From Terriglobales bacterium (lineage in GTDB: Bacteria; Acidobacteriota; Terriglobia; Terriglobales; Acidobacteriaceae), in assembly GCA_025934735.1 (NCBI GenBank), contig JAICWP010000004.1, positions 62,001 to 126,000 on the forward strand: DNA of 64,000 nt. The letters run 5' to 3'. Both the position numbers and the translations under genes were made by a program. Below, piece by piece: positions 1 through 64,000 of the stretch (its first letter is position 1; each line of letters starts with the position of its first letter). Below the pieces are notes generated by a model. That model saw nothing but the letters and a program-made list of their open reading frames with translations, made no database searches and had not been told where the DNA came from.

Positions 1-711
1 ATCTCGGCTGCCGCTGACCTCACCCAGAACCGGATTGAATGGGGCGAACTGGATAAAGCCGGCGAGGCTGAGGCGCTGGTGAAGCGCCGTCCTGACAACG
101 CCGAGGCGCACTTCACCGTCGCCTATGTTTATCGTTACGCAGGCCTGCTGGAGGCGGCGGCGCAGGAATGTGATGCCGCCCTCCGTCTGGATCCCGGCGA
201 TTTCAACCTGCGCTCTTGTGCTTTTGCCTTCCTGGAGCTGGGCAAAACGCAAAAAGCCATGCAATACGTTCGCCTGGACGCGCACTCGCAATGGACGCGC
301 AACGTGGTGCCCGCCATCCTGCTGCGGGCTGGACAGGTGGTGGAGGCGCGCCAGGCCGCGGAACGGATGACGAACGATGCGCCTTGGTACGGCGGCCTGC
401 TGCAAACCTGCCTGAAGCGGCCGGCCGAAATGGGGCAAGCCACGCATGCCACCGAGCCGGCGCTAATGTTGCTGCGCGATCCGGAAATGAAGTACTTTCA
501 TGCTTCGCTGCTGGGCTATTGCGGGCAGGAGCGGGCTGCCCTGGACCTGCTGCGCAGCGCCATCGAGGAAAATTATTGCGCCTCTTCGGCCCTGCAGGTG
601 GATCCATTGTGGGCCAAGCTGCGAGAGAAGCCGGAATTTTCCGAATTGCAGGCGTTAGCCAATCAGTGCCAGAACCGGTTTTTGGCGGCGCTTACCCAGT
701 CCGCCCGTTGA
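1..711 (+). CDS. TPR-repeat protein, 3' part only (gene enters from the left edge)
   Basis: The frame is open from the first base with no stop, so the true start lies outside the window; 236 codons are visible. They contain degenerate tetratricopeptide units (for example AEAHFTVAYVYRYAGLLEA followed by ALRLDPGDF) and end in a helix around DPLWAKLREKPEF. I know that ending from acidobacterial proteins in which TPRs follow a Ser/Thr kinase or a winged-helix DNA-binding domain, but the N-terminal domain cannot be seen here. The likely role is protein-protein interaction in a regulatory protein. The next gene starts 100 bp downstream with its own ribosome binding site. Confidence 0.7.
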   Translation: MSAAADLTQNRIEWGELDKAGEAEALVKRRPDNAEAHFTVAYVYRYAGLLEAAAQECDAALRLDPGDFNLRSCAFAFLELGKTQKAMQYVRLDAHSQWTRNVVPAILLRAGQVVEARQAAERMTNDAPWYGGLLQTCLKRPAEMGQATHATEPALMLLRDPEMKYFHASLLGYCGQERAALDLLRSAIEENYCASSALQVDPLWAKLREKPEFSELQALANQCQNRFLAALTQSAR

Positions 712-810
712 GGGTTGCGGACGGGTTGCATTTTGGGATGGGTTCGACCAGGCCGAGGTAGGTCCTGGGCAAAATTCGCACGTGGATTACTTATTCGAGG
801 AGGATTGGAC

Positions 811-1806
811 ATGGTGACTGCGCGCAAGGGGGCCCTTCTGTTGCTCGCGTTGGCCCTGCTGTTGATCCTGGGCGGCTGTGCGTCGCAGCATGACGCCGAT
901 GAGAACTACTATCTAGTCTGTGCCAACACGCAGATAGGGTACTGGCAAGCAGCGCGTGCGGGATTTCTGAAAGCTGCGGCGCAGATGAAGGTGAAAGCGG
1001 AGGTCGTCGGTCCCGATACGTACGATCCCAAGGCGCAGGAGTTGGCGTTCCAAAAGCTGCTGCAGGGAAAGCCCACCGGTATCCTGGTTTCGCCCGCCAG
1101 CCCGGAACTGATGCGCGGCGACATTGAGCAGGCCATCGCCGCCGGCATTCCCGTCATCACCATTGACTCCGATTCGCCGGACAGCAAGCGGCTGCTGTTC
1201 ATCGGCACCAACAACTACGAGGCGGGGGTGATGGGGGCCAAGGTGGCAGCCGGCGCGATGCACGGGAAGGGCAACGTGGTCATCTTCACCATGCCGAACC
1301 AGGCTAACCTGGATGACCGGCTGCGCGGATACCGCGACGTATTTGCTTCATATCCTGGACTGAAGATCGTGCGCCTGGTGGACATCCATGGCGACCCGCG
1401 CGTGGCCTTCGACACCACAGAGCAGATCATTGGACAGAAAAAGGAAAAAGTAGATGGGTTTGTTTGCCTGGAGGCGCTGGCCGGCAAGGAGGTGGCCAAC
1501 GTGCTCGACCGCTATCACGTCGCCGGCAAAACCGTTGTCGCCATGGACACCGATCCCGACACGCTGGGCTGGATCAAAAAGGGAGTGATCGCCGCCACTA
1601 TCGCGCAGAAGCCTTATACCATGGCCTACGTGGGCCTGAAGATGCTGGATGACCTGCACCACCACAAGCTGAGTTCGCTTCAGCAGAACTGGGCGCAGGA
1701 TCCATTCTCGCCTTTGCCCGCCTTCGTGGATACAGGCGCCACCCTGATTGACAAGAACAACGTGGACGGCTTTATCGCGGCGCAGAAATCGGCCACTGCG
1801 AAATGA
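811..1806 (+). CDS. Periplasmic sugar-binding lipoprotein (Peripla_BP_4 / RbsB-like)
   Basis: A 331-residue protein with a type II signal peptide (hydrophobic LLLLALALLLILGGC, lipobox Cys near residue 25) followed by a substrate-binding fold of the ribose/galactose type. Visible landmarks are NTQIGYWQAARAGF near the start, GILVSPASP, a GIPVITIDSDSPD strand-turn typical of the hinge, and GYRDVF before the second lobe. The ATG at 811 was chosen because GGAGG lies just upstream and the signal peptide begins there; the frame is open 32 codons further upstream. No ABC permease or ATPase gene is adjacent, so it either works with a transporter encoded elsewhere or acts as a sensor input. Family confident, ligand unknown. 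Confidence 0.85.
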   Translation: MVTARKGALLLLALALLLILGGCASQHDADENYYLVCANTQIGYWQAARAGFLKAAAQMKVKAEVVGPDTYDPKAQELAFQKLLQGKPTGILVSPASPELMRGDIEQAIAAGIPVITIDSDSPDSKRLLFIGTNNYEAGVMGAKVAAGAMHGKGNVVIFTMPNQANLDDRLRGYRDVFASYPGLKIVRLVDIHGDPRVAFDTTEQIIGQKKEKVDGFVCLEALAGKEVANVLDRYHVAGKTVVAMDTDPDTLGWIKKGVIAATIAQKPYTMAYVGLKMLDDLHHHKLSSLQQNWAQDPFSPLPAFVDTGATLIDKNNVDGFIAAQKSATAK

Positions 1807-1925
1807 ACCTTTGAACTCCTCTCCTGAGAGCGCATATATTATTCGGCCCAATGCGGTCAGCGACTCTAGCTTCCAGCTTGTTCGGCATTCTTTATGCGCG
1901 CAAAATCGAGAGGCTTAGTGAAGCA

Positions 1926-2426
1926 TTAATGGCTCCGTTTCGGAGTCGCCAAATCGATGTAGTACTTACCATTCTTGACGCCAACCAGGTACGAGGTCGC
2001 TAAGTGCGTGGCGTTGCCCTGGTCTTTGTAACGCACGACCATGCGCCCAATGGCCGGCAGCGCAGGCACGTACGTGACTCCATCCAGCGTGTATGCCAGC
2101 TTCACGCCGGCATCGAGCGGTACGAATTCAAGCTTCTGCAGGCGGTAGTTGATGTCATGGCGCAGCGAGCGGAAGAAAGCGTCGCGTTCGCGTTGCTCCA
2201 CCCCCTGCCAGTAGACCAGCGTAGCCAGCTTGTCCCAAGCCTCACTGGACTCCGGAACCTTTGGTTCCGACTCGGCGAGGCTTTTGATCTGTTGGAAGTA
2301 CCGCTGGTAGAGCTGTTGCAGCTCCGCCTCTGATGACGCGCCATCGGCCGCACAGGCGGACATTGCAACGAATGTGACGAGAGCACAGCAGGTAATGCGA
2401 ATGATGTTCTTCATTGGTCCAATCAT
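1926..2426 (-). CDS. Secreted protein of unknown function
   Basis: A 166-residue protein with an N-terminal signal peptide (IRITCCALVTFVAMSACAADG) and a soluble mixed alpha/beta remainder ending in a YLVGVKNGKYYIDLATP strand pair. The ATG at 2426 is preferred because GGGGGA precedes it by four bases; the frame is open seven codons further upstream to a GTG, and an ATG four codons downstream is also possible. I do not recognise the family. It lies 48 bp after the zf-UBP gene on the same strand and may be the last gene of that operon. Likely periplasmic or anchored to the inner membrane by an uncleaved signal. Confidence 0.6.
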   Translation of the reverse strand: MIGPMKNIIRITCCALVTFVAMSACAADGASSEAELQQLYQRYFQQIKSLAESEPKVPESSEAWDKLATLVYWQGVEQRERDAFFRSLRHDINYRLQKLEFVPLDAGVKLAYTLDGVTYVPALPAIGRMVVRYKDQGNATHLATSYLVGVKNGKYYIDLATPKRSH

Positions 2427-2474
2427 GAAATCCCCCGTGCTCTTCACGTCGCGTATGCATTTTAGCGCAGAGGG

Positions 2475-2747
2475 TCAGGCGGCCAACTCGCCTGGCGTCA
2501 GCTCATCCACATAACACCACATCCACCTTTCTCCGGGTTCGATGGAGCGGATCAGCGGATGGTGGCTGGAATGGAAGTGCTTGGTGGCGTGCTTGTTCTT
2601 GGAGGAGTCGCAACAGCCCACATGGCCGCACTCCAGGCAAAGGCGGAGGTGGACCCAGGAGTCGCCCGTCTTCACGCAATCTTCGCAGACATGCTTGTCG
2701 GTGGTGGTGATGCGGATTTGTTTGAGGTGAGTGCACTCAGAGGCCAT
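2475..2747 (-). CDS. UBP-type zinc finger protein
   Basis: A 90-residue single-domain protein with the zf-UBP ligand pattern: C5/H7, C21-x2-C24, C37-x2-C40, C45, H53, H57 and H62/H63, plus the late WCYVDE strand that closes this fold. In eukaryotes the domain binds the C-terminal tail of ubiquitin; in bacteria stand-alone copies are common but their ligand is unknown. GGAGAA lies seven bases before the ATG. It follows the DUF5996 gene by 17 bp, so the two are probably co-transcribed. Confidence 0.85.
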   Translation of the reverse strand: MASECTHLKQIRITTTDKHVCEDCVKTGDSWVHLRLCLECGHVGCCDSSKNKHATKHFHSSHHPLIRSIEPGERWMWCYVDELTPGELAA

Positions 2748-2764
2748 TGCGTTCTCCTTGCCGG

Positions 2765-3691
2765 TCAGGCCGCGGCCGGCATTTCCAAAGCGTTACGGTC
2801 CCAGCCGGCCAGGTTAGCGCCCGCTTCATAGGTGCTTTGCAGGAAATCCAGCAGCGCGCGCCGGGGCGAATCCGCACCGCGGACATCATCGTACATCAAG
2901 AGGAACTCGCGGAGTTGCGGATCGTAAAAAGCGGAGCCGGGCTGTACCCTGGCAGCAGAGTATCCCTCGGGTTCAGGCACCGTGTAGGAGTAAAAGGCGG
3001 GGCCGTTCACGCTGCCGCCGCCGGGCCAAAATCCGGCGCTGATCACTTCGTGAGAGTAGGCTTCGCGGGTGATGGCATCGGCGCCTGGGCGCTCCGGCGC
3101 ACGCCGGCCGGAAAACCGGCTTACCGCCAGGTCGAAGCTGCCCCAGAAGAAATGCACGGGACTGCACTTGCCCAGGAAGCGCGAACGAAATTCCAGGAAA
3201 ATGCTGTTGACGGTCACCAGAATGCGCCAGAAACGATTGGCGAATTCGGGGTCGTAAGCAGCATGTACGATGTCACGCTCAAAGGCAATCGGATCGGGCA
3301 CTTCGCACGGCTTGGAATTGATCCGAAGCTCCAGACCAAGCGCGCTCAGATGCGACATGAGTTCGCGGTAGAAGTCGGCCACCGCCATGGGCCTGAGTTG
3401 CAGATGATCCACCCGGCCGTCGCTAGTGGTGATCGCCAGGTTGTGATCAATGAAATCGAATTGGATTTCGAAAGTTTGTTGCCCATAAGGAATGGGCGAG
3501 GTGGTGAGGCCGCGCGAACTGACGTAGAGCGGCACGTTCCACCAATGGTTCAGCTTGGGCGTGAGCTGCAGGCGTATTTTGCCCACCACCTGCGTCCACA
3601 TGTGCAGGGTGGAATAGGTGTCCTGCCATGATTGCAGCGGGAGGGATGGCCAGGCCGTCTCCCGCGCATGTAGGTCCAGGCGATCTGACAT
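2765..3691 (-). CDS. DUF5996 family protein
   Basis: A 308-residue cytosolic protein that I recognise as DUF5996 from the opening W-x-L-P-L-x-x-W-x-D-T-x-x-T-L-H block, the NHWWNVPLYVSSRGL stretch and the SHEVISAGFWPGG block. No enzymatic function is known to me for this family. The ATG at 3691 has GAGG five bases upstream and starts MSDRLDLHA; the open frame extends 15 codons further upstream without a better site. It is the first gene of a probable operon with the zf-UBP gene. The sequence shows no membrane segment or signal peptide. Confidence 0.8.
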   Translation of the reverse strand: MSDRLDLHARETAWPSLPLQSWQDTYSTLHMWTQVVGKIRLQLTPKLNHWWNVPLYVSSRGLTTSPIPYGQQTFEIQFDFIDHNLAITTSDGRVDHLQLRPMAVADFYRELMSHLSALGLELRINSKPCEVPDPIAFERDIVHAAYDPEFANRFWRILVTVNSIFLEFRSRFLGKCSPVHFFWGSFDLAVSRFSGRRAPERPGADAITREAYSHEVISAGFWPGGGSVNGPAFYSYTVPEPEGYSAARVQPGSAFYDPQLREFLLMYDDVRGADSPRRALLDFLQSTYEAGANLAGWDRNALEMPAAA

Positions 3692-3947
3692 TGAAACCTC
3701 GCGTCGGATGTTTGGGCGCAGTCCCATATCATGCACCGGTTCTACGTTCCTGCCAACCCGCGGGGCTCGCGGCCCGGAGTTCGGCGGAGGGATGGTGGCA
3801 AGGCGCGAGAACCAAGGGGTGTACTAGAGCACGATTCCATAATCGCTGGCGGCGGGAACGGGGAGGTGGCAGAATACGCCTAGCTCCATACATCGGCCCC
3901 CGATATTTGTGCTGGAGGAGTCCGGGTGCAAGCCGAGGCCCGGGGTT

Positions 3948-4169
3948 ATGACGTACTCGGCCTATAAGTATGGCGGGCGCCATCGCGAGTATTGCCAGTG
4001 CCCCATGTGCGGCGAAAGCGGCGGAAAGCACACCTTGGGATGCGTTTGCCCGGCATGCGGCTCGGTGGGAGGCACGCACGAGGCCGAGTGCCGCTGTCCC
4101 TTCTGCAATGCCAACATGGCAGAGCATAACAAAGCGTGCCGCTGCCCCAAGTGTGGAGAGATCGGCTAA
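3948..4169 (+). CDS. Small protein of four perfect 16-residue His/Cys metal-knuckle repeats
   Basis: A 73-residue protein composed almost wholly of four tandem units with the pattern H-x3-C-x-C-P-x-C-[G/N]-x6. The ligands fall in exact 16-residue register: H12/28/44/60, C16/32/48/64, C18/34/50/66, C21/37/53/69. Each unit offers one His and three Cys, a natural Zn(II) or Fe set, so the protein could hold up to four metals. The ATG at 3948 follows a GGGG run; a GTG at 3909 in the same frame would add 13 residues. I do not recognise a named family. It stands alone, with its 5' end about 255 bp from the divergent DUF5996 gene. Confidence 0.7.
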   Translation: MTYSAYKYGGRHREYCQCPMCGESGGKHTLGCVCPACGSVGGTHEAECRCPFCNANMAEHNKACRCPKCGEIG

Positions 4170-4517
4170 GTTCCGGCCGGCTCAGGCTATTACAAATCTT
4201 TACAGGAGCATCACAAACCTTTACGCCCCGGCTTGGGCCATTGTGGTTAGCTATTGCCAGCTTAGAGATGGGCAAGGGAAGCATAGAGCAACTTCCCGGA
4301 GCCAGGCGGGAGTGGAGATTTTCAGGCTCTCGCCTGGCGGTTCCAGCAGTGGCAATAGATTAGAATTAAGCAAGGCGTCAACCATCATCATACGGGCCGC
4401 AGTGGGGCCTGCCCGGTTCGGTAAGCGCGGAAGTGAGGGGTCCGCGCAAACGCTGTTAATGTCTGTTCGCTTTCAGCATTAGTAGATAAATCTGCACGGT
4501 CGCGAGGCCGCACGCTC
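4170..4517. other. Gene-free stretch with direct repeats and a hairpin upstream of the hpnI-like gene
   Basis: No open frame here looks coding. Two 12-base direct repeats, ACAAATCTTTAC and ACAAACCTTTAC, start at 4192 and 4213, exactly 21 bp (two helical turns) apart. A hairpin with an 11-bp stem (CCAGGCGGGAG with CTCTCGCCTGG, one G-T pair) and a 14-base loop spans 4302-4337. Either may be regulatory for the gene starting at 4518, but no clear -35/-10 pair was found. Confidence 0.4.
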
Positions 4518-5732
4518 ATGCTCGGTTACCTGCTCCTCTTGTGCACCATCATCGGCCTGCTCAGTTGCACCGCTTTCCTGATTCTGCTCGCGGCCGCGTT
4601 TGTTCGATTCAAGCGCCGCGCGGTTCCCGGTCCCTGGGATGGTCCCTGGCCGCGGGTGAGCTTGCTCAAGCCACTGCACGGCCTGGAACCGGGGCTGGAA
4701 TCGAACCTGGAGAGTTTCTTCCGCCAGGATTATCCCCATTACGAAATTATATTTGGGTGCCGGCAGGAGAGCGACCCGGCGCTGGACGTGGCACAGGCAA
4801 TCCGCGATCGCTATCCGCAGGTGACGGTAAAGATCGTGTTGTCCGGCGAACCGGAGCGCCCCAATGCCAAGGTCTGCTCGCTGCAAAGAATGGCTGAGGT
4901 CGCCACTTCCGAGTACCTGGTGGTCAGCGATAGCGATGTGCGGGTAACGTCCCAGTACCTACGCGACGTAATCCGCCCGCTGCTGCAGCGGGAAGTGGGA
5001 ATGGTGACCTGCCTCTATCGCGGCGAGCCCAGCGGCGGTCTGTGGTCGCGACTGGAGGCGCTGGGCATGTCAGTGGAGATGACTGCGGGCGTCGTGGTTG
5101 CCGACCTGCTGGAAGGGTTGAAGTTCGCCCTGGGTCCCACCATGGCCATCCGCCGCGACGTGCTGGACGATGTGGGCGGCTTTCAGGTTTTGGCCGATTA
5201 CTGTGCTGACGATTTCGTCCTCGGGCAGCGGGTTTTCGAAGCGGGCAAGCGCGTGGTTCTTTCTCATTACGTGGTGGACCACGTAGCGCTCCACCAGCGC
5301 TGCCTGGCTTCCCTCCAGCACCAGGTGCGCTGGATGAAGAGCACCCGCTTTTCGCGGCCCAAAGGCCACGTGGGCACCGGCCTGACTTTCGCAATCCCTT
5401 TCGGGCTGCTGGGGTTGGCTGCCGGCATCGCCATGCACAATCCCCTGCTCGGATTGGCGTTGCTCTTCTACGCCGCTCTCAACCGCATGGCGGAAGCACT
5501 ACTAGCCGGCTGGGGCGTGGTGCGCGATCCGCTTGCCCTGCGCTATTTCTGGCTGTATCCCGCGCGCGACCTGTTGGGTTTTTTCCTGTGGTGCGCCAGC
5601 TTCTTCAGCACCAGCATCGTATGGCGCGGAGAACGCTACCTGCTGGAAATGGGCGGCAAGATGGTCCGCCAGGGAGCGTCCGAGGAACTGGCCGGCGCTT
5701 CAGAAACGGTTGCTGTAGACGAACTTGCCTGA
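4518..5732 (+). CDS. hpnI: HpnI-like / ceramide-glucosyltransferase-like membrane glycosyltransferase (GT21 type)
   Basis: A 404-residue inner-membrane glycosyltransferase. An N-terminal anchor (residues 1-30) precedes a GT-A catalytic domain with the D1-D2-D3 and (Q/R)xxRW arrangement of ceramide glucosyltransferases: LSGEPERPNAKV near 108-119, SDSD at 137-140, ADDFVLG at 230-236, and HQVRW at 268-272. Two or three C-terminal membrane segments follow. In hopanoid producers HpnI uses this fold to add N-acetylglucosamine to a bacteriohopane side chain. No other hopanoid gene is in the window, so the symbol is provisional and a glycolipid synthase role is possible. Its last 33 bases overlap the 3' end of the convergent gene on the other strand. 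Confidence 0.7.
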   Translation: MLGYLLLLCTIIGLLSCTAFLILLAAAFVRFKRRAVPGPWDGPWPRVSLLKPLHGLEPGLESNLESFFRQDYPHYEIIFGCRQESDPALDVAQAIRDRYPQVTVKIVLSGEPERPNAKVCSLQRMAEVATSEYLVVSDSDVRVTSQYLRDVIRPLLQREVGMVTCLYRGEPSGGLWSRLEALGMSVEMTAGVVVADLLEGLKFALGPTMAIRRDVLDDVGGFQVLADYCADDFVLGQRVFEAGKRVVLSHYVVDHVALHQRCLASLQHQVRWMKSTRFSRPKGHVGTGLTFAIPFGLLGLAAGIAMHNPLLGLALLFYAALNRMAEALLAGWGVVRDPLALRYFWLYPARDLLGFFLWCASFFSTSIVWRGERYLLEMGGKMVRQGASEELAGASETVAVDELA

Positions 5733-7523
5733 GACTTCCGCCACCACGTGCTTCTGTGGCAGCAACGCATCCACGCGCGCCTTCTCGTAGCCGGGCACAA
5801 ACAGGAACACCCGCCCGCTTCCGTTCCACTCTCGTAACAGATCGTTGTCATCCAGGAATATCTTCGGCACATCGGGGAAGGTTGAACCAAACCACATGGA
5901 TGTGGTGCGCCCATTCACCAGCCGGATAGGCCGCTGCAGGTAAAACAGCAGGGAAGAGCCGAATGCCTGGTCACCGTAGATCATCACTTCGTCGCCTGGT
6001 TTTTCCTGGGCGGCGATTCTCTGGGCCAGCGCTTTGGAAGACATGTAGGGTCCGAAGCGGCCAAGCGCGATGTGGGCGGCAAATAATAGCAGGGCCATGC
6101 CTGCGGCCAGCGCCCACGTGGCCGGGTAAGAACGGCGGCGCAGGCGCAGTCCCAGCGAAAGCAGGGGCGTGAAAACAAGGGCCAAAACGGCGAGAATGGC
6201 GGGCAGCCGCAGAGCCGCAAAGGATTCGGCGCTCAAGTCCAGGGCATGCGACATGGAAAGCGTATCTGCCGCCATGTTGTGCTTGGCCAGTACGGCGCCA
6301 ATATCGGGCGCGTAGGGCAAATGCCGCGAATACCACAAGCCCGCCAGTAGCGCTGCGCCTGCAACCAGGGATACCAATGCAATCGCGGCGGAAGAGCCAA
6401 TCAGCCAGCCGCGGCCGTTTTCCTGACGCTCGTCGCGGGCCACAGCGTCGGCCAGCAACAGGAGCAGCGGCAGATAGGCGGGGAAGGTGTAGTACTCCTG
6501 GTTGGTGGAGATAGCAAAAAACAGCAGCACCAGCCCCGCCCAAATCCAGCACAGCAAGCGGGTGCGGGCGGCAAAGCGCTGGCGAGTATCTTCCGCTCCG
6601 GCGGACCGGTCCTTCACATCGCGGACCGCGTTGCGCACCAAGCTGGGCAGATAGAAGCTCCAGGGAAAAAGCCACACCAGGTGCAGGCTCCAATAAAGCG
6701 CGGCGGGCAGCTTGTTGTAGTCCTTGGGATAGCGCTCGCCCAGGAAGCGCAAAAAATGTTCGTTGACGAAATAGAACCAGAAGAAGCCGTGATTGCGCAG
6801 GCCTGCCAGAATGTGCCATGGCGCGGCAATGGCGAAAAACAAGGCCAAGCCCGAGAGCAGGCGAACCTCCCGCCAGCGCCGCCACTCGCCGGTGATCGCC
6901 AGGTAAATAAGCGCCGGCATCCCTACAAACACCAGGGCGACCAGTCCCTTGGCCAGCACCGCAAGGGCCACGCAAGCATAGCCCGCGTACCATCGCCAGG
7001 CAGCTGGGCGCAGTTCGAGGGCGGTGAGCAGAAAATAAAGTGACGCCGCTATCAGCAGGCTCAAAAGGACGTCAGGAATAAATATGCGGGTGAACAGGTA
7101 AACCCCGGCGCTGGTGAGCACAAACAGGCCCGCGTAGATTCCGGTGCGTTCGCCAAAGGCACGTTCGCCCCAGGCCATGCCCAGCCACGCCAGCAGCAGC
7201 ACGGCCAGCGCGGTAGGCAGGCGCGCCGCAAATTCGTTGACCCCGAACAGGCGATAGCTGCCGGCCACCAGCCAGTAGGGAAGCGGCGCCTTTTCCAGGT
7301 AACGAATGCCGTTGACGTGCAGGGTGACGTAGTCGCCGCGCGCCAGCATCTCCCGCGCCGCTTCCGCATGCGTGGAATCGGCGTCGTCCAGCAGAGGCGG
7401 CGAGAACACCGACCCCAGGTAAACGGCGGCAAAGATTATCGCGAGCAATATCAGCGCGGGGCGGCGGGAGGAGGTCGTGACCGGCTGCTGGATCTGAAGC
7501 GCCGGAGCGGCAGGGGAGCTCAA
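5700..7523 (-). CDS. ArnT/PMT-like glycosyltransferase family 39 membrane protein
   Basis: A 607-residue polytopic protein of the dolichyl-phosphate-mannose / ArnT class, which transfers a sugar from a polyprenyl phosphate carrier on the periplasmic side. It shows the first-loop acidic motif (LDDADSTHAEAAREM) and the YLEKAPLPYW motif typical of ArnT-like enzymes, then about ten more hydrophobic segments and a soluble C-terminal domain. The start is TTG at 7523 with GAGGAAA upstream. It shares 33 bases of 3' end with the hpnI-like gene. The acceptor (lipid A, protein or a hopanoid glycolipid) cannot be read from sequence. Confidence 0.8.
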   Translation of the reverse strand: MSSPAAPALQIQQPVTTSSRRPALILLAIIFAAVYLGSVFSPPLLDDADSTHAEAAREMLARGDYVTLHVNGIRYLEKAPLPYWLVAGSYRLFGVNEFAARLPTALAVLLLAWLGMAWGERAFGERTGIYAGLFVLTSAGVYLFTRIFIPDVLLSLLIAASLYFLLTALELRPAAWRWYAGYACVALAVLAKGLVALVFVGMPALIYLAITGEWRRWREVRLLSGLALFFAIAAPWHILAGLRNHGFFWFYFVNEHFLRFLGERYPKDYNKLPAALYWSLHLVWLFPWSFYLPSLVRNAVRDVKDRSAGAEDTRQRFAARTRLLCWIWAGLVLLFFAISTNQEYYTFPAYLPLLLLLADAVARDERQENGRGWLIGSSAAIALVSLVAGAALLAGLWYSRHLPYAPDIGAVLAKHNMAADTLSMSHALDLSAESFAALRLPAILAVLALVFTPLLSLGLRLRRRSYPATWALAAGMALLLFAAHIALGRFGPYMSSKALAQRIAAQEKPGDEVMIYGDQAFGSSLLFYLQRPIRLVNGRTTSMWFGSTFPDVPKIFLDDNDLLREWNGSGRVFLFVPGYEKARVDALLPQKHVVAEVSGKFVYSNRF

Positions 7524-7758
7524 GATGGAATTTTTCCTCGGGATTCGCGCTGGATTTCCTACAGAATATTACACTTGCGCACCTCAGCAAAATCTCGCCG
7601 CCACCCGCTTTGTTGAGTCGGGAGTGACTCTCCCCAGCAGCCGCTTACCTCGGCCGTCCAGCTGTGCTGCTGTGTAATTTGCCGGCTGTCACCAGCTCTC
7701 TCCAGCGCATCTGTAGGGAGGTTGATATTGAATGTAAACACATCGAGGTAAGCGGGCG

Positions 7759-8589
7759 ATGGCTAGGCAAGAACGCATTACGCAAAGCTTGGGTGCCGTT
7801 CTTCTGTTGGTGCTGCTGATGGGAGCGATGGGTTGCAACACGCTGAAGGCGCGTTCCGACCTCAACAAGGGCGTTCAGGCTTACAAGAATGCCAAATATG
7901 ATCAGGCCATTCAGTACTTCAAAGAGGCGGTGTCGCTCGACCCTGGGTTGGTGAATGCCCGGCTGTACCTGGCCACTGCTTATGCCCAGCAGTTTGTGCC
8001 CGGCGTGGATAGCCCGGACAACAACAAGAGCGCGGAGGCGGCGATTGACCAGTACCAGGAGGTGCTGAAGCTTCATCCCGGCCGCGAACAGGAGATCAAC
8101 AGCCTGAAGGGAATCGCGTACCTCTACCTGCAGATGAAGAAGTTCGACCAGGCCAAGGAGTACTACCGCAAGGCCCTGCAAATGGATCCCAATGACGCCG
8201 AACTTTATTACTCCATCGCTGTGATTGACTGGACGCAGGTGTACCAGCCGCGCATGCAATTGTGGGCGGAGCAGGGACTTAAGCCCACAGAGGAGCTCAA
8301 ATCGGAGAAAGCCTGCCAGAAGCTGAAGGACACGAACGCCGACAAGATCAACGAGGGCCTGCAGGCGCTGGACAAGGCGGTCAAGCTGCGTCCTGAATAT
8401 CCGGATGCCATGGCATACCTGAATCTGCTGTATCGCGAGAAGGCGCACATTGATTGCGGCGATCCGGAAGCGCGCCAGGCGGATCTCAAAACTGCGGACG
8501 GCTGGGTGGATAAATCCATTTTCACCCGCAAAGAACTGGAAGCCAAGCAGCGCGGCCCGCAGGGGATCACCGTGCCTTCGCATCAGTGA
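7759..8589 (+). CDS. TPR lipoprotein
   Basis: A 276-residue lipoprotein with a type II signal peptide (LGAVLLLVLLMGAMGC) and at least four TPR units. Clear units include AYKNAKYDQAIQYFKEAV and AKEYYRKALQMDPNDAELYY, and a late LDKAVKLRPEYPDAMAYLNL. GAGGTAA sits about eight bases before the ATG. A periplasmic scaffold role is likely; the family is common in Acidobacteriota but has no specific function I can name. It is transcribed divergently from the GT39 gene across 235 bp that show no convincing promoter. Confidence 0.8.
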   Translation: MARQERITQSLGAVLLLVLLMGAMGCNTLKARSDLNKGVQAYKNAKYDQAIQYFKEAVSLDPGLVNARLYLATAYAQQFVPGVDSPDNNKSAEAAIDQYQEVLKLHPGREQEINSLKGIAYLYLQMKKFDQAKEYYRKALQMDPNDAELYYSIAVIDWTQVYQPRMQLWAEQGLKPTEELKSEKACQKLKDTNADKINEGLQALDKAVKLRPEYPDAMAYLNLLYREKAHIDCGDPEARQADLKTADGWVDKSIFTRKELEAKQRGPQGITVPSHQ

Positions 8590-8602
8590 GCGTGCAGATC
8601 TG

Positions 8603-8626
8603 CCACGGAGACACAGAGGCACAGAG
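8603..8626. repeat. Recurrent intergenic word of the CCACGGAGACACAGAGGCACAGAG type
   Basis: A 24-base tract just after the TPR lipoprotein that matches, from memory, a word seen repeatedly between genes in Acidobacteriota and other environmental bacteria. A weaker relative (TCACAGAGAGCCACGG) lies near 57406-57421. It has no coding potential and no obvious dyad symmetry. The rest of the gap (8627-8851) shows nothing else recognisable. Confidence 0.4.
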
Positions 8627-8851
8627 AAATAGCGAAATTTGTGGCGCGCCCCTCCGGCGTGCTGTCTCTTCATTCACCGGCTATCTCGGCTGTTGACGAC
8701 TCAGCCCAGGGCCGAACCATTCCGCCGCTAACCCGCCCAAAGACCGCGTAAACCCAGTCACTCCTCTCCGCAAATTCATGCAGCCTCCCGAATTCCCACG
8801 ATTGCAGTGCGCCTGGCGGTACAATCGCCAGTTTCCTTGTGGAGGGCACTC

Positions 8852-9721
8852 ATGGCGTGGCTAATGATCCTGCTGGTGCTGATCGCCGCACCGCTGTTCG
8901 GGCAAACACCAACCCAGGTACGAGTTATTGCGTTTGGGGCGCATCCCGACGATTGCGACTTGCGCGCCGGAGGGTTGGCGGCAAAGTACGCCGCTCTGGG
9001 CTACAAAGTGAAGTTTGTATCCGTGACCAACGGCGACGCCGGGCATCAGTCCATGGGCGGCGGCCAACTGGCCAAGCGCCGCCGGGCCGAGGCCCAAGAA
9101 GCGGCGCGCCGGATCGGGATCGAATACGAGGTTCTGGACAACCACGATGGCGAACTGCTGCCCACCCTGCCGGTGCGCAACCAGGTCATCCGCGAAATTC
9201 GCCAGTGGAAGGCCGACATTGTGTTGTCGCCCCGGCCCAACGACTACCACCCCGACCACCGCTACACCGGCGTGCTGGTGCAAGATGCGGCATACATGGT
9301 CACCGTGCCCAACCTGGTGACCGATGTTCCGGCGCTGCGAAAAAATCCCGTGTTCGTCTACTTCTGGGATCCCTTTACCCAGCCCCAGCCCTTCCGGCCG
9401 GACATCGTGGTTTCCATTGACGACGTCTACCCAAAGAAACTGGACATGCTGGATGCGCACGTCTCCCAGTTTTACGAGTGGCTCCCATGGCATGACGGGC
9501 TGCTCGAGCAAGTGCCGAAGGATCCCGCCGCGCGGAAGCAATGGCTGGCGACGCAGCAGCCGGATAACGTTCTGCCGGAGTGGCGCCCGGCGCTGGAGAA
9601 GCGCTACGGCCCAGCTGCTGCGAACATCAAGCACGCCGAAGCGTTCGAGATCACGGAATACGGCCGCCAGCCCAGCGAACAGGAAATTCGGCAGATGTTT
9701 CCGTTCTTTCCAGTCAAATAG
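8852..9721 (+). CDS. Secreted PIG-L / LmbE family N-deacetylase
   Basis: A 289-residue protein with a signal peptide (LMILLVLIAAPLFGQ) and the zinc-dependent de-N-acetylase fold of the PIG-L/LmbE family. The metal and catalytic motif AHPDD is at residues 30-34 and the second motif DYHPDHR at 131-137. The family removes N-acetyl groups from GlcNAc-type substrates (GlcNAc-PI, GlcNAc-malate, mycothiol precursors). A signal peptide argues against the cytosolic bacillithiol enzyme BshB. ATG 8852 has GGAGG seven bases upstream; the frame is open 15 codons upstream. The next gene starts 60 bp on and is not obviously linked. Confidence 0.85.
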   Translation: MAWLMILLVLIAAPLFGQTPTQVRVIAFGAHPDDCDLRAGGLAAKYAALGYKVKFVSVTNGDAGHQSMGGGQLAKRRRAEAQEAARRIGIEYEVLDNHDGELLPTLPVRNQVIREIRQWKADIVLSPRPNDYHPDHRYTGVLVQDAAYMVTVPNLVTDVPALRKNPVFVYFWDPFTQPQPFRPDIVVSIDDVYPKKLDMLDAHVSQFYEWLPWHDGLLEQVPKDPAARKQWLATQQPDNVLPEWRPALEKRYGPAAANIKHAEAFEITEYGRQPSEQEIRQMFPFFPVK

Positions 9722-9781
9722 CGGCGCAGTGCGGGCTGCCGTCTCGGACTAGCTTCCCCGGCAGGACTAGAATTTTGGGGT

Positions 9782-10231
9782 ATGAACCAAACTTCTGCCG
9801 ATTACCGCAAAGCCACCGCGGTTGAGCGCATCTTCAATCGCGCCTTTGGCGTGCTTGTGGGCGTGGGTTTGGGGCTGCCGCACAATTATCTGGTCCAGGT
9901 TCAAGGACGCAAGAGCGGGAAGATTTACTCCACTCCCATTGACCTGCTGGAGCTGGGAGGCAAGCGGTACCTGGTGGCGCCGCGCGGGCGCACGCAGTGG
10001 GTGCGCAACGCTGAGGCTGCAGGCCAGGTGATGTTGAAGAAGGGGAGGACCCGGCTGCGGTACCGTATTCGAGCCATCCCCGACGAGTCCAAACCCGAAC
10101 TGCTCAAGGCTTATCTGGATCGGTTCAAGACGACGGTGCAGCGCTACTTTCCTGTCCCGGCCGGCTCGCCGCCGCAAGCTTTCGCGGAGATCGCAGGCAA
10201 CTACCCCGTATTCGAATTGCTGCCGGAATAG
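9782..10231 (+). CDS. Nitroreductase/quinone reductase of the deazaflavin (F420)-type split-barrel family
   Basis: A 149-residue protein resembling the Ddn-like family: the core Q-G-R-K-S-G-K-x-Y-x-T-P motif (GRKSGKIYSTPID near 42-54), then LVAPRGRTQWVRNAEAAGQV, where the family contacts the cofactor phosphate. Actinobacterial members use reduced F420; in Acidobacteriota the cofactor is less certain and could be F420 or FMN. No signal peptide. It ends three bases from the convergent SIMPL gene. Confidence 0.75.
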   Translation: MNQTSADYRKATAVERIFNRAFGVLVGVGLGLPHNYLVQVQGRKSGKIYSTPIDLLELGGKRYLVAPRGRTQWVRNAEAAGQVMLKKGRTRLRYRIRAIPDESKPELLKAYLDRFKTTVQRYFPVPAGSPPQAFAEIAGNYPVFELLPE

Positions 10232-10234
10232 CCG

Positions 10235-10960
10235 TTACTTCATGCTGAACAGCGCGTTCACATGGGCTGTGACCGTAATCTTCTGGGGCGTGAACTGTTC
10301 GGTGGGCGCGGGTGTGGCCATCCCCGCCGCCCCCATGCTGCGCGCCATCATCGGAGTCACTACCCGCACTTGCTCAAACGTATCCACCGAGGCATAGGAA
10401 AGCTCACCCAAGGCCCTCTGCGCGGCGCGCGCAACCGCCTCTGCCTCGGCACGGGCGCGCTGGTAAGCATCCTCGGTGGCCCGCAACTTGGCGGCATCCA
10501 TGTTCTCCAGGGTGTAGCTGACGCTCTGGTTGGCGGTTACATCGAGCTCGGAAAGTTGCGCAACAAGGGGCGCAATTTTGGAGAAATCGCGTAACTTCAG
10601 GGAAACGCTGCTGTTCACGCGATAGGCGATCAGCTTGCGCTTGGGGCTGCGGTAGTCATAAACCGGATCCAGCGAAAAGAAACCGATTTCCGCCGCCTTG
10701 GGTTCAATGCCATTCGAGCGCAGAATGCGGCGGATCTGGTCCGTGGCCTGGCTGGCGCGGTCATAAGCCGCCTTGGCGGTCTCCTCCTGGGCGGAAATGT
10801 TGAACTGCACCAGCGCTGTATCGGGTGCGGATTCGTACTTGCCGTCCGCGCCCACGTAAATGGTGTTGGGCTGAGCCGTCACCGCCGGGTGTTCCTGCGC
10901 CATGGCGGCGGCAGCCAGCAGAAGCGTGGCCGCACAAAATACCGCAAGCCTGCTGGTCAT
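10235..10960 (-). CDS. Secreted SIMPL (DUF541) domain protein
   Basis: A 241-residue protein with a cleavable signal peptide (AVFCAATLLLAAAAMAQ) and the SIMPL/DUF541 fold: V-G-A-D-G-K-Y-E-S-A-P-D-T-A near the start, the long A-x-D-R-A-x-Q-A-T-D-Q-I helix, and the central YRVNSSVSLKLRD strand. E. coli YggE and BP26 of Brucella belong here; they form ring-like periplasmic oligomers of unclear function linked to oxidative stress. The ATG follows GGGAAGGCT. Probably independent of the next gene on this strand (69 bp gap). Confidence 0.85.
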   Translation of the reverse strand: MTSRLAVFCAATLLLAAAAMAQEHPAVTAQPNTIYVGADGKYESAPDTALVQFNISAQEETAKAAYDRASQATDQIRRILRSNGIEPKAAEIGFFSLDPVYDYRSPKRKLIAYRVNSSVSLKLRDFSKIAPLVAQLSELDVTANQSVSYTLENMDAAKLRATEDAYQRARAEAEAVARAAQRALGELSYASVDTFEQVRVVTPMMARSMGAAGMATPAPTEQFTPQKITVTAHVNALFSMK

Positions 10961-11029
10961 AGCCTTCCCGTTCTTTCCGACCCATTCGCAACCAGCCCAC
11001 GCTGGCGCTACCGGACCGGAAGCGCCATT

Positions 11030-11680
11030 CTAGTGCAGCGGCACCTGCAGCGGGCGATCGAGGCGGACTTCCAGCATCTGTCCCTTGTCCAGCTTGAGGT
11101 CGCGGTCGGTCAGAAGGCCGGCGCCCAAACCGGCACCTCCGCCCACTCCTGCGCCAATAGCCGCTCCGTGGCTGCCGCCCGCAACCACGCCCCCCAGCGC
11201 GCCCACCCCGGCTCCAACGGCGGCGCTCTCGATCATTCGGCCCTTGTTGGGGCCCTTGCGCTCAATATCGCCTTCGGCGTTGGGCTGCTTGACCGCGTGC
11301 TCTCCGGGCACTCCGGTCACGGTCACCACCAGCGGCATCCAGCCGTGCTGGGTTTCAATTTCATCAAAGCTGAGCAGGAGCCGGGCGTGGAAGCCACGGT
11401 CCACGGAACTCACGTGCCCTTTGATTTTCTTGCCCCGGGGAATCACGGCTCCGCCAGGAGCGGTAAGATCCTCCGCCAGCTTGCCCTGGAAGTGTTTGCC
11501 CGGCTTCACTTTGCGGGTATCCAGCTTATCGCTCAGGCGAATGATGAACTTAGTTCCTTCGGGAATGGAGTTGGAGGGCGCAGCCGGCGATACCGGCAGA
11601 CGCTGGCTCAAGGTTTGGGCGGCTGCCAATCCTGCCAGGAGCAGGGAACAGCACGCCACGCGTGGAACGAGTCTCCGCAT
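11030..11680 (-). CDS. Secreted protein with glycine-zipper segment
   Basis: A 216-residue protein. A signal peptide (RVACCSLLLAGLAAAQ) precedes a beta-rich domain (PEGTKFIIRLSDKL, PGKHFQGKLAEDL, AVIPRGKKIKGHV) of a kind seen in TrbI-like and envelope stress proteins. Residues around 150-190 form a long Gly/Ala zipper (GAAVGAGVGALGGVVAGG) able to pack in or against a membrane, and a final strand VRLDRPLQVPL closes the protein. The function is unknown. The design suggests an outer-membrane or periplasmic structural protein. Confidence 0.65.
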   Translation of the reverse strand: MRRLVPRVACCSLLLAGLAAAQTLSQRLPVSPAAPSNSIPEGTKFIIRLSDKLDTRKVKPGKHFQGKLAEDLTAPGGAVIPRGKKIKGHVSSVDRGFHARLLLSFDEIETQHGWMPLVVTVTGVPGEHAVKQPNAEGDIERKGPNKGRMIESAAVGAGVGALGGVVAGGSHGAAIGAGVGGGAGLGAGLLTDRDLKLDKGQMLEVRLDRPLQVPLH

Positions 11681-11791
11681 GTCCGGACCTCTAGGTTATG
11701 TGAGTTGCTGAACCTTGGATGCTTGCTTCCGCCATTCGGCTGCTTAGGACCGCCCGGCGGAGGTTTTCCCAATTGTTTTTCACACTTTCGC

Positions 11792-11804
11792 CGTAAAATT
11801 TACG
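11792..11804. promoter_or_regulatory. 13-bp palindrome CGTAAA-A-TTTACG before the small membrane gene
   Basis: Perfect 6-bp arms around one central base, 55 bp upstream of the start at 11859 and between divergent genes. It could be an operator or part of an AT-rich promoter. No regulator can be assigned. Confidence 0.3.
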
Positions 11805-11858
11805 ATTGCGGGTGCGCCGTGGTTGTGTAAGGCTTTAAGGAGCCGACAAGGAGGCTCG

Positions 11859-12065
11859 ATGCGGAAATGGTATGTGCCATTGGCGGTTCTGGGCGTGGCC
11901 GGCCTGGGAGCGCTCTTGCTGACGGAGCGCGGCCGGCAGACCTTGCGCTGGCTGAGCGAAAACCTGCAGCGCGCGGTGGAGTGGAATGAAGCCGCGCAAC
12001 GCGAACTGGATCGAATTCAAGTTGCCCTGAACCGAGTTGCCGACTCGCTGGAGGCGGTGCGGTAG
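11859..12065 (+). CDS. Small YtxH-like membrane-anchored coiled-coil protein
   Basis: A 68-residue protein with one N-terminal membrane helix (VPLAVLGVAGLGALLLT) followed by an amphipathic helix (LRWLSENLQRAVEWNEAAQ and onward to the C-terminus). AAGGAGG lies five bases before the ATG, which is why this start is preferred over the GTG-type start 12 codons upstream. The layout resembles short YtxH-type proteins but similarity is too weak to name. Function unknown. Confidence 0.65.
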   Translation: MRKWYVPLAVLGVAGLGALLLTERGRQTLRWLSENLQRAVEWNEAAQRELDRIQVALNRVADSLEAVR

Positions 12066-12184
12066 TCTTCTGCTTTTTTCCTGGTTGCGCGCCTGTCTTT
12101 TCGTTCCCTGCATCGCCTGGCCGCCTGTCTTAGCAGGGACGCACGTCTTGAACTCTCGGAACTGATTGGAATTGCAGGTGGAAG

Positions 12185-13339
12185 TTAGCGAACGACCGCG
12201 CTGTAGGACAAGCGGGCGCGGGCGTTGATCTGCTTGCGCAAATCTTCCCAGATGGTGCCGGGCATTGCCAGAAAAACTCGAACAACGTCGGGGTCGAACT
12301 GCCGTCCCGACCACGCCTCGATCTCCTTGCGGGCCGCATCAATGGACTGTGCCGGACGATAGGGGCGATCGGAAGTAATGGCGTCCAGGGTGTCGGCCAC
12401 CGCAAATATCCGGGCTCCCAGCGGGATTTCATTGCCCTTCAATCCGCGCGGATACCCGGTGCCGTCGTATTTCTCCTGGTGAGCGTAAACAATCTCTGAG
12501 GGTTCCTGGAGAAATGGAATTTTTTTGAGTATCTGGTAACCGTGGAAGCAATGCTCGCGCATAATTTCCACTTCCGGCGGTTCGAGCTTCGCCGGTTTGC
12601 GCAGAATGTTGTCGGGGATGGCCATCTTGCCGATGTCGTGCAGGAAGGCGCCGCGGGCAATCGTGCGCATTTCGCGGCTTTCCGCGTGAATGCCCATGGC
12701 GCGGGCGATGGCGATGGTGAAGGCGGTAACCCGGCGGGAGTGGCCTTCTGTTTCCGCGTCCTTTAAATCAAGAGCATCGCCCAGCGCCTCCAGGGTGATG
12801 TCATAGGAGCGTTCCAGTTCGGCATTGAGCCGCTGCAAGTCATTGTTGACTTGTTTCAGTGTGCTGTTGGCGTCGGTAAGGTCGCGGTTGGCTTGGTGAA
12901 GCTCACGGGTGCGCTCCTCGACTAGGCCTTCCAGCCTGGTTTGATAAGCCCGGTTCTCCATCTTAAGACGGCGATTTTCCAGGGCTCGGCGGGCAGTGGC
13001 CAGCAACTGCTCCCGCTCAAAGGGTTTCAGCAGGTAATCGTAGGCGCCGTTGCGAATCGCCGCGAGCGCTACGGAGATGTCATGCACTGCCGTGACCATC
13101 ACCACCGGCATGTCCGGATATCTTTCCTTGGTGCGCTCCAGCAGGCCAATACCATCCAGCTCCGCCATCATCAGATCGGAAAGAATCAGCTCGAATTGCC
13201 CACCAGAATCGAGAATGGCCAGCGCCTCTTTGCCGGAGCCGGCTTGCTGACATTTGTAGCCAGCCGATCCGAGCATCGAGCTTACGATCTCGCGAATGGG
13301 TTCTTCGTCGTCGACGACAAGAATTCGCTCTGCAGGCAT
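12185..13339 (-). CDS. Response regulator with HD-GYP domain (c-di-GMP phosphodiesterase type)
   Basis: A 384-residue cytosolic regulator. Residues 1-120 form a receiver with the acidic pocket DDEE at 10-13, phospho-acceptor D55 and the conserved Lys in LLKPF near 105. A coiled coil (about 128-178) links it to an HD-GYP domain with GHSRRV near 199, the metal pair H234-D235 (HDIGK), and HQEKYDGTGYP at 287-297, where HHE is the commonest form. HD-GYP domains hydrolyse c-di-GMP to pGpG or GMP. It is divergent from the hybrid kinase at 13486, separated by 146 bp, and is a plausible output partner for it. The PilZ proteins at 39.5-40.7 kb would be c-di-GMP receptors in the same cell. Confidence 0.9.
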   Translation of the reverse strand: MPAERILVVDDEEPIREIVSSMLGSAGYKCQQAGSGKEALAILDSGGQFELILSDLMMAELDGIGLLERTKERYPDMPVVMVTAVHDISVALAAIRNGAYDYLLKPFEREQLLATARRALENRRLKMENRAYQTRLEGLVEERTRELHQANRDLTDANSTLKQVNNDLQRLNAELERSYDITLEALGDALDLKDAETEGHSRRVTAFTIAIARAMGIHAESREMRTIARGAFLHDIGKMAIPDNILRKPAKLEPPEVEIMREHCFHGYQILKKIPFLQEPSEIVYAHQEKYDGTGYPRGLKGNEIPLGARIFAVADTLDAITSDRPYRPAQSIDAARKEIEAWSGRQFDPDVVRVFLAMPGTIWEDLRKQINARARLSYSAVVR

Positions 13340-13485
13340 ATGTTGGCCCAGTCTGGGGGGGAAGGGAGATTGTAGCGCAATTCTGCGGCGGTATTGGTGT
13401 ATTAACCGTAGTAACCATGATTCCTTAGGTATTCCATGCTATATAGCCGGTACCGTTCCCGAATACGGAAGCGCGCGTTGGGGAG

Positions 13486-16400
13486 GTGCGCCTGCCGCAG
13501 GGTACCCAACTCGTTGGCGCAAATCTGCCGGCGGAGTCCTTTGCTGTACTGGCTCTGCTGGCGGCCAGCCTACTTGTGTTTCGCACTTTCCGGGAGCGCT
13601 ATTTCCTTACCTGGATCGTAGGCTGGCTCGCCTATGTTATTTACAGCTCGCCAGTTATCCTCAGCCTGGGGGGTGCCTCTCCGCCCCGGGCGCTTCGCGA
13701 CGCTATCTTCCTGTTCGCGGTTTTTCTCCTCTCCTCAGCTATCCTGATCTACTCGGAAACGCCGCGCCTGGTGCTGCCCGCGGCGGTTGCAACCGGCGTT
13801 GCCATCATTACGGTGGTACTGAGAGGCCTATGGTGGCCGCACTCGGTATGGCTTCCGTGGCTGCCCTCCCTGCTTCTTCACCTAATTACTGTGGTAGCTG
13901 CCCTGCAGTTACTGCGTTATACCTGGGCGCGCTGGGCAGCAGGCCCTTGGCTGATGGCCGGCACTCTGGTCTTACTGCACTTTCGAGGAGGCTGGTTCGA
14001 CCACCATTTCCTTCCCGCCCTGGATTTGCCGATTGACGTGTTGCTCGGCGTCAGCATGCTGATGATCGTCTTTGACGAATCGCGGCTGCGCACTCTGCGC
14101 TTGGGCGTGGTCAACAGCCTGGCCACTGCCATCGCGCAGGCTCAAGATGCCAATTCCATGCTGCTGGTGGCCCTGCAGGAACTGAAGCAGCTGATGAAAG
14201 CACGGGCGGCCTGGTTCCGCGTGCTGGAAGGTGAGCGGATGGTGATCACCGAGCACGTTGGCCTCTCGCTGGAGTTCCTGAAGAGCCACCGTTTCCGCGA
14301 AATGGATGAGGTGCTCACCCAGGTCCTGCATACCGGCGAACCCTTCGTACACCGCGTGCGCGAGACCGATGCTTCCACGGCGCAAGCGTTACGCCAGCAA
14401 GGCTTCGAGCATTTGCTGCTGGTTCCCGTGAAAGGCCGGAAGGCTGTTATCGGCGTGCTGGCCCTGGCCGGCGGCAAGCACCGCTGCTATAGCGCGGACG
14501 AGTTTGCATTTTTGAAGTCCACCGCCAACCAGTTGGGCATTGCGGCCGAGAACCTTCGCTTGTTCGGGCAGATTCGGCGCTCGCAGCGGGAATGGATCAG
14601 CACCTTCGACTCCATGGAAGACTTCATCCTGGTGCATGATGGGCAGAACCGCATCATGAAGGTGAACCGGGCGCTGCTGCGGCGCTTGGGACGCTCTCCC
14701 GCCGAAGTTATTCATCGCAGCTGCGAGGAAGTGTTGCCCCACCAGGCCGGATGGGAAGGCTGTCCTTACTGCGGGCGGGACGCCAGTGACTTGATGGAGG
14801 AAAACGATCCCTGCTTTGGTGGATTTTCTCTGGTTTCCACCTCCTCCTATGTGTGGACTTCCTCTTACCGCGAAGAAGGCCGCAAACAACTGGGCACCGT
14901 TCACATCATCCGCGACACCACCGACCGGCGCACCGCGGAAGAGAAATACCGGCTGCTTTTTGAGCAGGTCCAGGAGGGCGTGTTTGTAGCCGATGCCCAG
15001 GGCAAGCTGCTGGACTGCAACCAAGCCCTGGTCGCAATGCTGGGCTACGACAGCAGGGAAGAGTTGCTGGCGCTCAGCGCTGATGCCCTATACGGCTCGC
15101 CGGAACAGCGAAACGCCCTGCTGCAGGCGATTGGCGAACACAGCTATGTTCGCAGCTTTGAAGTGCAGCTGCGGAAGAAGGACGGCAATACGCTGGCCGC
15201 CTCTGAGACCAGCTTTGCCACCCGTAATGAGGCAGGCCAAATAGAGCGCTATCAGGGTTTCCTGCTCGACGTTACGGAAAAGAAGCGGGCGGAAGACGAG
15301 ATTCGCCGCCGCAACCTGGAACTGCACGCGCTAAACGCCATTGCGGTCATTGCCACACAGTCATTTGACCTGGATGAAATCCTCAACCTGACCCTGCGCC
15401 AACTGGTGAGCCTGTTTGCGGCGGAAACCGGGTCCGTGTACTTAAGCGATAACGGCTCCTCCACCCTGCGCCGGCGCGCCGCCTGGGGACATCGCAGCGA
15501 CTCGGCCACGCGCTCCGCCAGTACGGCTGTCCTTCCGGAGGAGTTTTGGCGGACGCTGACCAGTTCGCGCACAGAAGTCATCACCGATCGGGATGCGGAT
15601 CGCCTGCCCGCCATCGCGGCCGACTTCGTGCGTGACGAGGGCCTGCGCTCCTGGATGTGGGTGATCCTGTGGAGCCAGGAACAGCCCATGGGCGTGCTCG
15701 GAGTCAGCAGCCGCAAGGAGCGCGAGTTCGCCCCCACCGATGAGAGGCTGCTTATCGCCATTGGCCGGCAGCTGGCCACTACCATCGAAAAGATCCGTTT
15801 ATACGAGGAAACGACGCGCGCCTACGACGACCTGCGCCGCACCCAAGCGCAGCTGCTGCAGAGCGAAAAGATGTCGGCCATCGGGCAGTTGATTGCCGGC
15901 GTGGCCCACGAACTCAACAACCCGCTCACCGCCATCCTGGGTTATGCGCAGTTGCTGGAGAGCGAAGCGCTGGACGAGCGCAGCCTCGATTTTGTGCGCA
16001 AGCTGCTCAAACAGGCGCAGCGCACCCATCGCCTGGTGCAGAACCTGCTCTCCTTTGCCCGCCAGCGCACGCCGCAGAAGATCCCGGTTGACATCCGCCG
16101 CGTGGTGGACGACACACTCTCCTTGCGGGAGTACGACTTCAAGCGCGGCAACATCACGGTGCAGCGTGAAATCGCCGAGGAGCTTCCCGCCGTCACTGCC
16201 GACCCGCACCAGTTGGAGCAGGTGTTTCTCAACATCACCAACAACGCGGTGGATGCCATGCTGGAAATGGAGCGCGGCGGGGTGCTATTCGTAAACGTGT
16301 ATGCCGAGAACGGAGCGGTGTGCGTTGAGTTTCGCGATACCGGCCCGGGAATCTCCGATCCCAAGCGTATTTTCGATCCTTTCTACACCACCAAACCCGT

Positions 16401-16971
16401 GGGTAAAGGCACGGGTCTGGGTCTCAGCATCTGCTATGGCATTGTGAAAGAACATGGCGGAGAGATAGAAGCCCGCAATGCGCCGGAGGGCGGCGCGGCC
16501 TTGCTGGTGCGCCTGCCCGCCGGCGGAAAGCCGGAGCCGCTCCGCACTCCTGGGCTTACTCCGGCGCGCCAGTTGGTTCTGCAGGGACGCCTGCTCCTGG
16601 TGGAGGACGAGGAAGCGGTGCTGGAGTTTGAACGCGAAGTACTGGCCGGGGCAGGCGCTGAGGTGGTGACCGCCTCCGATTCCGAGAAGGCCCGCGCTCT
16701 GCTCAGCGGCGGCGGTTTTGATGCCCTCATTCTGAATGGCTCCATGCCGGACGGCTGGAGCGCTATCCATATCCATAGCTGGGTGGCCGAACACTCTACG
16801 TCCATGGTGCGCCGGCTGCTTTTCACCTTTTCCACCCTGGATGGCGACACACAAACCTTTCTTGAGCGAAACCGCATCTCTTATTTGGTCAAGCCTTTCG
16901 ATGTGGGGGAACTGATCGCCACTACCCGCAGGCTGCTGGAAAAGAGCCTGACGGCCACGGCATCTCGCTAA
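13486..16971 (+). CDS. Large hybrid sensor histidine kinase (membrane sensor, GAF, two PAS, GAF, HisKA, HATPase, degenerate receiver)
   Basis: A 1161-residue inner-membrane kinase. Residues 1-205 hold about seven hydrophobic segments. Then come GAF (about 220-365), PAS (370-485, containing C426-P-Y-C429 and C443), PAS (487-605), GAF (620-775), a dimerisation domain with phospho-accepting H808 in VAHELNNPLT, and an ATPase domain with NITNNAVDAM, DTGPGIS and GTGLGLSI. The C-terminal receiver (about 1035-1160) keeps VEDEE and LVKPF but has N1084 (codon AAT, 16735-16737) where the phospho-acceptor Asp should be. The GTG start is the only start codon between an in-frame TAG at 13444 and the first membrane helix. 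Divergent from the HD-GYP regulator. Confidence 0.88.
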   Translation: MRLPQGTQLVGANLPAESFAVLALLAASLLVFRTFRERYFLTWIVGWLAYVIYSSPVILSLGGASPPRALRDAIFLFAVFLLSSAILIYSETPRLVLPAAVATGVAIITVVLRGLWWPHSVWLPWLPSLLLHLITVVAALQLLRYTWARWAAGPWLMAGTLVLLHFRGGWFDHHFLPALDLPIDVLLGVSMLMIVFDESRLRTLRLGVVNSLATAIAQAQDANSMLLVALQELKQLMKARAAWFRVLEGERMVITEHVGLSLEFLKSHRFREMDEVLTQVLHTGEPFVHRVRETDASTAQALRQQGFEHLLLVPVKGRKAVIGVLALAGGKHRCYSADEFAFLKSTANQLGIAAENLRLFGQIRRSQREWISTFDSMEDFILVHDGQNRIMKVNRALLRRLGRSPAEVIHRSCEEVLPHQAGWEGCPYCGRDASDLMEENDPCFGGFSLVSTSSYVWTSSYREEGRKQLGTVHIIRDTTDRRTAEEKYRLLFEQVQEGVFVADAQGKLLDCNQALVAMLGYDSREELLALSADALYGSPEQRNALLQAIGEHSYVRSFEVQLRKKDGNTLAASETSFATRNEAGQIERYQGFLLDVTEKKRAEDEIRRRNLELHALNAIAVIATQSFDLDEILNLTLRQLVSLFAAETGSVYLSDNGSSTLRRRAAWGHRSDSATRSASTAVLPEEFWRTLTSSRTEVITDRDADRLPAIAADFVRDEGLRSWMWVILWSQEQPMGVLGVSSRKEREFAPTDERLLIAIGRQLATTIEKIRLYEETTRAYDDLRRTQAQLLQSEKMSAIGQLIAGVAHELNNPLTAILGYAQLLESEALDERSLDFVRKLLKQAQRTHRLVQNLLSFARQRTPQKIPVDIRRVVDDTLSLREYDFKRGNITVQREIAEELPAVTADPHQLEQVFLNITNNAVDAMLEMERGGVLFVNVYAENGAVCVEFRDTGPGISDPKRIFDPFYTTKPVGKGTGLGLSICYGIVKEHGGEIEARNAPEGGAALLVRLPAGGKPEPLRTPGLTPARQLVLQGRLLLVEDEEAVLEFEREVLAGAGAEVVTASDSEKARALLSGGGFDALILNGSMPDGWSAIHIHSWVAEHSTSMVRRLLFTFSTLDGDTQTFLERNRISYLVKPFDVGELIATTRRLLEKSLTATASR

Positions 16972-16996
16972 CCTGCATCGGAACCCTGGTTCCAAG

Positions 16997-17018
16997 TGTG
17001 GGTATTTGGATACCCACA
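16997..17018. terminator. Hairpin TGTGGGTAT-TTGG-ATACCCACA after the kinase gene
   Basis: A perfect 9-bp stem with a 4-base loop, 26 bp after the kinase stop codon. It lacks a following T-run, so it may be a weak terminator, an mRNA 3' stabiliser or a regulator binding site for the sigma-like gene that starts at 17286. The rest of the gap 17019-17285 shows nothing clear. Confidence 0.45.
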
Positions 17019-17285
17019 TTCCCGACTGCGACACTCACACCTGCAGCTACTTCGGAACGAAATACACCGGACCGCATTGCCTTCCAGGGCACCTGTTTCG
17101 CGCTCCTAGACCGCTGCGCCGCTAATAGCAAGGCTTTCCCAGTGCAACTTTGTGCACTGGCAGGGTTTGAATTATTGACTGCCGAACTACTGCAGGTTCG
17201 CGTGAATGGCTGGGAACGTGCAAAAGGAAGAGTGGTTAAAACAGGCAAAAGGTTAGCCCGCACTCAAGTTCCTATAGGGGGAATA

Positions 17286-17807
17286 ATGGCAAGGGCACTC
17301 GATCAAGCAAAGATTACCGGGTTGGCAGCACAATTTCCCGTTGCGGCTGAACAATCCCTCGCACGTTACGAGAAAGCTTACGAAGAGCACCGGCACCGGG
17401 TATATGCGCTGGGCTTCTGGATGACCGACAGCGAGATGGCGGCGGAAGAGATTTCGTCAAGTGTGTTTGCGCGGGCTTTTGCGAACGGCAGCATCCCCAG
17501 CGCGGAAGCCGTGGACCGCATCCTGCTCAGTGAGATTCGCGACCTGATGCCGATCGGCACCCTGCGGCTGAATATGCCTGCCACCAGTGAAGTGGCGTCT
17601 GTGCGCGGCAACGTCAAGCGCGTGGACCTGGAACGCGCGGTGGTGCAACTGCCGGCTACAGAGCGCATGATTTTCCTGCTGCACGACGTGGAGGCTTACG
17701 ATCACGCCCGCATCGCCCGCACCCTGGGCGTCAGCGAGCAGGAATCGCAATTCGGCCTGCATCAGGCCCGCCTGCGGTTACGGGAACTTGTGGCAGCGAA
17801 GGCGTAA
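17286..17807 (+). CDS. Small ECF-like sigma factor with reduced region 2
   Basis: A 173-residue protein. The C-terminal 50 residues form a good sigma region 4 (LPATERMIFLLHDVEAYDH, then ARTLGVSEQESQFGLHQAR and LRLREL). The N-terminal part has a region-2.1/2.2-like helix pair (YEKAYEEHRHRVYALGFWM, SEMAAEEISSSVFARAFA), but the usual 2.3-2.4 promoter-melting block (FRGxSxFxTWLxRIAxN type) is not seen. The ATG at 17286 follows AGGGGG by four bases; the frame is open 96 codons upstream without coding character. No anti-sigma gene is adjacent. It may be a divergent sigma factor or a repurposed DNA-binding regulator. Confidence 0.65.
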   Translation: MARALDQAKITGLAAQFPVAAEQSLARYEKAYEEHRHRVYALGFWMTDSEMAAEEISSSVFARAFANGSIPSAEAVDRILLSEIRDLMPIGTLRLNMPATSEVASVRGNVKRVDLERAVVQLPATERMIFLLHDVEAYDHARIARTLGVSEQESQFGLHQARLRLRELVAAKA

Positions 17808-17835
17808 ATTCAAACATTTTGTTCTGCAGAAGAGG

Positions 17836-17867
17836 GGGCACCTGTTAAAGGTGCCCTTTGTTTTTGT
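17836..17867 (+). terminator. Rho-independent terminator of the sigma-like gene
   Basis: An 8-bp stem GGGCACCT / AGGTGCCC with a 5-base loop is followed by TTTGTTTTTG, 29 bp after the stop codon. A weaker second hairpin (CCCCG / CGGGG, then GTTTTGCTTTT) lies at 17904-17930. Confidence 0.85.
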
Positions 17868-18004
17868 TTGTGCTAATGAACCTTTGCGAACCGCTATCGC
17901 TCACCCCGTGAGGTTCGGGGGTTTTGCTTTTACCGTCAGCCGTAAACCGTCAACGGGGTTGACAGCTCTTTGCGTCTTCCTGCCGCCTGGCGCGTCTAAA
18001 ACCT

Positions 18005-18616
18005 ATGCTTTTCGAAGGCAAGGAGCGCAAGCAGAGGGAACAGGAGATGCAGCGCGCCGGGCGCTTGCCTCCGGGCCAGGCGCTCACCCTCAAGTGGCCG
18101 GTGCTGCACTACGGCTCGGTGCCACGGTTCGATGCCGCCACCTGGGATTTCCGCATCGCCGGGCTAATAGACACGCCTGTGCGCCTCAGTTGGGATGAGT
18201 TCAATCGCTTGCCCAAGGCGGGGATCACCAGCGACTTTCATTGCGTCACGCGCTGGAGCCGCTTCGACAATCACTGGGAAGGTGTTTTGTTTCGCGAGGT
18301 GATGAACCTGGTGAGGCTCAAGCCCGGAGTTGGATACGTTCTGGTGCACGCCGAGCAGGGCTACACGGCTAACGTGCCTTTGCCCGACCTGGACCGCGAC
18401 AACGTGCTCTTCGCCACCCACCATGACGGCCAGCCTCTGCCCGCCGAGCACGGATTCCCTTTGCGCCTGATCGTCCCCCATCTGTACGCCTGGAAATCGG
18501 TGAAATGGGTGCGGGGGATCGAATTTCTTGATCGCGATGCGGCTGGGTTTTGGGAGCGCAACGGCTACCACATGTACGGAGATCCGTGGAAAGAGCAAAG
18601 GTTTGATACAGATTGA
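18005..18616 (+). CDS. Sulfite-oxidase-like molybdopterin oxidoreductase
   Basis: A 203-residue single-domain protein of the sulfite oxidase / YedY fold. The molybdenum-coordinating Cys is C80 in SDFHCVTRWSR, the near-invariant signature of bacterial SOR-type enzymes, followed by the substrate-pocket blocks ATHHDGQPLPAEHGFP and RLIVPHLYAWKSVKWV. There is no twin-Arg signal, so unlike YedY/MsrP it is probably cytosolic. No haem partner is adjacent. The natural substrate is unknown. A TTGACA stands at 17959 but has no matching -10 box. Confidence 0.85.
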   Translation: MLFEGKERKQREQEMQRAGRLPPGQALTLKWPVLHYGSVPRFDAATWDFRIAGLIDTPVRLSWDEFNRLPKAGITSDFHCVTRWSRFDNHWEGVLFREVMNLVRLKPGVGYVLVHAEQGYTANVPLPDLDRDNVLFATHHDGQPLPAEHGFPLRLIVPHLYAWKSVKWVRGIEFLDRDAAGFWERNGYHMYGDPWKEQRFDTD

Positions 18617-18686
18617 ACAGAGTAGGCAGGCTCCCCGACTGGCAGCACTGATCCAATAGGGCTGACTCCCGAGTCCTGACTCCAGA

Positions 18687-19319
18687 CTATTTTTTCAGGA
18701 TCGGGTTATAGCCGTCGGCCACCAGCTTGGCGCGGGCCATTTCGGCATCTTTGATATCGCCGAAAGGTCCAACCTGCACGTGATAGAGGCGGTCATGCGG
18801 CTGGTTGGTGCCGATGAACACCTGATACGACTTTTTTTTCAGTGCGGAAAGCAACGCCTCGGCATCATCCTTCTTGCTCACCGCAGCCACCTGCACCAGG
18901 TAGCCGCCGTTATCGAGGGTGCCCACCAACGGCTGCGGCGCGACTCCGGCCGCGGTGGCGGCCGCCACGGGTGAGTCCGAACTATCCGCGGCAGCAGGCG
19001 CGGCCTGGGCATCGTTGTTGCTCTGTTTCACGGCCTGGTAGAACGTTAGATCGCCGGAGCTGGGCTTGGCCGCGGCGTTAGACTTCGCGGCCGTCTTAGC
19101 CTCAGTCTTCGCGGGCTGCTGATCTTCCGCACTCCCGGCCGCACGGCCTTTTCCCATCGAGTATCCCAGCCCAAAAAACAACGCGCAAATGCCCACCAGC
19201 CCAAAGAACAGGAGCAACATGCGCCCCGTGCCCAGGGTAATTTCGGTATCCTGCGAAGCCATACGACCCAGTTCTCCTGTCTCACTTGCCTGCTTTTTGT
19301 CCAGCCAGTAGGTGGTCAC
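18687..19319 (-). CDS. Membrane-anchored SPOR-domain protein
   Basis: A 210-residue protein with one membrane helix ([20 protein letters not shown], about residues 34-53), a low-complexity Ala/Ser/Lys linker, and a C-terminal SPOR domain ([45 protein letters not shown]). SPOR domains bind denuded septal peptidoglycan. The start GTG overlaps the TGA of the upstream slipin gene as GTGA, which suggests translational coupling; an internal ATG at 19262 is the alternative start. Confidence 0.8.
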
Positions 19320-20119
19320 GGTGTGTTGGTGGCAGGCGCTTTGGCCGTGCTGCCACCCCCTCCCGCTATCTTGGCCAGCACCTCATGCATGCCACTGAAT
19401 ACGTCTATCGGAACGGGGAAGACCACCGTGGTGTTCTTTTCCACGCCGATCTCGGTCAGGGTCTGCAGATAGCGCAACTGGACGCTGACCGGCTCCTCGG
19501 CCAGCAGCCGCGCGGCATCCACCAGGCGCTGCGCCGCGGAGAATTCGCCCTCGGCGTGAATGATCTTGGAACGTTTTTCGCGCTCTGCCTCGGCCTGCTT
19601 GGCCATGGCGCGCAGCATCGTCTCGGGCAGGTCCACCTGCTTCACTTCCACGTTGGCGACCTTCACGCCCCAGGGATCGGTGTGCTGGTCGAGAATGGTT
19701 TGCAGCCGCAGGTTGATTTTCTCGCGGTGGGCCAGCAGTTCGTCCAATTCCACTTCGCCCAGAACGGAGCGCAGCGTGGTCTGGGCAAATTGCGAAGTCT
19801 GGTAAACGTAGTTGGAAACTTCCACCACCGCCCGGCGCGGGTCAATGACGCGTAGAAAAATAACCGCATTCACTTTCAGAGTGACGTTGTCGCGGGTGAT
19901 GATGTCCTGCGGGGGAACCTCCAGGGCTTCCTGCCGCAGCGAGATGCGCACCATGCGGTCAATGGGCGCGAAAACCAGGATGACGCCCGGCCCCTTGGCG
20001 CGTTCGAAAAGGCGGCCGAGACGGAAAATTACTCCGCGCTCGTATTCAGTAAGAATTTTTATGGAGCTCAGTATGTACAAGGCCACGATGATGATGGCGA
20101 TCACCGGGAAGGAAATCAT
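19316..20119 (-). CDS. Slipin (SPFH / stomatin family) membrane protein
   Basis: A 267-residue SPFH protein. An N-terminal membrane hairpin ([15 protein letters not shown]) is followed by the band-7 domain: [50 protein letters not shown] and the [15 protein letters not shown] to [19 protein letters not shown] blocks. A coiled coil with [17 protein letters not shown] follows. SPFH proteins assemble into membrane cages that organise microdomains. GGAGG stands seven bases before the ATG. The partner nfeD gene lies upstream on the same strand, the classical arrangement, and the SPOR gene overlaps its stop codon. Confidence 0.9.
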
Positions 20120-20385
20120 ATTTTGGCCTCCATTCGGCCAGGCCCGAGCTTATTGGCGCGGAGCTTCTACGCGGATTCTACAGCAAGCAGAGCGGCTTTC
20201 GTGATGTCGGAATGACGAAGACATTGCTTGGGAAGGTGCGGGCGGAGCTGCTTCAAGGTTGCACAGGGGTTCAAGGTTTCGACGGCAGCACGGCTGAGTG
20301 CCGCCAAAAAGATTACGGAGCGCCGTTGAACCACGACATCGCAAACCGCTGGTCGGAGGAACTTTGAAACCTCAATATTGAAGCT

Positions 20386-21708
20386 TTAGATTGACGCTGG
20401 CGCGCGCGACGGCTGAGTGCTCCCTACAGGCTCCACTTCCAGCCGCAGGCCGTCAATGCGCCTGACTACCACCGCCTGCCCGGCATCAACGGTGCCCGAG
20501 GCCACTGCGTCCCACAGTTCGCCATGGATGAACACTTTGCCCTCGGGGCTAAGCTGGGTGCGCGCGGTTCCAATTTCGCCCACCAATCCCTGCGCTCCGG
20601 TCACCACCTTGCCACGGCGCGCGCGCAGGGCAATGTCCATCAGGAACACCGTAATCAGCCCCAGGGGAATGCTCACGGCGAGCGCTGTGAGCAGATTCAC
20701 CCGCAGTTCGGGAATGGGCCCATCCACCAGCAGCAGCGCCCCCAGAGTAAGCAGGGCAATGCCTCCGATGCCCAGCACACCATGGGTGGCAAATTTGGCC
20801 TCCAGGGCGAACATTACAAAGCTGGCCAAAATCAGGACCAGGGCGGCATAGCGCGTGGGCAGCAGGTTGAGCGCGAAGGCGGCCAGCAGGATGAAAATGA
20901 CCCCAACCACACCCGGCACCACCGCCCCCGGATGGTTGAACTCGGCATAGAGCGCCAGGGCCCCAATCGCCAGCAGGATGAAGGCGATGTTTGGGTCCAT
21001 GATGTAGTTGAGGATGCGCTGCTTCAGCGTCATCTCAAAGGGCCGCATCGGCTTGCCGACCAGATCAAGCGTGACCGTCTGCCCGTTGAAGCGGTGGATA
21101 GGCTTGCCCTCGAGTTGTTTGAACAGGTCCTCCTGGCTCGAGGCCACGTAGTCAATCAGGTGCTTCGAAAGCGCCTCCCCGTCGGTCCAGCTCTTGGACT
21201 GCCGCACCGCGCTTTCCGCCACCTCCACATTGCGACCGCGCTTGGCCACAATAGAGCGCATCAGTGCCGCCGAGTCATTTTCCACCTTGGTCTTCATGAC
21301 GTCGTCCATCTTGCCTCCCATGAGGTTGACAGGATGGGCGGCGCCAGTATTCGTGCCCGGGGCCATGGCGGCCACGTCGGCGGATTCCAGGATGAAAAAA
21401 CCTGCAGAAGCGGCCCGGCTGCCGCTGGGGGCCACGTAGATGATGACGGGCACCGGGGAGGCTACGATTTTCTCGATTATGTGGCGGGTGGAGTCGGCCA
21501 GGCCACCCGGCGTGCTCAGCTGAATCAGCACCGCCTGGTCTTTCTCCTGATCCGCTTTCTTCAGGGCGCGGTCAATGAACTCATCGCTGATGGGCTGAAT
21601 GGTGTCGTTGAGGACAATCTTCAGCACCTGCGCGGACGCCGCCGAAGCGCAACACAACAGCAGGGCAGCGGCGCCAAGAAGGAATCGTTTTAGCCGGTAA
21701 CTGCTCAT
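20386..21708 (-). CDS. NfeD family protein (ClpP-class serine protease plus membrane and OB-fold domains)
   Basis: A 440-residue long-form NfeD. A signal peptide (LLGAAALLLCCASAASAQ) leads to a SppA/ClpP-like protease domain with STPGG, IVAPSGSRAASAGFFIL (Ser nucleophile in the AASAG turn) and GTNTGAAHPV. About four membrane helices follow (FILLAIGALALYAEF onward), then a C-terminal NfeD OB-fold (GLVGEIGTARTQLSPEGKVFIHGELWDA). NfeD proteases cleave stomatin-family partners, and the slipin gene is next (266 bp downstream). The ATG at 21708 begins a normal signal peptide; the frame continues upstream through a TPR-like remnant described separately. Confidence 0.88.
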   Translation of the reverse strand: MSSYRLKRFLLGAAALLLCCASAASAQVLKIVLNDTIQPISDEFIDRALKKADQEKDQAVLIQLSTPGGLADSTRHIIEKIVASPVPVIIYVAPSGSRAASAGFFILESADVAAMAPGTNTGAAHPVNLMGGKMDDVMKTKVENDSAALMRSIVAKRGRNVEVAESAVRQSKSWTDGEALSKHLIDYVASSQEDLFKQLEGKPIHRFNGQTVTLDLVGKPMRPFEMTLKQRILNYIMDPNIAFILLAIGALALYAEFNHPGAVVPGVVGVIFILLAAFALNLLPTRYAALVLILASFVMFALEAKFATHGVLGIGGIALLTLGALLLVDGPIPELRVNLLTALAVSIPLGLITVFLMDIALRARRGKVVTGAQGLVGEIGTARTQLSPEGKVFIHGELWDAVASGTVDAGQAVVVRRIDGLRLEVEPVGSTQPSRAPASI

Positions 21709-21831
21709 GGTTTTGCTGCGCTTGGCGGCAAAGTCTCCGTTTTGCCATCCAGTCTGCTTCAGGACCGCCGCCTCACCGTTGCCCGGAGCGAGTTGCAGTG
21801 CCCGGTTCAACAGTCCGGCAGCATCGTCCCT
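21709..21831 (-). pseudogene. TPR-like remnant in frame with, and upstream of, nfeD
   Basis: Between a TAG at 21832-21834 and the nfeD ATG, the same frame reads DDAAGLLNRALQLAPGNGEA, which looks like the end of a TPR helix pair. It has no start codon of its own that fits. It may be the eroded tail of a lost TPR gene. Confidence 0.35.
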
Positions 21832-22222
21832 CTATTCTCTCTCAAATTGAGGTGAACCAGGACCACATAAACTTAGGTACCTGCCCGCCAGCATGTGATT
21901 CACATCCATCCGCTCGGCGATACGGGACAGAGTGGCCTGCGAGGGATGAAGCACTTTCGGAAGCTTGCGAGACCACTCCAGCCCATGGGCCTTGGAGCGG
22001 GCTGCTGGGCAAAACTGGAAATGGCGCCAAAACAAGCCAGCAGCATGGTCCCAAGTACTAAGTAATGGAGTTTCAGTCTAGGAAATCGTCTCCATTTGCG
22101 TCTAGGGGCCGGAGTGACTACTCACCTTCTGCCAGGCAGGCAAAACTGGCGGCAAACCCGCCGCACAGAACCGGGGTCTAACGAGGACATAACCACAACA
22201 GCTCTCGCATCGGAGGATACAC
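21832..22222. other. Gene-free stretch between nfeD and the LPQTA protein
   Basis: No frame on either strand has coding character. A small hairpin GGCGG-CAAAC-CCGCC lies at 22148-22162, about 60 bp before the start at 22223, and two copies of GTCTAGG occur around 22075 and 22101. No confident promoter was found. Confidence 0.4.
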
Positions 22223-22549
22223 ATGAAAAAGCTACTTTTCCTGCTGGCAGTGATGCTGATTGCAGTCGGCATCTCTGTGGCGCAGACAGACCAGAACAAC
22301 CCAAATTCCAATAGCGCGAATTCCCCCACCGCCACTCAGAGCACGCCGAGCGCGCAGGGGAACGCCACCACTCCCGACCAGGGAACCGCAACCACAGACC
22401 AGAGCACTACCACCACGACCACGCACCGCCACCACAAGGGTGCGGCCAATGGCAATCTGCCGCAGACAGCTTCGCCGCTGCCGCTGCTGGGGTTGTTGGG
22501 CATGGGCTCGCTGGCGGCTGGTATCGCTACGCGCAAGAAAAAGCGGTAA
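22223..22549 (+). CDS. Small secreted protein with LPQTA-hydrophobic-basic C-terminal tail
   Basis: A 108-residue protein. A signal peptide (KKLLFLLAVMLIAVGISVAQ) is followed by a Thr/Ser/Asn/Gln-rich disordered middle (about 22-75, with a TTTTTT run and a HRHH cluster). The tail has LPQTA at 79-83, a hydrophobic helix at 85-102 and RKKKR at 104-108. This order is that of a sortase or exosortase sorting signal, although the organism type has an outer membrane and the final G of LPxTG is replaced by A. GGAGG precedes the ATG. A hairpin terminator follows directly, so it is likely a single-gene unit. Confidence 0.75.
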   Translation: MKKLLFLLAVMLIAVGISVAQTDQNNPNSNSANSPTATQSTPSAQGNATTPDQGTATTDQSTTTTTTHRHHKGAANGNLPQTASPLPLLGLLGMGSLAAGIATRKKKR

Positions 22550-22570
22550 CCGAACTCAGGCACGGACCAG

Positions 22571-22615
22571 GGGCGGCCGCCAGCAAATGGCGTCGCCGCC
22601 CTTGGAGTTGTTTTT
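22571..22615 (+). terminator. Hairpin terminator after the LPQTA protein
   Basis: Stem GGGCGGC+CGCCA, loop GCAAA, TGGCG+TC bulge+GCCGCCC, then TTGGAGTTGTTTTT. It starts 22 bp after the stop codon. Confidence 0.65.
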
Positions 22616-22726
22616 CCGCCGATAGTCCATCCAGTGACATCGGTGTGGGCGAACACCGCACACAAACATCCAAGTGCTGCTCAGACAGCATCTTACTTGT
22701 AACGAGAATGTCCCACTGCGGGCAAC

Positions 22727-22755
22727 TTGCCTTCAAGGTTCTACATACATATAAT
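22727..22755 (+). promoter_or_regulatory. Sigma-70-type promoter TTGCCT-N17-TATAAT
   Basis: A perfect -10 box at 22750-22755 and a 4/6 -35 box at 22727-22732 with optimal 17-bp spacing. The predicted transcript would start near 22762 and carry a leader of about 170 bases before the TPR gene at 22935. Confidence 0.7.
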
Positions 22756-22825
22756 CCGGCTCTCTGTGTAAATGCCTGCAGCAGACTGGCTGAAACACGT
22801 GGCACGGAATGGAGTTATTTCCTTT

Positions 22826-22897
22826 CTGCGCCGCCGGCGACAAGCATAGGGCGCAAACCGGAGGCTTGGGGACGCGGTTTGCGTGCCTGGGCGGCAG
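22826..22897 (+). ncRNA. Structured 5' leader of the TPR gene (unknown class)
   Basis: Outer stem CTG-(CG bulge)-CCGCC at 22826-22835 pairs with GGCGG-CAG at 22890-22897. An asymmetric internal loop (22836-22851 and 22884-22889) leads to a perfect 9-bp hairpin CGCAAACCG / CGGTTTGCG at 22852-22883 with a 14-base loop. It lies between a good promoter and the ribosome binding site at 22922. I could not match it to a riboswitch class. Confidence 0.45.
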
Positions 22898-22934
22898 TCA
22901 CCCCTACTTTCCCGAGAATCTCAAGGAGCATGGA

Positions 22935-24329
22935 ATGAAAAAAACGCTATTCGGCATTGTGCTGGTACTAGTTGCGGTCGCAGTGGCGGAAACCGCTTCG
23001 GCGCTGCAGGCGCAACCGGCGCCCGCGCAACAGCCTGCCGCTGCCGGCCAGGCCGCCCCGCAAGCGCCTCAGCAGAAGAAGGAAATCAAAGATCCGGCGG
23101 AATACAACGCCTACGTGGGCGCGGTGCAGCAGTCTAACCCGCAGGCCAAGGCCAGCGCGCTGGAGTCGTTCCTGCAGCAGTATCCCAACAGCGTGATGAA
23201 GACGGACGCCCTGGAACTGCTGATGGCAACGTACGAGCAGGCCGGCAACACCGCCAAGATGCAGGAGACGGCTGACCACCTGTTGCAGACCGATCCCAAC
23301 AATCTGCGCGCATTGGCGTTGCAGGCCTACAGCCACCGGCGCCAAGCAGAGGCCAACCAGAATCCGCAGCAGAACCTCACCGCCGCCGCGCAGTATGGGC
23401 AAAAGGGATTGCAGGTGCTCGCGTCAGCTCCCAAGCCGGAGGGCATGTCCGACGCCGACTGGACCAAGCTGAAGGATCAGACCAGCGGTATCTTCAACGG
23501 AGCCGTAGGTTTGGCCGCGCTGCAGAACAAAGATTACAAGAGCGCCATGGAGCATTTGCGCGCCGCCGTGAACCAAAATCCAAACAATCTGACTGACGTT
23601 TATCCGCTCGCTCTGGCCTACTACTCCGCTGGCAATCCGCCCAAGACGGCGACACCGCCGCCCGCCGATCCCAACAATCCGCCGCCGCCTGACCCCGCCG
23701 TGGTGGACGCCAATGTGCAGGGACTGTTCTTTATTGCGCGCGCCGCGAACCTGGCTGGGGGCACGGCTGGGCAAGCGCAGATCGCCGACTTCGGCAAGAA
23801 GTGGTTCACGAAATTCCACGGCTCAGACCAGGGCTGGGATCAGTTGATGGCAACGGCCAAGACGGAAACGCTACCGCCCCAGGGATTTACCGTTGCCGCC
23901 GCTCCGCCCCCTCCCACTCCGGCCAAGCAGGCGGAAGACCTTGTAAACTCCAAACCCATCAAGGAAATGTCCTTTGCGGAGTGGCAATTGGTGCTGTCTT
24001 CGGGCAATCAGGCCGCGGCTGACAAGGTGTGGAGCGCCATTAAGGGCGTGCCTCTGCAGATTGAAGGCACGGTCATCAGCGCCACCGCACGGCAGTTGCA
24101 GATTGCGGCTACGGTGGACGACATTGATGCCAAGAAGCCGGACATCACCCTGAACATGCTGTCCTCCATTCCGCTGCGGTTGATTCCTAAGGTGGGCGCC
24201 AGCGTCCCCTTCGAAGGCACCCCCGTTTCCTACGAGGCTAAGCCTTTCATGATGGTGATGGAAAAGGGCGCGCTGCTGACAGTGAGGAAGCCGACTCCCA
24301 CCCGCCGGCGCCGTCCTCGGGGCCGCTAG
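22935..24329 (+). CDS. Secreted TPR protein with proline-rich linkers
   Basis: A 464-residue protein. A signal peptide (TLFGIVLVLVAVAVAETASA) is followed by a Gln/Pro/Ala-rich stretch, a TPR-like helical region (about 45-300, for example LESFLQQYPNSVMKTDALEL and DYKSAMEHLRAAVNQNPNN), a Pro-rich insert (ATPPPADPNNPPPPDP) and a C-terminal beta-rich domain beginning QIEGTVISATARQLQIAA. AAGGAG lies six bases before the ATG; the frame is open 42 codons upstream but those codons fall within the structured leader. Probably a periplasmic or outer-membrane assembly protein; no specific function assigned. Confidence 0.75.
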   Translation: MKKTLFGIVLVLVAVAVAETASALQAQPAPAQQPAAAGQAAPQAPQQKKEIKDPAEYNAYVGAVQQSNPQAKASALESFLQQYPNSVMKTDALELLMATYEQAGNTAKMQETADHLLQTDPNNLRALALQAYSHRRQAEANQNPQQNLTAAAQYGQKGLQVLASAPKPEGMSDADWTKLKDQTSGIFNGAVGLAALQNKDYKSAMEHLRAAVNQNPNNLTDVYPLALAYYSAGNPPKTATPPPADPNNPPPPDPAVVDANVQGLFFIARAANLAGGTAGQAQIADFGKKWFTKFHGSDQGWDQLMATAKTETLPPQGFTVAAAPPPPTPAKQAEDLVNSKPIKEMSFAEWQLVLSSGNQAAADKVWSAIKGVPLQIEGTVISATARQLQIAATVDDIDAKKPDITLNMLSSIPLRLIPKVGASVPFEGTPVSYEAKPFMMVMEKGALLTVRKPTPTRRRRPRGR

Positions 24330-24355
24330 GCGAAAAGCAAGGAAAGAAAAACAGA

Positions 24356-24387
24356 CAGGGCAGCCGCGCCGGCTGCCCTGTTGTTTT
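24356..24387. terminator. Strong hairpin terminator between convergent genes
   Basis: A 10-bp stem CAGGGCAGCC / GGCTGCCCTG with a GCGCC loop, followed by TTGTTTT. A run of A's (GAAAGAAAAA) on the left side could let it also stop transcripts from the minus strand, so it may be bidirectional. Confidence 0.85.
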
Positions 24388-24419
24388 GCGCTATAAACAG
24401 GGAAGGAATGCCGCCGCGC

Positions 24420-24698
24420 TCAACGCGCGGCTTTCTTCTCCAGTGTGAGAGGACGGGCGCTGCGCGGCGGACGACGGCCGCCGTCCCGCAGTCCGCGGAT
24501 GTCAATCCTGAGCTCCTGGATGGTGCGGCTAAGAGTATTGCGGTGCATGCCCAACTGGCGAGCTGCCCGGCACTGGTTGCCGTGGTTCTCCTGCAGCACG
24601 GTGAGGATGAATCGTTTTTTGAATTCGCGAACGGCCTCGGAATAAAGAATGCCGCTCTTGTACATTTGCGTAATCAATGCTTCAAGCTGATCCTTCAC
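24420..24698 (-). CDS. Fis-type helix-turn-helix DNA-binding protein
   Basis: A 92-residue protein with the HTH_8/Fis core: EAVREFKKRFILTVLQENHG followed by NQCRAARQLGMHRNTLSRTI. This matches the C-terminal DNA-binding domain of NtrC-type activators, but here it stands alone as in Fis. A basic tail (RRPPRSARP, EKKAAR) could add non-specific DNA contact. The start is GTG with GGGAG upstream. It lies 51 bp downstream of cvpA and is probably the last gene of a purC-cvpA-fis-like operon. Confidence 0.8.
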   Translation of the reverse strand: MKDQLEALITQMYKSGILYSEAVREFKKRFILTVLQENHGNQCRAARQLGMHRNTLSRTIQELRIDIRGLRDGGRRPPRSARPLTLEKKAAR

Positions 24699-24749
24699 GG
24701 CAACTCCCTTTCGTGTTGAAAGGCTGGAACTTATGAATAGTCTGGAAAC

Positions 24750-25313
24750 CTACTTCGGTTGCGTAGAAGCCGGTAAAGAAACCTGAGCCGGACCGCCGGG
24801 CTGCGCCAAACCGCGCAATCCGTCCATCCCTTGCTGAAAACGAGCCCGCACTGCCGTGGGCGCCACCCAGGACGCTCCCCGGGCCACGACCAGAAAATAG
24901 GGGCCCAGGGCGGAGCCGGCCAGCAAGCGTGCGCCCGGTGTAAACGAAGCCACCGCCAGCACTAGCACGGCCACCACCATTACACCCCGCAACAGCCCGA
25001 AGGCGGCTCCAAGAAGGCGGTCAAACCAGCGCAGGCCCACCTCTTTCATGGCCCAACGCGTAATCCGGCCCACCATGCTCGCCAAAACCACCACCGCAAT
25101 AAAGATCAGCAGGAAGCCACCTATTTCCGCCACCCACTGGGCTCGAGTGTAAGGCGAAAACCAGCCGGCCACTCGTGCATATTCCCAGGCGGCGAGCAAA
25201 TAACCGACCACCACTCCCGCCAGGGAAAATATCTCGTAAAAGAACCCTTCTTTGGCGGCCAGCGCCATGGACAGCACCACCGCCACCACGATTACCCAAT
25301 CAAGCCCGGTCAT
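24750..25313 (-). CDS. CvpA family membrane protein
   Basis: A 187-residue inner-membrane protein with four membrane segments and the CvpA opening TGLDWVIVVAVVLSMALAAK-x-G. The family member in E. coli is needed for colicin V export and its gene is linked to purF; its function in envelope homeostasis is not settled. Here the gene follows purC by 17 bp, so linkage to purine synthesis is preserved with a different pur gene. The segment ALKEVGLRW-type loop (MKEVGLRWFDRLLGAAFGL) is the most conserved part. Confidence 0.85.
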   Translation of the reverse strand: MTGLDWVIVVAVVLSMALAAKEGFFYEIFSLAGVVVGYLLAAWEYARVAGWFSPYTRAQWVAEIGGFLLIFIAVVVLASMVGRITRWAMKEVGLRWFDRLLGAAFGLLRGVMVVAVLVLAVASFTPGARLLAGSALGPYFLVVARGASWVAPTAVRARFQQGMDGLRGLAQPGGPAQVSLPASTQPK

Positions 25314-25330
25314 GAGTTCGCACGCACCGC

Positions 25331-26242
25331 CTAAATACTCAGCTCGCGCCCGGTCAGGCGGCGATACGCCTCCAGATACTTTTCGCTGGTCTTCAGCGCC
25401 ACCTCCGCCGGCAGGGCCGGGGCTGGGGGCTGCTTGTTCCAGCGAATCTCTTCCAGGTAATCGCGCACATACTGTTTGTCAAACGAATCCTGAGCTTTTC
25501 CAGGTTGATAACTGTCGGCCGGCCAGAAGCGGGAAGAGTCCGGGGTCAGCACCTCGTCGGCCAGGACCAACCCGCCGGCGGTGCGCCCGAATTCGAACTT
25601 GGTGTCGGCAATGATGATACCGCGCTGGCGCGCATAATCCGCGGCGGTCTGGTAAATCTTGAGGCTCAGGTCGCGCAATTCGCGGCTCAGCGCCGGACCC
25701 GCCTGCTGCGCCATGCGCTCGAAGGAAATGTTCTCGTCGTGGCCGCTAAGCGCCTTGGTGGCGGGGGTGAAGATGGGCTCCGGCAGTTGGTCGGACTCGC
25801 GCAGTCCCTTGGGCAGGGAAATGCCGCAAACGCTGCCCGCTTGCTTGTATTCCTTCCAGGCAGAACCTGAGATGTAGCCGCGCACCACGCATTCGATGGC
25901 CACCATGTCGGCGCGCACCACCAGCATGGAACGGCCGCGCAACTGCTCCTTGTAGGGGTGGAGCACCGCCGGGTAGCGCTCCACGTCTGCCGTCACCAGG
26001 TGGTTGGGGATAATGTCGCGCAGCAGGTCGAACCAGAACAAGGAAAGCTGGGTCAGGACCTTGCCCTTGTTGGGAATGCCGGTGGCCAGCACGTAGTCAA
26101 AGGCGGAGATGCGGTCGGTGGCTATAAACAGCAGGTGCTCGTTGTCTACCCGGTAAACATCCCGTACCTTGCCGCTGGCGTACAGTTCGAGTTCGGGTAT
26201 GTCGGTCCGGAGAAGGACGGTATCGAGGAGTTGGGGAGTCAT
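25331..26242 (-). CDS. purC: Phosphoribosylaminoimidazole-succinocarboxamide synthase
   Basis: A 303-residue SAICAR synthase, the ATP-dependent step joining CAIR and aspartate in purine synthesis. It has the ATP-site opening SGKVRDVYRV, LFIATDRISAFDYVL, the signature VVRGYISGSAWKEYKQ, and DTKFEFGR near residue 210. The length is that of the longer, yeast-like form (about 300) rather than the 240-residue E. coli form. A near-consensus promoter lies 33 bp upstream, and cvpA and the Fis-like gene follow on the same strand. Confidence 0.95.
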   Translation of the reverse strand: MTPQLLDTVLLRTDIPELELYASGKVRDVYRVDNEHLLFIATDRISAFDYVLATGIPNKGKVLTQLSLFWFDLLRDIIPNHLVTADVERYPAVLHPYKEQLRGRSMLVVRADMVAIECVVRGYISGSAWKEYKQAGSVCGISLPKGLRESDQLPEPIFTPATKALSGHDENISFERMAQQAGPALSRELRDLSLKIYQTAADYARQRGIIIADTKFEFGRTAGGLVLADEVLTPDSSRFWPADSYQPGKAQDSFDKQYVRDYLEEIRWNKQPPAPALPAEVALKTSEKYLEAYRRLTGRELSI

Positions 26243-26274
26243 GCAATCATTTTAGCCGTTAAGAAACGTCGCGT

Positions 26275-26302
26275 ATTCTAGCCGCCCAGATTTTTTTGTC
26301 AA
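26275..26302 (-). promoter_or_regulatory. Sigma-70 promoter TTGACA-N16-TAGAAT for purC-cvpA
   Basis: On the minus strand a perfect -35 box (26297-26302) and a 5/6 -10 box (26275-26280) stand 16 bp apart. The predicted start of transcription near 26268 gives a leader of about 26 bases, too short for a riboswitch. No PurR-like dyad was noticed. Confidence 0.75.
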
Positions 26303-26494
26303 CCGGGCTGGCGCCTGAGGACTAAGCCAGAGTTGCGCCACTCGGCGAAAAAGAGTTGACAAGCGGAGGGTTTCTGGCAACTGGCTTCAGTAGCGGTATT
26401 CCGGGGAGTTGAATGTGGAAAAAATGTGACGCAGCGGAAGCGTTCGCTCCCGCCCCGGACGACATATCGGTCTACGACATACTTGCCGGGCCCC

Positions 26495-29400
26495 TCAAGC
26501 CCCGAAGCGCACCGATACCAGCTTGGAAACGCCTGGCTCCTGCATGGTCACACCGTAGAGCACCGGGGCGATGCTCATGGTTTTCTTGCTGTGGGTGATG
26601 AGTACGAACTGGGTCTGCACACTCATCTCCTTCACCAGTTCCGTAAAGCGCCCGATATTGGCTTCGTCCAGCGGCGCGTCCACTTCGTCCAGAATGCAGA
26701 AGGGGCTGGGCTGGTACTGGAAGATGCCCACCAGCAGCGAGAGCGCGGTCAGAGCCTTTTCCCCGCCCGAGAGCAGCAGCACGTTCTGCAGGCGCTTGCC
26801 GGGAGGCGAGGCCACCACGTCAATGCCGCTCTCCAGGCTGTTTTCCAGGTCCGTCAGGCGCATGAACGCCTGCCCGCCTCCAAACAGCTTGCGGAAGGTA
26901 AGCTGGAAGTTCTCGTTGATGCGGTCGAATGCTTCCTGGAATTTCTGCCGTGAAACCGTTTCGATCTCGCGAATGGTGTTTTGTGTGTTCTCGATGGAGT
27001 CCAGCAGGTCCTTGCGCTGGGTCTGCAAGAACTCGTGGCGCTGGGCTGTCTCTTTGTATTCTTCGAGCGCCATCATGTTGACCGGGCCCATGGCGTCCAG
27101 GTGCGAGCGCATCTGTCTGTAAGCTGCGTCCTCCTGGGTGAGCAGCTCGCCTTCCACGGTTTGCAGCGTAGCCTCTTCGCAGAGCTGTTGCCGGGTGACA
27201 CCCAATTCATTGAGGCAGGTCTCGGCCATGTATTCGCCGTCAGACTGCAGCTTGGCGGCGGTGGCGCTCAGCTGACCCCGACGATCCCGCGACTGCTCCA
27301 GCACCTCGCGCAGGGAACGCAGGGTCTGGTCAATTTCCATGAGCCGCGTGCGTACCTGGTCGCTTTCTGCCTGCAACTCAGCAGCGCGGCCTTCTGCTTG
27401 CGACCGCTCGGCGGCAAAGGCGACCACCTGTTCCGCCAAAACCTGGCTCTCCGTTTCACGCTGCTGCTTTTCCCCCAGCGCGGAAGCGGCCTGCGCGCGC
27501 AGGTTCTGCACCCGCGCAGCAACTTCCGCCAGCAACGATTCCATCCTCTGCAGCGCCGCTTCCGCCGAGCGCCGACGCTCCTCCACGGTGGCCACCCGCG
27601 CCATCTGCTCGGAAGACCGTTGGGCGGCCGCGTCGCGCCGCTGGCGCAAGCCCGCCAGCGACTGCTGCGATGCCGACATCTGCCGCTCCAGCTCCGTCTG
27701 CCGTGCCTGCAGGTGAGTAAGTTCGTCCTGGCGCAGCGCGATACAGCTCTGCTGCTCGGCCTGCTCGCCCGCCAGGCGGCGCAATTCGGTTGCGCACACG
27801 GCGGCGCGCTCCTGCAGCTTGACAGTCTCCGAATCCAGTTGCTGCAGGGAATGGCCGGAGGTCATGGCATCCTTCTCCGCCGCCCGCTTTTCCTCTTCCA
27901 GCCGCTCCAGCAGGGAAGAGAGCTCGCTGATTTCGCGCGCCAGCATGGCCACGCGCTGCTCTTCGCCGTGCAGGGCAATTTCCAGCTCCGCCAGGTTGCG
28001 CATCAGATCGCGCAATTCCCGCTTCATGGAGAGCGGTCCTTCAGCGCGCTGCTTGCCGCCCGTGACCGTCACATTGTGGAAACACTCGCCGGATTGCGAG
28101 AGGAAGAAGGCTTGCGGGTTCTCCAGCGCCAGCTCGCGCCCCAGGGAAGCATCGGGAACGATATAGCCGTCGCGCAGCTTGGGCAGGATCACTTCCAGCG
28201 ATTTGCCGAAGCCGTTGAGCACGCGAATGCAGCTCTTCAGGGGAATGATGGGCGCCGGAGGCGGAGCGGCTTCCAGGCTCTCATCCACGGCAAAGGAAAA
28301 GCGCGCCTGCGAATCGTTGGGATGCACCAGGAAGGTGGCGCGCCCGTCCACGTCGCCGCGCAGCAGGCGCAGGCCCTCACCGGCTGCATCCCAGGACTTG
28401 ACCACGATGAAGTTGAGCTCGTCGCGCAGAAAGTCTTCGACCACGTGCTCGTAGCGGTCGTCCACCTCGAGGAAATCGGCCAGCACGCCCGCCGGCGCCA
28501 TGCCGCCCTGCATGCCGCCCGATTGGAACAGGCGGCGCACCGATTCGGTAGAATAACCGTGCTCGGCAATCACCGCTTCCAGGGACGCCCGGCGGCCCAG
28601 CAGGGTAGCGTGCTCGCCGCGCAAGCCGTCCAAGCGGCGCTTGCTTTCCGTTTCCGCGGCACGCTGCGTTTCCAGCCGCTGCCGCGCATTCGTAATTTGT
28701 TGCCCCAGTGCCGTTACCCGCTGCGAAGCCGATTCGAAGCTCAGCGCCAGCTGCCCGCGTTCACCGCCTGCGGTCTCCAGTTGCACGCTCGCCTGCGTGT
28801 ACTCCTGTTTCAGCCGCTGCACTTCGCGGCTGAGTGCCGCCAGCCGCTCTTCCGCTTGCGTCATCTGGTTGCGCAGCTGCGCCGACTGGGCCACGGCGAC
28901 GAAAATGGAGGTGCGATGCTCCTCCTGTTGCGCTTCCACTCCCGCCAGCGCAGCTGCCGCCTGTGCGGCTTCCTGTTGACAGCGCTGCAATTCCTCCTGG
29001 GCCGCGGAGACATCTGCCGCCGCCGAGTCCACCACCTGCTGGTGCGAGGCACGCTCCAGTTCCAATTCGGCCAGCCGCTCGCTGGTGAGGACCGCCTCGT
29101 TCTCGCAGACGGTGGCTCTCTCCGCCAGTTCGGTGCACCGTTCCTGGTTATGGCGCTGCCGTGCCTCGGCCCGGTCGGTTTCGAGGACGATGGCGCTCAC
29201 CCGCTCCTGGTTTTGCCGCGCTTCCGCCTCGATGGAGTAGCCGCGCTGGGAGCGCTCCGCCTGCTCGCCTTCCAGTTGCTGGATGGCCTCGGTCTGGTAG
29301 CGCATCTCCTCGGCGATGGTGGCCATTTGGGCTTCTACTTCTGAGCGCTCGCGGTCGAGCTGGGCAAACTTGCTGGCCAGCACCAGGCGCAGCTTGGCCC

Positions 29401-30400
29401 GCATTTCGTCGCGCAAGCGGGCATAACGCTCCGCCTTGGATGCCTGGCGCTTGAGCGAATTCATCTGGCGCGTTACTTCTTCGAATATGTCATTCACTCG
29501 CGCCAGGTTGAGTTTCGCTTCTTCCAGCCTTGCTTCCGCCAGGCGCTTGCGGGTTTTGAAGCGGGTGACGCCGGCGGCCTCTTCGATGATGGCCCGGCGG
29601 TCGGTGGGCTTGCTGCTCAGGATTTGACCGATGCGGCCCTGTTCGATCAGGGCGTAGGATTCCGGCCCCAGGCCGGTGCCCATGAACAGGTCCTGAATGT
29701 CGCGCAGGCGGCAGAGTTTGCCGTTCAGCAGGTACTCGCTATCCCCGGAGCGGAACAGGCGCCGCGTGACCACAATTTCGCCCTTTTTGAAGGTGAGCGT
29801 CTTGAACTTGCGGCGGCGAATCTTAAGCACTACTTGAGCATTTTCCGCGGACACGGAAGCGGCCGCCGCGTGCCCATTGCCGTTTTGCGGCACCGTTTCG
29901 GTAGCGGCTGCGACCTGGAGCTGGCCGGTGCCGCCGGGAACAGCTACTGTTGCCGCGGAGCCTTCCTGGTCGTCCGCCTTGCCAGGCTGCACGTCTTCAA
30001 TGTAGGCCTCAGCCTCTTCCGCGGCGCGGGTGCGCACCGCGGCTTCATCCCAATCGGCGTCGCCATCCGCGGGCATTTCATCCTGAATGTCAAATTCGGT
30101 GGGCTGGTTGGCGTCGCTGCCCTCGTACATGTCAGGATCAATCATGGCCATGGAGACTTCCGCCATGCCCGTGGGCTTGCGGTCGCGCGTGCCGGCGAAG
30201 ATCACATCTTCCATGCGCGAGCCGCGCAGCGTCTTGGCTGATTGCTCGCCCAACACCCAGGAAATGGCGTCCGCGATATTGGACTTGCCACAGCCGTTAG
30301 GCCCGATGATGGCGGCTACGCCATCGCCGTTGAACTTCAGTTCGGTGCGGTCGCAGAAGGACTTGAAACCCAGAATTTGCAGCTTTTTAAGTTTGAGCAA
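26495..30400 (-). CDS. smc: Chromosome segregation protein SMC with a head-domain insertion
   Basis: A 1301-residue SMC ATPase, about 110 longer than B. subtilis SMC. Walker A GPNGCGKS is at 33-40, the long coiled coils flank a hinge (PAGVLADFLEVDDRYEHVVE onward), and the signature LSGGEK is at 1210-1215 with Walker B FCILDE near 1234-1239. Between MAMIDPD (about 90) and EIVVTRR (about 208) there are some 117 residues where relatives have about 13; the insert is acidic and Ala/Gly-rich (PADGDADWDEAAVRTRAAEE). The start is TTG with AAGGAG upstream. No scpA or scpB is in the window. Confidence 0.95.
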   Translation of the reverse strand: MLKLKKLQILGFKSFCDRTELKFNGDGVAAIIGPNGCGKSNIADAISWVLGEQSAKTLRGSRMEDVIFAGTRDRKPTGMAEVSMAMIDPDMYEGSDANQPTEFDIQDEMPADGDADWDEAAVRTRAAEEAEAYIEDVQPGKADDQEGSAATVAVPGGTGQLQVAAATETVPQNGNGHAAAASVSAENAQVVLKIRRRKFKTLTFKKGEIVVTRRLFRSGDSEYLLNGKLCRLRDIQDLFMGTGLGPESYALIEQGRIGQILSSKPTDRRAIIEEAAGVTRFKTRKRLAEARLEEAKLNLARVNDIFEEVTRQMNSLKRQASKAERYARLRDEMRAKLRLVLASKFAQLDRERSEVEAQMATIAEEMRYQTEAIQQLEGEQAERSQRGYSIEAEARQNQERVSAIVLETDRAEARQRHNQERCTELAERATVCENEAVLTSERLAELELERASHQQVVDSAAADVSAAQEELQRCQQEAAQAAAALAGVEAQQEEHRTSIFVAVAQSAQLRNQMTQAEERLAALSREVQRLKQEYTQASVQLETAGGERGQLALSFESASQRVTALGQQITNARQRLETQRAAETESKRRLDGLRGEHATLLGRRASLEAVIAEHGYSTESVRRLFQSGGMQGGMAPAGVLADFLEVDDRYEHVVEDFLRDELNFIVVKSWDAAGEGLRLLRGDVDGRATFLVHPNDSQARFSFAVDESLEAAPPPAPIIPLKSCIRVLNGFGKSLEVILPKLRDGYIVPDASLGRELALENPQAFFLSQSGECFHNVTVTGGKQRAEGPLSMKRELRDLMRNLAELEIALHGEEQRVAMLAREISELSSLLERLEEEKRAAEKDAMTSGHSLQQLDSETVKLQERAAVCATELRRLAGEQAEQQSCIALRQDELTHLQARQTELERQMSASQQSLAGLRQRRDAAAQRSSEQMARVATVEERRRSAEAALQRMESLLAEVAARVQNLRAQAASALGEKQQRETESQVLAEQVVAFAAERSQAEGRAAELQAESDQVRTRLMEIDQTLRSLREVLEQSRDRRGQLSATAAKLQSDGEYMAETCLNELGVTRQQLCEEATLQTVEGELLTQEDAAYRQMRSHLDAMGPVNMMALEEYKETAQRHEFLQTQRKDLLDSIENTQNTIREIETVSRQKFQEAFDRINENFQLTFRKLFGGGQAFMRLTDLENSLESGIDVVASPPGKRLQNVLLLSGGEKALTALSLLVGIFQYQPSPFCILDEVDAPLDEANIGRFTELVKEMSVQTQFVLITHSKKTMSIAPVLYGVTMQEPGVSKLVSVRFGA

Positions 30401-30471
30401 CTTCCACTCCTTGCGCTGTCTGCGGGCATGGCTGGCCGCGTGGCCGTGCTCTTTGGCTGGTAACTAACTAG

Positions 30472-30514
30472 GTTCCGGGGCACAGCGCTCACCTCTAACG
30501 AGATGCCCCGAAAC
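30472..30514 (-). promoter_or_regulatory. Inverted repeat in the predicted smc leader
   Basis: GTT-c-CGGGGCA (30472-30482) faces TGCCCCG-a-AAC (30504-30514) across 21 bases: a 7-bp stem, one mismatch, and 3 more pairs. It lies between the predicted promoter and the TTG start, so it could act as an attenuator or an operator. Confidence 0.35.
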
Positions 30515-30527
30515 ACAGATTGTCGCT

Positions 30528-30557
30528 ACTGTACCTGCCAAAGTTCGCCGGGGTCAA
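30528..30557 (-). promoter_or_regulatory. Possible smc promoter TTGACC-N18-TACAGT
   Basis: Minus-strand -35 box TTGACC (30552-30557) and -10-like TACAGT (30528-30533), 18 bp apart, about 130 bp upstream of the TTG start. The remainder of the gap to 30818 is non-coding and holds the inverted repeat built of GTCAGTAGTC words at about 30734-30817. Confidence 0.45.
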
Positions 30558-30818
30558 GAAAGAAAACACCATTACTTGGGTGGCTTCTTCTCAGACCCCA
30601 GTACTTGGGACATGCCATGCACTCAGTGAAACTGAAATGGGTGAGGAAGTTAGGTCGGGGAATCGCGAGAGCAGCTTTAGGGTAGCGCAAGGCCGGAGGC
30701 AGAGCAACGAAAATGGTGCAGCCAGAACCAGGAGTCAGGGGTCAGTAGTCGGAGTCAGCGCCCGGGGGTGGCGGCTCGGAGTTTGCGGCAGGCAAGGGTT
30801 TTGCTGACTGCTGACTAC

Positions 30819-31490
30819 TTAGAGTTTTTCGCACAATTCCTGCAACGACTCCACGCGTGGCAAGTCGCTCTCGCGATAGGCGCCGGCAACGTCGAACAGC
30901 ATGGCCTGCATGCCAACGCGGGTGGCGCCGACGTAATCCACGGAGTAGACATCGCCGACATAGAGACTGCTTTCGGGCTTAGTGGAGAGTTGCTGGAGGG
31001 CGGATTGAAAGATAGCGGGATCGGGCTTCTCGCGGCCTACGTGGCCGGAATCGGTGTAACCCAGGAAGCATTCGCCCAAGCCGCAACTGCGCAGCAGTTT
31101 TTCCATGCCGCCGTCGGAATTGGAGATCACGCCCAGGCGGTATTTGCGGGCGAGTTGCAGCAGAACCTCGCGTGTGCCCGGCCGCACCACGTCCCAGTTG
31201 CCGGAGGTGCGGCTGGCGGTCACCAGCGCTTCATGTAATCCAGCATCTTTGACATTTAACGAATTAAGCAGGAAGGAGTAATAAGTGTCCCAATAGTGCC
31301 GGTCGGTGTAGTGCGCCGAGCTTGCGTTATTGCGGTCCAGTTCGGTTTTGGCCTGGCGCTCGGCGGCATGCAGTTGCTCCGCTTCGGGGCGAACACCGCG
31401 GGCGTGCAGCGCCGCCAGGGTGCGCTCTGGATTGGCGAATACCAAGGTATTACCGGCATCGAAGAAGATGGTGGTGAGCATGGGAGTCAT
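30819..31490 (-). CDS. HAD-superfamily hydrolase
   Basis: A 223-residue phosphatase-type HAD protein. Motif I is FFDAGNTLVF near 9-18 (the second Asp of the usual DxDxT pair is replaced by Gly-Asn as in many REG-2-like members), motif II is VISNSDG, motif III GREKPDPAIF and motif IV YVGDVYSVDYVGA. The cap is helical (subfamily I). The natural substrate is unknown; sugar phosphates and nucleotides are typical. The gene lies 73 bp downstream of the TlpA-like gene on the same strand. Confidence 0.8.
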   Translation of the reverse strand: MTPMLTTIFFDAGNTLVFANPERTLAALHARGVRPEAEQLHAAERQAKTELDRNNASSAHYTDRHYWDTYYSFLLNSLNVKDAGLHEALVTASRTSGNWDVVRPGTREVLLQLARKYRLGVISNSDGGMEKLLRSCGLGECFLGYTDSGHVGREKPDPAIFQSALQQLSTKPESSLYVGDVYSVDYVGATRVGMQAMLFDVAGAYRESDLPRVESLQELCEKL

Positions 31491-31563
31491 TCACGGATGG
31501 ACGGTCGGCGATAGCGATTGTTTCGAAGCTGAACCTGAGCAATCGTCAATCGAAAATCGTCAT

Positions 31564-32055
31564 CTACAATTTACTTAAGAAATCCACGATCTCCGGCTCG
31601 TTCCAGTCCACCGCGCCGATGAACTTACGGCGCAAAATGCCGCGCCGGTCAATGATGTACGTTTCGGGAAACTTGAATGTGCCGTACAGGCTGTTGGTCT
31701 TCTGGTCGGGATCGCGCACGGTCAGGAAGTCCACCTTGTGGTCCTTGAGGAACTGCTGGTAAGCGTTGCCGTCCACATCCACGCTGACGCCCACCACCTC
31801 GACGCCGCGGTCCTTGAACTTGTTCTGCAACTGCTCCAGCGAGGGCAGTTCCTGCACGCAAGGGGCGCACCATGTGGCCCAGAAATTCAGCACCACTACT
31901 TTTTCCCGCAGGTTGTGCAGGGTTACCGCGTGCGCGCCGTCCTGGACGGTGAAATCGGGCGCGGGATTGCCGATACGAGGGGGATGCGATCCGCGATAAC
32001 AGGCTGCCAGAGCGAGAGTCAGGAGCAGTAGAAGAGGCCAGGAAATCCGCTTCAC
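31564..32055 (-). CDS. TlpA-like thioredoxin-fold lipoprotein
   Basis: A 163-residue lipoprotein: signal WPLLLLLTLALAAC with lipobox Cys at 19, then a redoxin fold with the active site W-C63-A-P-C66 in NFWATWCAPCVQELP and the cis-Pro region KFPETYIIDRRG. Such proteins reduce periplasmic disulfides, often for cytochrome c maturation. The GTG at 32055 is chosen because it begins the signal peptide; the open frame runs 110 codons further upstream through the divergent glycosyltransferase and is not coding there. Only 25 bp separate the two divergent starts. Confidence 0.85.
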   Translation of the reverse strand: MKRISWPLLLLLTLALAACYRGSHPPRIGNPAPDFTVQDGAHAVTLHNLREKVVVLNFWATWCAPCVQELPSLEQLQNKFKDRGVEVVGVSVDVDGNAYQQFLKDHKVDFLTVRDPDQKTNSLYGTFKFPETYIIDRRGILRRKFIGAVDWNEPEIVDFLSKL

Positions 32056-32080
32056 GCAGCTATAATAGCTGATTCGGCCT

Positions 32081-33205
32081 ATGGTTTCAGCGTCCTCAGA
32101 AGATGTTACGCGCGGTACAGCACCGGCTGTCTCGGTGATCGTGCCCGCGCGCAACGAGGAAGCCTCGCTGGGCGCCAGCCTGCACAGTTTGGTAAGCCAG
32201 CGTGGGGTGGAATGCGAAATCTTGGTAGTGGATGACGGTTCTACCGACCGCACCCCCGAAATTGCGCAATCCTTTGCCGGAGTGCGGGTGCTAACCGCGG
32301 CTCCCTTGCAGCCGGGTTTCACCGGGAAGTGCAACGCCCTGGCCTGTGGCGCTCGCGAAGCCTGCGGCGAATGGCTGTTATTCACCGATGCAGATACCGT
32401 CCACTTGCCCGGCTCACTTGCCGCGAGCCTGCACGAGGCCGAGGAATACCAGACCGCGTTGCTTTCTTATTCGCCCGAGCAGGAAGTGCGTGGCTTCTGG
32501 GAGAAGGCGGTGATGCCTGTTGTTTTTGCGGAACTCGCCGGCACTTACCGCACCGAGGACATCAATGATCCCGCTTCACCGGCGGCCGCAGCAAACGGCC
32601 AATACTTGCTCATCACGCGCGAAGCCTACGACGCAGTAGGCGGCCATGCAGCCGTCATGCGCAGCCTGTTGGAAGATGTTGAGCTGGCGCGCGCGGTGAA
32701 GCGTTCCGGCCGGCGCATCCGCTTCCGCTATGGCGGAGATCGCGTGCGCGCCCGCATGTACCGCAGCTTTGCCCAGTTGCGCGAGGGCTGGACCAAAAAC
32801 CTGGCGCTGCTCTTCGACTCGCCGTTGCAACTGGCGGTGGTGCGTGGCGCCGAGTTCGTGCTCATCGTGGGCGGGGCCATGGTAGCAATGGTGGCGGTAG
32901 CTCGCGGCCACGCGGTTGTGGCGGGCATTGCCGGGGCCATTGCCGGAGCGAACTACCTGCTGTTTTTACGCCGCATTCGGCGCGCCCACTTCCCCTGGGA
33001 GGCCAATCTGCTGGCCCTGCTCGGCTTGCCGGTTTTTGTGTCACTTTTGCTGGCCTCGCGACTCTCTCATAAGCAAGGTTCGGTAACATGGAAAGGGCGC
33101 ACCTATGGCGGGGCCGCTAGTGCCATCAATCCGGCGACTCCCGGAAAGAGGCCGGGGTTCCCGGTTGAACCGCGAAACAGCGATGCCGCGCCGGGGAGAA
33201 ACTAA
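32081..33205 (+). CDS. Membrane glycosyltransferase family 2 (HpnB/CrtQ-like)
   Basis: A 374-residue protein. A GT-A domain (residues 15-235) has VIVPARNEE, VVDDGSTDRT, TGKCNALACGA, FTDADT and the late RSLLEDVELARAVKRSG; three to four C-terminal membrane segments follow. The pattern resembles HpnB and carotenoid CrtQ transferases, which act on lipid acceptors. It is the first gene of a probable operon: the first PTPS gene starts 8 bp after its stop. No ribosome binding site is obvious before the ATG. The link to pterin genes is odd and is discussed as a finding. Confidence 0.75.
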   Translation: MVSASSEDVTRGTAPAVSVIVPARNEEASLGASLHSLVSQRGVECEILVVDDGSTDRTPEIAQSFAGVRVLTAAPLQPGFTGKCNALACGAREACGEWLLFTDADTVHLPGSLAASLHEAEEYQTALLSYSPEQEVRGFWEKAVMPVVFAELAGTYRTEDINDPASPAAAANGQYLLITREAYDAVGGHAAVMRSLLEDVELARAVKRSGRRIRFRYGGDRVRARMYRSFAQLREGWTKNLALLFDSPLQLAVVRGAEFVLIVGGAMVAMVAVARGHAVVAGIAGAIAGANYLLFLRRIRRAHFPWEANLLALLGLPVFVSLLLASRLSHKQGSVTWKGRTYGGAASAINPATPGKRPGFPVEPRNSDAAPGRN

Positions 33206-33213
33206 CCAAAACC

Positions 33214-33621
33214 ATGGTTTACCTGACCCGCAAAGCCGAATTTTCCGCCTCGCACTATTACCACAACCCCCAGTTCAGTCCGGAGGAGAACCGTCGCATT
33301 TTCGGGAAGTGCAACAACCCCAACGGCCATGGGCACAACTACACGTTGGAAGTTACGGTAAAGGGCGACGTGGACCCGCGCTCCGGCTTCGTTGTGGATC
33401 TGAAACGGTTGAAGGAAATCCTGAACCGCGAAGTGCTGGATGCGCTCGACCACCGCTTTCTCAACAAGGAAGTGCCGGAGTTCGCTACCCGCATTCCCAC
33501 CACCGAGAATATCGCCATTTCCGTGTGGCAGCGCCTGTACTCCCGACTGGAGCGGGCGGAATTGCATCGCGTGCGGGTGTACGAAACTCCCGACCTGTTC
33601 GTGGACTACTACGGCGAATGA
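33214..33621 (+). CDS. 6-pyruvoyl-tetrahydropterin synthase-type protein, complete active site
   Basis: A 135-residue PTPS/QueD-family protein with zinc ligands H14, H39 and H41 (NGHGHNY), catalytic C33 in FGKCNNPNGHGHN, catalytic D79-H80 (ALDHRFLN) and substrate-anchoring E124 (VYETPD). The eukaryote-like GKCNNPNGHGHNY block suits a tetrahydrobiopterin-type PTPS; a 6-carboxy-tetrahydropterin (QueD) activity is also possible. Its stop overlaps the next start as ATGA, so the two paralogues are translationally coupled and could form a mixed hexamer. Confidence 0.85.
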   Translation: MVYLTRKAEFSASHYYHNPQFSPEENRRIFGKCNNPNGHGHNYTLEVTVKGDVDPRSGFVVDLKRLKEILNREVLDALDHRFLNKEVPEFATRIPTTENIAISVWQRLYSRLERAELHRVRVYETPDLFVDYYGE

Positions 33622-34040
33622 AAGCCCATCTCACCCGCCGCTACTGGTTTTCAGCCTCACACCGGCTGCATAGCGAGTCCATGTCGCCGGAAGAGAACCG
33701 CCGCACCTATGGCAAGTGCAACAACCCTCACGGCCACGGGCACAATTACGCGCTCGAGGTCACGGTCAGCGGGCCGGTGAATCAGGCTACAGGCATGGTC
33801 TGCAACCTGGTGGATCTGGATGAATTTGTGCACGGCCATATTCTGGAGCGCTTTGGGCACGAAAATCTAAACATGCTGCCGGCATTTGGCCAGCGCGTGC
33901 CCACCACGGAAAACTTGTGCCGCGAGATTTTTGAGATTTTGCAGCGCGGATTCACCACGGCTCATCTGGAGAAGGTGCGGCTGGAGGAGACCATGATGAA
34001 CTCCTTCGAGTTCGCTGGAGACGCGGAAGTCCGCAAATAG
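33618..34040 (+). CDS. Second PTPS-family paralogue, catalytic Asp replaced by Gly
   Basis: A 140-residue paralogue of the preceding gene. Zinc ligands H15, H40 and H42 and catalytic C34 (YGKCNNPHGHGHN) are kept, but the Asp-His pair reads G80-H81 (ERFGHENLN). The C-terminal Glu region is LEETMMNSFEF instead of YETPDLFVDY. In rat and human PTPS the Cys-Asp-His relay drives proton transfer, so this subunit may have altered chemistry or serve as a partner subunit. The ATG overlaps the stop of the first paralogue, and folE starts 16 bp downstream. Confidence 0.8.
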   Translation: MKAHLTRRYWFSASHRLHSESMSPEENRRTYGKCNNPHGHGHNYALEVTVSGPVNQATGMVCNLVDLDEFVHGHILERFGHENLNMLPAFGQRVPTTENLCREIFEILQRGFTTAHLEKVRLEETMMNSFEFAGDAEVRK

Positions 34041-34056
34041 TCAATAAGGGGACAAC

Positions 34057-34656
34057 ATGAAGTCCACAACCGATGTCAGCACCATAACCAGCGCCAGTTT
34101 TGAGGAGTTGGTCCGGGAGATGATCGTTCGGCTGGGGGAAGACCCGCGGCGCGAAGGCCTGGAGCGCACACCGGACCGGGTGCACCGCGCCCTGGTGCAG
34201 CTGACCAAGGGCTACAAGGAAGACGCCGAAGCCATCCTGCGCGGCGCCCTGTTCAGCGTCAGTTATGACGAGATGGTCATTGTCAAGGACATTGAGATGT
34301 TCAGCCTGTGCGAGCACCACTTGCTGCCTTTCTTTGGCAAGGTGCATGTCGCCTACATTCCCAATGGCAAGGTTATCGGGCTGAGCAAGCTGCCCCGCCT
34401 GGTGGAAGTGTTTGCCCGCCGGCTGCAGGTGCAGGAGCGGCTGACCACGCAGATCGCGGAAACCATTCAGAACGCCATCGAGCCGCAGGGCGTAGGTGTG
34501 GTCATCGAGGCTCGCCACCTGTGCATGATGATGCGGGGCGTGGAGAAGCAGCATTCGGCGGCGGTCACGTCTTCCATGCTGGGCTGCTTCCGCGACTGTA
34601 AAGAGACGCGGGAAGAGTTCCTGTCGCTCATCCGCCAGCGCGCCAATGGCGTCTGA
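34057..34656 (+). CDS. folE: GTP cyclohydrolase I (type IA)
   Basis: A 199-residue enzyme making dihydroneopterin triphosphate from GTP, the substrate of PTPS enzymes. Zinc ligands are C85, H88 ([11 protein letters not shown]) and C156 ([10 protein letters not shown]); [20 protein letters not shown] is the family signature. GGGG lies eight bases before the ATG. Its position directly after two PTPS genes indicates a dedicated pterin pathway (tetrahydropterin cofactor or 7-deazaguanine precursor), although a folate role cannot be excluded since no other folate genes are here. Confidence 0.95.
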
Positions 34657-34696
34657 ACTTGCAGCTTCCGCAGGGCGCAGCCGATAATCGCCGGCC

Positions 34697-35311
34697 ATGG
34701 GACCTGCCTATCGCATCGTCACGCCACGGCTGGTGATCCGCTGCTGGCAGCCGCAAGATGCGGTCAAGCTCAAGCAAGCGATCGACAGCAGCGTCGAGCA
34801 CCTGCGCGCCTGGCTGCCTTGGGCCGTCAACGAGCCCGAACCCCTGGAACGCAAATACGAGCGCATCCGGCATTGGCGCGGCGATTTCGATCTGGGACTG
34901 GATTTCGTATACGGAGTATTTGATCGCGAAGAAGAGCGCGTGCTGGGCGGCACCGGCCTGCACAATCGCGTGGGGTTCGATGCCCGCGAGATCGGCTACT
35001 GGGTGCGTGCCGACAGCATCGGGCGGGGCTTCGCCACCGAATTCTCCGCGGCGCTGACCAGGGTGGCCTTCGAGGTGGATAACCTCTCACGGGTTGAAAT
35101 CCACGTCGTGGTGGGCAACGAGCGCAGCGCCACCGTCCCGCGCAAGCTCGGGTACGTGCACGAAGCCACCTTGCGCCGGCCACATCCCGGCGGTGGTACC
35201 CCGCTGTATGACACCATGATCTGGACCCTATTCGCGGAGAAGTACCCAGGATCCCCGGCATCAGCGCAGGCGGTAGAAGCCTATGGGTTTGGCGGCGAGC
35301 GGCTGCTCTGA
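34697..35311 (+). CDS. GNAT-family N-acetyltransferase (RimJ-like)
   Basis: A 204-residue Acetyltransf_3-type protein: T-P-R-L-V-I-R-C-W-Q-P-x-D opening, EIGYWVRADSIGRGFATEFS (acetyl-CoA pyrophosphate loop in RGFATE) and RVEIHVVVGNERSATVPRKLGY. RimJ/RimL relatives acetylate ribosomal proteins or small amines. It follows folE by 40 bp and could belong to that transcript, but no functional link is evident. Confidence 0.8.
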   Translation: MGPAYRIVTPRLVIRCWQPQDAVKLKQAIDSSVEHLRAWLPWAVNEPEPLERKYERIRHWRGDFDLGLDFVYGVFDREEERVLGGTGLHNRVGFDAREIGYWVRADSIGRGFATEFSAALTRVAFEVDNLSRVEIHVVVGNERSATVPRKLGYVHEATLRRPHPGGGTPLYDTMIWTLFAEKYPGSPASAQAVEAYGFGGERLL

Positions 35312-35388
35312 CGCGGCGAAAATCGCGTTTCCGGCGAATCGACTTTCCGCTTCGTAGCATCCATTCATCAAGCGGGGGAGAAGTACCA

Positions 35389-36330
35389 ATGGAGAAGCGC
35401 AGGATCGGCTCGCTGCAGGTTTCCGTAGTTGGCCTGGGGTGCAACAACTTCGGCTGGCGGCTTGATGCGGAGGCAACCGCGAAGGTGGTGCATGCCGCCC
35501 TGGACGCCGGCGTCAACTTCCTGGATACAGCCGATATTTATGGTGGGACCAAGAGCGAGGAATACCTCGGGAGAGCGCTGCGCGGGCGCCGCGAGCAGGT
35601 GGTAATTGCCACCAAATTTGGCATGAAAGTGGACGAACAGCGCCACGGCGCCAAGCCCGCTTACATACGCCAGGCAGTGGAGGACAGCCTTCATCGCCTG
35701 AACACCGATCATATTGACCTCTACCAGCTTCACCAGCCCGACCCGGACACTCCGATTGCCGACACGCTAGCTACCCTCGACGAGCTGGTAAAGGCGGGCA
35801 AGGTGCGCGAGATCGGCTGCTCCAATTTTTCCGCGCAGCAGATTCGCGAGGCGGAAGCGGCCGTTCGCCCGGGCGCCGCCCACTTTGTCAGCGTGCAGAA
35901 CGAGTACAGCCTGTTCTACCGCGAGCCGGAGAGGGAAGTGCTGCCCGAATGTGAGCGCCGCGGATGGGCGTTTCTGCCGTATTTTCCATTAGCCAACGGT
36001 CTGCTCACGGGGAAGTACCGGGCGGGGCGGCCCGCCCCCCAGGGCACACGAATCTCGAGCCAGGAGCGCTTCGGAAAGCTGCTCAACGACCGCAATCTGG
36101 AGATGGTGGAGACCTTGACTGGTTTTGCCGAGTCACGCGGGCACACAATTCTGGAGCTGGCGTTTTCGTGGTTGTTGGCGCACCCGGTCGTGGCTTCCGT
36201 GATTGCCGGCGCAACTTCAGCCCAGCAGATCAGTTCGAATGCCCGCGGGGCGGGGTGGAAGCTCACCTCCGCAGATCTCGCCGAGGTGGACCGGATCCTG
36301 CAGCAGCCGGCGTTATCGGAAGCATCGTAG
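35389..36330 (+). CDS. Aldo/keto reductase
   Basis: A 313-residue NADPH-dependent reductase with the complete AKR tetrad D46, Y51, K76 and H115 (FLDTADIYGG, ATKFGMK, LYQLHQPDPD), the mid-barrel EIGCSNFSAQQIREAE and the C-terminal cofactor segment VIAGATSAQQISSNA. The form resembles the Kv-beta/YajO group. GGGGGAGAAG precedes the ATG. The substrate is unknown. It is convergent with the S9 peptidase across an inverted-repeat gap. Confidence 0.9.
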   Translation: MEKRRIGSLQVSVVGLGCNNFGWRLDAEATAKVVHAALDAGVNFLDTADIYGGTKSEEYLGRALRGRREQVVIATKFGMKVDEQRHGAKPAYIRQAVEDSLHRLNTDHIDLYQLHQPDPDTPIADTLATLDELVKAGKVREIGCSNFSAQQIREAEAAVRPGAAHFVSVQNEYSLFYREPEREVLPECERRGWAFLPYFPLANGLLTGKYRAGRPAPQGTRISSQERFGKLLNDRNLEMVETLTGFAESRGHTILELAFSWLLAHPVVASVIAGATSAQQISSNARGAGWKLTSADLAEVDRILQQPALSEAS

Positions 36331-36446
36331 GGATTGGTAATTGAGAAATTCGGGTAATTGTGTAATTTGGAACCCGCCATGAGTCCCGCCAACTCGGCAT
36401 TCAATGGCACAATTGCCCGATTACACAATTGCACAATCTCAATTTC
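36331..36446. repeat. Imperfect long inverted repeat between convergent genes
   Basis: The left arm contains ATTGAGAAATT and GGTAATTGTGTAATT; the right arm, read on the other strand, contains ATTGAGAAATT and GCAATTGTGTAATC. The two arms fill the whole gap and would fold into a long imperfect hairpin, suitable as a bidirectional terminator. It belongs to the family of word-repeat gaps described in the findings. Confidence 0.6.
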
Positions 36447-38417
36447 TCAATCGTTGAGGGAGCAGCCGCAGTCCGCCGGCGGCACATGCGCCTGCAGGAA
36501 GTCGTTGATACGCTTCCAGGAATCAATCTGGTTGGGCACGCGCGAGAAGCCGTGGCCCTCGTCTTCGTAAATCTTTAAGTCCACCACCCCGCCACGTTTC
36601 TTAATGGCATCCGCCACCTGCCGCGATTCTGATTGCGGGCAGCGGGGATCGTGCGCACCGGCCAGAATCAGCAGCGGCGCCTTGATCCGGTCCACGAAGA
36701 AGATGGGCGAGCGGTCCTCCCAGAGCGCCTTATTCTTCACCGGATCGCCCATGGTGGCCAGGTCCATTTCGCGCAGCACCGGGTCCTCGTTCTGCACCTC
36801 GGTGAAGTAGTTCACAAAGGGCACAATGGCCACGCCCGCGCCCCAAACCTCCGGCGCTTTGGTGACCGCCATCATGGTCATGTAGCCGCCGTAGCTGCCG
36901 CCCATGATGACCAGTTTCTTGGGGTCAACGTAGGCGCTGCGCTTGATCCAATCGGCCGCAGCCAGCACGTCCTGCAAGTCGCCGCCGCCCATATCGAAAA
37001 GGTTGGCCTGCTGGAACTCCTTCCCGTAGCCCGTGGAGCCGCGGTAGTTGGGCGCAATCACCAGGTATCCCTGGTTCACTAAGAACTGAATGCCGCGGTT
37101 GAAAAGGTTCACCGTTTGCGAGGTTGGGCCCCCGTGCACGTACACCACCGCCGGGCTCTGATGATTCTGCGGCAGATTGTGCGGCACATACACGAAGGCG
37201 GAAATCTGAAATTTGCCGTCACGGCTGGGGTAGTGGACCAGATACGGCTCAACCAGGTCAGCGCTACGCACGCCCGCCACCAGCGAATGCGTGACCTGTT
37301 GTGAGTGCTTGCTGGCGACGTCGTAAACCCAGGCGTCGGCGGGAGAATCGGGCCCGTTGTGAATGTAGAGCAGGCGCGAGCCGTCGCGAGTGAATGCGCT
37401 TTCGTGTCCGCCTGGTTCGTTCACCCCGGCGGCCAAAGGCAGAGCTTCGGTCTGGCCGCCAGCCAGATCGTGGAAATAGATATCGGTGTTGCCGTCCACA
37501 TTGGCCGTCCAGGTTACGGTGCGTCCATCGGGAGAAAAATTGCCACCCTGGATCTCCCACTTATCCTGCGTTAGCCATTCAATTTTCTTGCTGGAAATAT
37601 CGAGCAAGCCAACGTTTTCGTAGCCATTGCTGGCATTGGAGGTGATAAGCAGCTTCTTGCCATCCGGCGACCAGTCGTTTACGGAATAGAGTTGCTCGCC
37701 GCTGTGCGGGGTCAGCCGGGTGCTCTGGGCCGTGGCCACATCCACCACATAAATATCGGAGTCGGTGCCCTTGGCCTGCACCTGGGTATAGGCGATCCGT
37801 TTGCCGTCATGCGACCACAACGGGCTGACGTTGCCGCGCTCCTTGGGCGTGCCGCTGGTCAGGTGCCGCACCTCGTGAGTAGTGAAATCCATAACATCAA
37901 TTTCAAACGTGGACGAAGTCTTGGGTTTCACCACGTAAGCGAGCATGCGGCCGTCGGGGGACCACTGGGGGTCTTCCTCCGCGATCTCGGGGGTTTGCGT
38001 CAGGTTAATGACCTCGCCGCCGAGCGGGGAGACCACAAAGATGTCCCACTGCTCGTCGCCGTCGTGATCCGACATGTAGGCGATCCACTTGCCATCCGGC
38101 GACCACGCCGGTCGGGCCTGGCGCTGATCGCTCACCGTGAGCTGCGTGGGCCAGCCCCCCTGGGCCGGCACCGTCCACAGGTTCAGGCGCCCGCTGATGT
38201 TAGAGACGAAGGCAACCGCCTTGCCATCCGGCGACCAGGCCGTGCCCCCAATTGACCGCGTCATGAACAGCTTTTCGACTGTGAATTTCTGCACGTCGGC
38301 CTTGGGAACGCTCTGGATTTCTGCCGGGTTGGCGATGAACTTGGGCGTGGCCAGCTGCTGGGCAAGGGTAATGGTGCTCATAAAGACCAAAATAGCAAAG
38401 CAGGCAAAAGTACGCAT
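36447..38417 (-). CDS. Secreted S9 family peptidase (acylaminoacyl-peptidase/DPP-like)
   Basis: A 656-residue secreted peptidase. A signal peptide (TFACFAILVFMSTITLAQ) precedes a WD40-like/TolB-like propeller (repeated W-S-P-D-G-K blades such as GTAWSPDGKAVAFVS) and an alpha/beta-hydrolase domain. The catalytic triad is S508 (GGSYGGYM), D590 (GAHDPRCP) and H622 (DEGHGFS). The enzyme should cleave short peptides in the periplasm or outside, probably after Pro or acyl-amino acids. The ATG at 38417 starts the signal peptide. The C-terminus CGCSLND carries two Cys of unknown use. Confidence 0.9.
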   Translation of the reverse strand: MRTFACFAILVFMSTITLAQQLATPKFIANPAEIQSVPKADVQKFTVEKLFMTRSIGGTAWSPDGKAVAFVSNISGRLNLWTVPAQGGWPTQLTVSDQRQARPAWSPDGKWIAYMSDHDGDEQWDIFVVSPLGGEVINLTQTPEIAEEDPQWSPDGRMLAYVVKPKTSSTFEIDVMDFTTHEVRHLTSGTPKERGNVSPLWSHDGKRIAYTQVQAKGTDSDIYVVDVATAQSTRLTPHSGEQLYSVNDWSPDGKKLLITSNASNGYENVGLLDISSKKIEWLTQDKWEIQGGNFSPDGRTVTWTANVDGNTDIYFHDLAGGQTEALPLAAGVNEPGGHESAFTRDGSRLLYIHNGPDSPADAWVYDVASKHSQQVTHSLVAGVRSADLVEPYLVHYPSRDGKFQISAFVYVPHNLPQNHQSPAVVYVHGGPTSQTVNLFNRGIQFLVNQGYLVIAPNYRGSTGYGKEFQQANLFDMGGGDLQDVLAAADWIKRSAYVDPKKLVIMGGSYGGYMTMMAVTKAPEVWGAGVAIVPFVNYFTEVQNEDPVLREMDLATMGDPVKNKALWEDRSPIFFVDRIKAPLLILAGAHDPRCPQSESRQVADAIKKRGGVVDLKIYEDEGHGFSRVPNQIDSWKRINDFLQAHVPPADCGCSLND

Positions 38418-38533
38418 GATGCCGGTTTCCGCGGACTGGATTGGGAGCAAAGAAGTTTAACAGAGATGCGCGCTGGTGTTTGCGGGCAGCCTTCGATGGC
38501 AGATGTGCTCCCCGGTTCGGCAGACGCGCCGGG

Positions 38534-39274
38534 TCAATCGGCCAGCGCCTTGGCCTGCGCGAATTCACGGGCCCGGTCGAGCAGACGGCGCGCACCCTGC
38601 GCGTCACCGCGGGTGCGCAGGATGACGGCGAGGTGGAACAGGCTGCTGACCTCGCCCACGCCTTCTTCCTGGCTGCGCTCGAAAGCGTGCTCGGCGGCAG
38701 CGTAGGCGCCGCGCCGCTCGTGGATAACGCCAATGTGGTAGTGGGCCATCAGGTACTCAGGCGTAAGCGTGAGCGAGCTCTCAAACTGCTGCAGGGCTTC
38801 TTCCAGCCGGCCGGCATGAAAATAGCAGACGGCCAGGCGGTAATGCGCCGCATTGTAATGCGGGTCAATCTGCAGGCAGTGCTCGAAGGCCTGGATGGCT
38901 TCCGGCATATCGCCGTGGTGATACCAGGCGACGCCCAGGTCGTAGTAGCCGCGGGCAAACTCGGGAGCGGCGGCCAGGGCGCGCTCGTAATGGCGAATCG
39001 CCTGCAGCAGCACGCCTTCGTGGAAGCACAGGTTGCCGAGCAGGTGGTTGGCCAGCACATGATCGGGCTCGGAGAGCAGCAAGCGCTCTAATTCCTGGCG
39101 CGCCTCGGCGCTGCGCCCGTCGCGTTCCAGGGTAAGGGCAAACAAGAGCCGATGGTCAACGTAGGCGTCGCGCAAGAAAGCGCCGCATTGTGCGCAAAAC
39201 TTATCCTCAGGCTGAAAGTGGTTGCCGCAACGCTGGCAAAGAGTAAGCGGCTGCGATTCCTGGAATTCGGTCAT
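38534..39274 (-). CDS. Zinc-ribbon plus TPR protein
   Basis: A 246-residue cytosolic protein. Near the N-terminus a zinc ribbon reads LCQRCGNHFQPEDKFCAQCG (two CxxC knuckles), then about five TPR units such as AIRHYERALAAAPEFARGYY, AFEHCLQIDPHYNAAHYR and AEHAFERSQEEG. The ATG at 39274 has AGGTG upstream and places the ribbon near the start; the frame is open 47 more codons upstream. The function is unknown; an adaptor role is likely. It is divergent from the receiver-PilZ gene (206 bp). Confidence 0.75.
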   Translation of the reverse strand: MTEFQESQPLTLCQRCGNHFQPEDKFCAQCGAFLRDAYVDHRLLFALTLERDGRSAEARQELERLLLSEPDHVLANHLLGNLCFHEGVLLQAIRHYERALAAAPEFARGYYDLGVAWYHHGDMPEAIQAFEHCLQIDPHYNAAHYRLAVCYFHAGRLEEALQQFESSLTLTPEYLMAHYHIGVIHERRGAYAAAEHAFERSQEEGVGEVSSLFHLAVILRTRGDAQGARRLLDRAREFAQAKALAD

Positions 39275-39480
39275 AGGGGCACCTGCAATCGTGCTGGCAT
39301 CAGTCTCCGCCCCGGCTTCACCCCTCTCAGTGATGGAGGTCACGGCAGGCGGTGATGCGCGCGGCTGGGCAGCAACCTTGGTTACTTTCGCCCCTGTCCA
39401 GTTACTGCCTAGCATGGCACTTGCCGTCTCCCCAGATGCGCTGACTGTGGACGCCCAGCCCGGGAAAGCGGCGGAATCCT

Positions 39481-40200
39481 ATGCGACTCCAGTGCCTGCT
39501 GGTGACGCGCGAACACGAACTGCTGCAGCTGGTCCGGCCAGTGCTGGAAAGCTCCGGTATGGAGGTGGAAGTGCGCGCCGAAGCCGGCAGCGCTGCCGAG
39601 ATCTGCCATCGTCGCCATCTGGATGGTTTTCTGGTGGATTGTGATGATGTGCCCGGCGGCAGCGAATTGCTGCCCTTCATCCGGGGCAGTGGGTCCAACC
39701 GCATGTCCACCATCCTCGCCGTAGTGAATGGGACCACATCGATCAACCAGGCGCTGGAACAGGGCGCCAATTTCGTGCTGGGCAAGCCAGTGTTAATGGA
39801 CCGCTTCCACTCGTATCTCAAGGTCGCGCGCGTGTTCATGGAACGCGAACACAGGCGGTACTTCCGCTTCGCCGTGAACCTGCCGGTCAGGCTCTATGGC
39901 GATGCAGAACAATATGAGGAAGGGAGCATGCTGAACCTGAGCGAAGGCGGGCTATCGCTTCGGCTGGCGCGTGGCCACAGCCTGGAGGGCTCAGTGCGGG
40001 TGAGCTTTGAGGTGCCCAGCATTGATCCTTATCGAGTGGAAGCCAAGGGGGAAGTGGTCTGGAGCGATGGCGCGGGCCTGATCGGCGTGCGCTTCTTCTA
40101 CATGGGAGACGAATCGCGCCGCCATCTTCTGGACTGGCTGCAGCAGCTCCATGCTCAGTGGGAATTACGGGAAGGGCCGGAAGACCAGGTGGAAAGTTGA
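39481..40200 (+). CDS. Receiver-like domain fused to PilZ domain
   Basis: A 239-residue protein. Residues 1-120 resemble a receiver (strand QCLLVTREHELLQLV, candidate Asp in FLVDCDDVPGG, and VLGKPV with the conserved Lys), but the N-terminal acidic pair is absent, so phosphorylation is doubtful. Residues about 122-225 are a PilZ domain with RRYFRFAVNLPV and NLSEGGLSLR, the RxxxR and D/NxSxxG c-di-GMP-binding motifs. The expected role is c-di-GMP-dependent control of motility or surface structures. It is convergent with the PilZ gene at 40249. Confidence 0.75.
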   Translation: MRLQCLLVTREHELLQLVRPVLESSGMEVEVRAEAGSAAEICHRRHLDGFLVDCDDVPGGSELLPFIRGSGSNRMSTILAVVNGTTSINQALEQGANFVLGKPVLMDRFHSYLKVARVFMEREHRRYFRFAVNLPVRLYGDAEQYEEGSMLNLSEGGLSLRLARGHSLEGSVRVSFEVPSIDPYRVEAKGEVVWSDGAGLIGVRFFYMGDESRRHLLDWLQQLHAQWELREGPEDQVES

Positions 40201-40248
40201 ACTTGTGCTGGATGGGCAGAACAACCCCTGAAATCCTTGAAACCTGCT

Positions 40249-40740
40249 CTAGACCTTGGCCGCAAAGGCGGCTTCCATGGGCAGGGCTTCGCAATTCTTG
40301 ATGGCAGCGGCGATGCCGAAGCGATGTCCGCTGGGCTGCGGTTCCACTCGCACCACGCTGGCGTGGTAACGGACCCGGCGCCGGCCGTAAACGCTCAGGT
40401 CGGCGGGCAGAACCATTTCCACCTGGATAATGGCGCCATGGGGCAGGCGAGTGCTGCAATAGAGGAACAAGCCCCGCTCGTTGAGGTTGGTGACCTCGGT
40501 ATTTTCCGAATTGGAGGCCACCCCATAGCTGACGCTGGCGGGAATGCAAATACGATGGCGATCAAGGGTGCGTTTCTCTGTGGTGGGCTCGCCGATTTCC
40601 GGAAATAACTCGTGGAACACAGCATCATTCTTGTCGGCGATGGTGGATTCCTCGCCCGTCAGATACTGCGCCCAGGACAGCACTCGGCCAGCAAGCTTTC
40701 TCCACCCCTTGGCATTGGCAACAGGCGACTTTGGCATCAT
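40249..40740 (-). CDS. PilZ-domain protein
   Basis: A 163-residue protein with a helical N-terminal part and a PilZ-like barrel at about 58-150: EKRTLDRHRICIPASV, TNLNERGLFLYCS (D/NxSxxG reads NLNERG, so the Ser is Asn), RRRVRYHASVVRVEP and GHRFGIAAAI. c-di-GMP binding is uncertain because of the altered motif. Its ATG overlaps the TAA of a small upstream membrane gene (TAATG), pointing to translational coupling. Confidence 0.75.
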   Translation of the reverse strand: MMPKSPVANAKGWRKLAGRVLSWAQYLTGEESTIADKNDAVFHELFPEIGEPTTEKRTLDRHRICIPASVSYGVASNSENTEVTNLNERGLFLYCSTRLPHGAIIQVEMVLPADLSVYGRRRVRYHASVVRVEPQPSGHRFGIAAAIKNCEALPMEAAFAAKV

Positions 40741-40910
40741 TAAGCCTCAACTTTCAGCGGATCGGACAGGAAACGGGGGATGAACCCGGTTCCCTTGCCC
40801 TGGAGCGTGCCTAGGACCCCAAACCACACCAGGGAGAGTAAGCCCGCTATCAGGGGAGAGACGGCACGCGTGGTGTTCTGGTTCCAAACCCTGAGGAACG
40901 CGGTTTTCAT
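40740..40910 (-). CDS. Small membrane protein coupled to the PilZ gene
   Basis: A 56-codon frame beginning MKTAFLRVWNQ with one hydrophobic helix (VSPLIAGLLSLVWFGVLGTL). GGGGAA lies six bases before the ATG, and the TAA stop shares its last base with the ATG of the PilZ gene (TAATG). Those two features and the clear membrane helix support it as a real gene. I do not recognise it. It might anchor or signal to the PilZ protein. The 160 bases upstream of it contain no other gene. Confidence 0.5.
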   Translation of the reverse strand: MKTAFLRVWNQNTTRAVSPLIAGLLSLVWFGVLGTLQGKGTGFIPRFLSDPLKVEA

Positions 40911-41076
40911 TCGAGGTTCCCCAAGCAGATGGGCCCTTTTTGAGGTTGCGCTAAGGCAGGCGGTGGGGCAACATCACTAAGGTAATGCTTACCCGTAACC
41001 AGCGAGGAGCTAGACTGGTACGGCAGAACGTGTCACCGCAATGAAAGCAGGCGGTGCTTTGGGGGGAGACTTGGGA

Positions 41077-41211
41077 ATGGATAGCGCTGCGATTCTTATG
41101 ATTTTGTTTGGCTCCGTGATTTCCGTAACTACCGCATTGACTTTCATGGAAGTGCGCCGCATGCGGAAGGCCGGCAACCCGAAGTCCTCAGCGACAAGTA
41201 CCGGCAAATAA
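41077..41211 (+). CDS. Very small membrane protein (44 residues)
   Basis: A 44-codon frame starting MDSAAILMILFGSVISVTT, one membrane helix, then a basic tail (MEVRRMRKAGN). GGGGGGAG lies eight bases before the ATG; an in-frame ATG at 41041 would add 12 residues. Codon use resembles the neighbours. No family recognised. It ends 10 bp from the convergent amine-oxidase pseudogene. Confidence 0.45.
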   Translation: MDSAAILMILFGSVISVTTALTFMEVRRMRKAGNPKSSATSTGK

Positions 41212-41221
41212 AGCCGGCACG

Positions 41222-42558
41222 TTAATCGCTGTTGAGTATCTCAGCGGCAGCACGGTAGCCGCTGGCCATGGCGCCGTGCACGGTTGCGTGGTGCCCATGG
41301 AAGTCCGTGGCTTCTCCAGCGAAAAACAGGGTGCCGGCGACGGCAGCAGCAAGCTGCCGCTGTGCCTGTTCGGCGCCTCCCGCCATGACGTAGCTGTAAC
41401 CTCCACGACAATAAGGGTCCGCTTGCCAATCGTGAACGTGGCTCGCTAGCAACTGCCCGGTAACTTGTTCGGCCGCTACGCCGAGAATTGCGCCTAGAGC
41501 CTCAACCGCCTTGCGCTCGAGCACAGCCGCGGGCTGGCCGCAGTATTGCTGTGCGCGCGGGCCGGCGCACCAGCTGCTCAGCACGGGTGCCGTAGATGGC
41601 AACTTGCTCCACCAGGTAGGAAACCAGGGATTCTCCGAGAAAAGGAAGAGCATGTGCTTCAGGCCACCGGGAGTGCCGCCGAATCCCGGTTCGCGCCAGA
41701 AGGCCTCTCGAAATACCAGCGTGAGGTGGACGGCAGATCCCATCGCTAATTGGCTGAGGCACTCTCGCTTCATGTCCAGAGCGGGGACAAAGGACACCGC
41801 CCCGGGCGAGTGCGGCGGCAACTGGAGAATGCTCAGGGGCAGCGTGATAAGGGCGCGAGGGGCACGGCAGAGAGGCTTAGCGTATTCGAGGGCGAGCGCA
41901 TTTCCATTTCCACGTTTCCTGGTTTCCAACGCACGGTATTGACCACGTGATTCAAGAGCCACTCGCACCGTCCAGGTTCAATCGCTTGCCGCAGGACTTC
42001 CACCAGGCCGCCATAACCGTGCGCCAGCCGGAACTGGCGATCACCCTCGATCTGTTCTTCCGCTTTTTCCCCCCCAATAATGGAACGCAGGCTGATGAGT
42101 TCGGCATTGGCCGCGTGAAACCCTTCCACGTAGGCGGTAGCCCACAATTTTTCTTGGGCTGGAACATCGCTGCAGCACTCATCCACAAAGCGGCGAAACG
42201 AGAGATCAGGGCCATGATATTTCTGCATCCGGTCGAAAACCGGATTCCGCTCGGAAGGGAATTCGTCCTGGTACAACCTGCCGTTTTGCGAGTACCAGAA
42301 CTCGCCCTGAGGTTCGTGCAGTTGCAGACCGGCGGACTTGGCGAGATTAAAAATTTCCGGAGGCCGGCCATGGACAAATTCGGCCCCCAACTCTATGGGC
42401 GCATCACCGGTGCTGGCTGGATGCGTAAATACGCGTCCGCCAATACGGTCGCGTGCCTCGAGGATGGTGACGCGACGCCCCGCCGCGGTGAGTGCCTGGG
42501 CGGCTGCTAATCCGGCGACGCCCGCTCCTACGATCAGGACATCGGAAGTGGAGGCCAC
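41222..42558 (-). pseudogene. Flavin-containing amine oxidase, interrupted by a -1 frameshift
   Basis: Two overlapping frames encode the two halves of one flavin amine oxidase of about 445 residues. The first (42558 down to about 41900) has the FAD dinucleotide motif GAGVAGLAAAQAL, EARDRIGGRV and the helical substrate region to NTVRWKPGNVEMEM. The second continues ALEYAKPLCRAPRALITLPLS and ends with the FAD-contact motif LFFAGEATDFHGHHATVHGA. The join falls in GGAAATGGAAATG near 41895-41912, where one base appears to be missing (adding one A to the second AAA would restore the frame). It may be a recent mutation or an assembly error. The start is GTG. Confidence 0.8.
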
Positions 42559-42756
42559 GAGTAGTAGATGGCAGCGGAAAAAAAGTAGTTGGTAGCTGGT
42601 GGTTAGCGGCTAGCGGCGCGCCCCGTCAGGCGAGTTCGGCGCGCCGTGCCAACACAGTACCAGTTGTGCATGCGACATCCTTGGCCGCCGAAGCGACTCG
42701 CGATGACGACTGCGGACAAAAGGTTCAACGGCAAAGGCGCCCGCGCCACAAGTGAT

Positions 42757-44913
42757 TCATCGGCCGGCAGCGTTCGCGGAAGTGCCACCGCCCGCGTATT
42801 TTTGCAGCCACTTGAGCTCTTCGCGGACTTTGATTTTCCCGTGCCAGGGATTGTTGCCAAGGCTATGGCCTTCGCCCGGGAACAGCAGCAAGGTGGCGGG
42901 CACGCCCAGCGACTTCAGCGCATGTTCGAGCAAGTACTGTTCCAGTATGCTGACGCGAATATCCTGCGAGCCGCCCACAATGTGCGTGGGCGTGGTCACC
43001 TTGTTGATTTGCCACAGGGCCGCTTCCTGGTTGTACATGGACTCGGCTTCCCAGGGACGGCCGCCGAGGTAGAAGGCATCGTCGTAGGTGAGGTCGTCGT
43101 TACCCCAGTTGGCGGCGTGCTCTACCGCGCCGGCGCCGGTCATGGCCGCCTTGAAGCGCGTGGTCTGGGTGATCAGCCAGTTGGTCATGTAGCCGCCGTA
43201 GCTGTAACCGGCTAGTGCCAGGCGGTCGGGATCGGCGATGCCGTCCTTCACCAGCGCGTCAATGCCCTCCAGTATGTCCTTGCCCGGGCGGGAAACCAGG
43301 TGAGGGACAATCTGGTTCATAAACTTATCGCCGTAGCCGCTGGAGCCGCGGTAGTTGGGCTCGAAAACCAGCCAGCCGTTGCTGGCGGCCAGCGTGGCCC
43401 ACTGGTACCAGTCAGCCTCGAAGTGATCGCCATCGGCATCAGCGGGGCCGCCGTGAATCAGGGTCAACATGCGCAGATGCTTCTCGCCTGAATGTCCAGG
43501 AGGATAGAGGAGCATGCCTTCCACCGGTGAGCCATCGTCGGCAGTCCAGCGATAAGGCTTGCCTTCGGGCAGCGCGCGCTCGGTGAACAGCTTGTTGAAG
43601 GCGGTAATTTGCCGGGCATCGGCGAGCTTGTCGGCGCTCTCTGCCAAATAAACTTCCGTGGGCCGCTGCAGCGAGGAATAAACCACGGCAACACGCGGGG
43701 AATGATCGGCCACCGCCAGCGTATCGTAGGTTCCGGGCCAGCCCGCCTTCTTTTCGAATCGGCCGCTGGCGCTCTTCTCTTCGTAAACCTGCACCTGGGT
43801 GCCCAGGCGCGCGGGCGCCAGCAGTTCGCCGGCCTGAGTAATTTCATAACGACTGAGCGGCCCGCCAAAATTTGCGGCCCAGCGTGTGGCTTGGCCACTC
43901 GCCACATCCAGGGAGTACACGCGCGACTGCAAGTCCTGGTACTTACCCTCCACTGATCCCATGTCCACGCGGAAGAAAATCCGGTGGCTATCAGGCGACC
44001 ACCGCAGGTGTTCCTCAATGGCGTTGTTGTGGGTTAACTGCCGCGGCGTCTGGGGAGCGGTGGTGGCCAGGTCCAGGCTGTAAATTTCATAGGGCTTAAC
44101 GTCTTCCACCCGCTCCGAAATGGAGCCGGTTGAGAACGCTAAGCTATGGCCATCGGGAGAGGGCGCTAGTTCGGCCACGCGGTAAGCAGAACTAGCCAAA
44201 ACCCGAGCGCCGGGAGTGGCGGGCGGCTGCTTCTCTTTCTTCTCGTGGTCCTCAGTCGGCTTGGTGCCTTCGGCCGCGTGGCGGGCCAGCGCGTCATCCA
44301 AGCCAAGAGCGTAGACGGTATCGCCGCGCTCCTCTTCGCGGTATTGAACCACGTCCTTCCACTCTTTTTTGTAAGCTTCGTCCTGCTCGGCAGACCAGGG
44401 AGTGCGGGTGGCGAAGTAGAGAGTTCGGGAATCGGGCGACCAGGCAAAGGTGTGCACCGACTCCTCGCCCGAGGTGACGGGGAAGGCTTCGCCGCCGTCG
44501 GGAGAAATAAGGTAGATCTGCGTGAGGTGTTTTTTCTCGGACCCCTTTCCCGGCGAGTTCTGCTCCTCGTTCTGTGCGGACACCTCCCGGTCGGAGGCGA
44601 AAGCGATCCAGCGCCCGTCAGGTGACCAGCGCGGATCAGAGTCGTGCCCGCTCTGCGTCAACTGCACCAGCAAGCCACCACCCTGGCCGTTGTCGCGATA
44701 GAACCATAAGTCCTTGCGGAAAATCTGCTGGTTCCAGTCGGCGCGCTGCGTCCCAATGACTACGGTCCGGCCGTCGGGCGCAAGCTTCACCGCGGAGATG
44801 TCCACGGAATTAAAGAACTCGTCCAGGGTCAACGGAGGTTTTTGCGCGGCCGCCGCATTCAGAAAGAGAGTCAAAAGTAAAAAGAGCGCAGGGAGGCAGT
44901 TTCGTTTGGTCAT
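42757..44913 (-). CDS. Secreted S9 family peptidase
   Basis: A 718-residue secreted enzyme of the same class as the one at 36447. Signal peptide NCLPALFLLLTLFLNAAAAQ, then a propeller with WSPDG blades, then the hydrolase domain with S571 (GYSYGGYM), D651 (GGSQDIR) and H683 (GEGHSLG). The first half also carries a charged loop (EDHEKKEKQPPATPGA). The ATG at 44913 begins the signal peptide; the frame is open 19 codons further upstream. It is divergent from the cytochrome c gene (244 bp), and no promoter was identified with confidence. Confidence 0.9.
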   Translation of the reverse strand: MTKRNCLPALFLLLTLFLNAAAAQKPPLTLDEFFNSVDISAVKLAPDGRTVVIGTQRADWNQQIFRKDLWFYRDNGQGGGLLVQLTQSGHDSDPRWSPDGRWIAFASDREVSAQNEEQNSPGKGSEKKHLTQIYLISPDGGEAFPVTSGEESVHTFAWSPDSRTLYFATRTPWSAEQDEAYKKEWKDVVQYREEERGDTVYALGLDDALARHAAEGTKPTEDHEKKEKQPPATPGARVLASSAYRVAELAPSPDGHSLAFSTGSISERVEDVKPYEIYSLDLATTAPQTPRQLTHNNAIEEHLRWSPDSHRIFFRVDMGSVEGKYQDLQSRVYSLDVASGQATRWAANFGGPLSRYEITQAGELLAPARLGTQVQVYEEKSASGRFEKKAGWPGTYDTLAVADHSPRVAVVYSSLQRPTEVYLAESADKLADARQITAFNKLFTERALPEGKPYRWTADDGSPVEGMLLYPPGHSGEKHLRMLTLIHGGPADADGDHFEADWYQWATLAASNGWLVFEPNYRGSSGYGDKFMNQIVPHLVSRPGKDILEGIDALVKDGIADPDRLALAGYSYGGYMTNWLITQTTRFKAAMTGAGAVEHAANWGNDDLTYDDAFYLGGRPWEAESMYNQEAALWQINKVTTPTHIVGGSQDIRVSILEQYLLEHALKSLGVPATLLLFPGEGHSLGNNPWHGKIKVREELKWLQKYAGGGTSANAAGR

Positions 44914-45157
44914 GTTGAGGATCCCAAGAGGGGAAGTAGGTATATACACCGCGAACCCGTGCGGGTGCAATGCGTTTGCCGCCGATGGTCCTCACCGGGG
45001 CGGGGGGCAGCCGTCACACTTGCAGGTGATGGCAGTTACGGAAACCGGAGATGAGCGTCCGTACTCTGGAGTCACGGCCAGCGAAACAGACGGCGCGGCG
45101 GACTGGCACAGCTGCCAGCGAGCTTTCCCCGCCGCACGCCGGCCTTGGAGGAACAGA

Positions 45158-45580
45158 ATGTCGCAAAGCAAAAAGTTCGCAATCTTGGCATTGATGGTCA
45201 TAGTGGGCTTGGGAGCGGCGGCGCAGAAAATCAAAAAGGTTCCCGCGCCCTATACCTCGCCGGCATCCGGCAAAGACATGTACGTCAACCATTGCGCGGC
45301 CTGCCACGGCGCCGAAGCTAAAGGCGATGGCCCGGCAGCCACCGCGCTGAAGACGTCCCCAACGGACCTGACCACGCTGGCCAAAAAGAATGGCGGCAAA
45401 TTCCCGGCTAATCACGTGTATAGCTCCATTGTGGGCGACCTGAATGTGCCGGCGCACGGCACGCCCGACATGCCGATGTGGGGTAACGTTTACAGCGGGA
45501 TGAGCAAAGGCCGTCACGCGGAAGTGCAGCAGAGGGTTTCGAACCTGACCTCGTACATCGAGTCGCTGCAGGTTCAATAG
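45158..45580 (+). CDS. Periplasmic mono-haem cytochrome c
   Basis: A 140-residue protein. Signal peptide FAILALMVIVGLGAAAQ, then a class I cytochrome domain with C46-A-A-C49-H50 and the probable Met ligand in TPDMPMWGNVY. Extra GDGPAATALKTSPTDLTTLA matches cytochrome c subunits found in quinol- or alternative-complex systems and in many acidobacterial single-gene copies. GGAGG lies six bases before the ATG. No oxidase gene is adjacent. Confidence 0.85.
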   Translation: MSQSKKFAILALMVIVGLGAAAQKIKKVPAPYTSPASGKDMYVNHCAACHGAEAKGDGPAATALKTSPTDLTTLAKKNGGKFPANHVYSSIVGDLNVPAHGTPDMPMWGNVYSGMSKGRHAEVQQRVSNLTSYIESLQVQ

Positions 45581-45796
45581 CGTGGATCATGTGCAACCGG
45601 CGGGCGCGCCCCAGCACGGCGGCGCGCCTGAGGGAGCAACTTTCCCATTATGGGCCGTCCTGCAACAGCGCTCACGCGCGCTGGTGAGCCGCATCACCGG
45701 GCATTCATCCACCAGTCGTTAAACTCAGGTCGGGCCCAATAATCCAGCGCTGCGGTCTCCTCTCTCATGCTCAGCCGTGGCCGGAGTGACGAGACC

Positions 45797-46003
45797 ATGA
45801 CATCCAGCGAATTCCGCGTGGAAAAATCGGAGAGGGGATATCGTGTCACCCTCTATCGCAACGGCGAATACTACGTGACCTTTGTGGATGGCCTCACCAA
45901 GGCAGCGGCTACCCAGGAAGCTCTTTCGCTCGCCGCCTTCTGGCGACGCATCCGATCCGGCCCCGGTCCGGGAGAAGCGCTGCTGTGGAAGCGAGCTTCC
46001 TGA
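45797..46003 (+). CDS. Small hypothetical protein
   Basis: A 68-residue frame: SSEFRVEKSERGYRVTLYRN with GEYYVTFVDGLTKAAATQEA, a plausible small beta-sheet followed by a helix. The ATG at 45797 was preferred to one ten codons upstream. No family recognised and no signal peptide. It lies 73 bp before the glycosyltransferase gene on the same strand. Confidence 0.5.
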   Translation: MTSSEFRVEKSERGYRVTLYRNGEYYVTFVDGLTKAAATQEALSLAAFWRRIRSGPGPGEALLWKRAS

Positions 46004-46076
46004 CCGACGCGCATCACCTCCCTGTGCCCAAGCAGCTACTCCGAAGCGTGCCGCAGTCCCGTATAATGTGGGAACC

Positions 46077-47054
46077 GTGCCCAAGTACTCGATCGTCGTC
46101 CCGCTGCACGATGAGCAGGAGAACGTTACCGAACTCTACTACCGCCTTAAGGCGGTGATGGAGACCACCGGGGAGAGCTTTGAACTGGTCCTGGTGGATG
46201 ATGGAAGCCGCGACAATACTTTTCCGCTGTTGCGGGAAGTTGCTGCCGTGGACAGCCGGGTGACCGTGGTTAAGCTGCGGCGCAACTTCGGCCAGACCTC
46301 GGCGCTGGCTGCCGGCTTCGATCACGCCCGCGGGCAGTACATCATTGCCATGGATGGCGACTTGCAGCATGACCCCGCCGACATCCCCATGTTCGTGGAG
46401 AAGCTGGCCGAGGGGTACGACATTGTGAGCGGCTGGCGCAAGCGCCGCATTGACAATCTGTGGCTGCGGCGTATTCCTTCGCGCTGTGCCAACTGGCTGA
46501 TGGCCAAGCTGAGCGGAGTGGACATTCACGACTTCGGCACCACTTTCAAAGCCTATCGCCGCGAAGTGCTGGAAGGCATACCGCTGTACGGGGAACTGCA
46601 CCGCTTTATTCCCGCGCTGGCCTCCTGGCAGGGTGCCTCCATCTGTGAAGTGCCCATCCGCAATGTGAACCGGGAGCACGGCAATTCGCATTACGGGCTG
46701 TCGCGCACCTTCCGCGTCTTCTTCGATCTGATCACCATCCGCTTCCTGCTGCGCTACCTGTCCCGCCCGCTGCACTTTTTCGGCAGCCTGGGCATGTGCA
46801 GCATGTTTGCCGGCACTGTGGTGTCCTTGTGGCTGCTAGGGCAAAAGGTCCTGCAGGGCACGCACATCATGAGCGAGCATGGACCACTCCTGATATTCGC
46901 CGCCGTGCTAATCCTTGCCGGGGTCCAACTGCTCGCCCTGGGACTGCTGGGAGAGATGCAGGTGCGCCACTTCCACGAGCCTTCCCATCGCGCTCCCTAC
47001 GCAGTGGACCATGTGCTGCGCGCCCAAAATGAAGAGCACAGTGTCCAGGAATAA
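46077..47054 (+). CDS. DPM1/GtrB-like polyprenyl-phosphate glycosyltransferase
   Basis: A 325-residue GT2 enzyme with VVPLHDEQENV, LVDDGSRDNT (41-50), RNFGQTSALAAGFDHA and the metal-site motif DGDLQHDP at 93-100, followed by IHDFGTTFKAYRRE and two C-terminal membrane helices (FGSLGMCSMFAGTVVSLWLL; LIFAAVLILAGVQLLALGLL). The class transfers a sugar from a nucleotide to undecaprenyl phosphate. The product could feed the ArnT-like enzyme at 5700. The start is GTG at 46077 or GTG at 46068; the open frame upstream is not coding. Confidence 0.88.
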   Translation: MPKYSIVVPLHDEQENVTELYYRLKAVMETTGESFELVLVDDGSRDNTFPLLREVAAVDSRVTVVKLRRNFGQTSALAAGFDHARGQYIIAMDGDLQHDPADIPMFVEKLAEGYDIVSGWRKRRIDNLWLRRIPSRCANWLMAKLSGVDIHDFGTTFKAYRREVLEGIPLYGELHRFIPALASWQGASICEVPIRNVNREHGNSHYGLSRTFRVFFDLITIRFLLRYLSRPLHFFGSLGMCSMFAGTVVSLWLLGQKVLQGTHIMSEHGPLLIFAAVLILAGVQLLALGLLGEMQVRHFHEPSHRAPYAVDHVLRAQNEEHSVQE

Positions 47055-47208
47055 TTAACCATTCGGCTGCGATGCTGTTGTTTGCGCTATCCACCTGCCC
47101 GGCTTTGTAAAGGCTGCACTCTAAGTCGTCCCCGACAATTCGCACCCGCAGCGTGCATCTATGATCCGCATTGCAGCATCTTGGTTATAGAACTTTATCT
47201 CGTCTCCC

Positions 47209-47685
47209 ATGCGCCTCAATTGGGTACGCCTGACACTCGGACTTGCACTCGCCCTTGCCCTACTGGGCTGTGGAGGTCGAAATCAGATAAGACCGGTCAA
47301 CCTTAGCGGCAACTGGACTGCGACGCTCCAAAAGGTAAACGGAACGACGGCGTTTTCTTTCTCGGCCTCGATCACGGAGGTGGGAAGCACCGTCCTGAAT
47401 GTCTCTAACCTTACGTTTAACCCGGCCACATCCTGTTTTCAGTCGCAAACCAGCGCGTCGGGTATTGCGCGGTTCTCCAGTGGCGGTTACGGCTACTACA
47501 CCGGCGGCGGTGGTACCACCGCGATGTCTCTCACCATCAAAGGACTAGCCGCTGGGGGCGGAACGGACACCTTGACACTGCAGGGCACAGCCAATGCCTC
47601 GAACTCAGTTTCGGGAACGTGGACTTTGACCGGCGTCTCGGCTGCGTGCTCAGGCTCGGGCGGCTTCACCATGACAAAGAGCTAG
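47209..47685 (+). CDS. Beta-rich lipoprotein of unknown function
   Basis: A 158-residue lipoprotein (RLTLGLALALALLGC, lipobox Cys at 21) with a Ser/Thr/Gly-rich beta-sandwich-like body: NLSGNWTATLQ near the start and VSGTWTLTGV near the end, the paired GxW strands seen in many acidobacterial surface lipoproteins. Two Cys pairs may form disulfides. Function unknown. It stands alone with 154 bp upstream that show no clear promoter. Confidence 0.7.
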   Translation: MRLNWVRLTLGLALALALLGCGGRNQIRPVNLSGNWTATLQKVNGTTAFSFSASITEVGSTVLNVSNLTFNPATSCFQSQTSASGIARFSSGGYGYYTGGGGTTAMSLTIKGLAAGGGTDTLTLQGTANASNSVSGTWTLTGVSAACSGSGGFTMTKS

Positions 47686-47815
47686 GGCGTTGAGCCGATG
47701 CGTTTCAGCCGCTGCTGAAGGGTTCAGACTGTGACTGGCAAGGTCCGGTCAGGGACGCTGGCGAAAAGCGGTTTTCCTGCCGAGAGTTTCCATCTACAAT
47801 CACCACTCTTCCACT

Positions 47816-48277
47816 ATGAGCAAGAGGCACGTGGGCCGCGGTCACGGCAGCCGACAGCAGAAGAATTACTGTTTTGCTTGTGGCAAAAACAATCCTGAAG
47901 GCATGCACCTGCGGTTTTCCTACGAAGAACAGAGCGGGCGCTTTGTAAGCCGCTTCCGATTGGGCCGGCGCTACACCGGTCCTCCCGGGCACGCCCATGG
48001 CGGCGTGATTGCCACCATCCTGGATGAGGCTATGGGCAAGGTGAATAAACTTCACAATGTGGTGGCCCTCACCTCGGACATCGCGGTGCAGTATCTGAAG
48101 CCCGTGCCCCTGAACCGGCCGCTGCGGGTGGAGGCGCGGGGGGTGAGCGTGCGCGGGCGCCGGCACGTGAATGCCGCCGAAATCCTGAATCAGCGTGGCG
48201 AAGTGCTGGCCCGCAGCCGTGGAACATTCGTGGCTATAGACCCCCAGCGCATGTTCGCTAAATTTGTGGAAAGATGA
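47816..48277 (+). CDS. Hot-dog fold thioesterase (PaaI/4HBT-like)
   Basis: A 153-residue protein with the Cys-containing opening NYCFACGKNNPEGMHLRF, the central hot-dog helix PGHAHGGVIATILDEAMGK (catalytic acid in DEA) and the strand KPVPLNRPLRVEARG. Such proteins hydrolyse acyl-CoA or aryl-CoA esters. The substrate is unknown. The basic N-terminus (SKRHVGRGHGSRQQ) is unusual. Convergent with the MocR gene. Confidence 0.85.
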   Translation: MSKRHVGRGHGSRQQKNYCFACGKNNPEGMHLRFSYEEQSGRFVSRFRLGRRYTGPPGHAHGGVIATILDEAMGKVNKLHNVVALTSDIAVQYLKPVPLNRPLRVEARGVSVRGRRHVNAAEILNQRGEVLARSRGTFVAIDPQRMFAKFVER

Positions 48278-48282
48278 GACTG

Positions 48283-48366
48283 GGTAGCTTACTGGCTAGT
48301 TGGCAGGCTGCTTTAACCGGCCTGCCTGAGCTAAATAGCTAGATAGCTAGTCAGCCAATTAGCTTT
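48283..48366. repeat. Imperfect inverted repeat between convergent genes
   Basis: A core hairpin GGCAGGC (48302-48308) / GCCTGCC (48320-48326) is flanked by related arms AGCTTACTGGCTAGTTGGC and, on the other strand, AGCTAATTGGCTGACTAGC. It probably serves as a bidirectional terminator and belongs to the same word-repeat family as the gaps at 36331 and 56541. Confidence 0.55.
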
Positions 48367-49828
48367 CTTCCAGCGCGTGCGCCAGCCGCTCCACGCCGCT
48401 GCGCAGTTCGGCAACATCCATGGCGGCAAAGCCCAGGAGCAGGCCTTTGCTTCTGGGGGCCCGCGAATAGCGGCTCAGCGGAACAACTTCCACGTCGTGC
48501 CGGGCGGCGGCAGCCGTAGCCTGTTCCGCGCTAAGCTTGCCTTGCAGCCAGCCCACGGTCTGCAAACCGGCTTCAACCGGCGGGATTTCCAGGAGCCCGC
48601 CGAGGCGGCTATGAGCGGCCTCCAATAAACCGGCCAGCCGCTCCGCGTAGAGCTCGCGCATGCGTCGGATGTGGCGAGCAAAGTGGCCTTCGCTGATGAA
48701 GTCGCAGAGGATTGCCTGGTCCATCAGGGGAGGATGATGCGTGCTGGAGGACTCAGCGGCCGCGAATGCCTCCACCAAATCCGGCGGAATTACCACATAG
48801 CCCAGGCGGAGGGCAGGGAAGAGAACGTCGCTGAAGCTGCCGGAAAAAATGACGACCCCGCTGCGGTCCAGGCCCTGCATGGCCGGAATGGGACGGCCAG
48901 AATAACGGTACTCGCTGTCATAATCGTCTTCGAAGATCAGTGCGCCGGACTCGCGCGCCCATTCCAGCACCTCCAGGCGGCGGCGCAGGCTCATGGTCAC
49001 ACCTAGGGGAAACTGGTGAGCGGGAGTGACGTAGACCAGCTTGGCGCGCCGCCAGCGCCGTTTTCCGAAGTGCAGGTCTAAGCCCTCGCTATTCACCGGC
49101 ACAGCGCAAATTCTGGCGCCGACCGAGCGGAACACGATGGCGGCACGGGGATAGCCGGGTTCTTCCATCCACACCGGGTCGCCGGGATTGAGCAGCAGGT
49201 GGGCGGTGCGATCCAGCGCCTCCTGCACGCCAGAAACGATGATTACCTGCTCGGGCGCGCACTTCACGCCACGCGAGGTGTTCAGATATTCGGCCACAGC
49301 CTGGCGCAGCGGCATATAGCCTAGAGGGTCGCCGCCGGCCAGCAAACGCCAGGAGACGCGGCGCAGGCGCCGGGCGGCTACCTGTGCCCACAAGGCCGTG
49401 GGAAAGGAATCAAGGGCCGGCAGATTGGCGCGGAATGCCCGGGCAGGGCCGCGCTCGATCACCGGCATGGGCTCGAGGCGGCGGGCATAGTCGGAGAGCG
49501 CTGGGCGGCGACGGCGCGCGCTACCTTGCGCCTTTACCCGGCTCACCTGCAGCAATTCCTCGGGCAGCACCTGGCTGACGTAGGTGCCGGAGCCGGTTCG
49601 TCCTTCAACGTAGCCTTCGGAGCCGAGTTGATCGAAGGCGGCCACAATCGTGCCCCGGGAGAGCCCGTACTCGCGGGCCAGGTCGCGCGTGGCCGGGAGG
49701 CGCGCTCCAGGCTGCAACCGGCCGGCCAGGATGGCGGAACGCAGCTCTTCATAAAACCAACGAAAGCGCCGCCCCGGGGGTGGTGGTTGCGGTAGCGGCA
49801 AGGGCAGGGTCGTGGCCTGTTTAGGCAC
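48359..49828 (-). CDS. MocR/PdxR-type regulator (GntR helix-turn-helix + aminotransferase fold) lacking the PLP lysine
   Basis: A 489-residue MocR protein. A GntR winged helix (residues 22-88: [20 protein letters not shown], then [19 protein letters not shown]) is joined by a short basic linker to a type I aminotransferase domain. The domain keeps [24 protein letters not shown] and LFPALRLGY, but the lysine that forms the PLP aldimine (FSK in GabR) is D334 in [12 protein letters not shown] (codon at 48827-48829). Divergence from pdxS across 91 bp strongly suggests control of vitamin B6 synthesis. GTG 49828 gives normal family length; the open frame extends 117 codons upstream across pdxS. Confidence 0.88.
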
Positions 49829-49831
49829 CCG

Positions 49832-49861
49832 TAAATGGTACAGTAAAGATCGTCTAAATGG
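49832..49861. promoter_or_regulatory. Candidate MocR operator: two TAAATGG direct repeats
   Basis: TAAATGGTAC (from 49832) and TAAATGGACC (from 49855) are 23 bp apart in the 91-bp gap between the divergent regulator and pdxS. Direct repeats about two turns apart are the usual binding pattern of MocR/PdxR dimers. GGACC is repeated at 49860 and 49873. Confidence 0.5.
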
Positions 49862-49919
49862 ACCTTCTTCAAGGACCAATCTTTCATTTATCCTGATGAA
49901 AGAGGCGAGGAGCACTGAC

Positions 49920-50837
49920 ATGTCAGAGAAGAACGGGAGCGGCAGCCTGCGGCTGAAGACCGGGCTGGCGGAGATGCTGAAGGGCGGCGTGATCATGGAC
50001 GTGACCAACGCCGAGCAGGCGACAATTGCCGAGCGCGCCGGGGCAGTAGCAGTCATGGCGCTGGAGCGGGTGCCGGCGCAGATTCGCGCCGAAGGCGGCG
50101 TGGCCCGCATGGCCTCGCCCAAAAAGATCCGCGAAATCATGGAAGCAGTGGATATTCCGGTGATGGCCAAGTGCCGCATCGGCCACTTCGCCGAAGCGCA
50201 GATCCTGCAGGCGCTGGGCGTGGACTACATTGATGAGTCGGAGGTGCTCACGCCCGCCGATGAAGCCCACCACGTGGATAAGCACGGCTTCACCGTGCCC
50301 TTCGTCTGCGGCGCGCGCAACCTGGGCGAGGCTCTGCGCCGGATTGCAGAGGGCGCGGCCATGATCCGCACCAAGGGCGAGGCCGGCACCGGAGATGTGG
50401 TGCATGCGGTGAAGCACATGCGCCAGATCATGCAGGAAATGCGCGAGCTTACTGTGCTTCGCGATGAGGAGCTTTATGCCCGCGCCAAGGACCTGCAGGC
50501 GCCCTACGAACTGGTGCGCCTGGTGGCGCGGGAAGGGAAGCTGCCCGTGCCCAACTTCTCTGCCGGCGGTATTGCAACCCCGGCCGATGCCTCTTTGGTG
50601 ATGCAACTGGGCGCCGAGTCGGTGTTCGTGGGTTCCGGCATTTTCATGCAGGACTCGAGCAACTTCGCGCCGCCGGAAGAGGCGGAGCGACGCGCCCGGG
50701 CGATTGTGCGCGCCACCACCCACTACAACGATCCTAAAGTATTGCTTGAAGTCTCCGAGGACCTGGTGGGCGCCATGAAAGGGCTGGCGGTGGCGGCGAT
50801 TGCGGAATCGGAGATGCTGCAGAAGCGAGGCTGGTAG
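49920..50837 (+). CDS. pdxS: Pyridoxal 5'-phosphate synthase subunit PdxS
   Basis: A 305-residue (beta/alpha)8 lyase subunit that makes PLP from ribose 5-phosphate, glyceraldehyde 3-phosphate and ammonia supplied by PdxT. Catalytic lysines are K84 (VMAKCRIGH) and K152 ([10 protein letters not shown]), with D27 (MDVTN) also present; this matches K81/K149 of B. subtilis with an offset of three. GAGGAG lies before the ATG at 49920. Divergent from the MocR gene, and followed by a PPOX-fold gene and pdxT. Confidence 0.96.
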
Positions 50838-50850
50838 CGCTCGGCGCCCG

Positions 50851-50866
50851 TGCGAAGTACTTCGCA
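50851..50866. promoter_or_regulatory. 16-bp perfect palindrome TGCGAAGTACTTCGCA after pdxS
   Basis: It begins 14 bp after the pdxS stop codon and has no loop, so it fits a dimeric protein-binding site better than a terminator hairpin. The rest of the gap to 50966 contains GCTAA/TGCTGA word repeats. Confidence 0.4.
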
Positions 50867-50966
50867 GCTGGCGGCTTAGCCGGTCGGCTCGGTTGCTGAT
50901 AACACGGTGCTCTCGAGGGGCTGAATGCTAAGTGCTGATTGCTGAGTGCGCCTTTACGGAAAACAT

Positions 50967-51626
50967 ATGCCTGAAACCCTGCTCACCTCTCGCACCACGC
51001 TTGGCCGCCATCCGGAACGTGGCGCGCACGAGCGCGAAACCATCAATCAGATTTTGGACGAGGGCTTCGTCTGCCACGTTGGTTTTGTCAGCGATGGCCA
51101 ACCCTACGTGATTCCCACCGGGTACGCTCGGGTTGGCGACGAACTTTACATTCATGGCTCCGCGGCCAGCCGCATGTTACGCAACCTGGAGAAGGGAATT
51201 GAGATGTGCGTCACCGTCACCCTGCTGGACGGGTTGGTGATGGCGCGGGCGGCCTTCAGCCATTCCATGAATTATCGCTCGGTGCTGGTTCTGGGAACAG
51301 CTAGTTTAGTGGAAGACGCTGAAGAGAAAATGGCCGCGCTGCGGGCCATTACCGAGCACATTGTTCCCGGTCGTTGGGCGGAAACGCGGTGGCCCACGCC
51401 GCAGGAACTGAAGGCCACCAGCGTCCTCAAGCTGCCCCTGGCCGAGGCTTCGGCGAAGATTCGTACCGGCGGACCGAAAGACAAAGAGGAAGACCTGACA
51501 TTTCCAGTATGGGCGGGCGTGCTGCCGTTCAGCCTGGTACCCGGCAAGCCGGTGGAGCATGAGGCCAGCGCGGTGCACGAAGTCCCCGAATACGTGGCGC
51601 GGTATTCGCGAAATGCCGGAAAATAG
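50967..51626 (+). CDS. Pyridoxamine-5'-phosphate-oxidase-fold flavoprotein (NimA-like)
   Basis: A 219-residue split-barrel protein of the PPOX/NimA group: INQILDEGFVCHVGFVSDGQPYVIP with the YARVGDELYIHGSAASRML phosphate-contact strand-helix, then VMARAAFSHSMNYRSVLVLG. This is the FMN/haem-binding fold, but the arrangement is that of NimA/YwmD-type proteins and not classical PdxH. Its place between pdxS and pdxT suggests a B6-related or redox role. The ATG at 50967 follows ACGGAAAA; a GTG seven codons upstream is less likely. Confidence 0.8.
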   Translation: MPETLLTSRTTLGRHPERGAHERETINQILDEGFVCHVGFVSDGQPYVIPTGYARVGDELYIHGSAASRMLRNLEKGIEMCVTVTLLDGLVMARAAFSHSMNYRSVLVLGTASLVEDAEEKMAALRAITEHIVPGRWAETRWPTPQELKATSVLKLPLAEASAKIRTGGPKDKEEDLTFPVWAGVLPFSLVPGKPVEHEASAVHEVPEYVARYSRNAGK

Positions 51627-51639
51627 CACCTGGCATTCA

Positions 51640-51722
51640 GCAATTAGCCCCTGTCCCGTTGTAGTGCGATCTGGGAAAAACTTGGGCTGGCTAAATGCCA
51701 ACTGCTAACTGCTAACTGCTTC
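51640..51722. repeat. Word-repeat inverted repeat upstream of pdxT
   Basis: GGCATTCAGCAATTAGCC near the left end faces GGCTAAATGCCAACTGC on the right, with three TAACTGC-type words at the end. The element fills the gap between the PPOX-like gene and pdxT. Confidence 0.5.
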
Positions 51723-51729
51723 TTTCGAC

Positions 51730-52293
51730 ATGAAAGTCGGCGTGCTGGCTCTGCAAGGCGATTTTGACGCGCACCGCAAGCGACTGGAAGAACTCGGTGC
51801 GGAGGTCGTCCTGGTGCGCAGGCCGGAGCAATTGGATGAAGTGGACGCCCTCGTGATCCCCGGAGGTGAATCCGGCACCTTCCTCAAGCTGCTGGGGGAA
51901 CAAGGACTGGAGAAGCTAAAGCAGTTTGTGCGCGCCAAGCCTACTTTTGGCACCTGCGCGGGCGCCATCCTTCTCGCTAATCAAGTAGAAAACCCGCATC
52001 AACCCGGCCTGGGAGCTTTGGACATCACCATTCGCCGTAATGCCTACGGCCGGCAGTTGGACAGCTCCATCCGCCAGGCGGAAACCACGCTGGGCGGCGA
52101 CCCCCTGGAAATGGTCTTCATTCGCGCTCCTAAAATCGAGAGGGTGGGCCGGGCTGTCGAGGTGCTTGCCCGCGAGGGCAACGACCCGGTACTGGTGCGC
52201 CAAGGCAACGTCATGGCGGCAACTTTCCATCCTGAGCTGAGTGAAGACAAGCGGGTACACGCGGCATTTCTGGAATTGGTGCGGAAGCGCTAG
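51730..52293 (+). CDS. pdxT: Pyridoxal 5'-phosphate synthase glutaminase subunit PdxT
   Basis: A 187-residue class I glutaminase that supplies ammonia to PdxS. The nucleophile is C76 (TFGTCAGAILL), with the oxyanion motif GGESGTF at 45-51 and the catalytic pair H167/E169 (TFHPEL). It is separated from pdxS by the PPOX-fold gene, whereas pdxST are usually adjacent. The gap after it (52294-52444) holds another inverted repeat: GCTCTTAGCA at 52320 and TGCTAAGAGC at 52385. Confidence 0.95.
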   Translation: MKVGVLALQGDFDAHRKRLEELGAEVVLVRRPEQLDEVDALVIPGGESGTFLKLLGEQGLEKLKQFVRAKPTFGTCAGAILLANQVENPHQPGLGALDITIRRNAYGRQLDSSIRQAETTLGGDPLEMVFIRAPKIERVGRAVEVLAREGNDPVLVRQGNVMAATFHPELSEDKRVHAAFLELVRKR

Positions 52294-52444
52294 CCATCAG
52301 CACTTAGCAGCAGCGATGAGCTCTTAGCATTTAGCCTTTGAACCTTTGCGTCGAGATTGAAAGGAATCTGTGCAGGGCTGGGGTGCTAAGAGCGCGGCCA
52401 GTTGAAGCTGAGTGCCTGCTTTTCCTGCGTTATACTGGCCGTTG

Positions 52445-53833
52445 ATGGCGCAGACCCCGGAAAAGACCTTCTACATAGAGACTTTCGGCTGCCAGATGAA
52501 CGTCCATGACTCGGAAAAGGTCATCGGCACGCTCCTGGCCCAGGGCTACCGCCAGGTGCAGACCCAGCAGGAAGCCGGCCTGATCCTCTACAACACCTGC
52601 TCCATCCGCGACAAAGCCGAGCAGAAGGTCTTCCATCGTCTGGCCGACTTCAAGAAAATGGCCCAACAGGGTAAGAAGTTCGGCGTGCTGGGCTGCGTGG
52701 CGCAGCAGGAAGGGGAAAAGATCTTCGACCGTGCGCCGCACGTTTCCATCGTCTGCGGCTCGGCTTCCTATCGCAACCTGCCGGAAATGCTGATGCAGAT
52801 TGAGGCAGGGAAGCAGCGGGTCACCGGGTTGGACGACCGCGAAACCGACGAGTGCTTCGAAACCGAGTTCACCTCGCGTTCCAACCCGCACCGCGGCTAC
52901 ATCACCATCATTGAGGGCTGTGACAAGTTCTGCGCCTTTTGCGTGGTGCCCTATACGCGCGGCAAGGAGCGCAGCCGCACGTCAGCCTCGGTTCTGGAGG
53001 AAGCGCGGCGCATGGCCGATGCCGGCTACACGGAAATTCAGCTGCTCGGGCAAAACGTAAACTCCTACTGTGATCCATCGGAAAATAAAAGGTTTGCGGA
53101 ATTGCTGGCGGCGGTGGGGGAAGTGCGGGGCATCCGCCGGGTGCGTTTCACTACCTCGCATCCGCGGGATTTTGGCCGCGACATTGTGGAGGCCATTGAT
53201 GCCGTGCCCGCGCTTTGCGACCAGGTGCATCTGCCGGTGCAGAGCGGTTCGAGCCGCGTGCTGAGCCTGATGCAGCGCCTCTATGCGCGCGAGCAGTACC
53301 TGGAGCGTATCGCGTGGATCAAGGCGGCGCGGCGGCCGATCAGCATCAGCACCGACATCATTGTCGGATTTCCAGGCGAAAACGAAGAGGACTTTGAGCA
53401 AACGCTCTCGCTACTCGACGAAGTGGGCTACGACAGCGTGTTTTCTTTCAAGTACTCGCCGAGGCCCAACACCCCGGCGCTGAAGTTCATTGACCACATT
53501 CCTGATCAGGAAAAGGCGCGCCGACTGGCGGTGCTGCAGGAAAAACAAAAACAGATTCAGAGCCGCAACAACCAGAAGCATGTTGGGGAAGTGCTGGAGG
53601 TCATGGTGGAGGGCCACAACCCCGCGCGCGGGCAGTGGATTGGGCGCACTTCCCAAAACAAAGTGCTAAACTTCACCGCCGTCGACGGGCAGGCGCTGCT
53701 TAGCGGAAGCTACGCGCAAGTGCGGGTGACGCAGGCGTTCCCCAATAGTCTGGTCGGTGAACTGGCGTCTGGGAGCGCGGAGGTCGGCATAAATCACTTT
53801 TTAAACAGCCAATCGCGGCAATTAGCGTTCTAA
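52445..53833 (+). CDS. miaB: tRNA-2-methylthio-N6-isopentenyladenosine synthase
   Basis: A 462-residue radical-SAM methylthiotransferase acting on i6A37 of tRNAs. The N-terminal cluster ligands are C16 (TFGCQMNVHDSE), C52 and C84; the radical-SAM triad is C159, C163 and C166 (GCDKFCAFCVVPYTRG). A C-terminal TRAM domain follows, beginning near VGEVLEVMVEGHNP. GCQMN and the YTRGKERSR block fit MiaB better than RimO or MtaB. The ATG at 52445 is preferred over a GTG 11 codons upstream. Confidence 0.95.
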   Translation: MAQTPEKTFYIETFGCQMNVHDSEKVIGTLLAQGYRQVQTQQEAGLILYNTCSIRDKAEQKVFHRLADFKKMAQQGKKFGVLGCVAQQEGEKIFDRAPHVSIVCGSASYRNLPEMLMQIEAGKQRVTGLDDRETDECFETEFTSRSNPHRGYITIIEGCDKFCAFCVVPYTRGKERSRTSASVLEEARRMADAGYTEIQLLGQNVNSYCDPSENKRFAELLAAVGEVRGIRRVRFTTSHPRDFGRDIVEAIDAVPALCDQVHLPVQSGSSRVLSLMQRLYAREQYLERIAWIKAARRPISISTDIIVGFPGENEEDFEQTLSLLDEVGYDSVFSFKYSPRPNTPALKFIDHIPDQEKARRLAVLQEKQKQIQSRNNQKHVGEVLEVMVEGHNPARGQWIGRTSQNKVLNFTAVDGQALLSGSYAQVRVTQAFPNSLVGELASGSAEVGINHFLNSQSRQLAF

Positions 53834-53874
53834 TGTAACAGGCACCGGGGTACTCTGGTGGGCAGGAGGGCACG

Positions 53875-54360
53875 ATGGAAGTGGAGATGAAAATTCGCGG
53901 GCTGATGATGGACCCGGTGACCAACATGCCCATCGTGATCCTAAAAGATGTGGCTGGAGACTCGGTATTGCCCATCTGGGTGGGGATTTACGAGGCCAAT
54001 GCCATTGCCCTGGAGATCGAAAAGGTCACCACCCCCCGGCCCATGACCCACGACCTGCTCAAGAATGTGCTCACCGGGCTCGACACGGCGGTTCACAAAG
54101 TGGTGGTGACAGAGCTTCGCGAAGACACTTTTTTTGCCGTGATCTGGCTGGAGAGGGATGGCCGGGTGATTAGCATTGATTCGCGTCCTTCGGACGCGCT
54201 GGCCCTGGCCCTGCGCGTGGATTGCCCCATCTTCGTCGAGGACGACGTCCTCAAATCCTCGAAACTGGCCAGTTCGGTTTCCGACCGCGTCTCCAGCGAG
54301 GAATTGCGCAAGTGGCTGGAGAACCTGAACGACGAGGATCTGGGCCGATATAAGATGTGA
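53875..54360 (+). CDS. Bifunctional nuclease family protein (BFN / DUF151)
   Basis: A 161-residue protein of the DUF151 family: LPIWVGIYEANAIALEIEK, RPMTHDLLKNVL and ISIDSRPSDALALALR are its three hallmark blocks. Some members have RNase and DNase activity in vitro, but the physiological role is unsettled. GGAGGG lies seven bases before the ATG. It follows miaB by 41 bp and may be on the same transcript. Cytosolic. Confidence 0.88.
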   Translation: MEVEMKIRGLMMDPVTNMPIVILKDVAGDSVLPIWVGIYEANAIALEIEKVTTPRPMTHDLLKNVLTGLDTAVHKVVVTELREDTFFAVIWLERDGRVISIDSRPSDALALALRVDCPIFVEDDVLKSSKLASSVSDRVSSEELRKWLENLNDEDLGRYKM

Positions 54361-54424
54361 CGCCGCTTTGCGGGCGCGAGCGGCTAAAAATCGTCACTGG
54401 TAAATATCCAATCGTCAATGCTTC

Positions 54425-54739
54425 ATGCCTGATCCCGCCGAACAACTGCAGCGCATCTACCTGGCCGGGTTCCAACTGGAAACGTTCGAACGCTTTCCCA
54501 AAGCCATTGGCGTCGTCCGCGAAAACGTGATCGCGCTGCTGGAGGCCACGCCTGAAGGGCTGCGCATGATCGGTACGCCGGGCTGGCGCATGGGCGAGGC
54601 TGTGGGCGTGCTCATCCAGATGGGCAGTCGCCAGGTATTCCAGCACAAATCAGAGGTGGTGGAGGCTACGCCCGAGCGCCTGGAAGCGGTGCGCCGGGTG
54701 CGGGAAGAACTCGAAGGTTTGCTGGCGGAAAATCGTTGA
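54425..54739 (+). CDS. Conserved-looking hypothetical protein
   Basis: A 104-residue soluble, mostly helical protein: LQRIYLAGFQLETFERFPKA then VRENVIALLEATPEGLRMIG, and a C-terminal charged helix (ERLEAVRRVREELEGLLAE). No motif for catalysis or metal binding is visible and I do not recognise the family. It lies 64 bp after the bifunctional nuclease gene on the same strand. Confidence 0.6.
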   Translation: MPDPAEQLQRIYLAGFQLETFERFPKAIGVVRENVIALLEATPEGLRMIGTPGWRMGEAVGVLIQMGSRQVFQHKSEVVEATPERLEAVRRVREELEGLLAENR

Positions 54740-54820
54740 GGCGGACCCTCGCCCAGTTTGGCGGACTTTACATAATGTCTGTTATCGGACGTTGAATATG
54801 GGAGGTAATCAGCGCAGGGT

Positions 54821-55729
54821 CTACCCGGCGCGGCTTCCCGTGGGCTGTGCCTCTCCTACCAGCACGATCCCGGGATGGAATAACGTCCCGGCCACTCGAG
54901 TGGCAATGGCAATGAGATCGCTCTGGCCCTGGAATACCTTTACCTGGCGGGCGCGCGACATCTCTGGCAAGTTGACCGCACGCCCCACCCGGATACGAGC
55001 CACGGTTTCCTCATTGGCTGTCACGCTGGGCATTTGTGGCAATAACTTGCGGGGATGGATGAATATTTCCTCGGTACGGCCCTGCTGGCAGGCCGTCTCC
55101 AGGTTTTCCAGGGTCTGCGCATCGGACAAGCCGAATTCTCCCACCTCAGTGCGGCGCAGAGACGCTAAATGTGCTCCACAACCCAGCAGTTGGCCCATGT
55201 CGTGGGCTACTGAACGCATATACGTACCGGAGGCCACCCGGGCGCGAAAGCGGGCTTGCTCCCCGTCCCAATCCAGAAGCTCAAATTCCTTGATTTCAAC
55301 GTCCACCGGCTGCAGTTCCACCTCGCGCTTCTTGCGGGCCAGTTTGTACGCAGGCACGCCGTGGATTTTTTTGGCGGAGAAAGGCGGCGGCATCTGCCTG
55401 ATATACCCTTTAAATCGCCGTGCTATTTCCTTTAATTCTTCAAGTGTTGCATTAAGTACCTTGGGCGTCGCCAGGGGCTCGCCTTCGGCGTCGTACGTAT
55501 CGGTCGCAAAGCCAAAACGAATGGCGCCCTCGTACGTCTTCTCGGAGGCGGTATAGAACTGGGCCAAGCGGGTCATGCGGCCGGCTACCAGGGGCAGTAC
55601 CCCGGTGGCGAGCGGGTCGAGGGTGCCCAGATGTCCCACCGAGCGCTCGTGCAGAATGCGGCGCACGCGGTTAACCACGTCGTGGGAGGTCAGCCCGGCG
55701 GGCTTGTCGATTACCAGCACTCCATCCAT
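54821..55729 (-). CDS. truB: tRNA pseudouridine-55 synthase
   Basis: A 302-residue TruB. The catalytic Asp is D38 in GHLGTLDPLATGVLP; the opening DGVLVIDKPAGLTSHDVVN and the RRFKGYIRQMPPPFSAKK block are typical. It converts U55 of tRNA to pseudouridine. The C-terminal tail (about 235-302) includes a PUA-like or TruB_C region. It is divergent from the rhomboid gene across 100 bp. Confidence 0.95.
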   Translation of the reverse strand: MDGVLVIDKPAGLTSHDVVNRVRRILHERSVGHLGTLDPLATGVLPLVAGRMTRLAQFYTASEKTYEGAIRFGFATDTYDAEGEPLATPKVLNATLEELKEIARRFKGYIRQMPPPFSAKKIHGVPAYKLARKKREVELQPVDVEIKEFELLDWDGEQARFRARVASGTYMRSVAHDMGQLLGCGAHLASLRRTEVGEFGLSDAQTLENLETACQQGRTEEIFIHPRKLLPQMPSVTANEETVARIRVGRAVNLPEMSRARQVKVFQGQSDLIAIATRVAGTLFHPGIVLVGEAQPTGSRAG

Positions 55730-55829
55730 AACGATCTGTCTGCTATCGTGAAGGCGGCGGCCCTATTCGGTCAACCGCAAGCGAGACTTCCCTGCCGTTG
55801 CTTGGAAGTGGGCGGCATACGATTCGCGC

Positions 55830-56540
55830 ATGATTCCCCTCAAGGACGACACGCCACGGTTCAGCACACCTTACATTACGTATTTTCTAATCGCGCTGAA
55901 CACGCTAATTTTCCTGTACGAAATGCTGGCTTTTGGGCCGCACGCGCGCAACCAGTTGATGTTTCAATTTGGCATGGTGCCGGCGCGCATTACCGGGCTG
56001 ATGAGCGGCGTACCGCACGCCTCCGCCGGAACCGCGTTGCTGCCCATCCTGACCTCCATGTTCCTGCACGCTTCCTGGCTGCACCTGATCGGCAACATGT
56101 GGGTGCTGTGGATTTTTGGCGACAACATCGAGGACTACCTGGGCCACTTCGTGTATATCGTTTTCTATCTGCTGAGCGGGCTGGCCGCAGCCGTCGCTCA
56201 CACGCTGCTGAACGCGGCTTCAGTGGTGCCCAGCGTCGGCGCCAGCGGGGCGATTGCCGGGGTGATGGGCGCTTACCTGATTCTGTATCCGCGAGCCAAA
56301 GTGCTGACCCTGGTGCCGCTAATTGTGTTTTTTACCTTCTGGTGGCTGCCGGCATGGATCGTGCTGGGCTACTGGTTTGTGATCCAGTTCTTCAGCGGCG
56401 CGCTCACGGCAGTCGCGGTGTCCAGCCAAACCACGGGTGGAATCGCCTTCTGGGCCCACGTCGGCGGCTTTGTGGCCGGTATAATCCTGATCAAGGTCTT
56501 CCCTGCCCGGGTGCGTCGGCTAAGGTATGGAACGTGGTAG
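55830..56540 (+). CDS. Rhomboid family intramembrane serine protease
   Basis: A 236-residue protein with six membrane segments. The catalytic dyad is S139 (GASGAIAGVMGAYL) and H210 (FWAHVGGFVAG); HASWLHLIGNMWVLWIFG at about 80-97 is the second-helix HxxxN motif. Rhomboids cleave single-pass membrane proteins within or next to the membrane. The substrate is unknown. Followed by a word-repeat gap. Confidence 0.92.
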   Translation: MIPLKDDTPRFSTPYITYFLIALNTLIFLYEMLAFGPHARNQLMFQFGMVPARITGLMSGVPHASAGTALLPILTSMFLHASWLHLIGNMWVLWIFGDNIEDYLGHFVYIVFYLLSGLAAAVAHTLLNAASVVPSVGASGAIAGVMGAYLILYPRAKVLTLVPLIVFFTFWWLPAWIVLGYWFVIQFFSGALTAVAVSSQTTGGIAFWAHVGGFVAGIILIKVFPARVRRLRYGTW

Positions 56541-56646
56541 GAAGCAATTAGCAGCTAGCAGTTGGCACTTAGCCCTTCGACTGTGCTGTTAAGAACCGCA
56601 GCAAACGCCACTAACTAAATGCTAACGGCGAATTGCTAAGTGTTCT
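56541..56646. repeat. Word-repeat inverted repeat after the rhomboid gene
   Basis: The left part has TTAGCAGCTAGCAGTTGGC and CACTTAGC; the right part has CTAAATGCTAACGGCG and GCTAAGTG. Arms CACTTAGC/GCTAAGTG are exact complements. It lies between convergent genes. Confidence 0.5.
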
Positions 56647-57393
56647 TCACAACGCCCCAGCCGTTGGCATCAACGTAATCTCCTCCACCGTGCTCTCCGG
56701 CGGCAGAAGAAGCGCGTCGAGGATGGCCTGCGCTACGGTCTCCGGACGCAGCATGCGCTGGCGGGGTGCTTCCGGCCAGAACTGGTTCCAAATAGCGGTA
56801 TCGGTAGCGCCCGGCATTAAGGCGATGACACGAATGCCGCGCGGCCGCAGTTCCTCCCGCAGCGTGCGCGTGAACCCCAGGGCGCCATGCTTGGCGGCGC
56901 AGTAGGCGCTTTGTCCGGCAAATACGTGGGTAGCGGCCATGGAAAGATTGTTGACGATGGTACCGCCGCGGCGAAGCAAGGGCAACGCCCCTTGCGTCAC
57001 CAGAAACATGCCGGTCAAATCGGTTTCAATGACTTCGCGCCAGATTTGAATCGGCAGGCGCTCGACTTCCGCCATCGCGTGAGAAATTCCGGCGTTATTG
57101 ATCAGGATATCGAGACGTGGGAAATCTTTCTTGATGTCGGCGAACAGTGCCTGCACTGACTTCGGCTCGCGCACATCGGTCGTGCAACTTAGGATTCGTG
57201 GCGCGAGCGCCCTTTTGCCCCGCAATGCCTGTTTAAGCGCCCGCTCGGCAGCTTGCAGAGCTTTCTGATCGCGTCCCGTGATCACTAGCTTTGCGCCCTC
57301 GCGGGCCAGAGCCTTGGCGACGGCGAGCCCAATGCCGCGGCTGGCCCCGGTAATCAGGGCGACCTTTCCAGCCAGATTGCGTGGTGCTGCCAT
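56647..57393 (-). CDS. Short-chain dehydrogenase/reductase
   Basis: A 248-residue classical SDR. The cofactor motif TGASRGIG is at 15-22 and NNAG at 99-102; the catalytic residues S151, Y164 and K168 (QSAYCAAKHG) are complete. R40/R41 after strand 2 (VITGRDQK) point to NADPH preference. The substrate is unknown; FabG-like and sugar-alcohol reductases are possible. Confidence 0.88.
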   Translation of the reverse strand: MAAPRNLAGKVALITGASRGIGLAVAKALAREGAKLVITGRDQKALQAAERALKQALRGKRALAPRILSCTTDVREPKSVQALFADIKKDFPRLDILINNAGISHAMAEVERLPIQIWREVIETDLTGMFLVTQGALPLLRRGGTIVNNLSMAATHVFAGQSAYCAAKHGALGFTRTLREELRPRGIRVIALMPGATDTAIWNQFWPEAPRQRMLRPETVAQAILDALLLPPESTVEEITLMPTAGAL

Positions 57394-57473
57394 TTGCGAA
57401 ATTTAATCACAGAGAGCCACGGTTCACCACCCAGCACACAGATGGAGGCCGATCCAAGGTAAAGCGAACTCGC

Positions 57474-59771
57474 TTACGGCGTTCCGTACAACTGCCGGTA
57501 GACGGTAGCGTTGCGAACAATGGCTTGCACGTACTCGCGGGTTTCGGTGAAGGGGATGGACTCCACAAATTCGGGAAAGTCCTTGAAGTTGCCGTTGGAG
57601 ACCCAATCCTGTACCCGGTCGGTGCCGGCGTTGTAAGCGGCCAGGGCGTATTCGACGTTGCCGTTGTAGTGGTCCAGCAGTTCGCGGAAATAGCGGGTTC
57701 CCAGCCGCAGGTTCATGTTGGGCACCAGGAGCAAAGGGGTAGAAAAATGGCGCACGCGCTGCTGGCGCGCCAGAGTTCGACCCACATGCGGCAGCAACTG
57801 CATCAGGCCCCAGGCGTTGGCATGGGAAACGGCGCCCGGATTGAATTCCGACTCCTGGCGAATCAGCGCCGCCACCAGGAATGGGTCCAGACGGTTGCGC
57901 AGCGATTCGTTCTTCAGTTCCGTCCAATACGGGCGCGGGAACAGCGCCTGCCAGTAAGAACGCGGCATGGCCGAGAGGTCGTAGGAAAAATAATTGGGCG
58001 CGATGTGCTTGACCAGTTCAATGGCCAGGTTGTACTGGCCTGCATCCTGATACAGGGACACAATCTTATCCGTGGCCCAGGTGGCCGGCCCTTGCGGCGC
58101 CGCGGCGGCCTGCAGTTCCCGCACGGCGAAGGTTACAAACCCGCCGTTCTGCAATAGCAGCGCCTTCCCGACGCGCACATCGTCGGGCGTGTCCTGATCC
58201 TGCCCCAGCGCGGGAGGCAGTGTCGCCGGAGGAATTTTCTCCAGTAAGGGATCGGGAGGCGGGTCGGCGACGCTGCCCAGTTGCTTCAGGCGTTGCCGGG
58301 CCAGGCCGGCATAGTAGTAGCCGGAAAAGCGGTCGGTCAATTTCTGGTAATAGGCGTGCGCCTTGCCCGGATCGTGATCCTGTTCGGCCATGCGAGCGCG
58401 CCAGTAGAGCGCCGCCGGAACCTCCGGCGAACCGGGATAACGGGAGATCTGTTCTTCTATTTCTTTCTTGGCTTCGTCGGCGCGGTTCTGGCGCAAATTC
58501 AGCCAGGCGGCCTTCCAGTGGGCATAATGCGCGCGTGGGCTGTCGGGAAAGCGCTGGTCGAGTTCGCGGTAAAAGTCTATGGCCTTGTCATAGTCGCGCT
58601 TGAGCAGGCAGGCGTTGCCGGCCAGCAGCAGCCCGCGATCGAACCATGAACTGGCGGGAGCTTCCTGGCGCTGCTCGGCCACCAGCTTCAATATCTGATC
58701 CTGGTCGTCAGCGGCACGGGCGATTTCCATCAGCTCATATACCCGCTCCGCGTTGACCTCCGTGTCGGCTCCGGGGATGGACTGCAGCAGCTTTTTCGCA
58801 TCGCTGTCCTTGCTGTCATGATGCAACGCGATGCCCAGGTCAAGCTGGATCGCGGGGCGTTCTTTCTCCGGCGCTGATGGCAGCAAGGCCTGGTACTCGC
58901 GGACCGCGTCGTCATAGTGCCGCGCGGTCAGCAGGCTGTTGGCGCGCATCTTGCGCTCATCGAAAGTAGGGATGGGAACCGAAGTTGGCGGCAGCTTCTG
59001 CAAGTCGCTGTTGGCGGCGTCGGCTTCCGGCGCCAGTGGCATGGCGTAGTAAAGGCGGTGCAGGATGTCCGCTCCTTGAGCGGTCTGCCCCGCCGCAATG
59101 TAGGCGCGCCCCAAAGCCAGCTCCACATCGGAGCGCACCGGCCGGCGATGAGGCTGCAGCACAGTGATGGCATCTTGCGGCTGCTTCTGGGCCACCAGCG
59201 CATTGGCATCAATCACCGCCGCGTCTACAGCGAAAAGCGAATCAGGGTAATTGCTATCGAATTTCTCTAGGGCCTTGACCACCCCTGCGGAATCGCCCTG
59301 AGCGCCATAAGCCATGGCGAGAAAGTAATCCACGTAGTCGGCCAATTCCCCTGCCCGCGGCTGCGCCCGTTTCAGCGCAGAAACGGCTTTGGCGTAATCG
59401 TGGTCAACGATGTGGGCATAGCCAAGGGCCAGCCACGCCAAGGCGGCTTCATCCGTGCCGGCATGTCGGCGGGCATAAGCCTCCACTCCGGCGTACGCGG
59501 CCCGGCTGCGGTCCTGGAGCAACTGGCGCGCCATGGGCTTCAGATCGCTGGAGGCCACAAAGGCGCGCGTGATCCGCCGCACCCGCCGCGAAAGCTTTCT
59601 CCGCTTTTTCTTCTTCGCCTTGCGCTTAGCGGAGGATTTCTTTTTGGCTGATTGCTTTTTGCTTTGGCTGCTGTCAGTAGATTGCCCCTGGCGCGGGGAC
59701 GCGAAAGCTCCAGACACAGAACCGCACAATAGTGAAAGCGCAACTGCCAGTACCGGGACCCAGGTGTTCAC
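57474..59771 (-). CDS. Soluble lytic transglycosylase (Slt-type) with long TPR-like superhelix
   Basis: A 765-residue periplasmic enzyme. Signal peptide NTWVPVLAVALSLLCGSVSGAFA, then a Lys/Arg/Ser-rich low-complexity stretch (SKKQSAKKKSSAKRKAKKKK, about residues 34-60), a long helical-repeat region, and a C-terminal SLT domain with catalytic E640 (IRQESEFNPGAVS) and GLMQLLP. It cleaves peptidoglycan to 1,6-anhydro-muropeptides. The highly basic insert is unusual and may bind anionic wall polymers. GTG 59771 begins the signal peptide; the longer frame overlaps the upstream gene. It lies 13 bp after that gene. Confidence 0.9.
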   Translation of the reverse strand: MNTWVPVLAVALSLLCGSVSGAFASPRQGQSTDSSQSKKQSAKKKSSAKRKAKKKKRRKLSRRVRRITRAFVASSDLKPMARQLLQDRSRAAYAGVEAYARRHAGTDEAALAWLALGYAHIVDHDYAKAVSALKRAQPRAGELADYVDYFLAMAYGAQGDSAGVVKALEKFDSNYPDSLFAVDAAVIDANALVAQKQPQDAITVLQPHRRPVRSDVELALGRAYIAAGQTAQGADILHRLYYAMPLAPEADAANSDLQKLPPTSVPIPTFDERKMRANSLLTARHYDDAVREYQALLPSAPEKERPAIQLDLGIALHHDSKDSDAKKLLQSIPGADTEVNAERVYELMEIARAADDQDQILKLVAEQRQEAPASSWFDRGLLLAGNACLLKRDYDKAIDFYRELDQRFPDSPRAHYAHWKAAWLNLRQNRADEAKKEIEEQISRYPGSPEVPAALYWRARMAEQDHDPGKAHAYYQKLTDRFSGYYYAGLARQRLKQLGSVADPPPDPLLEKIPPATLPPALGQDQDTPDDVRVGKALLLQNGGFVTFAVRELQAAAAPQGPATWATDKIVSLYQDAGQYNLAIELVKHIAPNYFSYDLSAMPRSYWQALFPRPYWTELKNESLRNRLDPFLVAALIRQESEFNPGAVSHANAWGLMQLLPHVGRTLARQQRVRHFSTPLLLVPNMNLRLGTRYFRELLDHYNGNVEYALAAYNAGTDRVQDWVSNGNFKDFPEFVESIPFTETREYVQAIVRNATVYRQLYGTP

Positions 59772-59784
59772 AATTGAGCTTAGT

Positions 59785-60888
59785 TTAGCGCGAGAAACTG
59801 TCGCCCAGAAGAGAACGATCGTTGTCAGCCAGGTTCTGGATGATTTCCTGGTCGAAATAGCTGGCTGCGCCGGCGACGCTGCTGCCGTAGCGCTTTTCAT
59901 AGGCGGCCCGGCTCTTCTCGATATCTTCCTTGAGGCGGTCGTAGAGGTCCCGATTCTTCTTGCCTTCCTGCACTTTGGGCTTGTTATAGAGCTTGATTTC
60001 GTCCACCAGCAGTTTGGCGAAGCGCCGGGCCTTACGATGGACTGCATCGTCCTCTGCGTTCATCGGCGCTTGAGCCGGGGCTGCGGTGCTGGAGGTTCCG
60101 GCTGCCGCCGAGGCGGCCATGGCCCTGGGCGCCAGTTCCGCTTCAGCTTCTGCTTCGACCACCGGTTCGGCTACCGCCGACATGACTGGACCGGCAGGGG
60201 CCGCGCTTTCAACCGCAACAGCTTCGCTTTTGATCGCGGGAGCGGCTGCCGCTTCCCCGCTTTCCTGGGCTGCGGTCGCCCGGCGCAGGGCCACAATTTC
60301 CAGCCACAGGCCGCTGGAGAGCACCAGCACTTCCAGGGCGGCATCGTCCAGTTGCCCGCTGCTGTTGGTGCCGGCGTCGGCGTAGAGCACGGCCGCTACT
60401 TTTTCCTTGAGCAGCAGCGGTAGGAGGAGAACGCGGCCATCTTGCGGCGCACCAAAGGTTGTGGTGAAAGCAACATCCAGGTCTTCGGCCTTACCCCGGA
60501 GCGGGGCCTTTTCTTCCAGCACCTGGCCGCTCAGCCCTCTGTCCGCTGCCAGGGCGAAATTCTTTACCTCTTCGTTGCTGGCAAACCCCCGGCCCTGCCA
60601 TCCCACCACAGAGCTGCCGCGCACCACGAATAGGGCGGCTCGGCTGCTGAACCGGCTCGCGCCGTCCAGCAGGGCGCTAAGGATCTCTTTTTGTCCGCTG
60701 GCCTGGCGCACCGCTGCCATGATTTGCAGCAGGTGCTTGGGACTGGGCTGGGCGGTGTTGGCCAGGTTGGGCTGCAGTTCTTCCAGAACCCGACGCACCA
60801 GCTCATCCCGCATCGCCGGGAATTGACTTTCCAGCACCTGCGAGACCACCCGTCCCACCACTTCCTGGATCCAGTTGTTCTCGGCCAT
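59785..60888 (-). CDS. GAF-like domain protein with coiled C-terminal helix
   Basis: A 367-residue cytosolic protein. Residues about 50-205 look like a GAF domain (QIMAAVRQASGQKEILSALL, ALFVVRGSSVVGWQGRGF, DGRVLLLPLLLKEKVAAVLY). A long Ala/Glu-rich linker (about 205-285) follows, then a charged helical tail (RRFAKLLVDEIKLYNKPKVQ) of a type seen in several acidobacterial proteins of unknown function. It probably senses a small ligand or interacts with a partner. It is first in a two-gene operon with the lytic transglycosylase. Confidence 0.7.
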   Translation of the reverse strand: MAENNWIQEVVGRVVSQVLESQFPAMRDELVRRVLEELQPNLANTAQPSPKHLLQIMAAVRQASGQKEILSALLDGASRFSSRAALFVVRGSSVVGWQGRGFASNEEVKNFALAADRGLSGQVLEEKAPLRGKAEDLDVAFTTTFGAPQDGRVLLLPLLLKEKVAAVLYADAGTNSSGQLDDAALEVLVLSSGLWLEIVALRRATAAQESGEAAAAPAIKSEAVAVESAAPAGPVMSAVAEPVVEAEAEAELAPRAMAASAAAGTSSTAAPAQAPMNAEDDAVHRKARRFAKLLVDEIKLYNKPKVQEGKKNRDLYDRLKEDIEKSRAAYEKRYGSSVAGAASYFDQEIIQNLADNDRSLLGDSFSR

Positions 60889-61156
60889 GGCTCGCTAAAC
60901 CTTTGCCTGACGCACCTTTCCGTGAACTCTTTAGGGAGAACTACCTGTTTCATACCGTATTTACCGGAGGCCAGCAAGTTACCTTCAGGCTGCGCCGTCA
61001 GGAGTCCCCCAAACCTGGGAAAAGACTCTTCTGCCAACCAAATCAGCCTGCTGACGTCTAATGGGCGAAGCATGCCCTCTGCGGCACGTGCTGGCGAAAA
61101 CCTGTAGAATGTGGGCCGGGTTTCCGGGCCACCGAGAAAAGTTGAATCGAACCATC

Positions 61157-61786
61157 ATGGAAACCATCCAAACCAAAGTGAATGAGCCGGTCAGCGATGA
61201 GCTGAGCCTGGTTCAGGCCGCCAAGAAGGGCGATGTTGGCGCTTTTGGCGAGCTGGTCAAGCGCTATGACCGCAACGTGTTCCGCATCGCGCTGCACATT
61301 ACACAGAACCGCGAGGATGCGGAAGATGTGGTGCAGGACGCGTTCCTGAAGGCTTACGGGAACCTGGAGCAGTTTCAGGGACAGAGCAAGTTTTACACTT
61401 GGCTGGTGCGCATTGCGGTGAACGAGGCGCTGATGAAGTTGCGGCGCCGGCGCCCCGAGCGCATGGTTTCGCTGGACCAGGAAGTGCAGACGGAAGAGGA
61501 CTCCATCCCCCGCGAGGTGGCGGACTGGAGCCCCAATCCGGAGCAGCTTTATAACCAGGCGGAGTTGCGGGACATTTTAGGCAAGACCATTCAGGGTCTG
61601 CCGCCCAGCTTCCGCACGGTTTTTGTGCTGCGGGACGTGGAGGGCCTTTCCACCGAGGAAACGGCACAGGCCCTGGAGTTGAGTGTACCGGCAGTAAAAT
61701 CCCGGCTGCTGCGGGCTCGCCTGCAGCTGCGGGAACGGTTGAACCGATACTTTAAGAAGCGCCAAGCTGGAGACGGTAAACAGTGA
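61157..61786 (+). CDS. ECF RNA polymerase sigma factor (RpoE-like)
   Basis: A 209-residue sigma factor. Region 2 reads AFGELVKRYDRNVFRIALHI, then DAEDVVQDAFLKAYGNLEQF and KFYTWLVRIAVNEALMKLRR; region 4 reads LPPSFRTVFVLRDVEGLSTE and PAVKSRLLRARLQLRE. The ATG at 61157 puts region 2 at normal distance; the frame is open 32 codons upstream. It is coupled to the zinc-finger anti-sigma gene by a GTGA overlap, so the pair forms an envelope-stress-type switch. Confidence 0.93.
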   Translation: METIQTKVNEPVSDELSLVQAAKKGDVGAFGELVKRYDRNVFRIALHITQNREDAEDVVQDAFLKAYGNLEQFQGQSKFYTWLVRIAVNEALMKLRRRRPERMVSLDQEVQTEEDSIPREVADWSPNPEQLYNQAELRDILGKTIQGLPPSFRTVFVLRDVEGLSTEETAQALELSVPAVKSRLLRARLQLRERLNRYFKKRQAGDGKQ

Positions 61787-62037
61787 CTTGCTCTGAATTC
61801 CTTAAAGAGCTGACAGACTACCTGGATGACGCCCTTGACACGCGCACAAGGGCGGAGTTGGAAGAACATCTGGCCTGGTGCCACAACTGCTACGTCATCT
61901 GCGATACCACCAAGAAAACCATCGAGATCTACCGCGACTCCACCCTCTACGAACTTCCCGACGACCTGCGAACCCGGCTACGTTCCGCCATTATGAACAA
62001 GTGTTCGCAGAAAAAAGTCGGTTCGCAGGACGTGTAG
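61783..62037 (+). CDS. Zinc-finger (zf-HC2) anti-sigma factor, soluble
   Basis: An 84-residue protein with the H-x3-C-x2-C zinc motif of anti-sigma factors (EEHLAWCHNCYVIC) and an upstream helix CSEFLKELTDYLDDAL. It has no membrane segment, unlike RseA-type proteins, so it should act as a cytosolic redox- or zinc-responsive anti-sigma (ZAS) factor like RsrA. GTG start overlaps the sigma stop (GTGA). Confidence 0.88.
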   Translation: MTCSEFLKELTDYLDDALDTRTRAELEEHLAWCHNCYVICDTTKKTIEIYRDSTLYELPDDLRTRLRSAIMNKCSQKKVGSQDV

Positions 62038-62085
62038 TACGGTTTCGTCGCCCGCTGCCTCCCGATCATCTGAAATCTTGAATTC

Positions 62086-62142
62086 TTATCCTGAGTAAGC
62101 GCAAGCCGCGCCTGGCGCGGTGAACGCGACGAAGGACCTGCT
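62086..62142. repeat. Recurrent TATCCTGAG...CGAAGGACCT intergenic element
   Basis: TTATCCTGAGTAAGC at the left and CGACGAAGGACCTGCT at the right flank a GC-rich hairpin (CCGCG-CCTGG-CGCGG). From memory this resembles the TCATCCTGAGCGAAGCGAAGGACCT-type element that recurs in many environmental genomes. No coding content was seen in the rest of 62038-62241. Confidence 0.45.
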
Positions 62143-62241
62143 ATTATCGCTTAGCAATGGCGCGGGGGGTGCTCACAACCACTTGTGACAAGGATCACAG
62201 TACAAGCGGTCGCGTGGACCTAGAATCACTCTAGTATCGGC

Positions 62242-62601
62242 GTGCAGCGCATATTCCAATCCGCGGCTTTGTTGCTGCTTGCGGCCCTCGTTGGGGCGCC
62301 GCTGGCCCAGGCTGCCCGTTCCTGCCGCATGCCTGGCGCGGCTCACTGCTCCAATTGCCCCATGCCGCAGCCGCCCTCCGACTATCAGGCGAAGGCGAAT
62401 TCTTCCTGCTGCCGGATTTCCGCTGCCCGGCCCTTCCCCAACCTGACTCCGCAACCGTCTACGGCGTATGTGCTCACCCCTCCGGTGCTGGGATTCAACG
62501 CTGGGCAGGCGCCCTCCCCCGTACTTCTGAGCTCGGCAGCAAACAGTTCCGTGCCGCCTCTCTTGTCACCCCAGGCCCTGCTCTGCACCTTCCTCATCTA
62601 G
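62242..62601 (+). CDS. Small Cys-rich secreted protein upstream of the TolC-like gene
   Basis: A 119-residue protein. A signal peptide (RIFQSAALLLLAALVGAPLAQA) is followed by a possible metal site C28-x6-H35-C36-x2-C39 and C56-C57; the rest is Pro/Ser-rich and low in structure. A GTG start. It lies 74 bp before the CusC-like gene and could be a periplasmic metal-binding or sensing protein, but no family is recognised. A CTAGA-N5-TCTAG dyad stands at 62220-62234 just before the start. Confidence 0.5.
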   Translation: MQRIFQSAALLLLAALVGAPLAQAARSCRMPGAAHCSNCPMPQPPSDYQAKANSSCCRISAARPFPNLTPQPSTAYVLTPPVLGFNAGQAPSPVLLSSAANSSVPPLLSPQALLCTFLI

Positions 62602-62675
62602 ACGTGTGTCCTTCTGCCCATTGAGTTCCGGCAGTAATCCGCCGGATAGGGAGTTTTTCATAACGGAAGGATTCC

Positions 62676-64000
62676 ATGAGCAGGAATGCAATCACTCGCG
62701 CGCTTGCCGGGCTCGTTGCCTTGGCGGGATTAGCGGCTCAAAGCCAAACCCAGAACACCATCCAGGCGCACGTCGTCGCGGACAGCGGCCAGTCTTCTCC
62801 TGCGCTACGTCTGGACGAGGTGGTGCGAGAAGCGCTGCAGAACAATCCCGCCATCCAGAGCGCGCTCCACAACGCCCAGGCCGAGCGCCGCCGGATTCCT
62901 CAGGCGAGCAGTCTTCCCGACCCAAAGGTTTCGGTCAACTGGATGGGCAACATCACTCCGTTCTCAGTGCAGACGAACGACCCATCCAGCTATCGCGGTC
63001 TTGCCGCCATGCAGGAGCTACCCTTCCCTGGCAAGCGCAGCCTGCGGGGCAAAATAGCCGGCAAGGAGGCTGACGCTGCGCAAGTCGGCGTTGAGGCTGT
63101 CCGCCGCCGCCTCGTTGCCGAGATCAAGACCGCTTATTACGACTATTGGTATCTCGACAAGGCCCTGCAGATCACACTACAGAACAAGGACCTGCTGCGG
63201 AAGCTTTCACAAATTACCGAAGCCCGCTACCGCGTCGGCAAAGGCATTCAGCAGGATGTGCTGAAATCGCAGGTCGAACTCTCGCTGCTTCTCCAGAAAA
63301 TCACGGTACTGCAGCAGCAGCGGGCCACGGCGGCGGCGCGGCTGAATGCTCTGCTGGGGCGCCCGCCGGAGCAGGCGCTACCCGCTCCCGCCGATATTCC
63401 CGGCACTACTCCGCTCAACTACAGCCTGGATCAGCTTTACGGGTTGGCGGACCGCACCGATCCCGGCTTGCAACGCGAGCAACGCATGGTGGAGCGCAGC
63501 CAGCTGGCAGCCAACCTGGCCCATAAGGATTACTACCCCGACCTGGCCGTCGGCTACATGTACGAGCAGCGTCCTCTTTTACCCGACATGCACGGTTTTA
63601 CGTTTACCGTAAATATTCCCGTGTTCTACAAAAGCAAACAGCGGCAGGAAGTGGCGGAGGCTGGCGAGCAGGCAGCTGCCGCCGAAAACAACCGCCAGAA
63701 CCGCCAGAATGAGCTGGACTTCCAAGTCAAGCAGCAATACCTGGCGGCCAAGGCTTCGGAGCAGTTGCTGCAGCTCTACTCCCAGGGTGTGGTGCCGCAG
63801 TCTTCCCTGGCCCTGGAGTCTTCCATGGCTGCCTACCAGGTTGGCACGGTGGATTTTCTCAGCGTGCTCGCCAATTTCAGCACGGTTCTCAATTACCAGG
63901 TGGACTACTACCGCGAGCTGGCCAACTACCAATCCTCGCTCGCGCAACTGGAAAGCCTCACTGGCCTGGAGCTGACCACGGCTTCGACAGGGCCTGCGTC
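62676..64000 (+). CDS. TolC/CusC-type outer-membrane efflux protein, 5' part (runs off the right edge)
   Basis: The frame is open from the ATG at 62676 to the end of the window; about 441 residues are visible. A signal peptide (LAGLVALAGLAAQSQ) precedes two TolC-type repeats with LRLDEVVREALQNNPAIQSA and ELPFPGKRSLRGKIAGKEAD, the P-F-x-G-K-R motif typical of metal RND-efflux (CusC/CzcC) outer-membrane channels. AACGGAAGG lies upstream. A periplasmic adaptor and RND pump would be expected just beyond the window, with copper, silver or zinc/cobalt as likely substrate. Confidence 0.85.
   Translation, partial: MSRNAITRALAGLVALAGLAAQSQTQNTIQAHVVADSGQSSPALRLDEVVREALQNNPAIQSALHNAQAERRRIPQASSLPDPKVSVNWMGNITPFSVQTNDPSSYRGLAAMQELPFPGKRSLRGKIAGKEADAAQVGVEAVRRRLVAEIKTAYYDYWYLDKALQITLQNKDLLRKLSQITEARYRVGKGIQQDVLKSQVELSLLLQKITVLQQQRATAAARLNALLGRPPEQALPAPADIPGTTPLNYSLDQLYGLADRTDPGLQREQRMVERSQLAANLAHKDYYPDLAVGYMYEQRPLLPDMHGFTFTVNIPVFYKSKQRQEVAEAGEQAAAAENNRQNRQNELDFQVKQQYLAAKASEQLLQLYSQGVVPQSSLALESSMAAYQVGTVDFLSVLANFSTVLNYQVDYYRELANYQSSLAQLESLTGLELTTASTGPA

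Follow-up and report, generated by a model that had tools for sequence, protein, structure and literature searches.

What becomes of a MocR-type regulator when the lysine that should form its internal aldimine is missing? The accepted mechanism of these proteins is the exchange of an internal for an external aldimine, as given in PMC8739950. PMC2018728 states that the lysine is conserved in all MocR-like regulators, and PMC6677901 describes Asp279 and Lys312 as conserved in every MocR cluster. For EnuR, PMC8739950 records the lysine in 278 of the 278 proteins inspected by its authors. The literature searched on the MocR/PdxR lysine and regulators, represented largely by extracts, yielded no report of a natural MocR protein without it. 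The question is posed by a gene in the window, the stretch of 64,000 nucleotides from a Terriglobales bacterium that was analysed, in which a regulator transcribed divergently from pdxS (Table 1) had been proposed, in an earlier note made from the DNA letters, to carry aspartate in place of the lysine.

Table 1. The regulator gene, its predicted control region and the neighbouring vitamin B6 genes, in window positions.
Feature	Position	Strand	Basis or remark
MocR/PdxR-like regulator gene	48359..49828	(-)	GTG start, 489 aa; start codon 49826-49828
Fold-type I aminotransferase-like domain, ~residues 125-488	48365..49456	(-)	Pfam PF00155 (residues 166-482), AlphaFold2 model, structure comparison
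Codon GAC, D334, GabR K312 column (aldimine lysine)	48827..48829	(-)	translation, phmmer alignment
Codon of R207 (query), GabR L187 column	49208..49210	(-)	Arg in 18/18 lysine-less rows
GntR-type winged helix-turn-helix, residues 26-84	49577..49753	(-)	Pfam PF00392, 9.4e-16
Predicted three-box operator TGGTAC-N14-AAATGG-N14-CCAAT, intergenic	49836..49880	(+)	pattern in 18/18 orthologous regions
TATCCT, presumed -10 box of pdxS	49889..49894	(+)	suggested by conserved TA....T, 16/18 regions
pdxS, PLP synthase lyase subunit, presumed target	49920..50837	(+)	NCBIfam NF003215 501 bits, cut-off 395
Pyridoxamine-phosphate-oxidase-like (Pyridox_ox_2-type) gene between pdxS and pdxT	50946..51626	(+)	Pfam PF12900 4.3e-47; start approximate
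pdxT, PLP synthase glutaminase subunit	51730..52293	(+)	NCBIfam TIGR03800 214 bits, cut-off 105.55

The gene product has the architecture of MocR and GabR proteins, an N-terminal GntR winged helix joined to a fold-type I aminotransferase-like domain, as seen in Pfam matches, an AlphaFold2 model (mean pLDDT 89.7) and structure comparison; among 13 matches within its own genome, it is the only one to span both domains. The model aligns with GabR (4n0b) at Z 45.0 over 439 residues (rmsd 3.9) and with PdxR (7pq9) at Z 43.0 over 358 residues (rmsd 2.1), and Foldseek places GabR at rank 1 and holo-PdxR at rank 11. The top structural Z values, from 46.7 down, belong to plain class I aminotransferases and lie within about 2 of GabR; comparison of the predicted model thus adds only the identity of the fold, which GabR/PdxR and class I aminotransferases have alike. 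The curated NCBIfam PdxR model, NF052282, scores the regulator at 419.4 bits, above its cut-off of 320, and the rhizopine MocR model scores it higher still (488.6), yet under that model's cut-off of 650. The PdxR cut-off is also passed by L057, L182 and L193, three surveyed loci that all lack pdxS in the fetched flanks. NF052282 is thus not specific, passing lysine-less, Arg-type (arginine for lysine) and non-pdxS-linked MocR proteins alike, and the name is given too widely; because the model ignores the aldimine residue, lysine-less proteins would be named PdxR.

The substitution itself is plain. D334, within the motif GSFSD, lies opposite the FSK lysine of GabR 4n0b and of Bacillus clausii PdxR 7pq9 in phmmer alignments with the PDB sequences, ungapped nearby, and counting residues along the GabR row identifies the facing lysine as K312. 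The remaining motifs that the note had quoted were also found in the 489-residue translation. None of the regulator's seven lysines (residues 3, 99, 189, 256, 263, 431 and 461) falls at the aldimine position, and columns with Lys in at least 9 of 18 clade members never coincide with the GabR ligand-contact positions of Table 2 in PMC6917764. Since the lysine is missing, the usual internal aldimine is impossible, as had been concluded from the single sequence.

Relatives of the regulator were drawn from its own family (150 genomes), order (397) and class (299), sets that overlap, the genus containing its own genome only, and from a wider contig collection (the best 80 of 312 confirmed), and 75 further stretches were added. 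The relatives were sampled by similarity to the query, and the lysine-less share applies to this sample. The first set of 131 loci gave 112 distinct proteins after removal of L002 (no winged helix-turn-helix, 29%) and of 19 rows whose compared core duplicated that of another. All 94 proteins of this set that are 42-62% identical to the query carry K at the site; in the other 18, with 67-100% identity, the residue is A (10), D (4), E (3) or L (1). Sixty further stretches, with four duplicates taken out, raised the number to 168 distinct proteins, divided into 137 K, 12 R and 19 A/D/E/L. The last 15 stretches, compared against the earlier rows and not among themselves, supplied 6 new K, 5 new R, three K repeats and one sequence (L213) ending before the site, for a total of 179 distinct MocR proteins: 143 K, 17 R and 19 lysine-less orthologues.

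Among the 19 orthologues, none of which falls below 67% identity, the residue is A (10), D (4), E (4) or L (1); every one of these pdxS-adjacent proteins is devoid of the lysine. The constant trait is therefore the absence of Lys. Aspartate, present in only 4 of the 19, is not the conserved state, and its candidacy as a conserved functional residue was rejected. What had been called a clear single-residue departure holds for the loss of the lysine and has to be widened in two respects, the loss being clade-wide (A, D, E or L) and accompanied by a clade-specific change from L187 to R in GabR numbering. Because the aldimine lysine, a defining feature of the group, was looked for and is absent, with D334 in the query and A, D, E or L throughout the 19 clade members, the regulator is to be filed, on its sequence, as a lysine-less PdxR-like variant set apart from the PLP-aldimine MocR regulators.

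Sequencing error, pseudogene formation or chance variation would be the most trivial explanations of the loss. They were rejected as extremely improbable, as the loss is shared by 18 distinct uninterrupted reading frames (17 full length, with L066 cut by a contig end), the operator pattern described below is conserved, and dN/dS is low in the measurable pairs. Among the 17 full-length rows just two pairs stay below the chosen saturation limit, the rest being too diverged; by the Nei-Gojobori method they give 0.108 and 0.077 for the whole gene and, when the aminotransferase domain is taken by itself, 0.088 and 0.071. Decay can be argued from one orthologue, L144 (Glu), the nineteenth of the lysine-less proteins, whose reading frame is split by a frameshift. 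In L144 (positions 1111-2600) the frame of the pdxS-adjacent orthologue is broken between residues ~252 and 255, through either an assembly error or decay; the columns before the frameshift (187 and 205) are out of frame and were left unused, and the counts given for column 187 rest on 18 rows.

All 19 lysine-less genes lie divergently beside pdxS. For the window this arrangement, which the note had also described, is borne out by the positions of the two start codons and by the NCBIfam assignment of PdxS. In 18 lysine-less loci the regulator lies upstream of pdxS and points away from it; these pdxS copies share 79-100% identity with the one in the window, and 90 to 672 bases separate the coding matches. 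The oxidase-like gene that separates pdxS from pdxT in the window has no NCBIfam match at 1e-10; among the 15 other loci where pdxT came within reach, the gap between pdxS and pdxT is below 200 bases in 13 and about 0.9-1.1 kb in L043 and L055. Within the fetched flanks, which never exceed 4 kb, often do not exceed 1.5 kb, and set the limit of all counts of absence, pdxS adjoins 4 of 137 K proteins (L035, L039, L092 and L093, of other lineages), none of the 12 R proteins and none of the last 15 stretches. In this clade lysine loss and pdxS adjacency coincide. Since regulators of two separate lineages with Lys adjoin pdxS as well, control of pdxST does not in itself require the loss.

The distribution of the loss on trees argues for a single origin. 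The lysine column and column 187 were excluded from a quick tree of 87 rows, in which a branch with SH-aLRT 99 sets the 18 lysine-less rows apart as a single clade, opposite 39 K rows, and one change of state suffices for lysine loss. A larger quick tree of 132 rows, thinned at 90% identity and with L066, L144 and L145 left out, again unites the A/D/E/L group in one clade (99); here three changes are needed to explain the states K, R and other, and the two that concern Arg may be two gains or a gain and a reversal. Because the lysine-less set forms one clade, the lysine was probably lost once, in the ancestor of this acidobacterial group. Nearest in the tree are 32 K relatives, 54-62% identical (for example L057-L065 and L125-L141), which keep the lysine and have no pdxS in the fetched flanks. 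Nine neighbours from seven of these near-K loci comprise four cupin genes, three DoxX-like genes, one carboxymuconolactone-decarboxylase-like (CMD) gene and one EamA gene. From the tree and the neighbours of the K relatives, it appears that the pdxST link and the loss of the lysine may have been acquired together, when the regulator of another operon was co-opted for B6 control.

The intergenic region retains a candidate binding site. Alignment of the intergenic regions, 16 of 18 once the two longest are omitted, shows mostly diverged DNA with three conserved islands, TGGTAY, AAATGG and CCANT; a TA....T comes after them. A first version of the pattern was found in 10 of 18 lysine-less regions and also in K rows L036, L092 and L093. 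The final pattern was fitted after the alignment, with the third box changed and AAATGG required, and as fitted it occurs in 18 of 18 lysine-less regions; it is also present in 10 of 94 K upstream regions (L036, L092 and L093 no longer among them) and in none of 3600 single-base shuffles of 300-base regions. All 10 pattern-bearing K rows fall among the 32 near relatives; the pattern is visible upstream of L144 too, where it was left uncounted. A stricter version, scored by exact matches only, has one match in the 4.94-Mb genome, at this locus, and none in a reversed control. Among the seven near-K loci scanned for neighbours (L057-L061, L064 and L087), the pattern is present at L058, L060 and L064.

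Two direct boxes and one inverted box constitute the commonest type of MocR operator in PMC5320631, a survey figure of 103 regulogs and 245 regulons. PdxR of Bacillus clausii, Corynebacterium glutamicum and Listeria shares with the window protein its architecture, its divergence from pdxST and its direct and inverted operator boxes, the last two being features for which the window locus qualifies by sequence alone. PdxR has the aldimine lysine, whereas the window protein does not, and the solved PdxR is about 30% identical to it. PMC5320631 describes apo-PdxR of B. clausii, C. glutamicum, L. monocytogenes and S. pneumoniae as an activator of pdxST that represses itself, with PLP acting as an anti-activator. 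In the window the pattern starts seven bases beyond the start codon of the regulator, a placement of the predicted operator that fits autorepression.

If the lysine is gone, what remains of the cofactor pocket? GabR of Bacillus subtilis shares with the window protein the winged helix, the aminotransferase-like domain and the ring, phosphate and pyridine-nitrogen residues. In query and GabR numbering, respectively, the equivalences are Y226 and Y205, F273 and F250, D301 and D279, Y303 and Y281, R341 and R319, and R453 and R430, and the ring, phosphate and pyridine-nitrogen contacts given in Table 2 of PMC6917764 are present in the query as Y226, F273, D301, Y303 and R341. None of the 18 lysine-less rows departs from the equivalents of Y205, D279, Y281, R319, F250 and H248, so that the other PLP contacts of MocR proteins (Y205, D279, Y281 and R319) are each retained in full, and D279, Y281, R319 and F250 are kept in all 19 proteins. 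Of the three options that the note had offered, the retained pocket and operator favour, on sequence grounds, non-covalent binding of PLP or sensing of another vitamer over a locked state.

A conserved pocket might also be kept for its structure, in a regulator blind to ligand and locked in an apo-like state, self-repressing and holding pdxST on at a fixed level. Such a protein has precedents of a kind in mutants from which the equivalent residue was removed: EnuR K302H represses constitutively and shows no PLP colour (PMC8739950), MpaR K314A has no detectable target activity (PMC10790758) and BioL K340A phenocopies the deletion (PMC12915131). These are man-made losses of function, in contrast to a natural loss spread over a whole clade. 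The loss of normal regulation in these mutants, the activator role of apo-PdxR, and the occurrence of four different residues at the site, which suggests relaxed constraint where the chemistry was lost, speak for a locked form. It is nonetheless somewhat unlikely, as the ring, phosphate and pyridine-nitrogen contacts are invariant across the clade down to about 67% identity to the query, and the dN/dS of 0.07-0.09 for the domain in two pairs goes beyond the needs of a dimer scaffold alone.

The carboxylate side of the pocket bears on a different possibility, that the regulator senses an aminated cofactor, PMP or a PLP-amino-acid Schiff base that the lysine would displace. The lost lysine and the kept carboxylate arginine would then make a pocket like that of an external aldimine and link B6 synthesis to amino nitrogen. 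Aminotransferases in which the lysine has been changed to alanine hold PMP and external aldimines. In GabR, R430 contacts the carboxylate of GABA (Table 2 of PMC6917764), and its column, R453 in the query, is Arg in 16 of 17 lettered lysine-less rows, versus 15 of 32 near K and 21 of 62 other K relatives. The second carboxylate contact tells against an aminated ligand, since the GabR R207 column is Gly in 16 of 18 lysine-less rows, as it is in 32 of 32 near K and 49 of 62 other K rows, and the GabR H114 column is Ala or Pro in 18 of 19, with one gap. The query's own Arg at the GabR R207 column is unusual within its clade. Sensing of an aminated cofactor is an unlikely reading, and its more specific form, in which Schiff-base chemistry would have been given up and an aminated B6 phosphate (PMP or a PLP-amino-acid imine) would be read reversibly and non-covalently through the carboxylate arginine and the new arginine at query residue 207, is decidedly unlikely. 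If it were true, PLP synthesis would follow the ratio of cofactor forms, not free PLP.

That new arginine lies in the GabR L187 column, where each of the 94 K rows has Leu, Ile or Val and none has Arg. Besides the lysine, it is the only column in the compared list that splits lysine-less from K rows without exception, and the clade-specific Arg is possibly linked with the loss of the lysine. It could be supposed that query R207 compensates, reaching the pocket and partly replacing the lysine in holding the cofactor or the lysine strand. The perfect split of 18 lysine-less rows from 94 K rows is what recommends the idea; in the separate clade with Arg at 312, column 187 is still Leu, Ile or Val in all 12 aligned rows, and Arg does not form the usual PLP Schiff base, which together make compensation very improbable. 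The helix that carries R207 (SGVQEALDR) presumably begins near the phosphate end of the pocket, a placement taken from fold-type I structures. R207 as a proven pocket residue was set aside, as it is placed by sequence column only.

The preferred reading, with a probability of about 0.5, is that the protein is a functional PdxR-like regulator of pdxST that binds pyridoxyl phosphate reversibly and without a Schiff base. The regulator would bind the three-box operator between its own gene and pdxS, repressing itself and activating pdxST as apo-PdxR does elsewhere. A pyridoxyl 5'-phosphate would still enter its aminotransferase-like domain, where an aromatic cage, the arginine that binds the phosphate and the aspartate at the pyridine nitrogen would hold it with no covalent bond to the protein. 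Without that bond the ligand would bind reversibly, probably more weakly or faster than in PdxR, and an occupied pocket would lower the activation of pdxST. We infer the binding of the operator, the binding of a B6 phosphate, the identity of the ligand as PLP and the sign of the response; that the sign is that of PdxR is an assumption here, since the fetched flanks of the closest K relatives lack pdxS and, where scanned, hold other genes. By analogy with PdxR, the same control exerted through reversible binding would most simply account for the kept operator, gene order and non-covalent contacts. Counted against this reading are the loss of normal function in the lysine mutants of EnuR, MpaR and BioL and the possibility that pocket residues could persist for the fold or the dimer after PLP binding had gone.

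That the lysine-less clade keeps its operator and the rest of its pocket suggests that a MocR protein can be retained as a regulator without aldimine exchange. The clade constitutes a natural test of what the MocR lysine is for. It differs from GabR in lacking K312 and in having mostly Gly at R207, Ala or Pro at H114 and Arg at L187. From its near K relatives, 10 of 32 of which share the operator pattern, it is distinguished by the residue at the site and by the gene next to it.

A second natural loss of the lysine is found in the same bacterial family, which suggests that such loss is not a single accident. Arg stands in the GabR K312 column, mostly as GTFSR, in 12 of the 168 distinct MocR proteins and in 5 more, and these proteins make up a separate clade without pdxS in the fetched flanks (L180, L182-L187, L189, L191-L193 and L196 in the range L180-L196, and L206-L210; L188 is excluded). 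The 12 aligned rows have no Arg at column 430. Four Arg-type genes (G098:C474, G031:C1, G037:C17 and G125:C3) have one stop flagged inside the match, and L184 also has Trp for Y281.
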